Shown: positions 1-64,000 of the stretch, piece by piece
Layout of the letters: each line of letters starts with the position of its first letter
Numbering within the stretch: position 1 is the first letter of the stretch
NCBI GenBank assembly: GCA_036925085.1
Contig: JAUPFP010000001.1
Span: 11,795,854-11,859,853, forward strand
Direction of reading: 5' to 3'
DNA: 64,000 nt
DNA from: Brachycybe producta
Taxonomy: Eukaryota; Arthropoda; Diplopoda; Playtdesmida; Andrognathidae
Position numbers and translations under genes: made by a program
The notes under the pieces: generated by a model
What the model saw: the letters and a program-made list of their open reading frames with translations, nothing else
Told to the model about the DNA's origin: nothing
Database searches by the model: none

Positions 1-84
1 TAGACTCATCGTCCGGTCCAGATCGCGTCCTAGTAAAAACCATTAGACAACTCGAAGTATCCAAATCCATGAAATCCATCGCAA

Positions 85-758
85 ATGTTATGCTTCATAC
101 CACTTTCGTACCCTTGGGTTTACGAGAGGGCCGTATGGTTCTTATTGGGAGGTGATACCAAAGATATAAATAACTGGCGTCCCATCACCATCTACTCAGT
201 TATCCGCCGCGTGATTCAAAAGGCGCTCGAGAAAATCCTGCATGCTCAGATTGACCTCGACCACAACCAGAGGGCCTTCATAAATGGCATGCCTGGATGC
301 CATGTTAATTCTAGACTCATCAATGCATGCCTCCTTGATGCAAAATCGAAAAAACAGGACTGCACTGTGGCTTTCCTCGATGTCTCTAAAGCCTTTGATA
401 GTGTAGGCCACAACCATATTGAAAACTCTTTTCTGGCTTATGGCATCTCTCCAGCTCGGGAAGAAGCAGTCTGACCAAATATCGATCAATTGCGGTGTAC
501 CTCAAGGCGGAACACTTTCTCCACTCTTGTTTAACATAGTGATTACCTTTATCTACCTTGACATTTGTGATGACAGCATTGCGAAAACATACGGATATGA
601 ATTATCTGCCAGTCATAAAGCTCAGCCTCATGGGATTTGCCAATGACCAGGCAGTGACAGCTAGAAGCGTGACATCAGCAGTCAGAATCATTGAGCTCGC
701 TCAAGACTGGTTCAGTGAAATTGGATGCCATATTAACCCTAAAAAAGCAAAGCCATAA
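85..758 (+). pseudogene. R2-like reverse transcriptase, fingers and palm (frameshifted)
   Basis: The reading frame has NWRPIT (RT fingers motif), then FLDVSKAFDSV, which carries the first catalytic aspartate. After a frameshift near 430 it continues with GVPQGGTLSPLLFN, and after another near 600 with the catalytic box. That box reads FAND instead of FADD, so the second catalytic aspartate pair is damaged. The GCC-GAT to GCC-AAT change would fit CpG decay. The N-terminal DNA-binding region expected in R2 proteins lies outside the window. Confidence 0.75.
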
Positions 759-850
759 TTATCAAAAAGGGCATCCTCATCACCGAACCAATTATCCTGT
801 CTAACCAGAGCAGAATACAAGGCATAACAGCAAACGACCGCATCCGATAC

Positions 851-1189
851 TTGAGATGTAGCTTTACTACAGAACTAGTGTTCGACGATCTTATTGTCAA
901 GACTACCACTAACAATCTAAATCTCTTATCAAAATCTTCTCTTCTAAAACTCGACCAAAAGCTTAGCATTATTAACCAGTATGTATTCCCTATGCTCACG
1001 TACTCTCTGCAAGCAGCTCCTATTAACAAAATACCTAAATATGTGACAGAAGGCCTCGACGTCATAATCAGGCAGACGACTAAAGACATCATAGGGCTCC
1101 CTACACGAGCAAACAGCGAAATGATCTATACTCCATGTTGTCTCCGCGGTCTAGGCTTACTGCGGACTACTTGGGAGGTGTTTCTATAG
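851..1189 (+). pseudogene. R2-like RT, thumb/connection region
   Basis: This open segment follows the palm in the expected place. It has a helix-rich stretch with LSIINQYVFPMLTYSLQAAP, a signature block of the thumb region of R2-type proteins, followed by IRQTTKDIIGLP. It is separated from the palm by a frameshift and from the endonuclease part by a stop near 1190. Function is inferred from position and resemblance only. Confidence 0.6.
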
Positions 1190-1264
1190 CATTACGCAAT
1201 CGCGAAAAAACTTTCCAGAGTCAATGATGATCTGCTACAGGCTACAGCCAATTTCTGCAGTGAG

Positions 1265-1691
1265 ATGACGACCTGTCAACAATCTCTGAATGTAGAGGGT
1301 GACAACACGAAAGATATGAGGTTGCATCTGCGGCAAAAATCCTTCGAGACATGGTGTACATACGACTATCAGGGCCGAGGTGCAGTACACTTCCAAACAA
1401 ACACGGCCTGCAACGACTTCATCTGTAACAAGAACGGAATGTCTTCCTCAGAATGGACAGCTGCTATCAAACTTAATTCTGGCTACGCTAATCTTAATGG
1501 TGTTCCAGGCGTTCAAACATCTTCCGCCCTCTGTTGCAAGTGCAACAGAGAGAAAGAAACCATTAGTCATGTGACCGGAAGCTGTCCTACGAACAACCTG
1601 TTAATAACATCTCGTCACCATTCTGTTAAGCATCAAATCACCGATCTACTACGTGGAAGAGGCCTTGAATGTTTTCAGGAAGTATATGCGA
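1265..1691 (+). pseudogene. R2-like C-terminal CCHC knuckle and endonuclease region
   Basis: The frame contains CCKCNREKETISHVTGSCP (C-x2-C ... H ... C), the zinc knuckle placed just before the restriction-like endonuclease of R2 proteins. It continues with the conserved RHHSVKHQITDLLRGRG block. The ORF runs to about 1708, but from about 1691 the DNA belongs to the neighbouring minus-strand gag, so the catalytic PD-x-D/E part of the endonuclease is missing. The piece would cleave nothing as it stands. Confidence 0.65.
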
Positions 1692-2414
1692 TCAACCAAC
1701 CTCCTTGATAGATTGTTTAAGGATGCCGAGCGTGTCCTGCCAAATGATCAGCTCGCCCGAAGTCCATTTGTGTGCAGGAGCTCGGTCGAGCATTTTGACT
1801 GGTATGTCCTCAGAGTTGTCGGAACTGTCATTATCGGGTTTCTCAGGAGAAGGTGCTCCGGCGGCTGAGTCTGTGGCTGGAAAAGGAATCCGGCGGATTT
1901 GTCCCGCTACTCGTATCAAGGCGAACTCAATGCCGTTCTCGGTGATGATGTCTGTTTCAGGCACCTCTCCTTCAGTGTCATAGTCAGTAACCGGTTCTCC
2001 AAACTGCTTGATAGCGATCTTCTTCGAATGCCGACACTCAAGGAGGAAATGCCCCAACTTCCCACAATTATAGCACGTTGACTTGCTCTTGTCGAACGTG
2101 CGAGTGGTGTCTGGTTGGGGGTCCGTTGCAGAGTGTCGGTTCGAATTAGTGGCACTAGTTTGGCTAGGCTTTTTATCGTGCCTAGACTGGTGTGTTTTGT
2201 CTTTAGGACTGGCAGCTACCGCCTGCGCCTGGTCGGTCTTCGATGCTCCTTTACCCAACTGTGAATCAGGTGCAGGTTTTGGTTCCATCGGCCATTTATT
2301 CAAAGACAGCAGAACCCCTTCCATATTGAGGACGGCGTTTGCAAAGTCTTTGAACAACATCGTAGATGCGTGGTGCACGGCGCTCTGGATGGTTGGATGT
2401 AGAGCGCGACGCAA
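1692..2414 (-). pseudogene. Gypsy-type Gag C-terminal part with zinc knuckle (fragment)
   Basis: A 240-codon minus-strand ORF with one clear nucleocapsid knuckle, CYNCGKLGHFLLEC (C-x2-C-x4-H-x4-C). It is preceded by a Lys/Ser/Thr-rich linker and followed by an acidic tail. It continues the capsid segment encoded just upstream (2420-2716) after a frameshift. No protease, RT or integrase follows; the sequence meets the R2-like ORF instead, so the element has lost its pol end. It differs from both the GC-rich Gypsy family and the ERV-like element of this window. Confidence 0.7.
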
Positions 2415-2419
2415 CTGAA

Positions 2420-3344
2420 TTATACGCAGCTGATCTTTAAGTGTGGATAAATTCGGTCGCCAAGTACCATGAACTTCCAGATGAAAGCTTGCGTACTTTC
2501 ACCTTCTTTCTGGAGCATCTCTGCATACTGTTTCTCCAAGATGGCTAGCTTGTTCGGTTTCCCGAACGTGTCCACCATCTGTACTCTCAGTTCGGGCCAA
2601 GGAATTTCCTGAAGCTCGTACCTCAGCTTGCTCAACCACGTGCAGGCGGCCCCAGTGAAACACCCAGTGAGATATTCCTCCTTATGGTTGACCTTCCAGC
2701 CATACAGGTGGGCCACTTCTTCGAATTCTTCCAGGAAGGGACGGAAACCTGGGGGCTGGTCGATAGATGAATTCCTGGACGTTTGACATTCCAGCGGGCA
2801 TTAGACATATCCATTGCGGTGGAAAATGTGGCACATAGACTGAAGTGCCTTGTGTTGCTCCTTGGCGAGGCTGTTGTTCCGGGGGTGCCGAGTGGCGACC
2901 ACTACGTGCAACCTGGACAAGCGAGTGAGGAGTCAGCACGTGTCATAATCGGTATTCCCGCACATTCGTCTCTGTGGCGCAGATTATCTGACTGTTCTAT
3001 GGCTTGTTGCCAGTCAGGGTGACACAGTAGATGACGTGGGTGCGGTGTGTAGGGTCTGTCGTAACGATCGTGATGATCTCTATAGCCAACATAGGGGACT
3101 GAAGAGGTATCAGTCATCGTCACGACGACGGTATGTGCGTGTTGTCCGCCGTGGTGTAGTTGGTGAATTCGGCGTGAATCGGTCGTCTATGAGCTGGGAC
3201 GTTCGAGTTGGCCACTTGTTGTGACAGGTTATCAAACTCGGCCCCAGTCGGTCGTGGCGGTGGTGTCGCATCAGCGATGGGTGCATCCAACGGATCCTCG
3301 TGCGAATCTTGGTGATCAGGCAGGGACTCCGTAGGGTCTTTCAA
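2420..3344 (-). pseudogene. Gypsy-type Gag N-terminal and capsid part (frameshifted)
   Basis: Three overlapping minus-strand frames make one decayed Gag. Codons at 3344-3120 are Pro/Asp-rich; 3123-2902 contain the stretch around HPDWQQAIEQS; 2716-2420 hold a capsid-like block with GAACTWLSKLRYEL, a feature of Gypsy capsid domains (small-residue motif, then a W-x-x-L helix), and a YAEMLQKEGESTQAFIWKF segment like the major homology-type region. At least two frameshifts break it. No ATG is obvious at the 5' end; the frame at 3344 opens with TTG. Confidence 0.6.
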
Positions 3345-3958
3345 GCAGAAATGATTGATGATGCAGCTTGTGTAATGCGGATGTGCGGTGACAAACGAGT
3401 CCGACTAAGTCCAAGTCGGTGTGTGCAGCTCCGAGGGTTCTCGAGTACACTCTGAGCTATACTTTTCGGTTCCAGTATGATGGGACTCGTTCAGTTCGTG
3501 GAGTTGTAGGTTGGTGACGTCACTGTGTGCCGGTAATTTGGTGCTTTTGTCGGTAACCGACACTATCGTACCCTTATACACCGAGTAACGATAGTTTACC
3601 TATGCTTGTGACGTGTGTAACGAAGTGGCCGTTCACTCCATTAGTGTGGTGATGATTGTATCGTGTTGGTTGTGTCCTCAGTTGGGCGTGTGGTGATTTT
3701 TGGTTCCCAACTGATGTAGTGTCGTGAGTTCTTTATTGAGTGTCGGATTTTAGAAGGATCTCTTTCAACACGTGGTATATGGCGACCACGTGGAGGTTAT
3801 GAGAATTCCAAGTCTCAAAAAGAAACAGCAGATGTACAATGCAATATCGACCATGGTACACCACCCAATCGATATTGCACTGCTGGAAGTGAATTGGAAA
3901 TGAAAGAGAACTGAAGTTGCCTAAAAAAGAGGCAAGCAATACGAAGAGTAAAGCTAGA

Positions 3959-4167
3959 GTGCGGTGACCGCACTTTTAGGTTTACTTGAAAGCAAGAATT
4001 AAGAATGTGTGTGTAGAGAACACACAAAGAAACGAAAGTTCAAGATGGCTGAACTTTCAGAAGAGGAACGAACAAAGGAAAAGTTCAAGATGGCTGAACT
4101 TTTACAACAATAAGAAAAGAAAGCTGATTTACTTTTAAAGTATAAAACTTAGGTGCGGTTACCGCAC
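3959..4167. repeat. Two GTGCGGT-N-ACCGCAC palindromes
   Basis: GTGCGGTGACCGCAC at 3959-3973 and GTGCGGTTACCGCAC at 4153-4167 are the same 7+1+7 palindrome with a different centre base, 194 bp apart. Such sites suit a dimeric DNA-binding protein or a small hairpin. No function is known to me. Confidence 0.7.
4035..4102. repeat. 23-bp direct repeat, 45-bp period
   Basis: The unit beginning AAAGTTCAAGATGGCTGAAC occurs at 4035-4057 and 4080-4102. Each unit holds an inner dyad, AGTTCA / TGAACT. Confidence 0.75.
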
Positions 4168-4855
4168 ATCAAAAGTTTTAATTTTAGATTTATTAAAAGA
4201 AAGTAAATCAGTGCAGAAATGGAAGATTGTTCAACAAGCTAAGTGCTTGGTGAACCAGAAGAAATGTTCAGACTGTTGAAATTTTGCATCCTCACTGCTG
4301 GATGGCTCTGGATAGAAAGACAGAGTCAGTGCCCAGTGAGGGACTATGTTGAGTAGAGTGAAGAGGTCCGTAGGTGGCGCTGGTGTGGCCACTTCCGGTT
4401 CAGTTTATTGCAATGTCCAAAAATGATGACTTCGAGAAATCCTCTAGGGCACGTTTTTATGGTGGCCAGGAGGAAGAACACGAAAAGAGAGAAAATTCAA
4501 AGAGAAAGAGAAGTTTTCTCTGGCAAGAGCAACTCCACCAGGGGACACATAAGTGCAACCCTCTGGAAGAGAAGAGAGAAGAAGAGAATACAAAAAGATG
4601 AGAGAAGTTACAGTGCTCTGTTGGCACTTTTTGAAGAGTGTCCGGTCGATCCAAGATGGCGGCCAAGCTTCAATGTTGTGTAATGGAGAAAGTTCATATG
4701 AGGCTGCATTGAGGTGATGATGATGAAGAACTTGAAGATGATGACTTGGAACATAGATGGTCCCAAGGAAAACACAATGAGAAAATAAGGAACAAAGAAA
4801 ACCCCTTTTGTCCCACGTGGCTAGATAAGTGTTTTTAAGCTTGTGAGCCCCTAAC

Positions 4856-5091
4856 AATGATACGGAGTTAGGACGAAAACTTGCTTGAAATTTTAAGATG
4901 AAGAGTGAAGATTATAGGGGCATTTAAAAGACACACGTCTTTTAAAAGCCTATTAATAGGTGGAAAGATAAGTAGCTGAGATTTATTTCCTCACCTCGCA
5001 ATGATATGGAGTTTTGGCTGAGCAAACTCCTCTCGGAGAGTAAAAAGAATTTGGTTGAAGTGTTGCCCACACACCAACCAATGATACGGAG
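4856..5091. repeat. Three copies of AATGATA(C/T)GGAG between short stems
   Basis: The 12-mer sits at 4856-4867, 5000-5011 and 5080-5091. In the first copy it is bracketed by CCTAAC and GTTAGG, giving a hairpin with the 12-mer in the loop; flanks of the other copies differ and pair less well. Confidence 0.5.
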
Positions 5092-6753
5092 GAGGGTCGA
5101 GTGGGCTTCACTTCGAAAATTAAAGAAGAGTGAAGGTAACAGTGGATGACATGAAACATAACACAAAAACATGGACAGAAACACGTGTGTCCACAACAAT
5201 TGTCCCCTCAGTTCCCGAGTGCTAGGCGGTTGGCAGACAAAAGTTCTTCTCCCACGTGTCTCTAAGGACAGGACACAGAATCGCGCGGTGTGTGTAGCCA
5301 CAAGTCTCTTTCACGATTCCACACAAAACGGTGCCACGCGATTGACTTTGACGTGATCGAGGGTCTCCATACGTGGCTCCACATAAAAAGGACGGACGAA
5401 GACTCATGAGGCACAATCACGAGACTTAGGACAAAGGACGGCTTCTGTTGATAGGTCGGAGAAGGCAAATGGAGCTATACCCCACATCGTTCCCATAGCC
5501 TGGGGGTCCCTGGGGATCTCAGGGACGTATTTCTGTCCCTTCCCTCCCTCTTGAAGACCCCCAAACTATAAGACACATCCTGGTTCCGGTACTGGCAGAT
5601 GGATACCCATTGAAGCATGGTCCCTAAGGCATGGGTACACCTAAAAAGGTGTACACAGCCCTAGGTATAAAAGACCATATTTCAATAGACACTGGGTCCA
5701 TTCATTGATGTCGAAATATGAAACTACTCATCTAATGGTCCAGTGGCAAAAGCATGCCACACTTTGTAACTCTTCTCTCATTTAACATATTTTAAATGGT
5801 TGTGATCATTAAAGGAAGTACAACGACAACCTGCATTCGTCTCGCCTGTTTTAACCATTCTTTTCCAGCAACGTCGATACAACGAGATATCTAGGAGAAC
5901 GACCCTGGCACCATTGGACTCAGGTAGTATAACACAAACTCTCCTAACGAAAAGCGGTATCCGCTCTAGTCATGAGAATATACAACCCGAGCCAAGTAAC
6001 AAGAGATACATATATTTGCAAATTTACCACTCCACGACATTCGACATAAACATGTGCAGCACTGTAATCATTAATCCAGGACGGAGGAGGAGCAAAAGGA
6101 ATTGGGTTAAAATCGATTGCCTATTAAAATAAACAAATTTAACCAGTTAAAAATACAGACAAGTGAATTATTTGCAGTGGTTCACTTAGATAAATGGTCC
6201 CACTTCGCCCCATAATCAATTAACCCCAGTGCTAAACTTAAGTGCAATGGTCAATTTAACACCATGGTCAATTGTCCAGTCCAGCATCATAAAATGTTTA
6301 AATGCTCAACACAACTATGGCTCATTGCATACAATTTCTCATTCAGCTTTTCAAGTTTTCTATAATTTTAAGGTCCATTTTATACTTGACGAAAATGAGG
6401 ATGAGAATACGTTTTAAACCAGAAAAAGCACAAAAATCATCTAAAATATAGATTCCAAATAAAGTTGAATATTTTTTAACTTTTTAAGTAATTGAATTTG
6501 TTTTCAGCTAGTGAGCTTTGATTCAGGTTGCCATTTTTAGATTTTTGGTTAATGTAATGCATTTTAGATTAATTATTATTAATTAGTAAATTGTTTATAA
6601 AATTAAAATGGTGGAAGATTCTGCTAAATGTTTTTTTCATGGCAATATGAAATAAATGTTATATTGAGACGTTTGGGCCCGCCGCTATTTTCGCTTTGTA
6701 GCGTTTTTCGTTTTTTGGGGGGTTTTGCGTCACGCTGTACTTTGTTTGGCTTC

Positions 6754-7312
6754 TGGGCCACTCGGTACTTTTGGTACCGAGTGACCCAGATATCATATGT
6801 TGAGATAATGATCTTGACCTTTTTAATTCCCCCTCATTTTTACTTCCACATGAGTGGAGTTGTTCATTTTTAATTTGATTTTGTTTTCGTTTCTCCTGTT
6901 ATCACCTATGTGTGATAACAGGGGATGAGTCATGATTTTGGACAAATAGATCAATCTCTTGATTGGTCTATTTGGGCCAAAATCTCAAAGTAACCAATTG
7001 TGAAGTTGTGCGCTGAGAATCCGACTTCTGGATTCTCAGGGTATATAAAGGGTCATTTTTAAATGTTCAAGAGCTTCTTTTTAAATACCGAACCTATGCC
7101 CGATTCTGGCTAGGTTCTTTTATTTTTTAAAATTATTTTCAAGATATATTTTTATGTGTTGTTCATCAATTCAAGTTTTATTTCGTCTTTGGTTAAGAAT
7201 TTTATCTGCGAAATAAACCATTTTCTACTTTAACTAAACCAGTGGTGTTTTATTTATCGAAACTTAAATTCCGCGATTGTGAACTCATCAAGAGGGGTGA
7301 GGTCCCAACAGG
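6754..7312 (+). promoter_or_regulatory. Hairpin-rich, LTR-like region with TATA box and polyadenylation signal
   Basis: Hairpins follow one another: 6754-6788 (15-bp arms, one mismatch, around CACTCGGTAC), 6895-6922 (CCTGTTATCAC, perfect), 6934-6984 (arms of about 24 bp with TCTT loop, few mismatches), 7013-7039 (CTGAGAATCC, perfect) and 7090-7117. A TATA box (TATATAAAG, 7042-7050) lies directly after the fourth. An AATAAA is at 7212-7217, and the stretch ends CCCAACA at about 7312. TATA, then polyA signal, then a CA end is LTR-like. No partner LTR or adjacent gag was found, so this may be a solo LTR or a remnant. Confidence 0.45.
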
Positions 7313-9048
7313 TGCAAACCTGCAACGTACGAGTAAGTATATTTTACACGATTCTTAGGGCAGATTTACGGACGAAAGTTCGAGAGATACAGAGATTAAA
7401 GATCCTGTGAAGTCTTTTGCCAGAGACTAGTGAGGACATAAAATAGACGTTATATTGGTCTAGTCCTCCCGGGCCAGTAGAATTAGTGACCTAGCCAATC
7501 ACTATCAATACGAGTGCAAACTCGCTCGTATTAACCAAAAAGAGCAGATTCTACTAACGGAAAAAGGTCCGTCACAATATAATAGTTTGAAAATGATCCG
7601 ATTTCAGGTTTTTCATCAACATTTCATAAAATACATTTACGCTTTTTTTAAAACTGTAATTAACAGTTTATTTTGTAAGATACAATCATGAAAAAACGAT
7701 TAGCATTATCACTGGGTGATACATAGAGGATTCATCCATTCAGCCAGCCACCCAGTACCGTCTTTACTATAAGGGCACACGGGGCCCTCACGAGGGCCTC
7801 GACAGGCCGATATCTTTGCTTACACGAAAAAAAAAGAGCTCACATTTTTTTCTATTTTTAGGTAGATACCTACTAAGAATTAGCGTCAACATTTCTAAAT
7901 TGAAATGTTAATGTTAGGTGTAGAAATCCCAACACACAAACACCTAACATATTCAAAATGATACGATGAGAGTAAAATAATAAATTAATTAATTAAAGGT
8001 AAAATAGTAACAAAACAAGGAAGTAAGTAAACAAAATTCATTCTTAAATCACATCCTGCCTTTGATAAAACTTTTTATGTGCTCTATAGAGTGAACAAAG
8101 AAGTTTCAAAAAAAGAAAGTAACGAAGAGAAAATAAAATAAAGAGTTAACAATTAATAACAACTAAATTATTATTAATAATTTGGTTATTGATTAATATT
8201 TAAAATAAATTATTAAAGGATGTTCAAACGAAAAAATTATTTAGATAAAATAATCCAAATTCAATGGAAGAACACAAAAAAATTTGATGAAAATTATGCA
8301 AATTAAGAAAATAAAGTTAGGGAGAAAAAACAATTAAAAATAGTTTATCGAAATTAAACAAAAAAAGGGTTAATAAAAAAATTATTACGAAAAACAAAAA
8401 CAGGATGAAAACGAAAAGAGAAACGATAGAACGCTACATAACATTAGACGACGGAAACTTGAAGTCAAAAATAAGACACGATAACATCGGAGTAAAGGCT
8501 TAACGTAGGATATACATAGAGAAACATTAACTACACAAATTTACAATAACAGGAAACAACATTCTGGAACAGTAAGTTATAAAAGAGGTTTAATTTAGTA
8601 GACTCTCGGAATTGGAAGTAGTAAGTCGAACTTAGGAAAAGTGGTCTAAAAAGTGGTAGAAAGTGGAGAGTTGGGATAAAGAAACAGTGCAATAGTGATC
8701 AGTGGGAATCTACAAGCCAAGGAATTTGTGTGTAGTGGGAATCTACCAGCCAAGGAATTTGTGTGTAGTGGGAATAACAAAGGGAAAAAGGAAAAGGAGA
8801 CACCTAGGATTTGTGTGTGCCTGGAGAGTACCTAAAAGAAAACACCAAGGAAAAGTAAGAAAAAATTTTGTTTATTATTTAGATTTGGCCAATATTTATA
8901 GTTTGTTTTTGTCTTTTCCTGTAATTTTACAAAAAAAGAGGGAAAGGGGGTTACTTATTAGGTTGTAGAAATAGAGAGAAAACAAATAAATATTCTCTAT
9001 AGCTAAAGCCCAGAAAAGTTACATCAAGGGTTAAGAAAAGGAGGGGTA
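7313..9048. other. AT-rich non-coding stretch
   Basis: No gene seen. It contains a perfect hairpin AATACGAG / CTCGTATT (7507-7532), an inverted repeat ATGTTAGGTG / CACCTAACAT (7911-7950) and a TATAAAAG near 8578. TGTTAGG at 7912 is an alternative left end for the LTR of the ERV-like element that follows; if so, that LTR would be about 1.6 kb and this TATA would be its promoter. Confidence 0.4.
8701..8775. repeat. 33-bp tandem repeat, about 2.3 copies
   Basis: The unit starting AGTGGGAATCTAC and ending GGAATTTGTGTGT occurs twice in tandem with one mismatch, plus a partial third copy. Confidence 0.8.
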
Positions 9049-9496
9049 TGTCAGGGGTATGCATTTTGGTTAAACTTTGCCCAAACCCTGGTCTTTCCAT
9101 AGAGAATTAGGAAATAAATAGTGCTGAAAAAGGCCTCATAGTAAAAGTGGAAACAAATACCCCAGAAGCAGACTAATAGCTATTTAGAAACAGAAAAGGG
9201 TCTGAGATAAATGTGTGTACTTTGAAATTTATACAGGGTCACAAGAGTATCAGTTCTTTTTGTGTTGTGTTGAGATAAGACAAATTGTAATAATCAAAAT
9301 ATTCAAGTACGTAACTGGTATATAATCTCATGTAATCTATTATAATAAAATAAACCAAATAACCATATAACTGGCCCGATTTGTCATAGAAGCCTTCATT
9401 GGCTTAGGACCTGAAAAATAAAATAACCTTTTCTCATTTGGGGTAGAACTACATTACCCTATTGTCCATTTCTCGAAAGGACAGTGAGGAATAACA
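9049..9496 (+). repeat. Probable 5' LTR of the ERV-like element
   Basis: The right end is well placed: ...ATAACA at 9496, then AG and a primer-binding site. A polyadenylation-type run AATAAAATAAACC lies near 9344. The left end is uncertain; TGT at 9049 gives a 448-bp LTR with TGT...ACA ends, while TGTTAGG at 7912 would give a much longer one. There is no second copy in the window to decide. Confidence 0.5.
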
Positions 9497-9498
9497 AG

Positions 9499-9516
9499 TG
9501 GCGCAGTCGACAGGAT
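9499..9516 (+). promoter_or_regulatory. tRNA primer-binding site
   Basis: TGGCGCAGTCGACAGGAT begins with TGG, complementary to a tRNA CCA end, and closely resembles the serine-tRNA-type primer sites of insect 17.6/297-like elements. It starts two bases after the proposed LTR end. Confidence 0.75.
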
Positions 9517-10430
9517 TTTTGTTTATTGTTGGGTTAGATATGATTTTTTTTGTGTTGTTATATTTTTTTTGACATGATTAAGTTAGGAATAGAGTATTTT
9601 GAAAACACATGATATTTTGTCAATTTCTTAATGGAAATACCTAGGAAAAAATGAGAACAAATAAATGCTCAATGTCCTTTCTGAGATCTTGCTTTCGAAT
9701 TTGCATTTGTTCAAATAAATGGCAGTGTCTTACACATTCATTTTTATATAATGCATTCATTTTCCTGGGGTATACATGGGAAGAATTGGGACTACAAATA
9801 AACAAATGATTGAAGAATTGTCTGAATTACACTAACATTTAACACATCAGAAGCACCCAGCCCGAAAAAACACCGTTGAAGCCCTTTTTAACAGAAGAGA
9901 TCATCGTCAACCAGAAAATTAGATGAGTCGAAGTATATTTACTGTATGTTACTAGAATATACACCCTGAAAGATTCCATGGACACTAGGTTTAAGTAAGG
10001 CCAATTAAGTGCATGTTAAGTTAAGTGCATGTTTTTTTGTGTTGTTGTTTGGTTTTATTTTCTTTATTGTGCTTTTGTTGTTGCATACTTTTGAATTGGG
10101 GTTGGGAGTGTATTGTGTGGGAAGAGTTTATAATTTAGTATTGCGCACCTGCACCAAAAAACACGCACGCACCCCACAACATTTTCTCTAAAGAGGAACA
10201 TGATGGGAGGGACCGACAATTAAGAGATAATTAGATACTGTCAAAAGTCGCAAACTTCATTATATATGCTTTCTGACGAATTGTTTATTTTCTTATTGGC
10301 AAATCAAATTAGTGGATCTTCCGACTAAATGCCCCTGGAGCGACTATTGTTACGAGAGTAGACCACCCTACGACATAGCAACTTTCAAAAAACACGTGGC
10401 AAAGTGTGTTTTTAGACCGCAGATATTATA

Positions 10431-11109
10431 ACCCCGGAACCAGTCTATTCCGGTTCTAAAAGTAAAACCATTTCGCAAACCCGAAACGACCGTTGCAGAA
10501 GCAGCTGGGCCTAGTACCACTAGGGAACCGGAAACTGTTCGTATCGTTTCCCAGGCAGTCGCCCAAGTGAGCCTAAATACTAGACACCAGCCATCACCAA
10601 TTCGAGAGGAACCGGCAGTGGCACTGACAAATAACCAACCAGGTCATTCAGTTGTACCAATTCGAGAGGAACCGATAGAAACCCCTCCAAGATGAGAAAC
10701 GGGCCATGGGAATCGAGAAACGGGCAGTGGAAATCGAGAAACGGACAGTGGAAATCAAGAAACGGGCAGTGGAAATCGAGAAACGGGCAGTGGAAATCGA
10801 GAAACTGAAAATCCTCCATCACAAGCGACCTCGAATGTTCCGAGACAGTCTGTTATGCAACGAGCAACTGCAAATGCCTTACGAGCTATAAGGGCATTGG
10901 AAGATCAGCCACGCAGACCACAAGCAAACCAGACGGGCTCGGGAAGACCGTCCAGAGAAGCATCAGGAACAGGGCCACCTAGAACCTCGCCACAATCACG
11001 AGAGACGAGACAACAAGCGTCCCAAAATAGGACCCAAATGGCTAATCCAGTCAGGGGATTAAACGGGCCATTTTATATGCAGGACGGGTTTTGTTTTTAT
11101 TTGGATTAA
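10431..11109 (+). pseudogene. Pre-gag low-complexity ORF with in-frame TGA
   Basis: One frame is open from a stop near 10428 to 11109 apart from a single TGA near 10693. It encodes a Pro/Glu/Thr/Gln/Arg-rich protein with two copies of PIREEP, a run of 7-residue repeats (variants of ETGSGNR) made by a 21-bp minisatellite, and a basic C-terminal part (MQRATANALRAIRALEDQPRR). It lies between the primer-binding site and the Cys/His ORFs. No ATG opens the frame, so the coding status is uncertain. I recognise no domain. Confidence 0.4.
10694..10805 (+). repeat. 21-bp minisatellite inside the pre-gag ORF
   Basis: About five tandem copies of a 21-bp unit (GAAACGGGCAGTGGAAATCG plus one base) keep the frame, giving a 7-residue repeat. 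Confidence 0.85.
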
Positions 11110-11215
11110 AGGGGGTGCCCATCAAGACTTATTGAGTTACACATATTGCTTTTTATGCTTGACAACAATCGCTTTTGTCGCTTGAAAAAGAAAAATATGT
11201 AAAACTGGAAATAAA

Positions 11216-11450
11216 ATGAGCTTCAGTATAAATGGACTAGTTGCCTTGTGTTTTACCTTGGTGCCCAATAACCCCAAATTGCGAAATAATTGATTTAGGA
11301 GCAGATGATCACAATATTTTATGTGTTACGCATTTACACATTTATGATGCGGAAGAGTTTAAATTCTGGCTAGAAGTGCTTGAATTGTTGCGAAAAATAA
11401 AGATTCTGTGTCAATTATTAGACAGACTTCGAATGAACCTCGAGGAATGA
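11216..11450 (+). pseudogene. Accessory Cys/His-module protein A (frameshifted)
   Basis: The body of the ORF reads LPWCPITPNCEI, then CVTHLHIYDAEEF, then a Leu-rich helix ending LLDRLRMNLEE. Its layout matches accessory protein E (12688-12909) along its length: WCP-x4-CEI, C-x2-H, Y-x2-EE-F/Y, W, and a leucine-rich C-terminal helix. An ATG at 11216 begins MSF, as in protein E, but lies in another frame, so one indel near 11240-11255 separates start and body. The stop TGA overlaps the next ATG (ATGA at 11447-11450). C3H spacing suggests zinc binding; function unknown. Confidence 0.6.
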
Positions 11451-11761
11451 GCGAAGACACATATCTAACCCCAACCACTGGAACTATCGCGACTGTGTGT
11501 CCCTATACAAGTATCTGTTTTAGAGCTCCTAGCGATCTAAACAACCCATATCAGTGGAAGTGTTTAAGCCACGATTTTAACTTTAGTATCCGAAGTTTCC
11601 CATATATAACATTAGGAAGACCGAGATCTTCAAACGTACAAGCTTGCCTGGAATATAACGAATTGCATAGGTTTCTAGATTCATTCATATTGCCACCACC
11701 ACCAATTAATGAGATCAGAAACTTCTTTAATAAAATAAATTTCAGTCAGCATGAACAGTAA
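11447..11761 (+). CDS. Accessory Cys/His-module protein B
   Basis: An ATG at 11447 overlaps the stop of ORF A in ATGA. The protein of about 104 residues has ATVCPYTSICF, then KCLSHDF, which is the same CP-x4-C ... C-x2-H core as its neighbours with a longer interval between the pairs. A Pro-rich stretch and a C-terminal helix follow. It ends TAA at 11759-11761, 11 bp inside ORF C. No known family is recognised. The overlap pattern is typical of compact viral gene blocks and suggests coupled translation or leaky scanning (inference). Confidence 0.55.
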   Translation: MSEDTYLTPTTGTIATVCPYTSICFRAPSDLNNPYQWKCLSHDFNFSIRSFPYITLGRPRSSNVQACLEYNELHRFLDSFILPPPPINEIRNFFNKINFSQHEQ

Positions 11762-12008
11762 TGGTGAATGTGTTAGTGGATGTCCTTTAGGATCTCATTG
11801 TATTTACATTATTGAGAAGGGTACGGGAAAGGTAAAGTGTGTTTTTCACCACAATATATATCAATCAGAGGAGTTTTATCAAGGTGTAAAAGAATTCGAA
11901 GAAATACAAAAACGGGACCAGGAAAGATATGAGCATTCCAAAACAGACAGTTGTTCCAGAGTGTCCAATAGGCCCACACTGTATAATAAGATTTCACAAA
12001 GAAAATAA
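11751..12008 (+). CDS. Accessory Cys/His-module protein C
   Basis: ATG at 11751; 85 codons. Core: CVSGCPLGSHCIYII, then KCVFHHNIYQSEEF, the clearest example of the repeated module (CP-x4-C, C-x2-H-H, Y-x2-EE-F). It is followed by a highly charged helix (VKEFEEIQKRDQERYEHSK). The C-terminal 27 codons overlap the beginning of ORF D in another frame. Likely a small zinc-binding protein; role unknown. Confidence 0.6.
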   Translation: MNSNGECVSGCPLGSHCIYIIEKGTGKVKCVFHHNIYQSEEFYQGVKEFEEIQKRDQERYEHSKTDSCSRVSNRPTLYNKISQRK

Positions 12009-12171
12009 GAAAGTTGCCGAGTACATTATTTTTGGCATTGCACAGGTAAATGTGTAATTGGTTGCCCATGTAAAACAGATGTAAAATCTATTGCATTCAA
12101 AAGAAACAGTTTTGACATAGAAGAGGACTTGGGATCATGCTTGGAATCCTTATTCTCTCAAGAAAATTAAG
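11929..12171 (+). pseudogene. Accessory Cys/His-module protein D (one frameshift)
   Basis: ATG at 11929 opens MSIPKQTVVPECPIGPHCII, again a CP-x4-C pair, then a Lys-rich segment. Near 12020 the frame must change by one base to continue with YFWHCTGKCVIGCPCKTD and an acidic tail (FDIEEDLGSCLESLFSQEN) ending at 12171. Two CP-type motifs suggest two half modules. Too short and broken to be an obvious gene on its own; its identity rests on similarity to its neighbours. Confidence 0.5.
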
Positions 12172-12189
12172 AAAACTGAATTTTTAAGT

Positions 12190-12663
12190 ATGAAGGTTTC
12201 CACAAAAGTAGCTATTGAAGTTTATCACATAGAAAAGGGATCAGGAGAACACATTACATTAAGTTTATTACGACAAATTTATCGACTTGCAGAGGAGGCT
12301 CTAAATAAGGATGTACCAGCATTTGAGTTGATTGCCCGACAATTGCAAGTGGATCCAAATATAGAGACAGACCTAATTACTTTGTTAAATGAAGTTTACC
12401 AAGGAAGTGCTTCATTGGGTAAGGTAATTGTAGCCTATGCACTTGTGATACAGTTAGCAAGGTCTGAATTTGAGGAAAGCATAGCAGTTATTATTGGTGA
12501 TTACATATTCGAAAAATCGGCTGTATGGTTTCAGACAAATGGTGCATGGAGAGTCATGTGTGAAGAATACAGAGATCCTCAATTGAGTCTATCTGATGTA
12601 ATACAAGTAGCCCCACAAATATTAATGGTATGCACTTTGTTACTAGTGTTAATGAAAATGTAA
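12190..12663 (+). CDS. Bcl-2-family-like protein encoded by the retroelement
   Basis: An intact 157-residue ORF starting at an ATG 18 bp after ORF D. Features in order: an N-terminal helix; a BH3-like segment (residues 26-38, LLRQIYRLAEEAL, with small Ala then Glu where Gly-Asp is usual); PAFELIARQLQV; a BH1-like segment (about 68-87) in which SLGK stands where NWGR is typical, followed by a hydrophobic helix; a BH2-like segment (113-121, WFQTNGAWR) with both tryptophans and the glycine; and a hydrophobic C-terminal anchor (137-155). Size, order and spacing fit the Bcl-2 fold, whose members control apoptosis at mitochondrial and ER membranes. BH1 Trp is missing and Arg is Lys. Whether it blocks or promotes death cannot be told. 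Fold assignment is inference from motifs. Confidence 0.6.
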   Translation: MKVSTKVAIEVYHIEKGSGEHITLSLLRQIYRLAEEALNKDVPAFELIARQLQVDPNIETDLITLLNEVYQGSASLGKVIVAYALVIQLARSEFEESIAVIIGDYIFEKSAVWFQTNGAWRVMCEEYRDPQLSLSDVIQVAPQILMVCTLLLVLMKM

Positions 12664-12687
12664 AGGAAAATTGGTAAATTTTGAAGG

Positions 12688-12909
12688 ATGAGTTTTATTC
12701 CATATGAGTTTCCATGGTGTCCAGTTAATCCTTTCTGCGAAATATTTGAGATACTAGGAGGAGAGTCACCAGGATACATTTGTTATAGACATTCACGTAA
12801 TTATACTCAGGAGGAATATGAAACTTGGCATACGATATATGAGCTACTATTGAAATTAAGAGAAATATTCCAAAGGTTAGACTACTTTGAGATTATAGAA
12901 GAATTATAA
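12688..12909 (+). CDS. Accessory Cys/His-module protein E
   Basis: ATG at 12688 after AAGG; 73 residues. MSFIPYEFPWCPVNPFCEIF, then YICYRHSRNYTQEEYETW, then a Leu-rich helix (LLLKLREIFQRLDYFEI). It is the full-length paralogue of ORF A and shows what A looked like before its frameshift. Core C-P-x4-C and C-x2-H suggest a single zinc site. The stop TAA shares a base with the next ATG (TAATG at 12907-12911), so E and F are tightly packed. Confidence 0.65.
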   Translation: MSFIPYEFPWCPVNPFCEIFEILGGESPGYICYRHSRNYTQEEYETWHTIYELLLKLREIFQRLDYFEIIEEL

Positions 12910-13529
12910 TGAATAGTGACAAGAATCAGGAACAGGAACAAGTTCAGAATCATCCTGGAAATACTGCAACTTGAACCCAAACCCTGTTTGGCAAAATTGG
13001 TCAAGAAATTCTACGGAGCACACAAAACATACAAGTGAATCGGGAGTTCAAAGAAACAACTTTTATTTTCCAAATTCCGAAAGGGACTGGGATCTACAGA
13101 TAGCCTGGGAAAATAGAACCCTTGAACGCATTTCTGACGAAAGTACAAATCAAACTAAGAGATGTAGGGTTGAAAATTAAAGAAGCTATTATGAGTACAG
13201 AAAGAGTGCAATATACTTGTCTAATACTCGAGTGTAAAATAGTTTATTTTGCTGAATACGGTTGTGTTGAATGTGAAACACATAACAGTAGATACACTAT
13301 AGCAGAGTTTCTTTTCAGGTGTCAGAGAGAAGAAAGCATAGCTATAGTAGCTTTCGAAACGGATACATTTGAAACAGAGCCAATTCACAAAATACTTACT
13401 AGATGTAGGGAAAGGTGTCTTAGATCAAGAGACTGTCATTTTGAATGGGTAAGAAATAACAGAAATCCGAGAAAGTATCGTTGCACTACACAAGGATTTG
13501 TGGTAAATGAAAATTTAGAGTTTGTTTAA
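12909..13529 (+). pseudogene. Accessory Cys/His-module protein F (two in-frame stops)
   Basis: From the ATG at 12909 one frame runs 206 codons to 13529, interrupted by TGA at 12972-12974 and TAG at 13101-13103. The N-terminal part is Gln/Glu-rich (MNSDKNQEQEQVQ). The C-terminal part has YTCLILECKIVYF, then GCVECETHNSRYTIAEF, a variant of the module with an extra cysteine. Further cysteines follow (RCRERCLRSRDCHFEW, YRC). An internal ATG at 13191 would give an intact 112-residue product, so the C-terminal half could still be expressed. No family recognised. Confidence 0.5.
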
Positions 13530-13603
13530 AATTATTTGGGAATAATCATCAAAATAGCTACTGAAGGGTCATCAAGCGGATCTGGAGGTGGACAACCTTC
13601 ACA

Positions 13604-14793
13604 GATGAACCACACCAGCTTAATTCCATTCTTTTCGGGAGATGACAAAGGTCCTTCCGCAAAAGAAATATTTGAGCAGTTAGAAACAGTTGGAAGACTG
13701 GCAAATTGTTCAAAAGAATTCCAAATTGTTCTGTTTAAATCAAAATGTCAAGGTCCAGCGGCGGAATTTTTTCGAGACCATCCCGCTGTTAGACAAATTA
13801 CGGAGATCAAAGAACTAAAGGAATTGATCATCCAAAGATTTGAACCAATCGAACCAAAGTTAGTTTCTATGCAGAAGTTCTTGGAAAAAACAGAGCAGTT
13901 CGGAATCGGCCATAGAGTATATTTCTAGAGTAAAAACAAGAGGTAGGGCATTCACGAGCGAAACTACAACAGAAGATGAAATAACAATGAGAGACGAAAT
14001 GATTCAAAATCAGATCATAAAAGGTCTTCATCCTAAAATCAAAAGATTTGTTTTGTCAAGAAATCCTTTTGATCTAGATGAGACTATAAAGATATTTCTA
14101 GTAGAAGAAGAAAATGAAAAGCTAGCAAGTGCAAGATACGGATTAAATGTCTTAAATGAAGAGGATCCAGAAACAAATCTTTTGAAGAAGGTAGAAGAGA
14201 AAATAGCTAAAATCGAGTTACAAAACAAGAAGGAGATAGTGGCTTTAGAGGACAAATACAAACGAGATTTAGAGAAAGTCACAAAGGAAAAAGAGGGAAA
14301 AGCACAAAACCAAAGTAGCAAGGACATTGAATGTTATAGCTGTCATAAAAGGGGACACTATGCCAAAGACTGTTGGAGCTGGAACAGAAATGTACCACAA
14401 CAGCCTATCAGGGTCAATACACCAAGAAATGGTTGGGAGACAAATGAAGCATACACTCCACAGCAATGGACACAAACACCACAAATGGGAAATGGTCAAA
14501 CTAACAATGTACAAGGGACAAACCAGAACACAGACAGGTGTTTTAGATGTGGAAAGACAGGTCATTTTGCAAGAGATTGTCAGGAAAAAGTAGGAATGAA
14601 TTCAGGTTCGAATACTTCAAACGTTATGTGTTACAAATGTGGTAGACAAGGTCATTATGCTAGAGATTGTAGACAAGGAAACAATACACAGAATAGAGGT
14701 AGACAAAATTTTAGACGAAATGTTCAGGAAAACTGGAACCTCCTTTGTGGAATAATACGCGTCATCGAGGGAGTTCGTATAAAAACTGCGTAA
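13604..14793 (+). pseudogene. Gag of the ERV-like element (frameshifted)
   Basis: The structural protein that would assemble the particle. The first ATG in frame is at 13604; the frame is open from about 13536. Capsid-like part: LIPFFSGDDKGPSAKEIFEQ and FKSKCQGPAAEFF. A one-base shift near 13900-13910 moves the rest into another frame. Then come a coiled-coil, Lys/Glu-rich linker (about 14150-14310) and three nucleocapsid knuckles: CYSCHKRGHYAKDC, CFRCGKTGHFARDC and CYKCGRQGHYARDC. Three knuckles is more than the usual one or two for Gypsy elements. The end overlaps the protease frame by 49 bp, as for elements that make Gag-Pol by frameshifting; I see no clear slippery heptamer. Confidence 0.85.
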
Positions 14794-15470
14794 TCTTAAA
14801 CATTGTCAAGACAAGCACTTGTCCTGTTTTCTTAGCTCAGTCAGGAAATAATTTCATAAAGATGGTATACGACACAGGAGCAGGTATATCGGTTATCTCA
14901 CGAAATACTTTCGAAAAAATAACAGAACAAAATCCTCAGTGTATAAGGTATATACAAACAGGTCGATATGTTGAAATCACTGCAGCAAATGGGCAGCCTT
15001 TTCCAACAATTGGGTTATATGAGATACCTATTAGGATAACAGCTGATAAAACCGAAAAAATAGCAGTGCATGTAAGTCACAAAAATCTACCTGAAAAATA
15101 CCAAATTATATGCGGAATTAACTTAATAAAGGGACTGGGACTAAAATACTATCCCTTAAATGACAAAATCATATATTGGAGGAAAAAAATTAAGACGATT
15201 CGAGGTGAGAAAATAGACTTACTTAATATGTTACAGTTGAAAAATGAAAAGGAATGGTTGAGAGATAGAGTTCAGGAAACAGAAAAGGAACATCAGGCAA
15301 AAATGATAGAATTATTGAGAAAAAATGAGGACATATTTGCAAATTCAATGAAAGATCTAAAAGCAACACCATTAGTTGAACAGGACATTCCGATGTTAGA
15401 CAATGTTCCAGTATTCATAACACCTTACATTACCAGAGAGACAAGAGAAGGTAATGAAAGAGAAAATTGA
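14745..15470 (+). pseudogene. Retroviral-type aspartic protease and Pol linker
   Basis: YDTGAGISVISRNTF is the active-site loop of a pepsin-like retroviral protease (D-T-G-A), with the second conserved block near QIICGINLIKGLGL. The protein continues into the N-terminal part of RT (LRKNEDIFA, then DIPMLDNVPVFI). The frame is lost near 15447 by what looks like one extra base, after which the RT continues in frame +1. This frame lies at -1 relative to the 3' part of gag. Confidence 0.85.
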
Positions 15471-16752
15471 TGAATTTCTAGATGCTAAAATCATTAGACC
15501 ATCAATGAGTCCTTATTCAGCACCATGCATGTTGGTGGGCAAACCAGATGGCAGTCACAGGTTAGTTGTTGATTACCGAGCTTTGAATCAAAAGGTCGTT
15601 AGTGACAAATACCCTTTACCTGAACTACTAAGCGTTAGCAATCAACTAGGGAAAGCAAAATATTTTTCTACATTGGATCTTGCTAGTGGATTCCACCAGA
15701 TACCGGTAATAGAAAGGGACAAAGCCAAGACAGCATTCAGTACACCATTTGGACATTACGAGTTTAACAGGTGTCCGATGGATTTGAAAACATCACCTAG
15801 GGTTTATCAGAGGTTAATGGATAATGTTTTACATGGTTTAAAAGGTAAAATATGCTTTGTTTACATGAATGACATCATCGTGTATAGTGAAACAGTAGAG
15901 GAACACTATGACAGGCTTCAACAAATCTTCAACAAGTTATGAGATGCAAAGCTTATGGCAAAACCAACAAAGTGTATTTTTCTGCAGACAGAGATTAGTT
16001 ACCTAGGACATAAATTTACAGAAGAGAAAATACAACCAGGCATGAAGAAGATTGATGCTGTCAAGAACTTTCCAAGACCTCACAATGTAAAGAAAATTCA
16101 AAGTTTCATTGGTTTGGTTAACTTCTACAGAAAATTTATTCCAAATTGCGCAGAGGTTGCAAAACCTTTAACAAAGTTATTATCAAAAAATGTACAATTT
16201 AAGTGGACTGAGGAATGTGAAAGAGCGTTTGAACAATTAAAAACAAGTTTGACCACGTATCCAGTCTTGCTCATGCTTGATTTTGAAAAAGAGTTCTATT
16301 TGACAACAGATGCTAGTAATAAAGCAATAGGTGCAATTTTAGAACAAAAAATTGATGGACAGTTACATCCACTCTCATATGCGAGTAGGAAATTGAATAA
16401 GTCAGAACAAAATTATTCAACAACCTGGAAAAAAGCTTTAGCATGTGTATATGGAGTCAACTACTTTAGGTACTATCTAATGGGTAGAAAGTTCACTCTA
16501 ATCACTGATCATCGGCTGCTAAGGTATCTAATGACAATGAAGAAAGATAAAGCTATGTTGACAAGATGGGCATTGCAATTGCAACAATATGATTTTACAG
16601 TTCTTTATCGGGTAGGAAAAGAGAACACCAATGCAGATGCATTAAGTAGAAACCCAACGGAAAGCTTAGAAATTAATGTCTTAGAAAGTGATAGTTGGGA
16701 AGATAGCGAAGTAGTGAAAGACCAGGAACAATGTCCAGAGTTGAAACTTTAA
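15454..16752 (+). pseudogene. Reverse transcriptase and RNase H of the ERV-like element
   Basis: RT blocks in order: SAPCMLVGKPDGSHRLVVDY; FSTLDLASGFHQIPV (first catalytic Asp present); the central box YMNDIIVYS, in which the first Asp of the usual Y-x-D-D is Asn; then YLGHKF and the thumb. RNase H follows: TTDASNKAIGAIL, TDHRLLRYL and NTNADALSR are present, but the helix usually carrying the catalytic Glu reads YSTTWKKALA, so that residue is lost. An in-frame TGA lies at 15940-15942 and a TAA at 16750-16752. Enzymatically dead as it stands. Confidence 0.9.
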
Positions 16753-18236
16753 ATTAAGTGTTTACACGGTTGTCCAGTTGATAGACGATTAAGACAAAAA
16801 GTTGAGAGATTACAATTATACTTGAATGGAAAAGGGTGGTTAGTTAAAACTTCAGAATCAAAACCCAGAATAGTTGTTCCAATCTCAAAAAGACCGTATG
16901 TAACGAGAATGTGTCACGACAATATAACTTCAGAACATCTAGGAACTGAGAAAACAACCAGTAAAGTGGAAAACAGATTCTTTTGGGAGACCCTGCGTAA
17001 AGATGTGAAAACATACTGCGAAGCATGTGTCACATGTAATCAAAAGAAAATTCCACAGGGAAAGAGTCCTTTAAAGAAGTTTCCTCCACCATCAAACCAT
17101 TTGAAAGAATAGGTATGGATGTTTTAGGACCACTACCAACAACGGCCAATGGAAACAAATACATTGTGGTGATTTGTGACTATTTGACCAGGTACCCTGA
17201 AGCTTTTGCTGTACAAGATCAGAAGGCAGAGACAATTGCTAGTTTACTCACAAGAGAAATATTTTCAAGATACGGAAGTCCAAAAGAATTGATCACTGAC
17301 AGAGGTGCAAACTTCACCAGTGAATTAATGAGAAATCTGTGTGAAACATTCAAGATACACAACATTTTCACATCAGCTTATCATCCTCAGACAGATGGGT
17401 TAGTAGAAAGGTTTAATAGGACATTGACAACAATGCTTTCACACTATGTAGATAATTCTCAAAGAAATTGGGACGAGGAATTACCTTTAGTTTTGATGGC
17501 TTATAGAAGTACTGTACACTCAAGCACAAACAAAACTCCTTATTATGTATTGTTTGGTCAAGACATGAACCTACCATTCGAGTTAATAAGTGAAGAACCA
17601 AAACCAGTGTACAATGTAGAAGATTACTCAAAAGTTTTGACAAATAGAATGCAACAAATTCATAACTTGGCAAAACAAAGTTTGGAGAATTCAGCAAACA
17701 AACAAATCAAGTATCAAGGTGCAAAAAGAAAGAATGAAGGAATCGAAGTAGGGGATAAAGTTTACCTATATGTACCTCAAGTGGCCCAATGAAAGACCAA
17801 AAAATTGGCTAGGTTGAACAAAGGTCCATACCGGGTAATAAGGCAGACATCCCCAGTTAATTTTGAAATCAAGCACATGTACAAAAGCAAGGATATTCAA
17901 ATTGTCCATGAGGAAAGGTTAAGACTTGTAAGAAGTGTTAATCCATGGGAAAAAGGAAATGAAAAAACCAAGGGAGTAGGCACTGACAAAGAGCAATCAA
18001 AACGGAAACTGAGTTCCAGTAGCTCACAAAGTTCGGATCCAGATCAAGATGATGATGATGATGAAGACAATGACCTAGCACACACTCCAACGGCGACAAA
18101 ACAAAGTCAAACAGGAATAATTCGGAACCCAGAGTCCGTACCTAGTACAAGCCGATATGGATTGCGAAGCAAAGTCCAGTTCAGTTTACATCATTACCAG
18201 AGCGTACGAGAAGAGTTCAACCGAGAACAGAAATAA
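16753..18236 (+). pseudogene. Integrase of the ERV-like element
   Basis: The zinc-binding N-domain has CHDNITSEHLG and YCEACVTC (His/His and C-x2-C). A one-base shift near 17090 precedes the catalytic core: MDVLGPLP (first Asp), ITDRGANF (second Asp) and DGLVERFNR (Glu) keep the D,D-35-E triad. An in-frame TGA at 17790-17792 splits off the C-terminal part, where LNKGPYRVI is the GPY/F module of Gypsy integrases. The tail is Ser/Asp-rich with a run of seven Asp/Glu residues encoded by GAT repeats. It would insert the DNA copy into the genome. Confidence 0.88.
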
Positions 18237-18408
18237 TGCCGAGTTTACCAGATCCACCACGTATTGAACCAGGCGAAACAGAAGATGAAACAGATCAAAG
18301 CTTGGCACAGTTGAGAAGAAGATTACAAGACGATATGGATAAAGGAGTTTACGGACAAACGAGAGGAAATTAGAAGTTCGGTTTCAGAAAAAGAAAAATA
18401 ATAGTGAA

Positions 18409-18966
18409 ATGTACGTATGTGAAAATTTTGGATTACCATGCACATGCGCGCAAAATAACGCTTGTTCAGGTACAAAAGAGTACTGTCAGCAAGTGAAGAA
18501 AGGCTCAAAAGAAAAAGGAGATTGTCATTGCAAAATAGTAAAAGCAGATGCGCGGATGGTGCATGTAGATGATTAAGGGAGAGAATGGGATGGTTTTGAA
18601 CTAATATCCTTCAGAGAATGTTACTTCAGGACTGGATCACCAAAACAAAAAACAATTGGGAGAAAATTATTGGCCGAGGATTTCAAAACTGAGGGAAAGA
18701 AAAATTTCAATAAATTTAATGATCCGGTCATTACAGTGAGTGCAGAGGTTGGAATGGAATCAGGAACCATTCATATTATCTTTATTTCAAAGCAAGGTGA
18801 TATGATTGAAGGAAGATTTCATATTGAGGGAAGAAATATTTGTCATAGAATTAAATGTATTATGTGTTTAGAATTTGTGTATAACCTTGATTGTATGCCT
18901 ACTTACTTATCATACGGTATTATTGTAACCTTAATGATATTAACAAGTATACCATCATTTACTTGA
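18409..18966 (+). pseudogene. Env N-terminal ORF (one in-frame stop)
   Basis: From an ATG at 18409 a 55-codon Cys-rich segment (MYVCENFGLPCTCAQNN, then GDCHCK) ends at TAA 18574-18576. The same frame then stays open to 18966, encoding a Lys-rich stretch and a hydrophobic C-terminus (YLSYGIIVTLMILTSI). I read it as one envelope or accessory membrane ORF broken by a single stop. It may correspond to a Gn/SU-like part ahead of the Gc-like ORF. No specific family match is visible. Confidence 0.45.
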
Positions 18967-18978
18967 AAGTTATCAAAA

Positions 18979-19050
18979 ATGTTTATAATTTTATGTATTG
19001 GTTTGTGTTTATTATTGTTCAAATTTACTATTGTTTTAAGAAGTGTTTAA
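18979..19050 (+). other. Possible 23-codon hydrophobic ORF
   Basis: ATG to TAA encodes a strongly hydrophobic peptide (MFIILCIGLCLLLFKF...), sitting between the two env ORFs. It could be a remnant of a transmembrane segment or signal peptide rather than a separate gene. Confidence 0.3.
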
Positions 19051-19057
19051 AATAAGT

Positions 19058-20302
19058 ATGGTAATCGGTGTCGCTAGTGGCAACAAAGTAAAAACAAAGG
19101 TCAATAGAATTACAGATGGATATAAAAGATTGGAAGAAGGAGTGAGACCACAAACAAGTACAATATCGTCAACAGTGGTTTATGTTATTGTAATTGTTGG
19201 TTTAGTACTCATGTTGATATCAGGCATCGGAGGTCAATTCACTGAGCATAAAATGATGAAATCAAGTATTACAGAATGTCAAGAGACCGGAATGGGAATA
19301 CAATGTTCATTAGCCACATCGATTCAACTCACATTAACGGCTTTAGAATATACTGCTTGCTTATGGTTTAGTGATAGCCAGGAAAACCAAGTAGCTAGTT
19401 TAGAAGTTAAGTTTGAAAGTGTAGATTGCGAGTGGAGTACACAACTTTCATACTATACCTTTCCTACAAAAATGTTTACGATCAATCAGGTAGCATGTCC
19501 TCAAAACAAATATTGTGGGTGGGGGATCATAAATTTGCTGATATATTTGCTGAATATTTTTGCTGATTATAAATTTGAAATGTTAACACAAGAGTCTTTA
19601 GATTGGCCAGGAGTAACAGATTGTCACGCAGCAGATTCAGGGTGCATTTGTTCTTTGAATAGTTATCAACCATGTCATCATTATAGATGGTGCTTGAAAC
19701 CAGATTATCAAAATATCTTTGAAGTAAAAAAGGTAGTCGGATCAAAATGCAGACCCAAGATAAAAGCAACGTTCAAGAATAACGGTACGGAAACAGAATA
19801 CATGATAACTTCATTAAGAAATGAACCAGGTCATTTCTACATCGAAATTGTTGGCGTATTTGACCAAGCAACAGACATTATTTCAAAACATTTGGTTGTC
19901 AAATTTAGCCACATTATTGAAGCATACTTAGAAACAGCGGCTGAGGTTTATAGACCATTGAGAGGACAAATAGGAGATGTCCAATCAGGAGATCCTATTC
20001 CATCTCAATTCATCTTTGACAAACGAATGGTGCAGTGCAAGTTCTACGATGATCAAATGGATTGTGAAAAGGTAAAATCATATCTAGAGATCATGATGCA
20101 GACGAAACAGAATTTATTACCAATGACAATCATGAACAACAAAATGTTTGCTGAAGAAGGTGGACAGTTAAAATCAACTTTAGTTGCATCCAGCCCAGCA
20201 GTTGTGTTCATCACGGTTGAGAACTATAAAGTGGTAATCAACACTATTCGAGTGTGCCCGAGAATACAAAAAATTGCCCACCATATAGCCCAATGGCTAT
20301 AA
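19058..20302 (+). CDS. Env: class II (phlebovirus Gc-like) fusion glycoprotein
   Basis: An open frame of about 414 codons (ATG at 19058). After a short basic tail comes a hydrophobic segment (STVVYVIVIVGLVLMLISGI) that would act as signal or anchor, then a Cys-rich ectodomain with about 19 cysteines. The order of blocks, SSITECQETG, a C-W-S-T ... SYYTFPT stretch, ACPQNKYCGWG, SGCICSLNSYQPCHHYRWC and GSKCRPKIKATF, resembles the G2/Gc fusion domain of phleboviruses, which some LTR elements carry as Env. Such proteins merge viral and cell membranes. No C-terminal transmembrane anchor is seen; the ORF ends just where the element loses similarity, so the tail is probably missing. Assignment is from the cysteine pattern. 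Confidence 0.6.
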   Translation: MVIGVASGNKVKTKVNRITDGYKRLEEGVRPQTSTISSTVVYVIVIVGLVLMLISGIGGQFTEHKMMKSSITECQETGMGIQCSLATSIQLTLTALEYTACLWFSDSQENQVASLEVKFESVDCEWSTQLSYYTFPTKMFTINQVACPQNKYCGWGIINLLIYLLNIFADYKFEMLTQESLDWPGVTDCHAADSGCICSLNSYQPCHHYRWCLKPDYQNIFEVKKVVGSKCRPKIKATFKNNGTETEYMITSLRNEPGHFYIEIVGVFDQATDIISKHLVVKFSHIIEAYLETAAEVYRPLRGQIGDVQSGDPIPSQFIFDKRMVQCKFYDDQMDCEKVKSYLEIMMQTKQNLLPMTIMNNKMFAEEGGQLKSTLVASSPAVVFITVENYKVVINTIRVCPRIQKIAHHIAQWL

Positions 20303-20389
20303 TATCTTTTATATGAGGTCACTTCCCCAACTTGCAGTTTTGTTAAAATTTATGTTTTTCAAGCAAACATTTTTAGGAGAAAACGTGTG

Positions 20390-20715
20390 GTTAAGTGTAG
20401 TTGGCGAAAATATTAAAAGTTTTTTCTTGATGTATCTTTAAAAATAAACTTTTTATGACAGTTTGAAAAAGGCAAAAATAGCTTTCATAAAATGTCAATT
20501 TAAAAAAAAAACTAAAAAATGTTTATATTTTAAGATTTATAAGATATTTAAGATAATGCCGTGAAATGATTTTAGTATAATCCTCTGCTATTCTAGTTTT
20601 GAAAACAATTTTAATTTTTTCATAATGTTGTTTCTAAAACAAAAGTTCGCTTGATGTTTTTAGACCTAAATTTTCCAAAAAATATCTATGGAGCTCAGCA
20701 TTAGAAACTGCAGTC
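20390..20715. repeat. Non-coding segment duplicated at 33680-34025
   Basis: This AT-rich stretch just 3' of copy 2 exon 5 aligns along its whole length with 33680-34025, including blocks such as ATTCTAGTTTTG, TTTTCATAA and TCTATGGA. It supports segmental duplication of the beta-subunit locus, or a shared old repeat. Confidence 0.7.
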
Positions 20716-20826
20716 GCGGCAGCCAGAGAGAGACATTGTAAACGAAATAACGGCACTACCACATTGAATACACTGGTTCTTGTCTGATGACCAAACTTTC
20801 TTAACATAAAAAGACACTTTAAATTT

Positions 20827-21066
20827 TTAATCAACGAGAAGTTGAAAACGAACGTTTCCAAATGGTGCCAATCGATCATAAACAATATTTTTAGCCCAGG
20901 CTCTACATTCGATGTTGATGATAACACCTCGAACTGGATTCAGGAATTGAAGCGCAACCACTGGTGACAGATAGTTCGGTGATTGATTGTAAGGAAAGAA
21001 ATAGTCAGGGAATCCTGTTTGCGGCTGGTAGACAGCTGGGCCAAGATTTTCGCGATCTGCCGGATT
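20827..21066 (-). CDS. Beta subunit copy 2, exon 5 (C-terminal)
   Basis: After a CAG acceptor the exon encodes NPADRENLGPAVYQPQ, FPYNQSPNYLSPVVA and [14 protein letters not shown], ending in FQLLVD and a stop at 20827. It is 240 bp, exactly as in copy 1. The C-terminal immunoglobulin-like fold of the family contacts the alpha subunit. Confidence 0.9.
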   Translation of the reverse strand, partial: NPADRENLGPAVYQPQTGFPDYFFPYNQSPNYLSPVVALQFLNPVRGVIINIECRAWAKNIVYDRLAPFGNVRFQLLVD

Positions 21067-21071
21067 CTGTT

Positions 21072-21111
<40 letters not shown>

Positions 21112-24100
21112 AAAGCATATTATGATATATCGAGGGCTGTGTTTTGCCATATTCTACTTGCCTCTCCTTCGCAAGATAACCAAAGCATTTTGGGGGCAAA
21201 AAATTCAGCTGATTCCTTCAAATATTGTGGCATTTCTTCTGGAAGCTCGTTTACTTTGTATATGTCCGGTTTCCAATTGAAGATCTGGATAGATATGTAA
21301 TTAACGGACAGAGTATTAAAACTTATTTTTGTTTGTTATAATATTAAGTTATGAAGTTTGAGATGTTTTTTTCAGTGTTTTCAGGAGCCAAATTAAACTT
21401 GACTAAAACAACTTATTTTGAAAGATAACATGAAAATGCCGTTAAGTGATTTAGCTACCCTTCTAGTTTTTTACATATTCAACTTTCCCTTCCTGAAAGA
21501 TATAATATTCAAAGTTTGAGAGGCGTTTACATGTTAAAAGAAGCTTAAGTACGGATTAGTAAGGGGCATAATTAGCCAACATGTAGTTTTTTAAATTTTT
21601 TGTGGTCCCGTTTTTTTTTTAAATTTATGAATCTGGTCACACTAATTGTATAATAAAGTAATATAACAAACTTGTTTTGTGCTGATGAAGACGCAAGGAC
21701 TTCCCTTGTCGTATCCAAAGTGGTTTTCTTTGGTGCAATTCAACCCCAAAGTTTTTATGTCGAAATGGCAGACCTGGCCTTCGAGAGGTGGGTTCTCTGG
21801 GTTACACGGTTTCACATTGTATCCAGTTTGTTGGCCAGGCTCATAAGCTATATTTGAAGATTGCAAAAATCATGACAATTCGAATTTTAATTCTGATATT
21901 GGCGATTATCATAAGTTATTTTTTGACAATGCATTCAACACTTAAACGTCTAGCAACTTATTTTATGATCAATAGTACCGGCATCATACAATTCAAATTG
22001 TTTTCATAATTAAAATAAGATAACATTATGCTAAAATTATTGTAACGACCCGCCTGGACCGTTACAATACACGGCAAGTAAAAATACAAAACTTTTCCAC
22101 TTACCGGTGACCAAGCTCAGACGCGGGGACGGGACCGCACCCGTAGCCGCCTCTCATGGTTAAACCTCTTGGGTAGCACCGACGCAGAGCTTCCCCGACG
22201 GTGACACATGACAGAAAATGCCGCCTCACGTGTTACCGGCCGAAATTGGACGGTGATTTACGAAACACAGTATAGAAATAAAAATGTGTATTTAATGAAC
22301 ACTTACACAGTGGTTGTATTACATATTGGCAGGATAATTCATCCAGCCAACAACACAATAAAACAAAGGCCAAATGGCCAAAAAGGCACGAAAGAAGAGA
22401 TAAAATCCAGGACAATGGAGGTCCTCTTGACCTCCACCCACAGGTCAGGTCACTTCAGCTGCCCACAACACACTGGCCAGATCCTGCTGGCACCAAATTG
22501 GCGTCCGTCCCAACAGCCTACTGTAGCTGTCAGGCAGACCACCATAGGGAATTCATCTGCTCAATCAAAAATTTGAAATTGAGCAGACCAATCCTCTCAA
22601 CTTCCCTGTTCCACCTCGGGAACAGGTCGGTCGAGCCAGCCAGGATTGCTTCCCTGAACCTGACCTTCATAGGTACCGGACGGCTTCCCTGGCGGTGATG
22701 CGAAAGTGGAGCCCATCCACTCCGCAGCCCACCGACGTGCCCACCACAGGCACATCTGGGTGTTACGCCACCCAAAACTAGGATCGAAGACCATCCCCCT
22801 AAGCCGGCTTTCCTCCAGGGCTCAGAATTCCTCGAAAGGAATATCCTGGAGTTGCGGACACGTGTGAAACGTCTGACTTGTTAGGAGGTCTACCAGGGCA
22901 ACCGCGGGTTCGGTTTCACACCCTGGTAATGGCTCAGTAATGAACTGACCTGCCATACCTCCTAGGTCGCATCCCAGGAAACGGATGAATGGGGTTGCAC
23001 ACCGGGATAGACGAACTATCCCGGCATCTAGTCCCACCACATCCAGAATTGTGAATGTTTGCTGGACCGGGTTCATGACCATTACTACCGGAAAACCTCC
23101 ACAACCAAACGCCACAACATGGCACATGTTGTACAGCGGTAGCCCTGCTACCCACGGCTCTGGAAGTGGCTCATCCAGATGGTAGTAGCCGTGGTATTGG
23201 CAACCCTCCATTCCCAGCTGGTCCTGCCACAGACCAAGTCGGTTATTCAGATACATCTCTGCATCTGAATACGGGGGCAATGCGCCAATATGCCATCCCT
23301 TGGCCTCAGGCCTAGGGGAGGTTGACGTCTCTGGTCCTAGAGTATCAAATACCCCGCCACCATGGACCGGAGAAAAGAGTGTACCCCCACTGGAGAACGC
23401 TAACTCCTACCACTGAGGTTCCTTTGCCCCTAGGTGAGGGCAAAGTCACACGGTGTAGGGTTCCCACCGCTCGAGCCCGTAGGCTCGAGACCGCATCCAC
23501 CTTCAGGGAGGATGGCGGTATGCCGACCAAAATGTTGTGCATAGACCTACCATCCATCCGCGCCGCCACAACGAGACAGATATGGACCGGCTGACTCTCG
23601 GCCGGTGTGCCTGCCTGAGCATGCCTGGACTCCTCCTCCGCCACGACGCCTCTAGTTTCGGCTCCCTGGCGCCTACTACTGTAGGTGTCGGACTCCCCTT
23701 CCTCTCATGCTTGGACTTTTTACGGTCCTTCTTTTTCTTCTTCTTTCCGTGAGAGAAAGGTTGACCATGCGTCGTGTCAGACTTAACTGACCCCGACGAC
23801 TTACTGGGCGGTCAGGCATAGGTGGGTGGTTAGCCCCCTTCGCCCTCTCGGACTCCTTCTTTGAAGGTTTTCCGGCCAGAGCCGCACTAAGCTTCGGAGA
23901 AGCACCCATAGCCGAAGTGATGGTCGAGGTTGATTTCAGAAATAAACCTTCCCCGGCCATCCCGAACGAGAGGCTTCTCCTTCGGTGCAAGAGTCGACTG
24001 ACTCTTGCCACCAGTAGCTTTACCTTCCGCACCATGGGCTGGTGCACTGGAAGCCTGCATCGCCCCCATTGGGCGATTCACTTCTGGCCAGCAGCTGTCG

Positions 24101-27100
24101 TGGCGCTCGCAATTGGCGACACACCACGACCGACAGGAGGTTCCCCTGTGCTGAGCGGACTCCGAGCTGGAATTCTCTGCAGGGGAGGAATCTCCGCAGC
24201 TCGGTGCTCAAACTCCTGTCTATCACTTGCGCCGACCGCACGTGCGATCTGTCGATGCAAGCTCGCTGCTTGAGCTTGAAGCCGTTTGAGCTTGTCATCC
24301 AAGCTCTCAGGCTTTCGAGGTTCGAAGGCCTTTCCTTGGCCTGAGGACCTGACCGTCTTGCCTCTTGAGCTTTTGGTAACTGGTGGGGTGAGAGGGCAGG
24401 ACCTCTTTTGTCCCTTACCACCACCACCACTCACAGATTTCCCCATTTTACCGGGAGCGGGTACTGGAGGCTGATCAGCCTTCTTCTCCGCTCACCGGTC
24501 CTTCTTCGGGTTGGCCGACTGCCGGCTGGAGCTTCCTGCTACCATTTCAGGCAGACCCGTTACAGTAGCCGGACTCCCCGGCCAAGCAGCCCTGGACAAC
24601 CGTCAGGGCGGGTGAAAGTCTCGGCTGGAAGCCCCACAGCAGGCGTGAACTTTTTAAACGCCTCCTCCTGGGCTTTCAGCTTAGCCTCTCTCTGCGAGAG
24701 CCTTGGCTCGCGCAGTGATCCGTGCGGCTCCGGACTTTTTCTTGCGCCGATTGGTGCCGTCCTTCCTCACCTGCACGGTCGAAATCTCCCCGATGAAATA
24801 ACGGTGGTCACCGACCAGGAAGCCTTCTTCCTAGACAATGGCACGCCGCATTTCATCTAACCGATCCAAGCGGTCTTCTTCGGCCAGGGCCTCCGCCACG
24901 GCCTCCAAAGACATTGGCTCGGTGAGAAGAACTCCGTGGGACCCACCGCACTTGACAGTTTACCCACGGAGGACGAACTACTCCTGTTAGACTCTGAAGA
25001 GTCCTCTGAAGAGGAGTCACGTCTCCGCCACTGCGTTGAGGTGTCAACCACCGAATCCACGGTGGTTTCCACCTTCATCTCCGTGTCAATGACTAAGGAC
25101 GCTCCGAAGGAAACGTCCTCACTGTCCTATGTCACCCTAGACCAGTCTAGGAGGTTTTGGACAGACGGAGACCCGGGTTCCTGGGTACTAGCGGTTACCA
25201 CACTGGTAGCCGCTTTCCCATCGTCCGAACCCGCATCTGCAGCCTCCCCAGCCAGAGGAACTACTGCCGCCACCGACTGAACGGTGGTAGCAGCCGTTTC
25301 CCTGGAGGGAAACTGCAGGTATCTGGACAGGTTTCGGGCTTTCTACGGCTTCTGCCACCAAAGAATCCCCAGATTCAATGGCGGCTTCAGCCGCTTTCAG
25401 CCCGACAGGTGCTGGGGAGCCCTCCAACCCTGACTCCAACAGCCTTGCATTCCCAGGATGCAGCGGGCTGAGGGAGGGGGACCGACGGTGGCTCCCACCG
25501 TCGTCTTCCTCCTTCTCCTTTTCCATGGTGAATCTAGCAAAAAGGGAACAAACCGTATGAAACAAGTTTTTACCGTGGAAAAGTGAATTACACAGACTTG
25601 CACCGTGCGAATTCCCATTTTCACCATCCAAAGTTGGTAAATCACGGTCAGAACCATGATTCGCAAAACCACTTTTCCCCCTTCCGGGACCGTCAGAATG
25701 GGCATTCCACGGGATTTCACCGTGCAAATCGCGGTTTCCACCGTCCAAAGTCGGTAAACCATGGTAAAAACCATGGTTAACCGCCTTCGGACGGTGAAAG
25801 CACCCACTCACTAAGTCCCTACCATCGGAAAGGGCATTGCATGGATTTTCACCGTGCAAAATGCCAATTTCACCATCCAAAGTCGGCAAATCACGGTCAA
25901 AACCGTGTTTCACCGCCTTCGTACGGTAAAATTCCACTCTCTCCAGACTCCCACCATCCAAACACCATCTAGCTTGCGTTACGCCAAGCGCCACAGTGCT
26001 CGGACGGGCCGAACCCGGCGGAAAGGGGCTTTTCTTAGCGGTTACACCACCATCACAACAGTCATGGCGGTGAAACCACCTCCACCACGTGCGTATATGG
26101 TCATTGACCGTGTAACACACTGTTAGCATGCAAAAAAGAACTGCCAACAGGCAGAAGAAAGAATTTCCCTTAGAGGGACTTTTTCAAGATTTCCCTCTTC
26201 TTCCAGTCTTTTGTGGCTGCGTGGATGGTGAATTCGTGATTTTTTTCCACTCACATGTGGCCGGCGTTTTTTGTTTATTACGTTTACAAACAATATGGTG
26301 CCTAGCCGCCAAATTCACCACCTTAGCGGCTAATGGCCGCACAGTGGCGGCTAAAACATGATCAGCCACCTCCTGCATGGTCACCATGGAGATCTGCCTT
26401 TTTAGGGGCAGACACACGGTGAATTCTCGCACACCAAAACTGGAAGTGGTGAGAGGAGACATTTACCGTCAATTCTCTTACCTTGATGGTAATGGGAGTT
26501 TTAATGGAAGGTTTTGCAGACAGATTTCTCTGTCCTCGAAACAATTTTGTCGGACCTTTGACCGAACCTCCGGTGGAGGGCCGCCCTTGGTTTCGACCGA
26601 AACTACGGCAGGCCCCACATACCGCAATGTCTGGCCTCCTCCTCTCCCAGCCGTCCACCTAAACACAGAGAGTCCCCGTGGGATTCCCCACACGAGCGTC
26701 AAACCCACTCACCTCGAACACCCTCCGTCTCCGCAGACGGAGATTATACCGAGGTGGATGGGATTATCCACCTCAGTCGGTAGACTTGCAAAGAAACGGA
26801 CAGCGGCTTTGGCACCAGAGTCACTCCACTCCGCCGAAGCCTCCGTAGCATCGCTGCCTGCATCGGAAGAGGTGTCAGAGACACCAAGTCCATCTTCCTC
26901 TCTCACGGTGCACGTGGGTATGTACGGTTTCATGTTATCAACATGAAAACGGTCTCGCAAATTCCGACCATATTCATCTACGAATTCTACCTTGTAGACT
27001 AGGTCGGAATACAGCTCGACCACCGTATCCCTCTCAGCTTTATAAGCCAAGCTCCATTTCTTCGCTTAACTGAGCTTCCAAGCCTGGTCTATAATCCACA

Positions 27101-30100
27101 CCTGATCTCCAGGCTGATACAGAGGTGGCTGCACTCAGGCGACGTCGTACCGCTCCTTCTGCCTTTTCTGAGCAGCCGTCAAACGTTGACGCACCTGCTC
27201 CTCCACGGCTTGCTGGTCAGGCAAGTCGCGGATCGGACCGACTGGAAGGATCTCCATCTGTGGCTCACGGCCCAACAACTGATACGGAGAGACCTGTGTG
27301 CTCTCACACGATGGGCCGTAACTTATCCCACTAATCACGCTGTTCCTTGAGGGGATCAAGGTACCGCTTGATAGTTTCCATTATGGTTTTATTCGTACAC
27401 TCTGTAAGCCCATTAGCTTGCAGATGGTACACTGTTGTGAAGTGATGCGCTATGTTATAGCGCTCCCGGAACTTCAGCAGGACTTTGCTGGAGAACTGTG
27501 ACCCACGATCCAAGACAAGAGCTTTCGGCATGGCATACACTGAAAAGATCTTGTCCATCAGAAATTTCACAACACAGGCGGCCGTGGCTTTTCATACCGC
27601 CCTTGCCACACCGTACCGGGTGAAATAGTCAACCATGATTAGCACATAGGTGACTCCACCCACGGAGGCAGGAAACCGCCCAACAAAGTCCATTCCCCAG
27701 GTATCAACTGGGTACTCCGGCACAATCGGTTGGAGAAATCCCAGACTGCATGCGAACTGTCGCGCTCGTTGACACACCAAACACGACTTAAGAGGTTATG
27801 AAGTAGGTTAATTTCTACAAACATTCATAGAGGGTGCTCGCATACTTGATTTATTATGTATATAGGACACTATGGTTATTCTATACAGCTTATTATGTAC
27901 ATATGGTAATTTTCGTTGGGATGTATTAGAGGCTACAATTGACATAAATCACTTTATACGGCGATTTGTGTGGTCATTTTTGACTTAATAATTGCTGCTA
28001 AACGTAAGTTTTTTTTATTTTTTATTGTTCTTTACACTTAATATTCTTACCTTAAAGGGGGTTGGTTGGGTTGGTAGGGTTGGTTATTCTTTCTAAAACG
28101 ACGTCGTTTTATGGTGGCGGCCATCTTGGTTTTCCTTAGTTGACTGCAGTGGTGCTCATATTCTGATACTATTAAGAAGATCAGAGATTAGGATTTAAAT
28201 AGGAAGAGTGTGGCCATCTTGGTTCTACCTTAGTGAAAGGACTTTGGGGGTTGGATTAGTCTGCCACCTTGGTTCATCTCAATTATTAGGGTATACTGTA
28301 TTACTGGTTTGAGGCAGTCATTTTGGTTCTCCTATAAATAGCATTGGGGTATATTAGGAAGTATTGAATAAGTATTGAATTTGGTTCTGTCTATAAATAG
28401 GATAGATGTTAACGTTTGGGGAAAACTAGGTGCTTGATTTAGTTCATTCTTGGAAGGGGGTAGTATTTGGAAGTTTTAAAGTTTTTAAAGTTTTAAATTT
28501 TTAAAGTTTTTAAAGGCAGGTAAAAATACTTATATTATATATTTTTATTTATTTCTTTGGTTTTACGAATTATTAGTTTTAGTATTTTAGGTTAAATAGG
28601 AGTAGCTGTCGTAACTTGTTTATTGTGGGATGTGGGGGAGTGGTGAGGATGAGGAGGGGTGGGGAACATCCCTGAAGATGTAGAGGATATATTTAAGGAG
28701 AAATGGCCTGTTAGATGGTCAGAAATTAAATCTAAAGTCCTAGTTGATTTTACTGAATGGGTGTTAGGGAACTCCACAAAGTCGCATGCTGAGAAACAAA
28801 GAGAAAGAAACAAAAGGTTAAAGAGAGCTGTACAGATCGAAAAGGAAAAGTTAATTTTGGAGATTAGGGGCTGTAAGAACTGGGCAGACCCTTTATTGGA
28901 GGGCAGAAGGGGTAGAAGCAGAGGAGCCTCTCTTGGTTATGTTGGGGATATAGGATCTGAGGGGGGAGGTGGCAGCCAAGGTCCTCAGCTAGGGGTAGTG
29001 GCAAAAAGGAAGAGCAGAGGAGGCTATAGTAGATGTAGGGATGGTTGAGGGGGATGTCTTCGTAGAGGATTTTTTTGATATGGACTCCACCCAGTTGTTA
29101 CGCGAAGCCTATAGAAAGGTGGCTGCAGTTAGGAGGGCTACTTCTAGGTATCAATCTGGAAAGATACAATTTAACAAGGATGAGCAAATGCTGGTGGCTA
29201 GTTCCATGGATGATTTAGTAAAGCTGTTTAACATAATGTTAAACAAAATGTATATTCAAGAAGCGAAACTTGAGAGGGCTGAGTTGGGTCAAGGGTTCGG
29301 TATTAAATCCCGTGGTGATATAGATAATGAACAGACAGTTTTTTCATATGCACAGGCACTGAAACATAATGAAAGGGAACCTCAGGGACAGGTTGGGACA
29401 ATAGGAAGAGTGGGGGTTGGGGTGAGTAATTTGAAGCCTGCAGAATTGTTTACTACGATGGTGAAGTCAGTTGGGTCAATCCCTCTAGAGAAAGTGAAAG
29501 ATTATATTGTTAATTCTATAGATGTGAAGGAATTAGGAGGGGGATTTAATAGAGTTAGGGAAGCAAAAGGAGGAGGTTGGATCTATGAGAGTTGCTCATC
29601 TGAACATAGGGCGCAATTTGCACGAAATCTGGAACAGCTGCCAGAAATCCAGGGTAAAATTCTTGGGAAAATGGACCCTAAAGTTGTCAACCTGGGGGTC
29701 GAAGAGGCTCGGGTGGGGCATATTAGAGAAGAAATTCAGGAGGCCAATGATGATCTGACAACAATATTAGGTGCATCAGACAATGTCTTCAAGATAGTTC
29801 GGAAAAGGCCAAGTAAAGAGGAAGGGCTACAGAATATAGTCATAGCAACAGATGGTAAGATCTTTAAGAAGCTGATAGAGAAAGGCCATGTGAATATCGG
29901 TTGGATGAGGTGTAGGGTACTGGAGTCTACTGACGTTAGAAGATGTTTTAAATGTAATAGTTTAGGGCATCTGGCTTCAACATGTAAAGGGAAGGTGGTT
30001 AGCTGTATGCGATGTGGGGGGAACACTTACTAAAGGACTGTAGTAGCAAGAATGTAGTGTAGTAATTGTAGAAGGGCGGGGATGTTGGATAAAGCCCATT

Positions 30101-33100
30101 ATGCCAATAGCCGTTATTGTCCCGAGTATATAAGGAAATTGGAGTTCCTCAAAACCCAAATTAATTATGGAGAGGATTAATGAGAATAGAGACAGTGAGG
30201 GTAATAGTAACCAGGGGAGTGAGATTAGAATATTACAGGTTAATGTGGGAAGGGGGAAAGCAGCTGGGCTGTTATTACAGGAGAAGGGGAAAAAGTTTGA
30301 CTTTATTTGCATTCAGGAGCCTGGAAAAAATATTGGGCCTTGGTTTGCAGGGGGGGTTAGGGTGCCGAGCAAGGACATGGGTAAAGTTTGTATTATTGTC
30401 AAGGGCAAGGGGGGAAATGTGAAATGTATTTCGAGTTTCACCAATAATAACATGGTGTCACTTTTATGTGGGAAAGGTGGTAGAAAGTGGGTGCTATGTA
30501 ATATTTATAGTGAACCTAACGGAGATTTAGAAAGCATTTTGGTGAAGCTTGAACATTTGATGCTCCTTTTTCCTTTTCCCACTGTTGTGCTTGAAAATTT
30601 CAATGCTAAGCATCAATCGTGGGGTTCGTTGGCAGAAGATGTCCGAGGAATAATGGTGATGGGATGCGCTTTGAGTTTAGGGCTGGAAATATTGAATGAA
30701 CCTATGGAAGGCCCTACCTTCCAGTCTAGTAATGGTAGAGGGTGGATTGACCTGTCCCTGATTAAAGGTTTTGGTACTTCGATATGGCAGATCTCTTATG
30801 ATGATTCATTGAGTGATCATAAGTATATTGAAATCTCTTTAGATTGGTCTTATGATGCTGAGAATACAGTACAAAGGGTGGGATATTGCTGGAGGACTGG
30901 GGTTTGTTTAAGGCAGCTTTGTATGAAGGCATTGCAATTTTGCCTGAGGGGGCAGGTGCAGATGCTCTTGGAAGAGGGTTACAGGAGGTGTGTGTCCGCT
31001 TGTGAGATCTCTATGAAGAAGAATTTAGCGCACAATAATAAATGGCATTGCTCCTAGTGGCACCAGGGTTTATCCGTGCTTAGGCGTAAAGTGTGGTTAG
31101 CGAGATCCCGCTTTCAACATTGCCCGTCAGATAAGAGTTGGAATTTAAAAAAATTAGGCGTAATTATAAGAATGAAATAGAGTGTGCAAAAGATAATAGT
31201 TGGAGACAGTTCTGCAGCAGAGAGTTGGGTAGAGACCCTTTCAGTATCCCTTATAAGGTTTTTAGAGGCAAAATTAAGGTGAAGGGAATTAAACAGGTTG
31301 GGCTAAGGGATGATGGTAATGGGACTTTAGTACCTATAGAAGATGAAGATATATGTTTGATGCTTGAATATTTTCCCAGGGAATCTCTAGTTGGGGAAGA
31401 AATCTGTCATAAGAGGGTTAGGCGGGCAGCAGAGACTGATTACGCAGGTAGAGACGACCCTGGTTTCACGTATGATGAAGTGCACAATGCAACTAAAAGT
31501 TTTAAACCAGATAGGGCGCCGGGCCCTAATGGAGTTCCTGTGGCGTGCCTGGGTTATGTCTTTGAGGCTAATCCAGCTTTTGTCGTGAAGGTCTTTAATA
31601 AATGTTTGGAAGAAGGGCATTTCCCCGATGTGTGGAAGACGGGTGCTGTGGTTTGGATTCCCAAGGTGGGAAGTGATAAGGTCAGGCCTGTTTGTCTTTT
31701 GCCTACCATTGGGAAAGTAATGGATAAATTGATTGCTGGTAGGGTTCGAGGTTTTTTTTGGAAAGAATGGGTTGGTTGAGCCAAGAGCAGTATGGATTTA
31801 GACAGGGCCCCTGCCTTACGCAGAACATCCACATACTTGGAGACCGCCCGGAGGTACGTCCCTCGTTCAGAACTCCGACCATGACCGGCACCTGAGTTTT
31901 GAAGCATTACCGGTCGCCCACCACTCAGTTCGGTGGCGACCGGCGGCGGTTTAACGAAGATTTCTCTTCGTCATCCACAAGTCGGTAGTAGAACTGGCCA
32001 TCACGAATGGTGGCCAGGTACTTGTGACCCTCCAGCCACATTGGCGCTAAGCCAGGCATCGGCTGGAGCATCTCTGGCTTTTACCAGGCAACACTCGGCG
32101 ACTTGTCCTTTGGCCACAGCCTTCGGACAATCCTTTTTCAGGTGACCAATTCTGGTTACACCCGTAACAAGGACCTAGTTGCCGGAGCGAATCTCCCATA
32201 AGGTCCGTACTTCGAGGCATTGCCGCCGGCTGACCTCCACCGGAACCTGCCTTCTTCTCCTTGCCTCCGGTTTTTGCCCCTGCTTTGTCCGTCTTCGATG
32301 GTGCAGTGGCTTTTGCACCCGTTTGGCTTGAAGATGAAGCCCTGGCAGAGCTCCCAGAGCTAGCCGTGGAACCAGAAGTCTGAGCGCTAGCCCGGTCCCC
32401 TGTGTGCACTCTAGTACGGGCAGGTAATTTACCTACCAAAAGCAAATCGGATTCCACATATGCCTCCACCGTACCGGCCTTACAACCGATCAATTGATCA
32501 GTGATGGCCGCAAGGAGTTTCAGTTTGAAGTGTATGAGCCGACAGCTCTTGTCTCCGCCCCAGACACTCGATCGGACAGTTCCAAGAACCACCAATAGAA
32601 TGCCTGGACAGACTCGGTAGCCCCGTTTCATCGTCTCAAACTCGGCAAAACAGAGGCGAGCCTGGTTGGTTGTGCTGAAACGGCTACGCATAGCGTCCTT
32701 CAGCTCAGTCCAGGTCAGGTCTGGAAGAGTTTCCACCAAAGTGGTGTAATACTTCTCCGTCGGACCGTCCAGCAGAAACGTAAAGAAACTGCATCGTGAC
32801 TCATCCGTCCAGTGCTGACCTCGAGCCTTCGCTTCGAATTTGCGGAGAAAAGGTGCCAAGTCCTCTCTGCCATCGTAACGAGCAAAAGAGTGGACCGGGT
32901 TGAAAAATCCGAACGCCTGAACCTCCGCTGGAACCGCTGGAGCGGGTGTCCAAGCAGCGGCACTAACCCTGCGAGGTTGCCTGCTCCGGTCCCCCGAAAC
33001 ATCAGACTCGGACTCAGTTCCCGAGGATACCGTCATGCGAACCCTCGGCTGCCGTCTGGGTGCCAAATGGCCAAATGGCCAAAAAGGCACGAAAGAAGAA

Positions 33101-34995
33101 GAGATGAAATCCCGGACAATGGAGGTCTTCTTGACCTCCACCCACAGGTCAGGTCACTTCAGCTGCCCACAACACACTGCCCAGATCCTGTGGCTGACCA
33201 GGCCACAGGAAACCTCCAGGCAACTCCACCTGGAGGGGACAGAGGTCACTTCTGACCTCTCACCCATTGACTTAATGGTGGGAGGTCTGCTGGCACCAAA
33301 ATGGCGTCCGTCCCAACAGCCTACTGTAGCTGTCAGGCAGACCACCATAGGGAATTCGTCTGCTCGATCAAAAATTTGAAATTGAGCAGACAAGGTTGCC
33401 ACATTATTTTCATGGCAAATATATCTTTTTAAAGATATCGTCATAAAAATATTTTTAGTAATATACTAATATCTCACCAAGTATCTGAAACATTTTCAAT
33501 TTTTTTCATAATATTTCTCAGGAATTCTTCGTGGACTGAATTTAACTATTCAGCCGCAATAATCTAGAAATGTTCTAGTTAAGGTGGCTGAATAGATATT
33601 TTATTATTTGAGAAAGTTTTTGTTTTCCGGAGTTTTCTGGAGAAACATTACAAACAGAAAACCCAAAGTGTTTTAGAAACTAGAATAGTTGGTGATCATG
33701 TTAAAACATTTTCATGATATGTTTAAAAAATAAACTGTTTATGATTTTGAAAAAGGCTAAAATAGCTTTTATGAAATGTCAATTGAAAAACCAAAAAAAC
33801 GGGTTATTTTGAAACCGCTATAAAATGTTTATTTTTTTATTTTTTAAGATATTGCCATGAAAAAAAGAAAAAAAAAAACGTTTAGCATAATCGTCTACCA
33901 TTCTAGTTTTGGAAATCAATTTGAATTGTTTTCATAAAGTTATTTCTAAAGAACATTTACTTGACGTTTTTGCGTCCAAATTTTACAAAAACGTCTATGG
34001 AACATATCATTAGCCACTGCATTGGTGCCGTCCAAATGGGGGGGGGGGGGAGGAGGAGGGGTTCAAAAGCAAAATAAATATCTATAAAGCTACCTGAATA
34101 ATAACTTGGATTTACATGAATTTAAAATCAAATACATGCATATTTAAGCTGAAATCATGTTGTAATTCAGAAAATAGTATTCAAAATCCGTATGAAATAG
34201 AGATTGGTGGTCAACCTATGTAGTTGAGACGTTAATAATAATTTTAAATGTAATACAATACAATGTCAAGTGTATGGAAAGATTTTTAAGCTAACCTTTT
34301 GCTTTGTTATTTAGTAACATTTTAGAGAATATGTCAATTAGTTATGAACGTATATGGTGTGCTTCAAATTACATACTAAGACTATGCTTTTTAGTCAAGG
34401 TTAGTAGGCAAAGGTTGAAAGTGTCTAGTAGAGAGATCGGATCGCTGGTTTCCTTCCTTTGAAACATATAACATGCAAGGGCAGTGCATGTTCACTTAAA
34501 CCTTGGTAGTTAGTTATTATAGCCACGAACATGATAACCTAAACTGATGTTGACTATTTTAGTAAAAAAACAATTTTGGTGCAAGGCTAGTACAGAGAAG
34601 TCTTCTTCTCTCTATTAACCTTGCTACCAGAAAACCTTCGTGAAAAGGCAATGCATGTTTACGAATCGAAACTAACGTTCTAAGAAAGACTCAATACGCT
34701 GAACCAGTGGCCTCCAGTCTCCATCTTCGCCCGACTTAAACCGAATGAGCGTGTTAGAAACGTTCCTTCCGTCAGGGATCGGTTGCAATTGAAGACCGTC
34801 GCGAAACGTAACTTCGTTGTTTGTGGTAAACAACAAGAAAGATAAAGCGAAGAGTTGGTAAAACATGACTGCGTTTTCTCCGAGATGTGATTCAAAACTG
34901 GCAAAGAACACAAGAAAATATAATATTAATACTGACTTGACCCCTAAGGTCCGATCAAAATGTGGAGTTCGAGCAAAGTTTGATCGTTTCGACAT
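20827..34995 (-). CDS. Na+/K+-ATPase beta subunit, copy 2 (gene span)
   Basis: Exons 3 (21847-21672), 4 (21284-21162) and 5 (21066-20827) encode the ectodomain of a P-type ATPase beta subunit, the glycoprotein that folds and delivers the alpha pump subunit. Sizes and phases equal those of copy 1 (176, about 126 and 240 bp). The likely exon 2 is at 34677 up to about 34897 or 34995. All six ectodomain cysteines are present. No exon with the GRTxxxW signature was found between the copies. If the ATG at 34995 is used, the protein is 285 residues with a short basic tail and a hydrophobic segment as signal anchor. Otherwise copy 1 exon 1 could be spliced in; the acceptor at 34868/34869 keeps phase. 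Possibly a diverged paralogue; possibly exons 2 and 3-5 derive from different duplicates. Confidence 0.65.
21079..21106 (-). repeat. (CT)n microsatellite serving as polypyrimidine tract
   Basis: A GA/CT run lies 13 bp upstream of the exon 5 acceptor on the coding strand and fills the place of the polypyrimidine tract in the 95-bp intron 4 of copy 2. Confidence 0.8.
21162..21284 (-). CDS. Beta subunit copy 2, exon 4 (GC donor)
   Basis: A CAG acceptor precedes IFNWKPDIYKVNELPEEMPQ; the exon ends MLWLSCEGE. The donor reads GAG|GCAAGT, a GC-AG intron, where copy 1 has GAG|GTAAGA. It is 41 codons, two fewer than copy 1, phase 0 on both sides. Confidence 0.85.
21672..21847 (-). CDS. Beta subunit copy 2, exon 3
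   Basis: Acceptor ATAG|CT splits a codon (phase 1); the exon encodes YEPGQQTGYNVKPC, GQVCHFDIKTLGLNCTKEN and GYDKGSPCVFISTKQ, ending at donor GTTTGT. It is 176 bp as in copy 1. It contains four of the six conserved cysteines and an N-C-T glycosylation site. Confidence 0.9.
22041..22582 (-). repeat. LTR of the GC-rich Gypsy family (internally deleted)
   Basis: Begins TGTAACGACCCGCC on the plus strand, the reverse complement of the LTR end, and contains the shared blocks seen at 33063-33403, 57122-57896 and 61683-62468. About 105 bp between CAGATCCTG and CTGGCACC, present in the other copies, are missing here. The outer TGTGGCAACC end is also absent. Confidence 0.8.
22597..25525 (-). pseudogene. 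Decayed third ORF of the GC-rich Gypsy element, unrecognised
   Basis: Starting at ATG 25525 (MEKEKEEDDGGSHRRSPS) the minus strand has a chain of coding-like segments in shifting frames. They are a Ser/Glu-rich part; a segment with VGDHRYFIGEISTVQVRKDG followed by a basic run; a coiled-coil-like part with LDDKLKRLQAQAASLHRQ (24446-24078); a globular part of 152 codons (23280-22822) with GCQYHGYYHLDEP and GGFPVVMVMNPVQQTFTI; and a Trp-rich end (22794-22597, MCLWWARRWAAEW). It lies between integrase and the 3' LTR, where env would be, but has no signal peptide, no membrane segment and few cysteines. I do not recognise it. Confidence 0.45.
25540..26460 (-). repeat. Degenerate ACCGT/ACGGT dyad repeats
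   Basis: Units such as TTCACCGTGCAAA, TTTCACCATCCAAAGT and TCGGTAAA recur about every 60-100 bp and form short dyads (for example GGTAAAAACC). The same style of repeat fills the leader of the plus-strand family member at 57897-58435. Confidence 0.55.
26709..27824 (-). pseudogene. Gypsy integrase remnant
   Basis: Minus-strand segments in order: CQRARQ from the zinc-binding end; GMDFVGRFP (first Asp); LVLDRGSQFSS (second Asp); LQANGLTECTNK (Glu), so the D,D-35-E residues survive. Then come a linker with RQRLTAAQKRQKERYD, YQPGDQVWI, and the C-terminal DRFHVDNMKPY block followed by an acidic tail. Stops and frameshifts separate the pieces. The N-terminal half of the zinc finger and all upstream pol are missing at about 27824. 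Confidence 0.75.
27825..28658 (+). other. Upstream region of the R1-like element with degenerate monomers
   Basis: No ORF. It contains a perfect palindrome AAAACGACGTCGTTTT (28095-28110), followed by recurring units built on GCCATCTTGGTT (near 28120, 28210, 28263, 28316 and 28378). This fits a monomer-type promoter or 5' UTR of the non-LTR element that follows. Confidence 0.5.
28659..30033 (+). pseudogene. ORF1 (Gag-like) of the R1-like element
   Basis: Two overlapping frames: 28659-29048, a highly charged N-terminal part (HAEKQRERNKRLKRAVQ), and 29041-30033, 330 codons ending in a knuckle CFKCNSLGHLASTC and the start of a second (CMRCGG). After the stop at 30033 another frame continues the second knuckle (HLLKDC) and a third Cys/His stretch up to the ORF2 start, so a one-base indel ended the ORF early. 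The N-terminal frame lacks an ATG. It would bind element RNA. Confidence 0.7.
30167..31057 (+). pseudogene. ORF2 APE-type endonuclease of the R1-like element
   Basis: ATG at 30167 overlaps the ORF1 end. APE blocks: LQVNVGRGKA, FICIQEPG (catalytic Glu), YSEPNGD, then VLENFNAKHQSWGS where the usual GDFNA-x-H has Glu-Asn for Gly-Asp, a damaged active site, and DDSLSDHKYIEI (SDH box). The frame is lost around 31057. Confidence 0.75.
31138..31811 (+). pseudogene. ORF2 reverse transcriptase start of the R1-like element
   Basis: The frame reads FKPDRAPGPNGVPVACL, GHFPDVWKTGAVVWIPK and RPVCLLPTIGKVMDKLI, which are RT blocks 0-2a of APE-type elements. A frameshift near 31779 precedes LSQEQYGFRQG. The catalytic palm boxes are missing because the element is cut at about 31811. 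Confidence 0.75.
31812..33062 (-). pseudogene. Gag fragment of the GC-rich Gypsy family (minus strand)
   Basis: Closely related to the plus-strand gag at 59124-60360. Shared blocks are TESESDVSGDRSRQPRRVSA, APFLRKFEAKARGQ, LPDLTWTELKDAMRSRF, a Ser/Ala/Thr-rich linker and CYGCNQ. The zinc knuckle is broken by a frameshift. The start codon region is fused directly to a piece of LTR at about 33062, so the leader and the Gag N-terminus (present at 58436-59120 in the other copy) are deleted. The other end meets the R1-like RT. Confidence 0.8.
33063..33403 (-). repeat. Partial LTR of the GC-rich Gypsy family
   Basis: On the minus strand it begins TGTGGCAACCTTGTCTGCTC, the LTR start, and continues into the hairpin-rich part (GAGGTCA / TGACCTC; CCTCCAGG / CCTGGAGG), then stops at GGCACCCAGAC where gag begins. 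Only the first 340 bp of the LTR are kept. Confidence 0.85.
33404..34676. other. Intronic stretch, no gene seen
   Basis: AT-rich. Contains 33680-34025, the duplicate of 20390-20715, and a G-tract of 13 near 34039. Confidence 0.5.
33680..34025. repeat. Duplicate of the 20390-20715 segment
   Basis: Aligns with the 3' flank of beta-subunit copy 2. Its position about 650 bp 3' of the isolated exon 2 suggests it may be the 3' flank of a further, collapsed gene copy. Confidence 0.65.
34677..34995 (-). CDS. Beta subunit copy 2, probable exon 2 (5' end uncertain)
   Basis: Encodes QLQPIPDGRNVSNTLIRF and DGDWRPLVQRIESFLE, matching copy 1 exon 2 ([17 protein letters not shown] ... [10 protein letters not shown]). 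It ends at the same split codon, GAAC|GTTAGT. Upstream the resemblance fades: instead of the usual membrane helix and the F-x-T-L ... K-W linker there is VMFYQLFALSFLLF and, further up, SVLILYFLVFFASF. Possible starts: ATG 34995 (basic tail MSKRSNFAR), an acceptor at 34897/34898 (good pyrimidine tract but wrong phase for copy 1 exon 1), or 34868/34869 (right phase, weak tract). Confidence 0.6.
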
Positions 34996-34998
34996 CAA

Positions 34999-37200
34999 GC
35001 AATTAGCAACATAAGAAGTTCTTATTTTAACTCTTTATGACAACCAACAAATCAAATTTGCGATAGAAGGAAAAATTTAGACAACTAAATACATAAGTGA
35101 TCTTAAAACATTTTATTTTCTTCATGATATATTTATATAAAATATGCAACTCTTCCGACTGTGCTACAGATTTTTTTGGAAATTGATGTTATTTTACATT
35201 TTACACAGTATTGTGTGGACCTTTTATTTTTCTTCAAATAATTGACTAACATTTGCAAGAACTATAATAACATTTCGTTACAATTTGCAACAAAATCACA
35301 ACATTACATTTGAGATAATTTTTTGTTACTCTCACGGGATGGATGATTACAATCTAGATTTTTTTAATTTATTTATTTTAATATTTCTATTCTAACTTTT
35401 GCAACAGTTTGCAACCATATTTTTGTTTTGTATAAATTATAAGACCAGAATAGAAGATGGAAGAAAAAAAACAAAGTGGCAATGGCAGCAACAAAAAATA
35501 TACTAAAAAATATACAAACACAATTACAGACACGACTGCACAGACTTTTACAATGAAGATATTACATTTTGATACAGAGTGCAAAAATTTGGATACCCTT
35601 TCTATTTATACTTCATAATAAAAATTATTTATTACAACTACAAGTGCAATTCATTCATAGTAACATACATATATAGCTGTTTTTTATCACTGTCTACAGC
35701 AACTGATTTCAAGAGTGTTTTGAAAATTAAGAAAGTCATAATTTTGTCGAGGGTTTACTCCCCCGAAGCGTAACTATTTTTACCGTTACCCAACCTATGG
35801 CATCCGTGGTCACCTTTGACCACGGTCGGTCCACATATGACTACGATAGGTCACAAGTGGGCCCGGGGTTGCCCATCCCCATGCCGGGTCCTAACCGACC
35901 GGGATCGGCCGACGCTTTTTCGACAGTAAAACAAGTTCGTTACTTTCCCGACATTCAGTTTTTATCGAACGTTTAAAAAAAAAACGCAAATTGTTTTAAT
36001 ATTAAAACACTCATAACGAAAAAAGGAAAAAAAAAACTTCCTACGAAATTTTGAAAGACGCAAATAGAAACAATCTCTCATTTTGTTCTTTTCTTAAGTA
36101 GAACTATCTTAAAGCTGGTTTTGTAAACTCCTGCAGAATTATGGCTGTAGATATTTCATTCCATGTTACAATCACTCATTCACGCTTCTTTCTCTACAAC
36201 GCCTGTATAGTAAACATGCAGGAGGAGTTTATAAAATCAACCTCTAACCACCACGTTCAAAATCATAACTTAAAATAAAGCTAAACTTAAAAGTCAATCT
36301 ACAAAGAGTTTACTTTTAAGTTTTTTTTTTGCAAAGTTTTAAGAATACGGGGACGGCTGAAAATGGCCGAAAAAATAAAAAAAGTTAAAAGTTAGAAACA
36401 GCATAGCAACACATACTAAAATTGGTTTAATGCAGTGCAGCAAGTTCGTGGTTTTTTTTTTACGATTAACTCGTCGAGCATGAAGCATGGTTCAGAATGT
36501 TGAATGCATATTTAGAAAAATTTTGCACTGCATTAAACCGATTCAGAACAAGAAGGAAAAAAAACTAATAAAAGTTAGAAAGGAGAAATAAAAAAAAAGC
36601 TTAGAAAAATGAAATTGCAAGACTTGAACCGAAATTAATACTTATTGTTGATCTACAACCATTGCGCAATTATATAAATGAAATTTCATCGAGAAGAAAA
36701 AAATTCATTTACATTACATTTTTTAAACGCGTTTCGAATTTTGGGGATTCACTTTACCCAGGTGGAGGGGAGAAAAGGGGGAAGGAGAGAAATATTACGT
36801 GGACAATCAAAATGCGCTACCAAAATTTCAAAACATACAAAAGCTTTTTTTTCTGCTTTTGAACGAAAGAAACTTTGATCTGATGTGAGGGAGGGGAAGA
36901 GAACAGTTGATCGAATAGAAGTCGAAACTTGTGATTCATATTAAAATTGCATCAAAGTCCCGTTTTCGAAGAAAGCTAAAAAACACTTTTTTTGATCCGT
37001 CGTTTAAACGGAAACCAACTATCTGATAGGAATGTTGCCGATGATGATTCTATTTTGTTTAAGACAGCATAAAACGATTTCACTTTATTTAGTTTTTTGT
37101 TTGTTTTTCTAATTTCGAGGCTCTCCTGCTTTTCGATAAAGACTCAATAATTTCGAACGAACTAAAAAAAACCTCCACGATCGTTCGAACGAGACACTTT
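34999..37200. other. Intergenic region between the two beta-subunit copies
   Basis: No gene found and no GRTxxxW exon. Contains a hairpin CCGTGGTCA / TGACCACGG (35804-35825) in a short GC-rich island and the 36421-36542 inverted repeat. Confidence 0.5.
36421..36542. repeat. 122-bp inverted repeat with 19-bp arms
   Basis: ATTGGTTTAATGCAGTGCA (36421-36439) and its reverse complement with one mismatch (36524-36542) bracket 84 bp. It could be a tiny MITE or a structured element. Confidence 0.75.
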
Positions 37201-37224
37201 TTTTTTTTTTTTTTTTTTTATTAT

Positions 37225-37464
37225 TTAATCCATGAGAAGTTCGAAATGAACGCTTCCGCGTCGTTCCATTCGATTATGCACAATGTTTTTAGCCCAGGCT
37301 CTGCATTCGATGTTGATGAGAACACCTGGAACCGGTTTCAAGAACTGAACCATGACCAGCGGTGACAAATAATTCGGAGTGTTTCTGTAGGGAAAAAAAA
37401 AGTAAGGGAATCCTGCTTGTGGTTGGTAGACAATTGGTCCCATATTCTCTCGATCGGCCGGATT
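37225..37464 (-). CDS. ATP1B: Beta subunit copy 1, exon 5
   Basis: TATCAG acceptor, then [46 protein letters not shown] and FELLMD with a TAA stop. Sixth cysteine in IEC. AATAAA at 37217-37222 and a run of about 20 A follow at once on the coding strand. Confidence 0.95.
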   Translation of the reverse strand, partial: NPADRENMGPIVYQPQAGFPYFFFPYRNTPNYLSPLVMVQFLKPVPGVLINIECRAWAKNIVHNRMERRGSVHFELLMD

Positions 37465-40400
37465 CTGATAAAAAGAGAAAACGCAAAAAGACGACTATTA
37501 GACTCTACACGAGGAGGAGAAGTAGTTCGACCGTCAGTCTTCTTACCTCTCCTTCGCACGACAACCAGACCATTCCGTCATCTGGGCTACTAGTTGCAGC
37601 CAAATTCTTCAAATACTGTGACATATCATCTGGAACATCAGTTCCGTTATAAAGGACTGGTGTCCAATCGAAAATCTTTAATAGAAAGGTTTAGCAATTG
37701 TTACAAAACAAGGAAAACCTATAATTCGATTAGGGGAAACCCTCAATTCGAGGGAAAAATATTTGGATTTTTGTTGCTTTATGTGAAAGACCCAATGTTA
37801 AGAGTTCCCAATGTTAAGAGACCCAATGTTATGTTTAGCAGACCATTTTTTTTAGCGTCCATAAAAAAAAGTTTATTTTTTTGAAAATTCTTTTAAGTGA
37901 TTTAACTTCCTTTTTGTTTCTATTAATTTTGCTCCCAAAACAGATAACAATCAATGCCAAACTTCGACATTGAGCTAGGTTCATCCCCATACTGTGTACT
38001 TCATTTCAAATCTGATGTCGTTTTCTTGTAGGTTGCTCCGTTTAAGAGTTCGACTCACAACAAATTAGTACAAAAAACTCGAAATTTGCTTGTAAAAAAT
38101 TCATTAAAAATAACTACTGTGTGGATTTGTTTGTCATGAACATGATATTGACCCACCATAGCCAACAACATAAAAAACCGAATCCCTTTTATCTTTTTTC
38201 GTTCACGAGTAGTTCTGCTCGCAAGATCCAATTGGAATTCATCTATCTTTGAGTCCCTTTCTTTTCTAAAAAGCAACTAAGGTCCAAAAAAATGGATGGA
38301 TGTCAACTTTGTTCCGTACCCTGTTCATCTTGATGACGATGCAAGGATGTCCCTTATCGTAACCAAAGTTATTTTCTTTTGTGCAGTTAGTTCCCAAACT
38401 CTTGATGTCAAAGTAACAGACTTGGTTGTCGCCCGGCGGTGTCCTGGAAGTGCAAGGTTTCACGGTGTGTCCCGTCTGTCGTCCAGGTTCATAAGCTACA
38501 TAAAAAAAAGATTTTGACAATAGACGAAGATCATCGTGCGAGCATTCAAACTAACAACGTACGTTCGAGAAAAGCCTGAAGACGGTTGGCCCACGGTCCC
38601 CAACTTCCTTGGCTACCGTGTTGAAACCAAATTAGAGTGCTTTCGACGTTCTTTTCGTCGGGCATCGGCCGGAATCCGAGACCCGGGTTGGTTCCGATTA
38701 AACTCTCGCTCAGTTTCCATTTCGGTTCAAGATGGTTCAAAGTTTGGTAAAAGATGACTAACATAACGGCAAAGAAAGCTGCAAGGGCCGCATAGAAGAC
38801 CATGTAAAACAGTCCGATTTTGGCTATAAAAAAACACAAGTGAAGAAACCATTTTAAGAGAATGTTTTTTTTTGATAAATTTTAGTAATTCTGAACACGG
38901 GATTAAAAGGAAACAAGACACCAGAGGTATTCTAGGCAAACTACAAGCGTTGAAACCAATCCTGATTTCTTAAATTTGTCTCAACTCGACTTTTGTTTGT
39001 TTGGTCTTTTTTTCTTCATCAAACAAATTTTATTTAACTCGCAGAAAAGATCAACGAAAAGACTAAAATTGATATTTTTTTCATAATTATTTGAAATTAT
39101 CTTCAGTTTCGTTCTTGATTAGAACAGAACTTAAACCTGACTGAACTCAAAATGTCAAGGTTTGAAAATTCCTAAATCCCTTTTCCAGTCAAATCTATAA
39201 TACAGGTGATAAAAATTCTCATGACGATAACATTTTTTTAAATAAAACTTTTTATGGCATTTTTTAAAATACTAAAAAATTGAAATTTCGATCATTTTCA
39301 AAATGCCGTAAAAGTATATTTCAATAAAATGAATCATCGTGAAAATTGCCTTCCTATATGTTCGTTTATTGTTCTAGTTTCTATGGCCGGGGGTCCACAT
39401 GAAGTTGATAAAACACAAAACAGAACCTCAAAAGTGTTTTCAAACAGATTGGCGACAAATTCTGCGACTTTTGTGTTTTATTATTGCTTTGTCTGCAATT
39501 TCATATCCCGGCTCAAGTCGGTAAACATGAAAATCTGCTTTTTTTCTGGCATGTTGAGTTAATGTCTCGAATTTGTGTTTCACTTTTGTCAGCCTCATGT
39601 GGACCCGGCCTTAAAAAAGTCAATTTCGTGATTGTACTCAATTGAGTTTTTGTTTTATCTTTTGATTCTATTCAATAATTCTTTGAAATAAATAAGGGAA
39701 AAAAAATTGCCTAAAACATATTTTTAGTTGTACATTTCTTTTATTAACTAGCAATTTTAAGAATAATAAGTTGTCCTTGGATGTTTTTAAGTAGAGGGAT
39801 TACATGGAAAGGGAGGCGACAGAGGGTCCTGGGGGGTCTGAGCCCCAAAACCAGAGAGAAGGAAGTTGTGACGAACATATTAATATTAGTAACATTTGCC
39901 TACAACGACATCCACGCACATATTTCTAATTGTAGGATTAAAAAGGCCTATAAATAGCCTAATGTGATTCTAAATTTTGCTGACTATATTTTCTTTGATA
40001 GAGAGACATGAACTTGCATTGTTTATTTTGAATTACAATATAATAAGTGGACTTTGTAAAATTATTCAATTTAATTGAAGCAGTTACTCACTAGGGGGCT
40101 GAGACCGGCCCTACACGTAACGTTTAACAGTGCAAATTTAACTGCACATGTCTACGCGCTCTATGCCGCGCCGTCCATGTCAAAAATACTCCGAATTAGT
40201 GATATAAATTGAATTAGGCCGGCCCTAGACATAACACGTTTAAATGCACAAAGTTAACTGTGCATTGCGCAGTTTTAGACACCTGTGCAAGTGACTTGTG
40301 ACGTATTGGGCGCATCTACTTTTTCGTTTCCGCCTGCACAAGTACAGTTGCACGATTAGGGCGCGTGTATGGGGGAGTTTGTGCAATCGTCATTGAGTTT

Positions 40401-43400
40401 GGCTGTTTTTGTGTTCCTCACAACTTGCAACGGTCTGCTAGTATCGTCTAGGGCATGACCTGCACAAGTCTTACACATGAGCAGTAGACATACGCAGTTA
40501 ATATTGCGCAGTTAAACGTTACGTATAGGGCCGCCTAAAAGAAATTAGCCACTCGAGTTGACTGTCAGCAGTTGTAAAGTAGCCCTAGTCTAACTGAATG
40601 AGCTGCAAAAAGTGCTTGTATAAAGATGACACTTGAGTTTGTCTAGCCATCTTTAGTATGTATAGTAAATAACGGGTTCGCCCACCAATTAAAGTTAATT
40701 TTATTTAAATTTTTTTATAATACTATTTTGAGGAAATTATAATTGCAATAATACAATTTGTAGACAAAATTTCAAATACGATATTGCGTAACGTAAAAGA
40801 AATTATTTTAAATCGAAAATGTTACATGAAACTCAAAAATGACTGTAAAATTCAGCACCATCTACCAACAAATAATGGGTGGCGCTGATCAAGCTCCAAA
40901 TGGAACAAGCGTCAAATGGAACTAACGCCAAACTGAACAAGCGTCAAATGGAACTAACGCCAAACTGAACAAGCGCCAAACTGAATAACCGCCAAAATGT
41001 GTGGTTAGGTTGGTGGCGCTGATCAAGCGCCAAATTGAACAAACGCCAAATGGAACAAATGCCAAACTGAATAAACGCCAAATGGAACAAATGCCAAATG
41101 GAACAAACGCCAAACTGAATAAACGCCAAACTGAATAAACGCCAAATGGAACAAACGCCAAACTGAATAAGCGCCAAATGGAACAAACGCCAAACTGAAT
41201 AAGCGCCAAATGGAACAAACGCCAAACTGAATAACCGCCAAAATGTGTGGTTAGGTTGGTGGCGCTGAACAAGCGCCAAACTGAATAAACGCCAAACGGA
41301 ACAAACGCCAAACGGAACAAACGCCAAACGGAACAAACGCCAAACAGAACAAACGCCAAACGGAACAAACGCCAAACGGAACAAACGCCAAACGGAACAA
41401 ACGCCAAAATGTGATAAACACGTTAGGTTAGGTTAGGATTGGTTAGGTTAGGATTGGTTAGGTTAGGATTGGTTAGGTTAGGATTGGTTAGGTTAGGATT
41501 GGTTAGGTTAGGATTGGTTTGGTTAGGATTGGTTAGGTTAGAATTGGTTAGGTTAGGATTGGTTAGGTTAGGTTAGGATTGGTTAGGTTAGGTTAGGATT
41601 GGTTAGGTTAGGTTAGGATTGGTTAGGTTAGGTTAGGATTGGTTAGGTTAGGTTAGGATTGGTTAGGTTAGGTTAGGATTGGTTAGGTTAGGTTAGGATT
41701 GGTTAGGTTAGGTTAGGATTGGTTAGGTTAGGTTAGGATTGGTTAGGTTAGGTTAGGATTGGTTAGGTTAGGATTGGTTAGGTTAGGATTGGTTTGCATG
41801 TTCTGTTTGTAAATCTGCACAATCTGACGTCTATAAAAGCTCACAATACTTGGACCATCAGAATTTACAAAAAACCTGAATAACCGCCAAACTGAATACG
41901 CGCCAAATGGAACAAACGCCAAACTGAATACGCGCCAAATGGAACAAACGCCAAACTGAATAAGCGCCAAATGGAACAAACGCCAAACTGAATAAGCGTC
42001 AAATGGAACAAACGCCAAACTGAATAAGCGCCAAATGGAACAAACGCCAAACTGAATAAGCGCCAAATGGAACAAACGCCAAACTGAATAAGCGCCAAAT
42101 GGAACAAACGCCAAACTGAATACGCGCCAAATGGAACAAACGCCAAACTGAATAAGCGCCAAATGGAACAAACGCCAAACTGAATAAGCGTCAAATGGAA
42201 CAAACGCCAAACTGAATAAGCGCCAAATGGAACAAACGCCAAACTGAATAAGCGCCAAATGGAACAAACGCCAAACTGAATAAGCGCCAAATGGAACAAA
42301 CGCCAAACTGAATAAGCGCCAAATGGAACAAACGCCAAACTGAATAAGCGCCAAATGGAACAAACGCTAAACTGAATAAGCGCCAAATGGAACAAACGCC
42401 AAACTGAATAACCGCCACATTTTTGGCTTTTATTCAGTTTGGCGTTTGTTCAATTTGGCGCTTATTCAGTCGCCCCAAATAATGACATTTCTTTCGATTT
42501 TACACGGAAAAAATCTTCGGATTTCTTTTGATTATATATAGGGGGAATACCTGTTTAGCCTCTATGCAGGGTATTTGCCTTGTGCCGCTTTAGGCGCAAC
42601 CTATATAATAACTCCACAGCCATACCATTGAGGCTATTGACTGCTAATACTCTTTAGAAAGGAAACCCAAATTTTTAATAAAAATGAAAATATTTTTTTA
42701 TTAAATATTGTGTGGATTCAAAATATGCAGCCCAGATGTGGACCTAATATTTCCAAGTATTCCTAAGATGCTTTTGTTATCCCTCAAATGTTAGTTTATC
42801 CCTTCATTTTGTTAAATAAGGGACACCTGAGAGGAGAGTCGACCTAACTTATGACCTTCCATTTAATGCTGTTTAAGATAAGACCACCAGAGGTCGCAAC
42901 AACAAAAAAGCTGTCTAGTGTAATTTGTGAAATCTGCAAGAGAAAGTTTTGTTCCAATTTTCGCTTCAGTCAGCATTTTCATTACCATTCGACCTATAAA
43001 ATTATTATGGTATATACTTGACTTTAATCTGTTTTATCGGTGATGAGTGCCAACTACAATTTTAATAACCTATTTTCTTACATTTTCTCCGTTCAAGAGG
43101 AAAGTGTTTTTCATTAATTGGGCGAGGTTACAAAATCGAACACTAGGTGGCGCTTCTTGAGACAACTTTTGAAAACAAATTCACATTTGGTTAGAAACTC
43201 AGCTTCACATTTTTTAATTGGAATCAGAGATTTTTAAACTGTTATAAATATTGCAGATCTATGCTCAACTTGGTAACTCGCGGGCCTCCAAAGACTTATT
43301 AACTGGTTTTAAGTGGCCCACAAGCACGAAATGTTGTCCACCCAAAGTAAAAGTTTCATTTTTATTGCCATCATTATACTGTGGGCGAACCGCAACGCCC

Positions 43401-45068
43401 CCTGATGTTAGAAAGCAATAACAGCAACCAGAATAAAAAAAAACTAGAAATCCACTTGAATCTGGTTTAATCCCGTTACAAATGGATTATTTCAGATAGG
43501 ATTAGAAATGAACAAATTAAAGTTCTCATGAAATTTCTATTATTCAAATGGCCGCCATTTTGTATGAATGATGACGCCAGCTTTAAATTCAATTGAAACT
43601 TTAATTTTCGTTTCATAAAAGGAAACGATTTTCTTTTTTTAAAAAAAACTCCGAGAATTCTAATTACTCTTTATGACAAATCAATCCGATCAAGGATAAT
43701 AACAGTACGCGCCACAAGAGGGCGTCGCATCGAAAGTCTGGCAGACCATTTTTTTTTTTTAAAGAAAATTGATTCAATTATCCCAAAAATGAAAATGTAA
43801 GAAATATTTCATTTTAACTTCTTTTGTTGCATAACCAAAAAAAAATGGGTTTTGGTGTTTCAAAGATATCAGCAAAATGAGATTCTGATGAATTTACAAT
43901 TAATTGGAAGGGGAGGCAGGGAGGTGCCTGTGACGTCACACTTTATTTTCTTCTTCACCTTGTGGAATACAAAACACCTTTTTTCAGATTGGCTAGGCAA
44001 AACTAATCGAAAAATGTGTTAAAAAAACGAAAGAAGTAGCAGTAAGGGACTCTCCCTCTCTCACCCACCTCACCCCTTTCTGCCGACTTCTCTGTTTGGC
44101 TTCCGTCCAAAATGATTAGGAAATTAATGTAGAGGGCAGCACTAGCGCAAATATCATAAATAACCTTTTAAAATAATATTTATACTCCAATATTGAAAAC
44201 TAACGAGTACTTAAGTGCTAAAATAAAAACCTAAAGTTGGAATAGCTAAATTCGACATGTGCTATAAACATTGTATAAAAGTGGTTGAAAACATGCTAAA
44301 TTAATAACAGCTAAACTAAACGAGGTTTAACCTAAAGGCCTATCTATGATGATTGGGGCACTTTTAGAGTTTTAGTTTTAAAATTTGTTCAGCTTTAATT
44401 GAGTTTCCAGAGCTTAAAATAATTTATTGTGTTCAGCAATTTTTTGCATTTATTTAGTCTCATTTTGTCTATCACATAATTGACTTTAGCATTTATATTA
44501 AGCTCTGGTCTAGTTTTAAATTAATTTAAATTAGTAGGTCACTGTAGGTACCACTTTGTTTTAGCTCTTAATTCGTTTAGCACTTGGTTCAGTTAAGCAT
44601 CTTTTTAGCATTTTACTTTTAGTCCGTTTAGGTTCTTGTTAAATAGCCTTAAAACCTTCAACCATTATCCTATTTGGTTTATGGTTAAATACTTTTTGTT
44701 TAAGCTCTAATAGAGTTTCATTTTTATTAGTTTGTAAGTTGTTTTTTCTCCCTTCACTATAACTAGTTATGAAGAAACCATTTACATTTGTTATAAATGA
44801 ATGAATTTACTTTTGTTCTCGATATTTTTTTGTCGGTAAGTCAAAGATGTTGCAATATTTTTTTTGTAGTTAATTTGAAAAGTGTAGCAATAGAAAGAGA
44901 GAGAGGGAGGAGAAAAAGAGAGAAGAGAGAGAGAGAGAGAGGGAGGAGAAAAAGAGAGAAGAGAGAGAGAGAGAGAGAGAGGGAGGAGAAAAAGAGAGAA
45001 GAGAGAGAGAGAGAGAGAGGGAGGAGAAAAAGAGAGAAGAGAGAGAGAGAGAGAGAGGGAGGAGAAAA

Positions 45069-45099
<31 letters not shown>

Positions 45100-45110
45100 G
45101 GAGGAGAAAA

Positions 45111-45148
<38 letters not shown>

Positions 45149-46263
45149 AGAAAAAGAGAGAAGAGAGAGAGAGAGGGAGGAGAAAAAGAGAGAAGAGAGA
45201 GAGAGAGAGAGAGGGAGGAGAAAAAGAGAGAAGAGAGAGAGAGAGAGGGAGGAGAAAAAGAGAGAAGAGAGAGAGAGAGAGAGAGGGAGGAGAAAAAGAG
45301 AGAAGAGAGAGAGAGAGAGAGGGAGGAGAAAAAGAGAGAAGAGAGAGAGAGAGAGGGAGGAGAAAAAGAGAGAAGAGAGAGAGAGAGAGGGAGGAGAAAA
45401 AGAGAGAAGAGAGAGAGAGAGAGAGGGAGGAGAAAAAGAGAGAAGAGAGAGAGAGAGAGAGGGAGGAGAAAAAGAGAGAAAAGAGAGAGAGAGAGGAAAA
45501 AAAGAGAGGGAAAGAGGGAGGAAAAAAAGAGAGAAGGGAGAGAGGGAGGAGAAAAAGAGAGGAGAGGGAGGAAAAAAAGAGAGGAGAGGGAGGAAAAAAA
45601 GAGAGGGAGAAAATGAGAGAGGGAGGAGAAAAAGAGAGGGAGGGAGGAGAAAAAGAGAGAGAGGGAGGAGAAAAAGAGAGAGGGAGGAGAAAAAGAGAGA
45701 GAGGGAGGAGAAAAAGAGAGAGAGGAGGAGAAAAAGAGAGAGAGGGAGGAGAAAAAGAGAGAGAGGGAGGAGAAAAAGAGAGAGAGGGAGGAGAAAAAGA
45801 GAGAGAGGGAGGAGAAAAAGAGAGAGAGGGAGGAGAAAAAGAGAGAGAGGGAGGAGAAAAAGAGAGAGAGGGAGGAGAAAAAGAGAGAGAGGGAGGAGAA
45901 AAAGAGAGAGAGGGAGGAGAAAAAGAGAGAGAGGGAGGAGAAAAAGAGAGAGAGGGAGGAGAAAAAGAGAGAGAGGGAGGAGAAAAAGAGAGAGAGGGAG
46001 GAGAAAAAGAGAGAGAGGGAGGAGAAAAAGAGAGAGAGAGGAGAAAAAGAGAGAGAGAGGAGAAAAAGAGAGAGAGAGGAGAAAAAGAGAGAGAGAGGAG
46101 AAAAAGAGAGAAAAGAGAGAGAGAGAGAGAAAAAGAGAGAAGAGAAAAAGAGAAGAGAGAGAGAGAGGAGAAAAAGAGAAGAGAGAGAGAGAGAGAGAGG
46201 ATAAAAAGAGAAAAGAGAGAGAGAGAGGAGAAAAAGAAAGAGAGAGAGAGAGAGAGAGGAGAA

Positions 46264-46296
<33 letters not shown>

Positions 46297-46300
46297 AGAA

Positions 46301-46338
<38 letters not shown>

Positions 46339-46452
46339 AAAAGAAAGAGAGAGAGAAAAAGAGAGAGAGAGGAGAAAAAGAGAAAAGAGAAAGAGAGAGA
46401 GAGAGGAGAAAAAGAGAGGAGAGGAAGGAGAAAAAGAGAGAGCAGAGAGGAG

Positions 46453-46489
<37 letters not shown>

Positions 46490-46648
46490 AGAGAAGAGAA
46501 AAAGAGAAGAGAGAGAGAGGAGAAAAAGAGAAGAGAGAGAGAGAGAGAGAGGATAAAAAGAGAAAAGAGAGAGAGAGGAGAAAAAGAAAGAGAGAGAGAG
46601 AGAGAGAGGAGAAAAAGAAAGAGAGAGAGAGAGAGAGAGAGAGGAGAA

Positions 46649-46681
<33 letters not shown>

Positions 46682-49600
46682 AGAAAAAGAAAGAGAGAGA
46701 GAGGAGAAAAAGAAAGAGAGAGAGAAAAAGAGAGAGAGAGGAGAAAAAGAGAAAAGAGAAAGAGAGAGGAGAAAAAGAGAGGAGAGGAAGGAGAAAAAGA
46801 GAGAAAGAGAGAGGAAGGAGAAAAAGAGAAAGAGAGAGGAAGGAGAAAAAGAAAGAGAGGAAGGAGAAGGAGAAAAAGAGAAAGAGAGAGGAAGGAGAAA
46901 AAGAAAGAGAGGAAGGAGAAGGAGAAAAAGAAAGAGAGGAAGGAGAAGGAGAAAAAGAAAGAGAGAGAGAGAGAGAGAGGGAGGAGAAAAAGAGAGAGGG
47001 AGGAGAAAAAGAGAGAGGGAGGAGAAAAAGAGAGGGGGAGGAGAAAAAGAGAGGAAGGAGAAAAAGAGAGGAAGGAGAAAAAGAAAGAGAGAGAGAGGAA
47101 GGAGAAAAAGAAAGAGAGAGAGAGAGAGGGAGGAGAAAAAGAGAGGAAGGAGAAAAAGAAAGAGAGAGAGAGAGGGAGGAGAGAGAGAGAGAGGGAGGAG
47201 AAAAAGAGAGGAAGGAGAAAAAGAAAGAGAGAGAGAGAGAGAGGGAGGAGAAAAAGAGAGGGAGGAGAGAGAGAGACAGAGAGGGAGGAGAGAGACAGAG
47301 AGGGAGGAGAAAAAAAGAGAGAGAGAGAGGGAGGAGAAAGAGGAGAGAGAGAGGGAGGAGAAAGAGGAGAGAGAGGGAGGAGAAAAAGAGAGAAGAGAGG
47401 GAGGAGAAAAAGAGAGAAGAGAGAGCGAAAAAAAGAGAAGAGGAGAGAAGAGAGAGAGAGAGAGATCCATTTATTTTACTATTTGAGTGATTTATTCAAC
47501 ATCCTTTTTTTTTCTTTGATTCGCTCATTAACTTCTTAATTACAGACTCAAATAATAAATATCCTGTATAAGTAATCCTGTTACAGCAGAAAAACTGTTA
47601 ATTATTACCAATAAGGACCCAATATCTGATTTTAAAAAAGAAGCATTTTATTAATAACGGGCCCAAAAATCAGACATTATATTATTTTATAAAATATTCT
47701 TTTTAAAATGTAAAAAGAATATTTTAGAGAGAGGGAATGGAGGAACAAAAAAACACAAAATTGCGACATCTACAAATTATAATTTGAGTTCATTATTATT
47801 ATGATCCATGCTGCGGATGCGTATACCGAGCATCTCTCTTCACCAGTCAATTACATGTATTCCTCATCACATATACATTCAAACATTTGCAAATGCGTTT
47901 AACGAGTATTTCTAATTTGCCATTCAAACTTTTACTATCTATTCCCGTGGGGGTTGTTGGTTCACTATCGGGTGCCTCCCCAGGTGGCGGATAGGGGAAT
48001 GCCCGCCAGATATGGAGGGTACTGAGGGCATAAAATACTCAGGGCAGACCAAAACCAAACCACGCCATTGCCGGTCTCCCAGCCCGGGTGCAAAAGTGGA
48101 GGGTCGACGTCAGGTTGGCAGCCGGTTGTAAAGATTTGCCAAAATATATATTGGTTCCAAATAGTATTCCGAATATGGCTAGGGCGTCCCCCGCCATAAG
48201 CGACGCGCAGCTGCAACGCCCAGTGGCTGTGACAAATTGGAAAGGGCTACCCCACAGTGGACGGGTGGGGCTAAAGAAGCGAGTCCAGCATCAACAACAA
48301 GGAGGTCTTGGAAGTAGTGGTAGAAGTGGAGGTACTAAACTTAGGTTTGGCACCTGGAATATAGGGAGTTTGACAGGGAAGACTAGGGAGTTATCTAGCG
48401 TGCTAAAGGCTAGGAGGGTAAATGTTGCATGTCTGCAGGAGACAAGATGGAAAGGTGATAAATCCAGGAACATTGGGGATGGGTACAAATTAATTTATGC
48501 CAGTAGTGAGGAGGGTAGAAATGGAGTGGCGATTGTCCTAGATCAGGAACTCGGGACATAGTGTGGTTGAGGTTAGGCAGATAAATAGTAGGCTGTTAGT
48601 AGTAAAGGTAGTTTGGGGTGGCATTGTTATAAATGTAGTTAGTGCATATGGCCCCCAGGTTGGATTAGATACAGCCAGGAAGCTAGCATTCTGGGAACAG
48701 TTTGATGACCTGATGTTGGGCCTGAGTAGGAAGGAACGGGTCATAATTGGTGGGGACTTTAAAGGACATGTAGGTAGAGGTAGGGAAGGGTATGAAGAGG
48801 TACATGGTGGGTGGGGCTATGGAGAGCGAAATAAAGCAGGGGAGAGTATCCTGGAGGCAGCAGTGGCACATAAGTTAATTTTAGCAAACACTATTCCAGA
48901 AGCGAGAGGAACATTTGATTACTTTTAAGAGCAGGGCAGGAGAATCCCAGATTGATCTCTTCATGATTCGGAGTGAGGATAGAAACGAGTGCAAGGATTG
49001 TAAAGTGATACCGAGTGAAAACTTAGCGGGACAACATAGGATAGTAGTGTTAGACCTAAAACCTAGGGGTGCAAAACAGGTGGTCAGACATAGAGGAGAG
49101 ACAGCAATTAGGTGGTGGGCATTACCAGACAAGGTGGAAGAGTTTAAGAAAATAGCAGGTAAGATAGCATGAGATTTAGATGGCACTGCAGGAGAGCTGT
49201 GGACAAGGGTAGCACAACAGATCCGTGATTGTGGAAACGAGGTACTAGGGACAGTACGAGTAGGGGTCTCGATTAGACAGAGAAACTTGGTGGTGGGATG
49301 AGGAGGTACAGATGGCAGTTAAAAAGAAGATGCTTTCAAGACTTGGTGGCACAATGGAAGCAGGGAGGCCCAACAGCAGGTAGCCTTAGCAAAGCATAAG
49401 AAATATGTGGACATGTATGCCAAGTTAGGTACCAGAGCAGGAGAAGTGGCAGTATATAGAATAGCTAGGGCTCGGGAGAATAAAGGCAGAGATATTGAAA
49501 AGGTGGTGAGTGTCAAGGATAATGGGGGCAACATATTGTGGGGTAGAGAGCCAGTACAGAACAGGTGGGAGGAATATTTTAGTAAGCTTATGAATGAGGG

Positions 49601-51957
49601 GGTAGAGCACGAGCCTTTCACTGGAAGAAATAATGATAGAGAAGTGGAGCAGGTTAGGGCTGAGGAAATTGTTCAGGCATTGTGAAAAATGAAGCTAGGG
49701 AAGGCTTTAAGGCCAGATGGGATACCAGTAGAGGTGTGGAAGGTCTTGGGGAATGTTGCCATTTCCTGGCTCACAAAGTTATTCAATAGATTGGCTATAG
49801 GGGATAGAATGCCAGGTGCATAGCGGGACAGCTGGTTAGTGCCTATTTTCAAAGGGAACGGTGATGTTCAGGAATGTGGGAACTATAGAGGTATTAAATT
49901 GATGAGTCATACGATGAAGCTGTCCGATAAAGTAATTGAAGCTCAACTATGGGGTAAAACTGCAATTGGGGGAAGTCAGTTTGGGTTTATGCCAGGAAAA
50001 TCCACAATGCACCCTATGTTTGCCGTAAGGCAAGTTATTGAGAAGTTTCGGGCTGCCAAGAAAGAGTTACACATGGTATTTATAGATCTAGAGAAAGCCT
50101 ATGACAGAGTGCCACGGAAATTATTGTGGGAGGTCTTACAGAAGAAGGGGGTGGGTGAGTTATATAGATATGGTGAAGGACATGTATAGTGAGTGTTAAG
50201 ACTGCCTGGGGGTTCTCTTGACAGTTTTCGTGTTAGGATGGGTGTGCACCAGGGCTCAGCACTTAGTCCATATCTATTTATTTTGGTCCTGGATGAGTTA
50301 CTGGCAGGGGTGATGCAGGAGGTCCCCTGGTGTATTCTGTTTGCAGATGACAGTCTTAGTTGGGAAATCCAAAATGGAACTCGAGATAAGGTTAGAGGAG
50401 ACTAGGAATGCCTTGGAATTAAAGGGGTTGAAAATAAGTAGGGCAAAAACGGAGTACAAGAAATTTCAGTGGGATGGGAAAGAACAGTTGAATGAGGGGA
50501 TTAGACTTGGGGACAGTTTAATGCAGCAGGTGCATAACTTCAAACATGTAGGATCCGTGCTGCAAGATGATGGGAGGACTTAGACATCACAAACCGGATA
50601 AAAGCAGGTTGGCATAGGTGGAGGCAGGCTAGTGGGGTTTTATGTGACAGGAAGTTACCTATAAAATTGAAGGGAAAGTTTTATTGAACAGTAGTCAGAC
50701 CAGCTATGTTGTATGGGTCAGAATGTTGGGCAATCAAGAAGGCGCATGAGGATAGAATGCAGGTAGCTGAGATGAGAATGCTAAGGTTTATGAGTGGGGT
50801 GACCAGAAGGGATAGGATCAGAAATGATTTTATTAGGGGTAGTGTATGGGTAACAAATATAGTAGAAAAGATGCAGGAAAATAGGCTGCGGTGGTTTGGG
50901 CATGTCCTCAGGAGCGGAGAAGATGGGCTGCTGAGGCAGACAATGAACTTAGACCTGGGAATAAAACGGGGTTGAGGAAGACCCAAGCAAACCTGGGATG
51001 TGGTAGTAAAACGGGATATGGTGGCATGTGGGGTCACTGGGGGCTTGGTGCAAAATCGGAACGAGTGAAGAGTTAGAACCAGCAAGGCCGACCCTGCTGC
51101 TTGCGGGATAAGGTACAGGAAATGATGATGATGATGACTTTTACTATCTATTATATCATAAGCATTCATACGTATGCGGATGCCGCATACGTATGAATGC
51201 ATCCAGGATGCGTATAACGAGCATTTAGTCACTATTGTCTATTGATCTTCATTTCAACATTTGGAAGGTACGCTCATTCCTACATTTACGTGTAAAAGAC
51301 AATAGAAATTCTTTCGATTAGCAACAACCGTTTAGCCTCTAACATGCGGCCGATTTCATAGGTTTTTTCGCCTTATTTCGCGTCTTCTTCACAACCTATG
51401 TAACAACTCCACATTCCCTTGGCTTGGAGGTTAGCAAGCAGATCCTAATAGTCTAAACATTATCCGAATTGGCAATATAAAAGCAGCATCTGCAACATCT
51501 GTTTCGCGCCGGCTCCAACCAGAATGCAAAGAGTCGATGACGTCATTATGGTAAGCAAGATGCTGTGTGTTAATCCCTGGATCTTTTCCGATCTCTGCGA
51601 TTTATTCCAAAAGATAAGCCACATATTTATACTTCGAGAAGAAAAAAAAAAGGCTTATGTAACGCGTTTTAAGCTCCACAATTTGCTAATCTTTGCATTT
51701 TAAAGCGCGTTTAAACGCCATTTGTCATGTAATCGCCACCTTTTTTTGCGTTGAAACTCAACGAGAAAGAAGAAGGGGGTGGAAGGAAAAAAAAGGAGGA
51801 GGGGAGGGTGGAACTTACCCCAACTGCTGCCGGTTCTTCCCATCACTTCTCCCGTTTCGCTGTTGTAGAAAAACAGCTTGAAACCTTCCCATTTTGTAAG
51901 CTGCGGTGGTGGTAAGTAGAATTCCTGTGTAGTTGGTGCTTTCTTCTCGATCGCCAT
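37225..51957 (-). CDS. ATP1B: Na+/K+-ATPase beta subunit, copy 1 (gene span)
   Basis: Five exons (51957-51819, 38823-38563, 38495-38320, 37675-37547, 37464-37225) join in phase to 945 bp, 314 residues, within the usual family length. Domains: cytoplasmic tail (1-about 47) ending in the family signature F-x2-F-x-Y-N ... MGRTGSSW; one membrane helix ([20 protein letters not shown]); an ectodomain with exactly six cysteines (VKPC, QVC, NCT, HPC, LSC, IEC), hence three disulfides, and N-glycosylation sites NCT and NGT. The protein partners the alpha subunit of the sodium pump at the plasma membrane. All four introns have GT-AG ends. Intron 1 is 12,995 bp and holds an RTE element and minisatellites; the others are 67, 644 and 82 bp. 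An AATAAA lies three bases after the stop. Confidence 0.93.
37547..37675 (-). CDS. ATP1B: Beta subunit copy 1, exon 4
   Basis: Acceptor AAAG|ATT, then [20 protein letters not shown], ending [10 protein letters not shown] before donor GTAAGA; 43 codons, phase 0 at both ends. Confidence 0.93.
38320..38495 (-). CDS. ATP1B: Beta subunit copy 1, exon 3
   Basis: Phase-1 start after [36 protein letters not shown] and [15 protein letters not shown]; donor GTACGG. Carries four of the six cysteines. Confidence 0.93.
38563..38823 (-). CDS. ATP1B: Beta subunit copy 1, exon 2 (membrane helix)
   Basis: After a pyrimidine-rich acceptor (TATAG) the split Ala codon is completed, followed by the membrane helix, [20 protein letters not shown] and [10 protein letters not shown], ending GAAC|GTACGT. 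261 bp, phase 1 to phase 1. Confidence 0.93.
39000..40106. other. Intron 1 of copy 1, 3' part: nothing recognised
   Basis: AT-rich, short random ORFs only. Confidence 0.5.
40107..40532. mobile_element. MITE-like element with terminal inverted repeats
   Basis: Left end GGCCCTACACGTAACGTTTA and the reverse complement of the right end (GGCCCTATACGTAACGTTTA) match at 19 of 20 positions over a 426-bp element with no coding capacity. A related internal copy (GGCCCTAGACATAACACG near 40223) suggests nesting. I could not define a clean target duplication. Confidence 0.7.
40897..41422. repeat. 32-bp composite minisatellite, block 1
   Basis: Alternating 16-bp half units, GCCAAACTGAATAAGC-like and GCCAAATGGAACAAAC-like. 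Two interruptions of CGCCAAAATGTGTGGTTAGG occur (near 40989 and 41238). ORFs here on the minus strand are a product of the repeat, not genes. Confidence 0.9.
41424..41793 (+). repeat. Interstitial telomere-type (TTAGG) array
   Basis: About 370 bp of TTAGG repeats, organised mostly as 15- and 20-bp higher-order units (GGTTAGGTTAGGTTAGGATT). TTAGG is the telomere repeat of most insects and many other arthropods. It is flanked on both sides by the 32-bp minisatellite. Confidence 0.85.
41876..42470. repeat. 32-bp composite minisatellite, block 2
   Basis: Same unit as block 1, more homogeneous, about 17 copies; the last part turns over in inverted orientation (CAGTTTGGCGTTTGTTC near 42435). A unique spacer, 41794-41875, with TCTATAAAAG separates it from the TTAGG array. 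Confidence 0.9.
42471..44894. other. Intron 1 stretch with CTCF-like sites
   Basis: No gene. Segment 42545-42660 is a diverged repeat of 51325-51460 (GTTTAGCCTCTA ... AACTCCACA ... GAGGCTA). Several AGGTGGCGC / AGAGGGCG-like sites are listed separately. Confidence 0.45.
43137..43150 (+). promoter_or_regulatory. CTCF-like motif
   Basis: ACACTAGGTGGCGC differs from the CTCF core consensus in one outer base and contains the AGGTGGCGC core used by insect CTCF. Weaker versions lie at 42884 (CCACCAGAGGTCGC), 43396 (minus strand, TCAGGGGGCG) and 43707 (CCACAAGAGGGCGT). Confidence 0.4.
44895..47466 (+). repeat. 2.6-kb almost pure purine (GA) tract
   Basis: Nested units of (GA)n, GGGAGGAGAAAAAG and similar, nearly 100% purine on the plus strand with only a handful of T or C. 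The frames are open on both strands for more than 860 codons only because purine triplets include no frequent stop; they are not genes. Such tracts can form triplex DNA. Confidence 0.95.
47467..47927. other. Intron 1 stretch, nothing recognised
   Basis: AT-rich; diverged short repeats around ATGCGTATAACGAGCA flank the RTE insertion site. Confidence 0.5.
47928..47943 (+). repeat. Target-site duplication, left copy (RTE)
   Basis: ACTTTTACTATCTATT, identical to 51137-51152. Confidence 0.95.
48088..49172 (+). pseudogene. RTE ORF: N-terminus and APE endonuclease
   Basis: Endonuclease blocks: [32 protein letters not shown] (catalytic Glu), [38 protein letters not shown] (Asn of the usual GDFNGH is Lys), [10 protein letters not shown] and [15 protein letters not shown]. 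Frame changes near 48562 and 48920 and a stop at 49170 interrupt it. All landmarks are of the RTE clade. About 100 residues of unknown function precede the endonuclease. Confidence 0.88.
49380..51060 (+). pseudogene. RTE ORF: reverse transcriptase and C-terminus
   Basis: Blocks: [107 protein letters not shown]; and the catalytic LFADDSL (both Asp kept). The C-terminal [18 protein letters not shown] and LRWFGHVLR follow, then GRPKQTWD. In-frame stops at 49683, about 49820, 50188 and 50581 and a frameshift near 50345 inactivate it. Confidence 0.9.
51137..51152 (+). repeat. Target-site duplication, right copy (RTE)
   Basis: Same 16 bp as 47928-47943. Confidence 0.95.
51162..51200. repeat. Perfect 18-bp-arm palindrome
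   Basis: GCATTCATACGTATGCGG, loop ATG, then the exact reverse complement. It lies 10 bp after the RTE target duplication. Confidence 0.95.
51325..51460. repeat. Diverged repeat shared with 42545-42660
   Basis: CCGTTTAGCCTCTA, ACCTATGTAACAACTCCACA and TTGGAGGTTAGCA match the order of blocks at 42545-42660; the ends are themselves inverted (TTTAGCCTC / GAGGTTA). Confidence 0.5.
51819..51957 (-). CDS. ATP1B: Beta subunit copy 1, exon 1
   Basis: ATG at 51957 in the context AAGAAGATGGCG; 46 codons plus one base. [19 protein letters not shown], then [14 protein letters not shown] and VMGRTGSSW, the cytoplasmic tail with the family signature. Donor G|GTAAGT. The upstream in-frame start at 52014 is less likely because the family tail begins near MAIEKK. 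Confidence 0.93.
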
Positions 51958-52071
51958 CTTCTTACTTGCAAAAACGTAAAAATTTTTACAAGGCTGCAGA
52001 ACTACCAACAACAAGCAACCAAGACACAGATGGAGAGAGAAAAATAGGTCGCCGTTGGAAAGCGAAAGGTC

Positions 52072-52079
52072 TATTTATA
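52072..52079 (-). promoter_or_regulatory. TATA box of beta-subunit copy 1
   Basis: TATAAATA on the minus strand about 115 bp upstream of the ATG, leaving room for a 5' UTR of roughly 85-90 bases. Confidence 0.6.
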
Positions 52080-52156
52080 ACCTTACTACTTCCTCATAGA
52101 CACGTATGTAGTGTCGCCGTCTAGCGACAGATCGATGTCATGAAAAAAACCTTTAG

Positions 52157-52180
52157 TGACGTCAAACTCCTCTGACGTCA
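52157..52180. promoter_or_regulatory. Two CRE sites (TGACGTCA)
   Basis: Perfect CREB/ATF palindromes at 52157-52164 and 52173-52180, 16 bp apart, about 80-100 bp upstream of the TATA box. They suggest cAMP- or stress-responsive control of the pump gene (inference). Confidence 0.65.
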
Positions 52181-52711
52181 CGATCGGGGTTTTCGGCGAT
52201 GACATCACCTGGCGCTAAATTCATACAGGATGTTTCTGTTCGTCAAACTTATTAACTTTATGGCCGAAATTCAAGCAGGAAACTTTGACTTGAACTTAAA
52301 TCCTATGAGCCAGGGTTGCAACATAGAAAGTAATAACTAGACTCAATGGAGTTCTTTCGTGTTGGAAACCTGACTTGAGGGTTCGAGTTGAAGCTCAAGT
52401 GCTAAGTGCTGAGCTTGAATTTTGGCTTAAGTAAGCTTTGTCTATGGTTAGAGGCTAGACAACGTTATGGTTGTCAGATTAAAAGATACACCCTTTGTAT
52501 TTGCTAACGCTCTGTAATGTTTTCTTGTAAAGTTTGCGAAATAAAAACTTTTTTTTCCATCGTCTTTTGTTTCCGTTCTTGTCCTTCACACACACACAAC
52601 GTTACAAAATGAAAAATCATATTAAAACCGTCTTATTAACTGTTGTAAAGGAAATGGAAAGCTGCAATTAATAATGTAACGAACCTGAAATCTTAGAGAC
52701 GACACCAAGGC

Positions 52712-52959
52712 GTTACTATAGCAACGCATCGTCTGCCCGTTCTTTCTTCTTCTTTTCACAGTCATAAAAATGGTTGTGAGTGGGCATCGGCATCACGACT
52801 GTTCCTTCCCACCCATTATTTTGTTAGCTTACAGCATGGTCGTCACCATGACAACATGATGTCATCTCTTCTCTTTTCTCTATAGTTTTTCTGCGCATGT
52901 GCGGCGCCGCCCCAGAATTTCAGTCGCTATTATGTCGTGACGCAGCTGCCGCCATTTTG
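52712..52959. promoter_or_regulatory. X-box, NRF1-like and YY1-like site cluster
   Basis: GTTACTATAGCAAC (52712-52725) and GTCACCATGACAAC (52842-52855) both fit the RFX X-box consensus; TGCGCATGTGCGG (52892-52904) is NRF1-like; GCCGCCATTTTG (52948-52959) is a YY1 site. The stretch is GC-richer than its surroundings. It could be a distal promoter of beta-subunit copy 1 or the promoter of a divergent gene not seen here. Confidence 0.45.
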
Positions 52960-53039
52960 AAATATATTACTCCTTGATATGTGTTCATCTGTGGCAACAG
53001 CAACGATTCAAAAGTTGGCAAATTGTAAAAATATAAAAG

Positions 53040-54545
53040 TTGAAAAATTTAAATTAAAAATGCGTTTATAAAGTTTCATATTTTCCATGTATTTATTTTA
53101 CATAATAAAACTGAAATTTAAAAATAAAATTAAAAACTGAAATTTAAAAAATCAAATTAAAAACTGAAATTTAAAAAACGAAATTAAAAACTGAAATTTA
53201 AAAATAAAATTTAAAAATAAAATTAAAAACTGAAATTTAAAAATAAAATTTAAAACTAAAACTTAAAACTAAAATTTAAAAATAAAATTTAAAAATAAAA
53301 TTAAAAACTGAAATTTAAAAACAAAATTAAGAACTGAAATTTAAAAACGAAATTAAATACTGAAATTTAAAAATAAAATTAAAGACTGAAATTTAAAAAT
53401 AGAATTCAAAACTAAAATTTAAAAACGAAATTAAAAACTGAAATTTAAAAACAAAATTAAAAACTAAAATTTAAAAACAAAATTTAAAAATAAAATTAAA
53501 AACTGAAATTTAAAAATAAATTCAAAACTAAAATTTAAAAACAAAATTAAAAACTGAAATTTAAAAACGAAATTAAATACTGAAATTTAAAAATAAAATT
53601 AAAAAATAAAATTAAAAACTGAAATTTAAAAACGAAATTAAATACTGAAATTTAAAAATAAAATTAAAGACTGAAATTTAAAAATAGAATTCAAAACTAA
53701 AATTTAAAAACGAAATTAAAAACTGAAATTTAAAAATAAAATTCAAAACTAAAATTTAAAAACAAAATTAAAAACTGAAATTTAAAAATAGAATTCAAAA
53801 CTAAAATTTAAAACCAAAATTAAAAACTGAAATTTAAAAACGAAATTAAATAGTGAAATTTAAAAATAAAATTAAAAACTGAAATTTAAAAATGGAATTC
53901 AAAACTAAAATTTAAAAATAAAACATAAAAATAAAATTTAAAACTGAAAATTAAAAACTGAAATTTAAAAACTGAAATTTAAAAATAAAATTTCAAAATA
54001 AAATTTCAAAATAAAATTTAAAACTGAAATTAAAAAATAAAATTATAAACTGAAATTTAAAAACAAAATTAAAAACTAAAATTTAAAAACAAAATTAAAA
54101 ACTAAAATTTAAAAACGAAATTTAAAAACGAAATTTAAAAACGAAATTTAAAACTAAAATTTAAAACTAAAATTTAAAACTAAAATTTAAAACTAAAATT
54201 TAAAACTAAAATTTAAAACTAAAATTTAAAACTAAAATTTAAAACTAAAATTTAAAACTAAAATTTAAAACTAAAATTTAAAACTAAAATTTAAAACTAA
54301 AATTTAAAACTAAAATTTAAAACTAAAAATTTAAAACTAAAATTTAAAACTAAAATTTAAAACTAAAATTTAAAACTAAAATTTAAAACTAAAATTTAAA
54401 ACTAAAATTTAAAACTAAAATTTAAAACTAAAATTTAAAACTAAAATTTAAAACTAAAATTTTTTTAAAACTAAAATTTAAAACTAAAATTTAAAACTAA
54501 AATTTAAAACTAAAATTTAAAACTAAAATTTAAAACTAAAATCCC
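53040..54545. repeat. AT-rich minisatellite (AAACTGAAATTTAAAAA type)
   Basis: Irregular mosaic of units such as AAATTAAAAACTGAAATTT (53.04-54.1 kb) that becomes a regular 13-bp array, AAAACTAAAATTT, of about 30 copies (54140-54545). No coding potential. Confidence 0.9.
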
Positions 54546-54895
54546 AGGTCTGTGTGTGTGTGTGTGGAGTAACACTGTACAAAAACCTTGAAGCACATTG
54601 GAATTTATATAAATTTAAATAAATGAAGAAATGAACAGCTTTTTTTTTTCTCAAGGTCAACTATATGTTGCACCCTTCTCATCCAAGAACCCCATGATAT
54701 TAAATTGGAGATGGGAAAAGGTTGGAAAGTGTAGCGGGGGGGGGGGGGGAGAGAGAGAGAAACGTGGAGGGGGAAAAAGTGGGAAGGGGTGACTGAAATT
54801 GAAATGAAAGGAGTACAAAAGGAACAAACGACGCGCATGCGCACAATTGCCTGTGAATTTTGCTCCCGTCATTTATGACGGGTTACCCCACTAGT
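54546..54895. other. Unique island between minisatellite blocks
   Basis: Contains a (TG)n run, a G12 tract with (GA)n, and GCGCATGCGC (54833-54842), a perfect NRF1 core. Repeat units of the AT minisatellite resume at about 54896 and run to 55040. No gene seen. Confidence 0.6.
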
Positions 54896-55297
54896 TTAAA
54901 AATAAAATTTAAAAATAAAATTAAAAACAGAAATTAAAAAATAATTTCAAAACTAAAATATAAAAACGAAACTAAAAACTGAAATTTTAAAATAAAATTT
55001 ATTAAAAAAATTAAAAATTGAAATTTAAAAATAACATTTATTAAAAAATAATCTGAATAAAAATTACTTTTATCATCATTTTATGTAAATTACACATACT
55101 TTTATTAATTAAGCTTAACACGATTTGAATTTGATTATTTAAAAACGATATACAAAATTAAAAAATTAAAAGAAAATCATTAGATTATAATTTAAAAAGT
55201 ATTCGTTTCCTTGTGTTAATTATGTTTCGATTTAATCAAGTGAATAATATGTTACCTTTACAAGAAAACATCCAAACAACCAAATATAGTAATACAT

Positions 55298-56770
55298 GGT
55301 TTTAGGGGGATGAACATGGGTTTAGGGGAGATGAACATGGTTTTAGGGGGGATGAACATGGTTTTTGGGGGGTGAACATGGTTTAGGGGAATGAACATGG
55401 TTTTAGGGGGGTGAACATGGTTTAGGGGAATGAACATGGTTTTAGGGGGGTGAACATGGTTTAGGGGAATGAACATGGGTTTAGGGGGGATGAACATGGT
55501 TTTAGGAGGATGAACATGGTTTTAGGGGGATGAACATGGTTTTAGGGGGATGAACTTGGTTTTAGGGGGATGAACTTGGTTTTAGGAAGATGAACTTGGT
55601 TTTATAGAGGATGAACATGGTTTTAGGGAGGATGAACTTGGTTTTAGAGGGGATGAACATTGTTTTAGAGGGGATGAACATGATTTTAGGGGGATGATCA
55701 TAATTTTAGGGGAGATGAACATGATTTTAGGGGGTATGAACATGGTTTTAGGGAGGATGAACTTGGTTTTAGGGGAGATGAACTTGGTTTTAGGGGAGAT
55801 GAACATGGTTTTAGGGGAGATGAACATGGTTTTAGGGGGATGAACATGATTTTAGGGGGATGAACATGATTTTAGGGGGTATGAACTTGGTTTTAGGGAG
55901 GATGAACTTGGTTTTAGGGAGGATGAACTTGGTTTTAGGGGAGATGAACTTGGTTTTAGGGGAGATGAACATGGTTTTAGGGGGTGAACATGGTTTTAGG
56001 GGGATGAACATGGTTTTAGGAGGATGAACATGGTTTTAGGGGGATGAACATGGTTTCAGGGGGATGAACATGGTTTTAGGGGAATGAACATGGTTTTAGG
56101 GGGATGAACATGGTTTTAGGGGGATGAACATGGTTTTAGGGGGATGAACATGGTTTTAGGGGGATGAACATGGTTTTAGGGGGATGAACATGGTTTTAGA
56201 GGAATGAACATGGTTTTAGGGGGATGAACATGGTTTTAGGGGGATGAACATGGTTTTAGGGGATGAACATAGTTTTAGGGGGATGAACATGGTTTTAGGG
56301 GGATGAACATGGTTTTATGGGGGATGAACATGGTTTTATGGAGGATGAACATGGTTTTAGGGAGGATGAACTTGGTTTTAGAGGGGATGAACATTGTTTT
56401 AGAGGGGATGAACATAATTTTAGGGGAGATGAACATGGTTTTAGGAGGATGAACATGGTTTTAGGGGGATGAACATGGTTTTAGGGGAATGAACATGGTT
56501 TTAGGGGGATGAACATGGTTTTAGGGGATGAACATAGTTTTAGGGGATGAACATGGTTTTATGGAGGATGAACATGGTTTTAGGGAGGATGAACATGGTT
56601 TTAGGGAGGATGAACTTAGTTTTAGAGGGGATGAACATTGTTTTAGAGGGGATGAACATGATTTTAGGGGAGATGAACATGGTTTTAGGGAGATGAACAT
56701 GATTTTAGGAAGGATGAACATGGTTTTAGGGAGGATGAATCAGGATTTTAGGGAGAATGAACAGTGTTTT
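55298..56770 (+). repeat. 21-bp minisatellite
   Basis: About 70 copies of a unit close to GATGAACATGGTTTTAGGGG plus one G, with 20- to 22-bp variants. Open frames here (7-residue repeats on either strand) are by-products. Confidence 0.92.
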
Positions 56771-56775
56771 AGCAG

Positions 56776-57112
56776 TTAATAAAATTCCCAGAAGTTCAGT
56801 ATGATTCTTTAATTTATCAGATCCAAACCACCCAAGATCAGTAGGGAACTTCCCCCTTTTTCAGATCCAGCCAATCTGCAGTTACCCCAATTCATAAAGA
56901 TCAAAAACTTGGGTCTTCTGGGAATTTCGGTAATTGCTTTTATTCTTGGAAATAAACAGTTCTGCCCTACTGATTGGCTGGATCTAAAAAGGGAAAAAGT
57001 TCCCTACTGATCCTGTGCATTGGATCTGATAATGGAAAGAATCATACAGATCTTCTGGAAGTTGGAGTAACTGCTTTTATTCTTCAAAATAAACAGTTCT
57101 GTTTTTAGCTTC
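56776..57112. mobile_element. Foldback (palindromic) element
   Basis: Two arms of about 110 bp in inverse orientation, outer part around GCAGTTA...AATTCCCAGAAG, inner part GTATGATTCTTT ... CAGATCC ... GATCAGTAGGGAAC ... AGATCCAGCCAATC, surround a centre that also has a direct repeat (TTTTATTC...AAATAAACAGTTCTG). No ORF; a foldback or MITE-type element. The Gypsy LTR begins 10 bp later. Confidence 0.65.
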
Positions 57113-57121
57113 CATAACAGT

Positions 57122-57896
57122 TGTGGCAACCTGGTCTGCTCAATTTCAAATTTTTGATTTAGCAGACGGATTCCCTATGGTGGTCTGCCTGGCAGCTACA
57201 GTAGGCTGTTGGGACGGACGCCATTTTGGTGCCAGCAGACATCTCACCATTAGGTTCAATGGGTGAGAGGTCAGAAGTGACCACTGTCCCCTCCAGGTGG
57301 AGTTGCCTGGAGGTATTAATTGGCCTGGTCAGCCATTAATTGAGGGGAGTGTGTTGTGGACTTGAGAGAAGAGTAGACCTGTGGGTGGAGATCAAGGAGA
57401 CCTCCATTGTCCAGCTTCATCTCTTCTTTTGTGCCTTTGGTCTTTATGCCTTTGTTTTGTATATATTTGTAGGGGCTTGGCTGGATGAATTATCCAGCCA
57501 AGTTGTGTAAATATTCACTGCATCATATAACCATCGTAAGTGTAAATAAACACTTTTATTTTACTCTTACTTTGTGTCGTGTTATTTTCTTTGTGAGTAC
57601 CACAGAGGGTGGGTTTTCCGGTTGGGGAAAATACACCACCATCTTCTTCCGTCCTTTTTCGGCCGGTACTCGTGTCGGCTCGCGGTAGAACCGGAGTTCT
57701 ACCACAATATTCTCGGCATGGCGGCGTGATTCTCGTCGTATCCATCAAGGGTGGCTCCAGGGAGCCGACACATCCCGAGGTTCACCGTCGGGAGGTGGCT
57801 ACGGGTACGATCCCATCCCCATGTTGGAGTCGGGTGACGGTAAGTTTTGGGTTTAAATTTACCGGGGTGTTGTGACGGTCTGGTCGGGACGTTACA
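57122..57896 (+). repeat. 5' LTR of the GC-rich Gypsy element
   Basis: 775 bp from TGTGGCAACC to CGTTACA (TGT...ACA). Contains hairpins and a likely polyA signal AATAAACAC near 57545. Directly followed by ATTGGTGGAGGAGCTGGG, in which TGGTGGAGGAGC is a candidate primer site. Confidence 0.88.
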
Positions 57897-58435
57897 ATTG
57901 GTGGAGGAGCTGGGCATCTGTACCCCGTCTCTCACACGGTTAATTACCGTGGATTCGACCGTTTTGTTTGTCGAATCACCGTGCAGTGCGAATACGTCAC
58001 TGGGCACCGACGTTGGCCCTTGGGACAGTGGCGGAAACCACTGTTTACCATGATTTACCATTCATTCACCGTGAGGGCGGACTTTGGTCCATTGTACCAC
58101 GGTGAACGGTAAATTTTAACTCTTTAATTACCATGGGGTGCGGACTACGGTCCGTGGAACCATGGTAGAAAGTGGTTAAAAGTCTTTTACTGTGAAGTAC
58201 ACCGTGGGAAATGGACTTTTGTCCATTAGACCGCAGTACAAACCGGTAAAGTCGAACTCTGACCGTTCATTACCGTGGGACACGGACTTTTGTTCGTGAT
58301 ACCGCGGTTTCGTACGGTTCCATCCATTCGTTACGGTGTTTTATGGACTTTTGTCCGTGAATTTACCGTTTTCGACGGTGGAAACCCGTTGTCTGGTGGT
58401 TTTGTCCAGATTTTACCATAGAAACATGGTAGAAA
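57897..58435 (+). repeat. Structured leader with degenerate ACCGT/GGACTTTGGTCC repeats
   Basis: Recurring units: TTCACCGTGAGGGCGGACTT, ATTACCATGGGGTGCGGACT, TTACCGTGGGACACGGACTT and GGACTTTTGTCCGTGA. Each forms short dyads (GGACTTTGGTCC and similar). They may take part in RNA packaging or internal initiation (speculative). Confidence 0.55.
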
Positions 58436-60250
58436 ATGGAGCCAACCCCGAAAGTACCGACGGAAGGTCGGGAAATTAGAGCAGATGCGTGTTTGGAGTT
58501 ACGCAGCCACGTAGTCGACTGTCCCTTTGGGGCGGAAGGCAGTGTTTCCCTGCAAACAGGTGAGTGGGACGGCAGCGTTGACAAAGATTCACTGGAGGGC
58601 AGCAACATGGACGGTGTTCCACGGGGCCAACTTCTTCTGGCAGAATACGTCACGGTGCGGCCACGTGCCACAGACGGTCTTCCCGAAGAATCTCCGTTGG
58701 AAGTCGGCAGCAATGCCGAAGGTGATCTGGATGGGCGTGGTGCTCGGCTTCGGCCGAATGTCCATGTTTCCACTGCCGTTCGTCCAATCGGACATGGTGG
58801 TCAGCTTCTTTGGGCGATGGTGGTAGTCCTGGATGAGACTGTTAGAGCAGCCCAAAGCCTACTTGGCCAGGCTCTCTGAGCAGGAGCTCATAGAGATCAC
58901 TTACAGAATAGATGTCCTTCGCTTGGAAGGACGGCTGTCCCGGTCAGTGATTGAACCGAGGGTAAATCCTCAGTTTTCACTGTCGCCCATGCGTGAAGGT
59001 GCACGGAGGGAGGTGCTGCCTGTGCAAGCCAGGCTGGTACCTCTGCGGGAAGTACCCAGGCTGTTTCCTAGGGGATTTGGCTGGGGAGTTCCTCCCGCAC
59101 CCAGACAGCAGCTGAGGGTTCACATGGCGGTACCCTCAGAAACTGAGTCTGAGTCTGACGTTTCGGGGAACCGGAGCAGGCAACCTCGCAGGGTTAGCGC
59201 TGCTGTTGGACGCCCACTCCAGCGGTTCCAGCAGAGGTTCAGGCACTCGGGTTCTTTAACCCGGTCCACTCGTTTGCTCGTTACGACAGCAGAGAGGATA
59301 TGGCGCCTTTTCTCCGCAAGTTCGAAGCAAAAGCCCGAGCTCAGCGCTGGACGGATGAGTCCAGGTGCAGTTTCTTTACGATTCTGCTGGACGGTCCGGC
59401 CGAAGAGTATTACGCTTCTTTGGTGGAAACTCTTCCGGACCTGACCTGGACGTTACTGAAGGATGCTATACGTAGCCGATTTAGTTCGGGTAATCAGGCT
59501 CGTGTCTGCTTTGCCAAATTTGAAACGATGAAGCAGGGGTTAACCGACTCTGTGCAAGCATTCTATTGGCGGTTCTTGGAACTGGCAGACCGTGTCTCTC
59601 CGGGAGAAAATGAGAGCTGTCGGCTCATTAATTTTAAACGGAAACTCCTGACAGCTATCACCGATCAATTTATCGGGTGTCAGGCCGAGATGGTCGAAGC
59701 ATATGCCTGTAGGGCATGGCTTGTGGAAGCCAATTTGCTTACGGCAGGTAGATTACCTGCCCATGCTCGTGAGGGCACAGTAGACTGGGCTAGTGCCCAG
59801 ACCTCTGGTGCCACGGCTAGCTCTGGGAGCTCTGCCAGGGCTTCATCATCGAACCAACCAGGTGCGAAGGCCACTGCTCAGTCCAAGTCGAACAAGGCGG
59901 TGGACAAAACCGGAGGCAAAAAGAAGGCAGGTTCCGGTGGAGGCCAGCCGGTGGCAATGCCTCGAAGTGCGGACTGTTCGGGAGACTCGCTCCAGCGACT
60001 AGGTCCTTGTTACGGGTGTAACCAGATGGGTCACCTGAAAAAGGATTGTCCGAAGGCTGCGGCCAAAGGACAAGTTGCCAGAGTGTTGCCTGGTGAAAAC
60101 CAGATGCTCCTGCCAACACCTGGCTTAGCACCAGTGTGGCTGGAGGGTTGCAAGTATTTGGCCACCATTCATGATGGCCAGTTCTACTACCGACTCGTGG
60201 ATGATGAAGAAAAATCTTTGTTAAACCGCTGCTGGTCGCCACCATACTGA
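58436..60250 (+). pseudogene. Gag of the GC-rich Gypsy element (frameshifted)
   Basis: ATG at 58436. Three frames in turn: 58436-58879 (acidic N-terminal part), 58833-about 59260 (AYLARLSEQELIEITYRID, then TESESDVSGNRSRQPRRVSA) and about 59280-60250. The last holds a capsid block (APFLRKFEAKARAQRW, LPDLTWTLLKDAIRSRFSS, FETMKQGLTDSVQAFYWRF), a Ser/Ala/Lys linker, one zinc knuckle CYGCNQMGHLKKDC and a C-terminal stretch rich in aromatic residues (LATIHDGQFYYRLVDDE). Two indels break it. Confidence 0.8.
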
Positions 60251-60728
60251 GTGGTGGGCGACCATAGATGCCTCAAAGCTCAGGTGACCAACATAGTTGG
60301 TGTTCTGAACGAGAGACGTACCTTCGGGTGGTCTCCAAGTATGTGATGTCCTGCAGAATACAGGGATGCCTCTCGCGAGGTCTGCGGACTCGAAAATTAC
60401 CAGTTGGGTATTTACAACACCATGCTCCACATTGGAGGCCATGGTGGCCCAGTTGGATAGCTGTTTTGCCCCCTCACCCTATATGCCTAGTGGTGAGGTG
60501 ATGGATCGTGCGGTCATCGAGTAGGCAAGAGGAGTCTGTGCGTCCATACCTCTTGCCGGGCCTGGGAAGTCTCTGGTTTCTGAGACAGGTTCCCAGACTT
60601 CTGCACATCTAGGATTACCGTCTGGTGTGGATGGTAAGGTGGACGGGTTGCAGACATTCGATGATGGGAACCCGCGGGTTCCCATTCCAGAACTTCAGAG
60701 CCGAGCCTATGACGTGGGTTCACCATGA

Positions 60729-61481
60729 GTGTGGGTGTCGATAGGCGATCGTCTCTTGGAGATGATCGTAGACACCGGGGCTGACGTGTCGGTCTTAAGC
60801 ATGACGGTGGCACGAGTGATGGAGTTGCCTGTGGAGGAACTTGCGGTTCCGTCATTCCTTCTTGGAATGGGTGGGCACTCCATCGAGGTCGTAGGGGTTG
60901 CAAATGTGGAATTGACCATCCACAAGAGAACCATCAAGGTTGCTCTCCTTTTGGTGAAAGGAGAAGGCGAGTCAATTTTGGGCATTGATCACGCCGCATG
61001 CTTCGGCTTGATGGTAGATATCGTGCACCAGAAAGTCTATTTCCAGGAGGATGTCTGGACTGCACATCCAGATGCCCTTCAAGCCGCAATCACCGATCGA
61101 GCACTTGGAACACCTGTGAAGGTGGAAGCAATTCCAGTGCTGATACCAGAGGCTTTGCCTCAAGGACGGCAACTCCCAGAGGTCCCGGTAGCACTCGAGA
61201 AGGTTGACGGGTGGGTGAACATTGTTTCACCAGAGCTGCCCAAGACCAGAACCTCTATCAGGCATGGGGAAGTTTGTTCCCTGCGACTGAGGGAGATTGT
61301 CTGGCTACCAGCCCACGTACGACAAGTCGTATCAGCGACATTGGTAGAGCATGGCAGTCCTGGCCAGCTACTTCTCATGGAGCCGCACCGGAAAGCCTTG
61401 GGTGGATGTGGTGTGTTGGCAGTGGCTGGAATTGCCGCAGGTAACCGCCTGGGCACGTACGATATCTGGCTTGAGACGTAA
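60729..61481 (+). pseudogene. Retroviral-type protease of the GC-rich Gypsy element
   Basis: A 250-codon open frame with LLEMIVDTGADVSVLS (active site D-T-G-A) and the second hydrophobic block GESILGIDHAACFGLMVDI. Similar Pol linkers usually lead into RT, but the ORF ends after YDIWLET and no RT follows. There is no ATG at its start; it was probably part of a Gag-Pol read-through product. Confidence 0.8.
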
Positions 61482-61682
61482 TGTCTTAATTATCTAATGA
61501 AAATTGATTCGGAAGAAATTCTCTTGCAGAAAAGATCATACAAGATATGATTATACACTTTATAAACAAAGAGTTAATAAAGGGATCTAAAGAATTTTGT
61601 ATTGGAATTGATAAAAAGAGAAGTAACATTTTAGGGGGTAGGGATGTTAGGTGTTGAAAAGGTGATTAAAACAACACCTAAC

Positions 61683-62468
61683 TGTAACGTCCCGCCGGAC
61701 CGTTACAATAACCCCAGTAAATTCACCCCCAAAATGGACGGAAAACTTACCGCTGACCGGCTCCTCACGGGGATGGGACCGTACCCGTAGCCGTCTCCCA
61801 CACGGTGTTTCTTGGGATGTGCCGGCTCCAGGAGCCACCCACGACGGACACAACGAAAAACCACGCCGCCACGCCGAGAATATCGCGGTAGACTCCGGTG
61901 CTACCGCGAGCCGACACGAGTACCGGCCGACAAAGGTCGGAGAAGGACGGTGGTGTTGCCCCAAACCGGCGACCCACCCTCCCACGGTAACTCCCCAAAT
62001 AAGTGACACAGACACAAAGTGTAAAAAGTGACGAACGGTGTTTAATTACACTTGATGAAGTAGATAACAAAGGCAGTGATATTTACGCAACTTGGCTGGA
62101 TACCTTATCCAGCCAAGCCCCCATAAATATATACAACAAAGGCCAAAGGCACAAAAGACAGAAAGATGATCCAGAAGCTGGACAGTGGAGGTCTCCTTGA
62201 CCTCCACCCACAGGTCTAGTCCATGTAGCTGCCCATAACCAACTGCCCAGATCCTGTGGTTGACTAGGCCACAGGAAACCTCCAGGCAACTCCACCTGGA
62301 GGGGACAGAGGTCACTTCTGACCTCTCACCCATAGACTTTATGGTGAGAGGTCTGCTGGCACCAAAATGGCGTCCGTCCCAACAGCCTACTGTAGCTGTC
62401 AGGCAGACCACCATAGGGAAATTCGTCTGCTCCATCAAAATCAAAATTGAGCAGACCAGGTTGCCACA
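61683..62468 (-). repeat. Solo LTR of the GC-rich Gypsy family
   Basis: 786 bp, reverse orientation, from TGTAACG to GTTGCCACA. Flanked by the 4-bp direct repeat TAAC (61679-61682 and 62469-62472), as expected for Gypsy integration. No internal sequence: an LTR-LTR recombination product. Confidence 0.92.
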
Positions 62469-62654
62469 TAACTATAATTTGAGAGAGGGGCAGAGATAAT
62501 AAAAAGGAAGTTAGATTAAAGTTAAAAAGAGACAGAGGCAGAGCTAAAAAGAGAAACACTAAAAGAGAAGTAAAAAAGAGAAGAAAAAATGAGTAACCAA
62601 AAATGGCGGGAAAGTAGTAGTAAAAGAGAGGGGTGGATAAAAGTATGAATAAAT

Positions 62655-62887
62655 CACACCCCCACACACCACACACCACACACACCCCCACACACCACAC
62701 ACCACACACACCCCCACACACCACACACACCCCCACACACCACACACCACACACACCCCCACACACCACACACACCCCACACACCACACACACCACACAC
62801 ACCCCCCGCACACCACACGCACGCCCGCACGCACGCACGCACGCACGCACGCCCGCCCGCCCGCACGCACGCCCGCCCGCATGCATG

Positions 62888-62916
<29 letters not shown>
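62655..62916. repeat. Compound microsatellite (CACACCCC, ACGC, AC)
   Basis: CACACACCCC-type units, then (ACGC)n with GCCC interruptions, then (AC)n. Long open frames on the minus strand are repeat artefacts. Confidence 0.95.
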
Positions 62917-62919
<3 letters not shown>

Positions 62920-64000
62920 CATAGTAAAGAGAGGCAAAAAAGGAGAGAGGGTGAAAAAAAATTAAAAGAAGAAACCCACCCACACTTGTAAAAGAGTAAT
63001 AAAAAGTTTTAAAGTATAACGAGAGAGGGGGAAAGAGAAAGACAAAACTAACCCACACACACTTTAGAAGGGTGAGCCCAAATGAGTATACCATGTTAAA
63101 TAAAAACCTTTTTACAAAATTTGATGTAATTAAAGAATGAAAAGAGAGGGAAACGTACTATAAAGTGTAACAGATAGATAAATAAAGTGGTTAATTGACC
63201 TGACATTATCTGATTACCTTGAGGAGTATAAAATAAGAAAAAGTTCAGTTGAACAATAAAATATTTGAAAAGAAAAGAACATATGGTGTATACTTCATAC
63301 TCACACGTTAGAAGACCACCTGTTTTACAAAACATTATGATGTCATTATAGAGAAGAATAAAAAGAAGAAACCGATGAAAAAAAGTGTAACAAGATACTT
63401 CTTACCATAAACTCTCTTTGATATGCAAAACAACAAAGTAATAAAAAGTTTAAAGAAAAAATAAAGCACATAACAGGTTCTCAACACATTGAGAAAAGAG
63501 CCGCTAATAAAATATAGAGTATATTGAGGACTATAGAGAGAAGAAACTTATGAATGAGTATAGTAAAATGAATGAAACAATATGCGAAGCCAAACATAAC
63601 CCAAAAGAGGTACCGACAAGTAGCGAAAGAGTTGTATGATGTATTAAATAGAAATACATTTCAGAGGGCCCAGAAAATAAAATAAATGAATACTGAGAAT
63701 GCTAGTCATTTAAAAGAAATGTTATGAGTTGCTGAAAACTAAAACTTTCAATGAAAAGTTAAAAGGTTAACCATACTAATTCATAGAAAATGACGATTAA
63801 TGGAAATAACAATATGTATCCACAATCCTAAAAAAATATAAAGAAGCTAAATTGTAATTTTACGACCGGATGCATATTAGGCAGATGTTCGTAAATGACG
63901 ATCAAAAGCAGGTTGACCGATTGGTTATTCTAATTTTAGAAAATTATTTTTAACCAATCAGGATACTTAAAATTCATTTTTAGACTAAACAAGATGTGAT
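62917..64000. other. AT/purine-rich end of the window, no gene seen
   Basis: Only short random ORFs; rich in AAAGAGA and AAAATAAA-like simple sequence. Confidence 0.5.

Follow-up and report, generated by a model that had tools for sequence, protein, structure and literature searches.

A Bcl-2-family gene probably carried by a Ty3/gypsy retroelement of Brachycybe producta, with its nearest relatives in Polinton-like DNA elements

A 64,000-nucleotide stretch of the Brachycybe producta genome (hereafter the window) contains a Ty3/gypsy retroelement with a phlebovirus-type envelope gene. In its leader, upstream of gag, lies an open reading frame (ORF) that is probably a real Bcl-2-family gene of this element, of viral type, acquired, and probably anti-apoptotic. 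Its closest relatives are genes of Polinton/adintovirus-like elements and not the Bcl-2 candidate of the host, a relationship that is new here. The element is likely to be the first of the reverse-transcribing kind known to possess a Bcl-2-type survival factor of its own, having received the gene from a Polinton/adintovirus-like DNA virus integrated in the germline genome of an arthropod.

The Bcl-2-like protein

The preliminary description of this DNA, made from the letters alone, had assigned the ORF to the Bcl-2 family, and the profile match bears this out. In Pfam, the window protein matches only PF00452 (Bcl-2), with an E-value of 2.3e-4 and a score of 22.1 bits, which is below the curated cut-off of 31.4 bits. 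The alignment joins residues 33-120 of the protein to positions 4-100 of the 100 in the profile. All 11 aligned copies, among them that of the window, match the same family, the best E-value being 1.9e-5, and the three other Pfam families that appear among these copies are matched by one member each, with E-values of 0.042 or worse. Searched alone against the sequences of the PDB, the window protein finds chains of Bcl-2, Bcl-xL and Bcl-w at E-values of 0.006 and above; a profile of the 11 sequences reaches 1.2e-4. A profile built from ten diverse element-borne copies reaches Bok with an E-value of 1.9e-6, and the best 60 of its 168 PDB matches are all to Bcl-2-family proteins. Neither the Pfam matches nor these best 60 PDB matches include a better match to another family.

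The order of blocks typical of a Bcl-2 protein, which had also been read from the sequence, holds for the BH1-like block, the BH2-like block with its W-x6-W pattern, and the hydrophobic tail. It holds less well for the BH3-like helix, which is aligned but degenerate. The names BH3, BH1 and BH2 are presumptive assignments that follow the usual motifs of the family. The usual BH3 motif has a Gly-Asp pair. In the window protein, the helix-like stretch LRQIYRLAEEAL aligns at the BH3 place, and the Gly-Asp is replaced there. In a residue-by-residue alignment with Bcl-2, Bcl-w and Bok chains and with a host ORF, the order and spacing of BH1 and BH2 are kept.

The similarity could be that of an unrelated helical protein merely resembling Bcl-2. 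Such an explanation can draw on the Pfam score of the window protein, which stays under the cut-off, and on the fold searches. These used a poor single-sequence model (mean pLDDT 46.7) and returned Bcl-xL and Bcl-2 chains among weak matches, with unrelated helical proteins ranked above them. It is nevertheless hardly credible, given that every aligned copy matches PF00452, that a Polinton-borne relative (L035) passes the cut-off with 42.6 against 31.4 bits, and that the best 60 PDB matches belong exclusively to the family. Relatives of the window protein were found neither in the protein collection at an E-value of 0.01 or below nor in IMG/VR; since the host is an animal, these negative results carry little weight.

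The retroelement in the window

The element shows the domain order of the Ty3/gypsy type, namely gag with CCHC knuckles, protease, reverse transcriptase, RNase H, integrase and env (Table 1). As the preliminary description had it, the 157-codon frame is intact and situated in the leader of this env-bearing element. The leader measures about 4 kb from the primer-binding site to gag, the site at 9499 being presumably the primer-binding site, as in other gypsy elements. The hallmarks of LTR, primer-binding site and purine-rich tract are complete across copies: the window provides the 5' LTR and the primer-binding site, the copy on contig C7 a primer-binding site, and the copy on contig C35 a purine-rich tract preceding its 3' LTR. 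A 33-base tandem repeat of 2.3 copies (8701-8775) is present inside the 5' LTR of the window.

Table 1. Coordinates of the retroelement features and of the Bcl-2-like ORF in the window
Feature	Position	Strand	Match or remark
5' LTR, TGTTAGG...AATAACA	7912..9496	+	72% BLAST match (7911-9496) to the 3' LTR of the C35 copy
Presumed primer-binding site, TGGCGCAGTCG...	9499..9514	+	11-mer shared with the C7 copy (L043:5853), where it also follows the LTR
Leader ORF, Cys-rich, kind 'PWCP..pxC...C.TH', from TTG in the window copy	11241..11450	+	
Leader ORF, Cys-rich, ATGA overlap with the preceding ORF	11447..11761	+	
Leader ORF, Cys-rich, overlapping the end of the preceding ORF	11751..12008	+	
Bcl-2-like ORF, 157 aa	12190..12663	+	Frame intact; PF00452 match
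BH3-like helix (degenerate), residues 27-40	12268..12309	+	Aligned with the pre-core helix of host ORF L037 and of Polinton homologues
BH1-like block, residues 65-84	12382..12441	+	Lys78 versus Arg in aligned Bcl-2 and Bcl-w chains
BH2-like block, residues 112-124 (WFQTNGAW)	12523..12561	+	W-x6-W = W113-W120
C-terminal hydrophobic segment, putative membrane anchor, residues 137-153	12598..12648	+	Mean Kyte-Doolittle 2.23 (hydrophobicity only)
Leader ORF, Cys-rich	12688..12909	+	
Leader ORF, Cys-rich, last one 5' of gag	13191..13529	+	
gag, in two ORF pieces, the second with three CCHC knuckles	13536..14793	+	PF00098 4.2e-16, 3 stretches
Protease region	14745..15470	+	PF13975 9.5e-4, below cut-off
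Reverse transcriptase	15454..15942	+	PF00078 5.5e-25
RNase H	15955..16752	+	PF17917 4.9e-37
Integrase	17115..17792	+	PF00665 2.4e-12
env, phlebovirus-type glycoprotein (Phlebovirus_G2)	19043..20302	+	PF07245 9.7e-20

The window copy itself is defective. No LTR matching the first one was found after env within the window, so the 3' end of the copy is incomplete, and a search for repeats inside the window yielded no LTR pair. In addition, gag and pol are broken up into several ORFs, not all in the same frame. The earlier remark that pol is full of stops was thus right in kind, but long open pieces remain.

Errantiviruses are defined by an envelope of the baculovirus F type. The env of the window element matches Phlebovirus_G2 (9.7e-20) and is not of the F type; a classification as an errantivirus-type gypsy element was therefore rejected.

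In these elements the leader consists of some seven or eight small ORFs, mostly Cys-rich, arrayed like an operon, in the window (11241-13529) as well as at L004:548-2848 and L063:122-2689. Eight of the leader ORFs were checked, and none had a Pfam match above the cut-off. In the C7 copy (L004), forward ORFs of at least 60 aa cover 98% of the leader at 548-2848. Coverage of the opposite strand is 11%; 200 two-base-block shuffles gave a mean of 3% and a maximum of 21%. Neighbouring ORFs of this leader are spaced by -74 to 25 bases, with an ATGA overlap among them. The dense packing, the overlaps and the short gaps suggest that the leader may be one RNA read by reinitiation or splicing.

Recurrence in other gypsy copies and selection

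Comparison of the window protein with its own genome gave 150 scored matches among 156 candidates. Four other copies are 82-93% identical to the window protein and have open frames. A Bcl-2 gene occupies the leader position upstream of gag at seven of the 132 gag loci compared: the window, one locus each on C35, C53 and C7, and three more on C1, the contig of the window. The screen had flagged ten of the 132 by distance, of which seven were kept and three set aside. One of the latter was dropped for having its Bcl-2 match on the wrong side. The other two are Bcl-2 fragments near a distant gag; L061 appears to be of the Polinton type by its residues, and L062 looks like a Polinton piece, with a Polinton ORF adjoining it.

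In four copies on four contigs (C1 with the window, C7, C35 and C53), the Bcl-2 gene and gag are 876-887 bp apart. Similarity between the C7 copy and the window sets in at the 5' LTR, to within about 16 bases, and that between the C53 copy and the window ends inside the leader at 11083. For the C35 copy, no 5' LTR was found, and the upstream stretch fetched has no match to the window. Six stretches of 2 kb from outside the shared element sequence of these four copies were compared with one another. No BLAST match was obtained for 14 of the 15 pairs, which fits separate insertions; the remaining pair shares a 55 bp match.

The ratio dN/dS lies between 0.19 and 0.40 in all ten pairs of five copies. 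Fisher's test, applied to five of the ten pairs, gave p-values of 0.004 to 4e-8, the pairs not being independent of one another. These ratios show that the Bcl-2-like ORF has evolved under purifying selection and has been maintained as a gene, and its recurrence with such ratios in other copies means that it is not a chance frame.

Instead of being a working gene of the retroelement, the ORF might derive from a piece of a Polinton that inserted into a gypsy copy, or next to one, and was then copied along with it. This genome is indeed rich in Polintons whose Bcl-2 genes are close relatives, the fragments L061 and L062 look like Polinton pieces near a distant gag, and no copy complete from LTR to LTR was found among the window (which lacks the 3' LTR), C53 and C35. 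This origin is very improbable, however, as the spacing of Bcl-2 gene and gag is repeated on four contigs and the C7 match begins at the 5' LTR, with outside stretches unmatched in nearly all pairs. Furthermore, the window leader matches none of seven Polinton proteins, and purifying selection is seen across the copies.

Considered as a gene of the retroelement, the Bcl-2 gene is carried by only some of the gypsy lineages in the genome. The deepest gypsy copy (L053) has a gag that is 87% identical in protein and about 69% in DNA. Its Bcl-2 remnant (L053:773-1123) is 42% identical, still matches PF00452 with an E-value of 9.6e-4 and sits on a very long tree branch (1.51); either fast change or replacement may account for it. 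Upstream of gag sequences at 64-69% identity, no Bcl-2 match is listed within 8 kb. In one of these subfamilies, represented by L063, the leader (2.8 kb directly upstream of gag) is made up of small ORFs, the majority of them Cys-rich, and lacks a Bcl-2 gene.

Relatives in Polinton/adintovirus-like elements and the host candidate

The nearest kin found of the window protein come from the same genome, where Polinton/adintovirus-like DNA elements encode them, and are 52% identical to it. Matches at 48-53% are numerous, and the loci fetched for them are not gypsy elements. A RING-finger ORF (PF13920, 4.9e-12) accompanies the Bcl-2 ORF in 24 of the 24 best-scoring loci (L007-L030). In these, as in L032:167-1100, the Bcl-2 ORF and the 90-aa RING-finger ORF stand side by side on opposite strands. 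Among four further loci of this common Polinton group, a RING match was obtained for L038, L040 and L042, and L039 is without an element match. Many copies are identical or nearly so, and the Polinton-like element with Bcl-2 and RING genes has therefore probably been active recently.

A 9.9-kb piece of such an element (L032) matches the Pox_A32 packaging ATPase (8.6e-6) and the integrase family rve (2.1e-15) together with Chromo (6.7e-8, above the cut-off). It also has a dUTPase and a weak adenain-like protease match (Peptidase_C5, 0.0066, below the cut-off). Judged by these predicted genes, its make-up is that of a Polinton/adintovirus. A capsid candidate (L032:7468-8793) had no significant Pfam match. 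An 801-aa ORF of L065 has the residues YTDTDS, which we take to be a PolB motif, but it found no polymerase match in Pfam or the PDB.

Three more Polinton subfamilies harbour distant Bcl-2 copies, namely L033, L034 and L035, and no RING match was found in the stretches fetched for them. L033 is of the Polinton type and has two Bcl-2-like ORFs in tandem (2821-3792), whose identities to the window protein are 33% and 26%. For the distant Polinton genes overall, identity to the window protein is 29-35% for three (35%, 33% and 29%) and 26% for the fourth. L035 is closest to Bok and Bak.

On the host side, a 264-aa ORF (L037) matches PF00452 with an E-value of 3.4e-21. Like the window protein, it belongs to this Pfam family; it differs in being only 27% identical and in its surroundings, as its 7-kb locus gave no match to any of nine element-protein queries. 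By these sequence features, L037 is probably a host Bcl-2 gene. It is the one ORF that represents the host in the identity and tree comparisons.

Trees and the direction of transfer

The Bcl-2 genes of the gypsy elements form one clade, comprising six of the 21 sequences in the tree (support 90/87), or five of 19 when L053 is left out (99/100). In the tree rooted with the host, they are nested inside the Polinton set, with L035 (96/89) and L034 (81/46, weak) branching off before them. Constraining the Polinton genes as a whole to monophyly is not rejected (AU p 0.095), and the same holds if only the ten common ones are grouped, next to the gypsy genes (p 0.41). Owing to the long branches of the host, L033, L034 and L035, the deep placements are unsure. 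On the gag tree, two changes are needed to explain the presence of Bcl-2, one change being enough in only 4% of 200 bootstrap trees, and a single gain is thus unsupported by this tree.

Because the gypsy Bcl-2 genes cluster together, one transfer from Polinton to gypsy is the simplest history. The favoured, though not proven, interpretation of the sequences is that the gypsy lineage acquired its Bcl-2 gene from a Polinton-like DNA element, probably once. Gypsy and Polinton elements may also have captured a host Bcl-2 gene separately, or the gene may have passed from gypsy to Polinton. The AU result for Polinton monophyly leaves room for such histories, and so does the host comparison, which is limited to L037. 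Yet they are unlikely in view of the identities, which are 52% between gypsy and Polinton against 27% with the host ORF and 26-35% with the four other Polinton genes. They also agree poorly with the nested position of the gypsy genes in the rooted tree and with the occurrence of the gene, which is found in four divergent Polinton subfamilies and for which no match upstream of gag is listed in the sister subfamilies of gypsy.

Possible function

The known behaviour of the Bcl-2 family suggests how the gypsy protein might act. It would be translated from the dense, operon-like leader RNA, and its hydrophobic tail would insert into the outer mitochondrial or ER membrane. The groove formed by BH1 and BH2 would bind BH3 helices of host death proteins, which would postpone the death of the cell during replication of the element. 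An anti-apoptotic function of the gypsy protein is probable by family resemblance, pro- and anti-apoptotic action not being readable from sequence. That a retroelement possesses such a gene suggests that the cells of its host can die when it is active, and that even for an element inherited through the germline it pays to devote a gene to preventing this.

A protein with the Bcl-2 fold may also have another role, such as pro-apoptotic particle release, Beclin binding in autophagy or membrane remodelling. In arthropods, members of the family often contribute only mildly to cell death. The degenerate state of the BH3-like helix and the position of the Polinton relative L035 nearest to Bok and Bak point the same way. 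Against such a role, the constant linkage of the common Polinton homologue to a RING-finger ORF (L007-L030) fits a cell-survival module, albeit indirectly and with L033-L035 lacking the RING match. Taking both sides together, a role other than the anti-apoptotic one is considered rather unlikely.

Relation to known systems

We know of viral Bcl-2 proteins only from large DNA viruses. One example is A179L of African swine fever virus (PMC2572728), and the herpesviral and poxviral vBcl2 proteins have a hydrophobic tail (PMC7695858). The protein described here resembles these homologues in being carried by a virus-like entity and, in the herpesviral and poxviral cases, in its tail; it differs from them in its carrier, which is a reverse-transcribing LTR element. 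Within the genome, the Polinton/adintovirus-like elements L032-L035 and L065 are likewise Bcl-2 carriers and provide the nearest homologues found. Unlike the gypsy element, they are DNA elements, and the Bcl-2 gene of L032 adjoins a RING ORF instead of lying in an RNA leader.

The capture of extra genes has a parallel in the LTR retrotransposons of bdelloid rotifers, which, according to PMC5408684, have taken up ORFs of the env, GDSL esterase/lipase, DEDDy exonuclease and dUTPase types. Both cases involve extra genes that are common to other classes of elements. In the bdelloid case, the genes are described as shared among retroelements, whereas here the Bcl-2 gene is shared with DNA elements.

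Both viral Bcl-2 proteins and LTR elements that capture genes are already known from these sources, and no earlier report of a retroelement with a Bcl-2 gene was found in the literature searched. The founding paper on adintoviruses may mention Bcl-2-like or RING accessory genes, so the Polinton half of the finding may be known already. No paper treating adintoviruses together with Bcl-2 turned up in the literature searched. The same literature, including passages of PMC11071296, PMC10812802, PMC8363768, PMC8097293, PMC13172572 and PMC8998228, showed neither a retroelement nor a Polinton with a Bcl-2 gene. Both words, "polinton" and "bcl-2", occur in the texts of PMC6431247, PMC4202336 and PMC6505742.

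The relationship described here would make LTR elements and Polintons partners in gene exchange. It suggests that two very different genomic parasites have exchanged a gene that may keep host cells alive. If this is true, retroelements and DNA viruses share one pool of death-control genes.

Other observations

Two further features were recorded. An 897-aa open frame at 44797-47490 of the window consists of a low-complexity Glu/Arg/Lys repeat; both strands are open there, and by its appearance the frame is a simple-repeat artefact. As fits an arthropod, arrays of the TTAGG repeat are present in the genome, with 558 + 7295 pattern hits versus 4 in the control.
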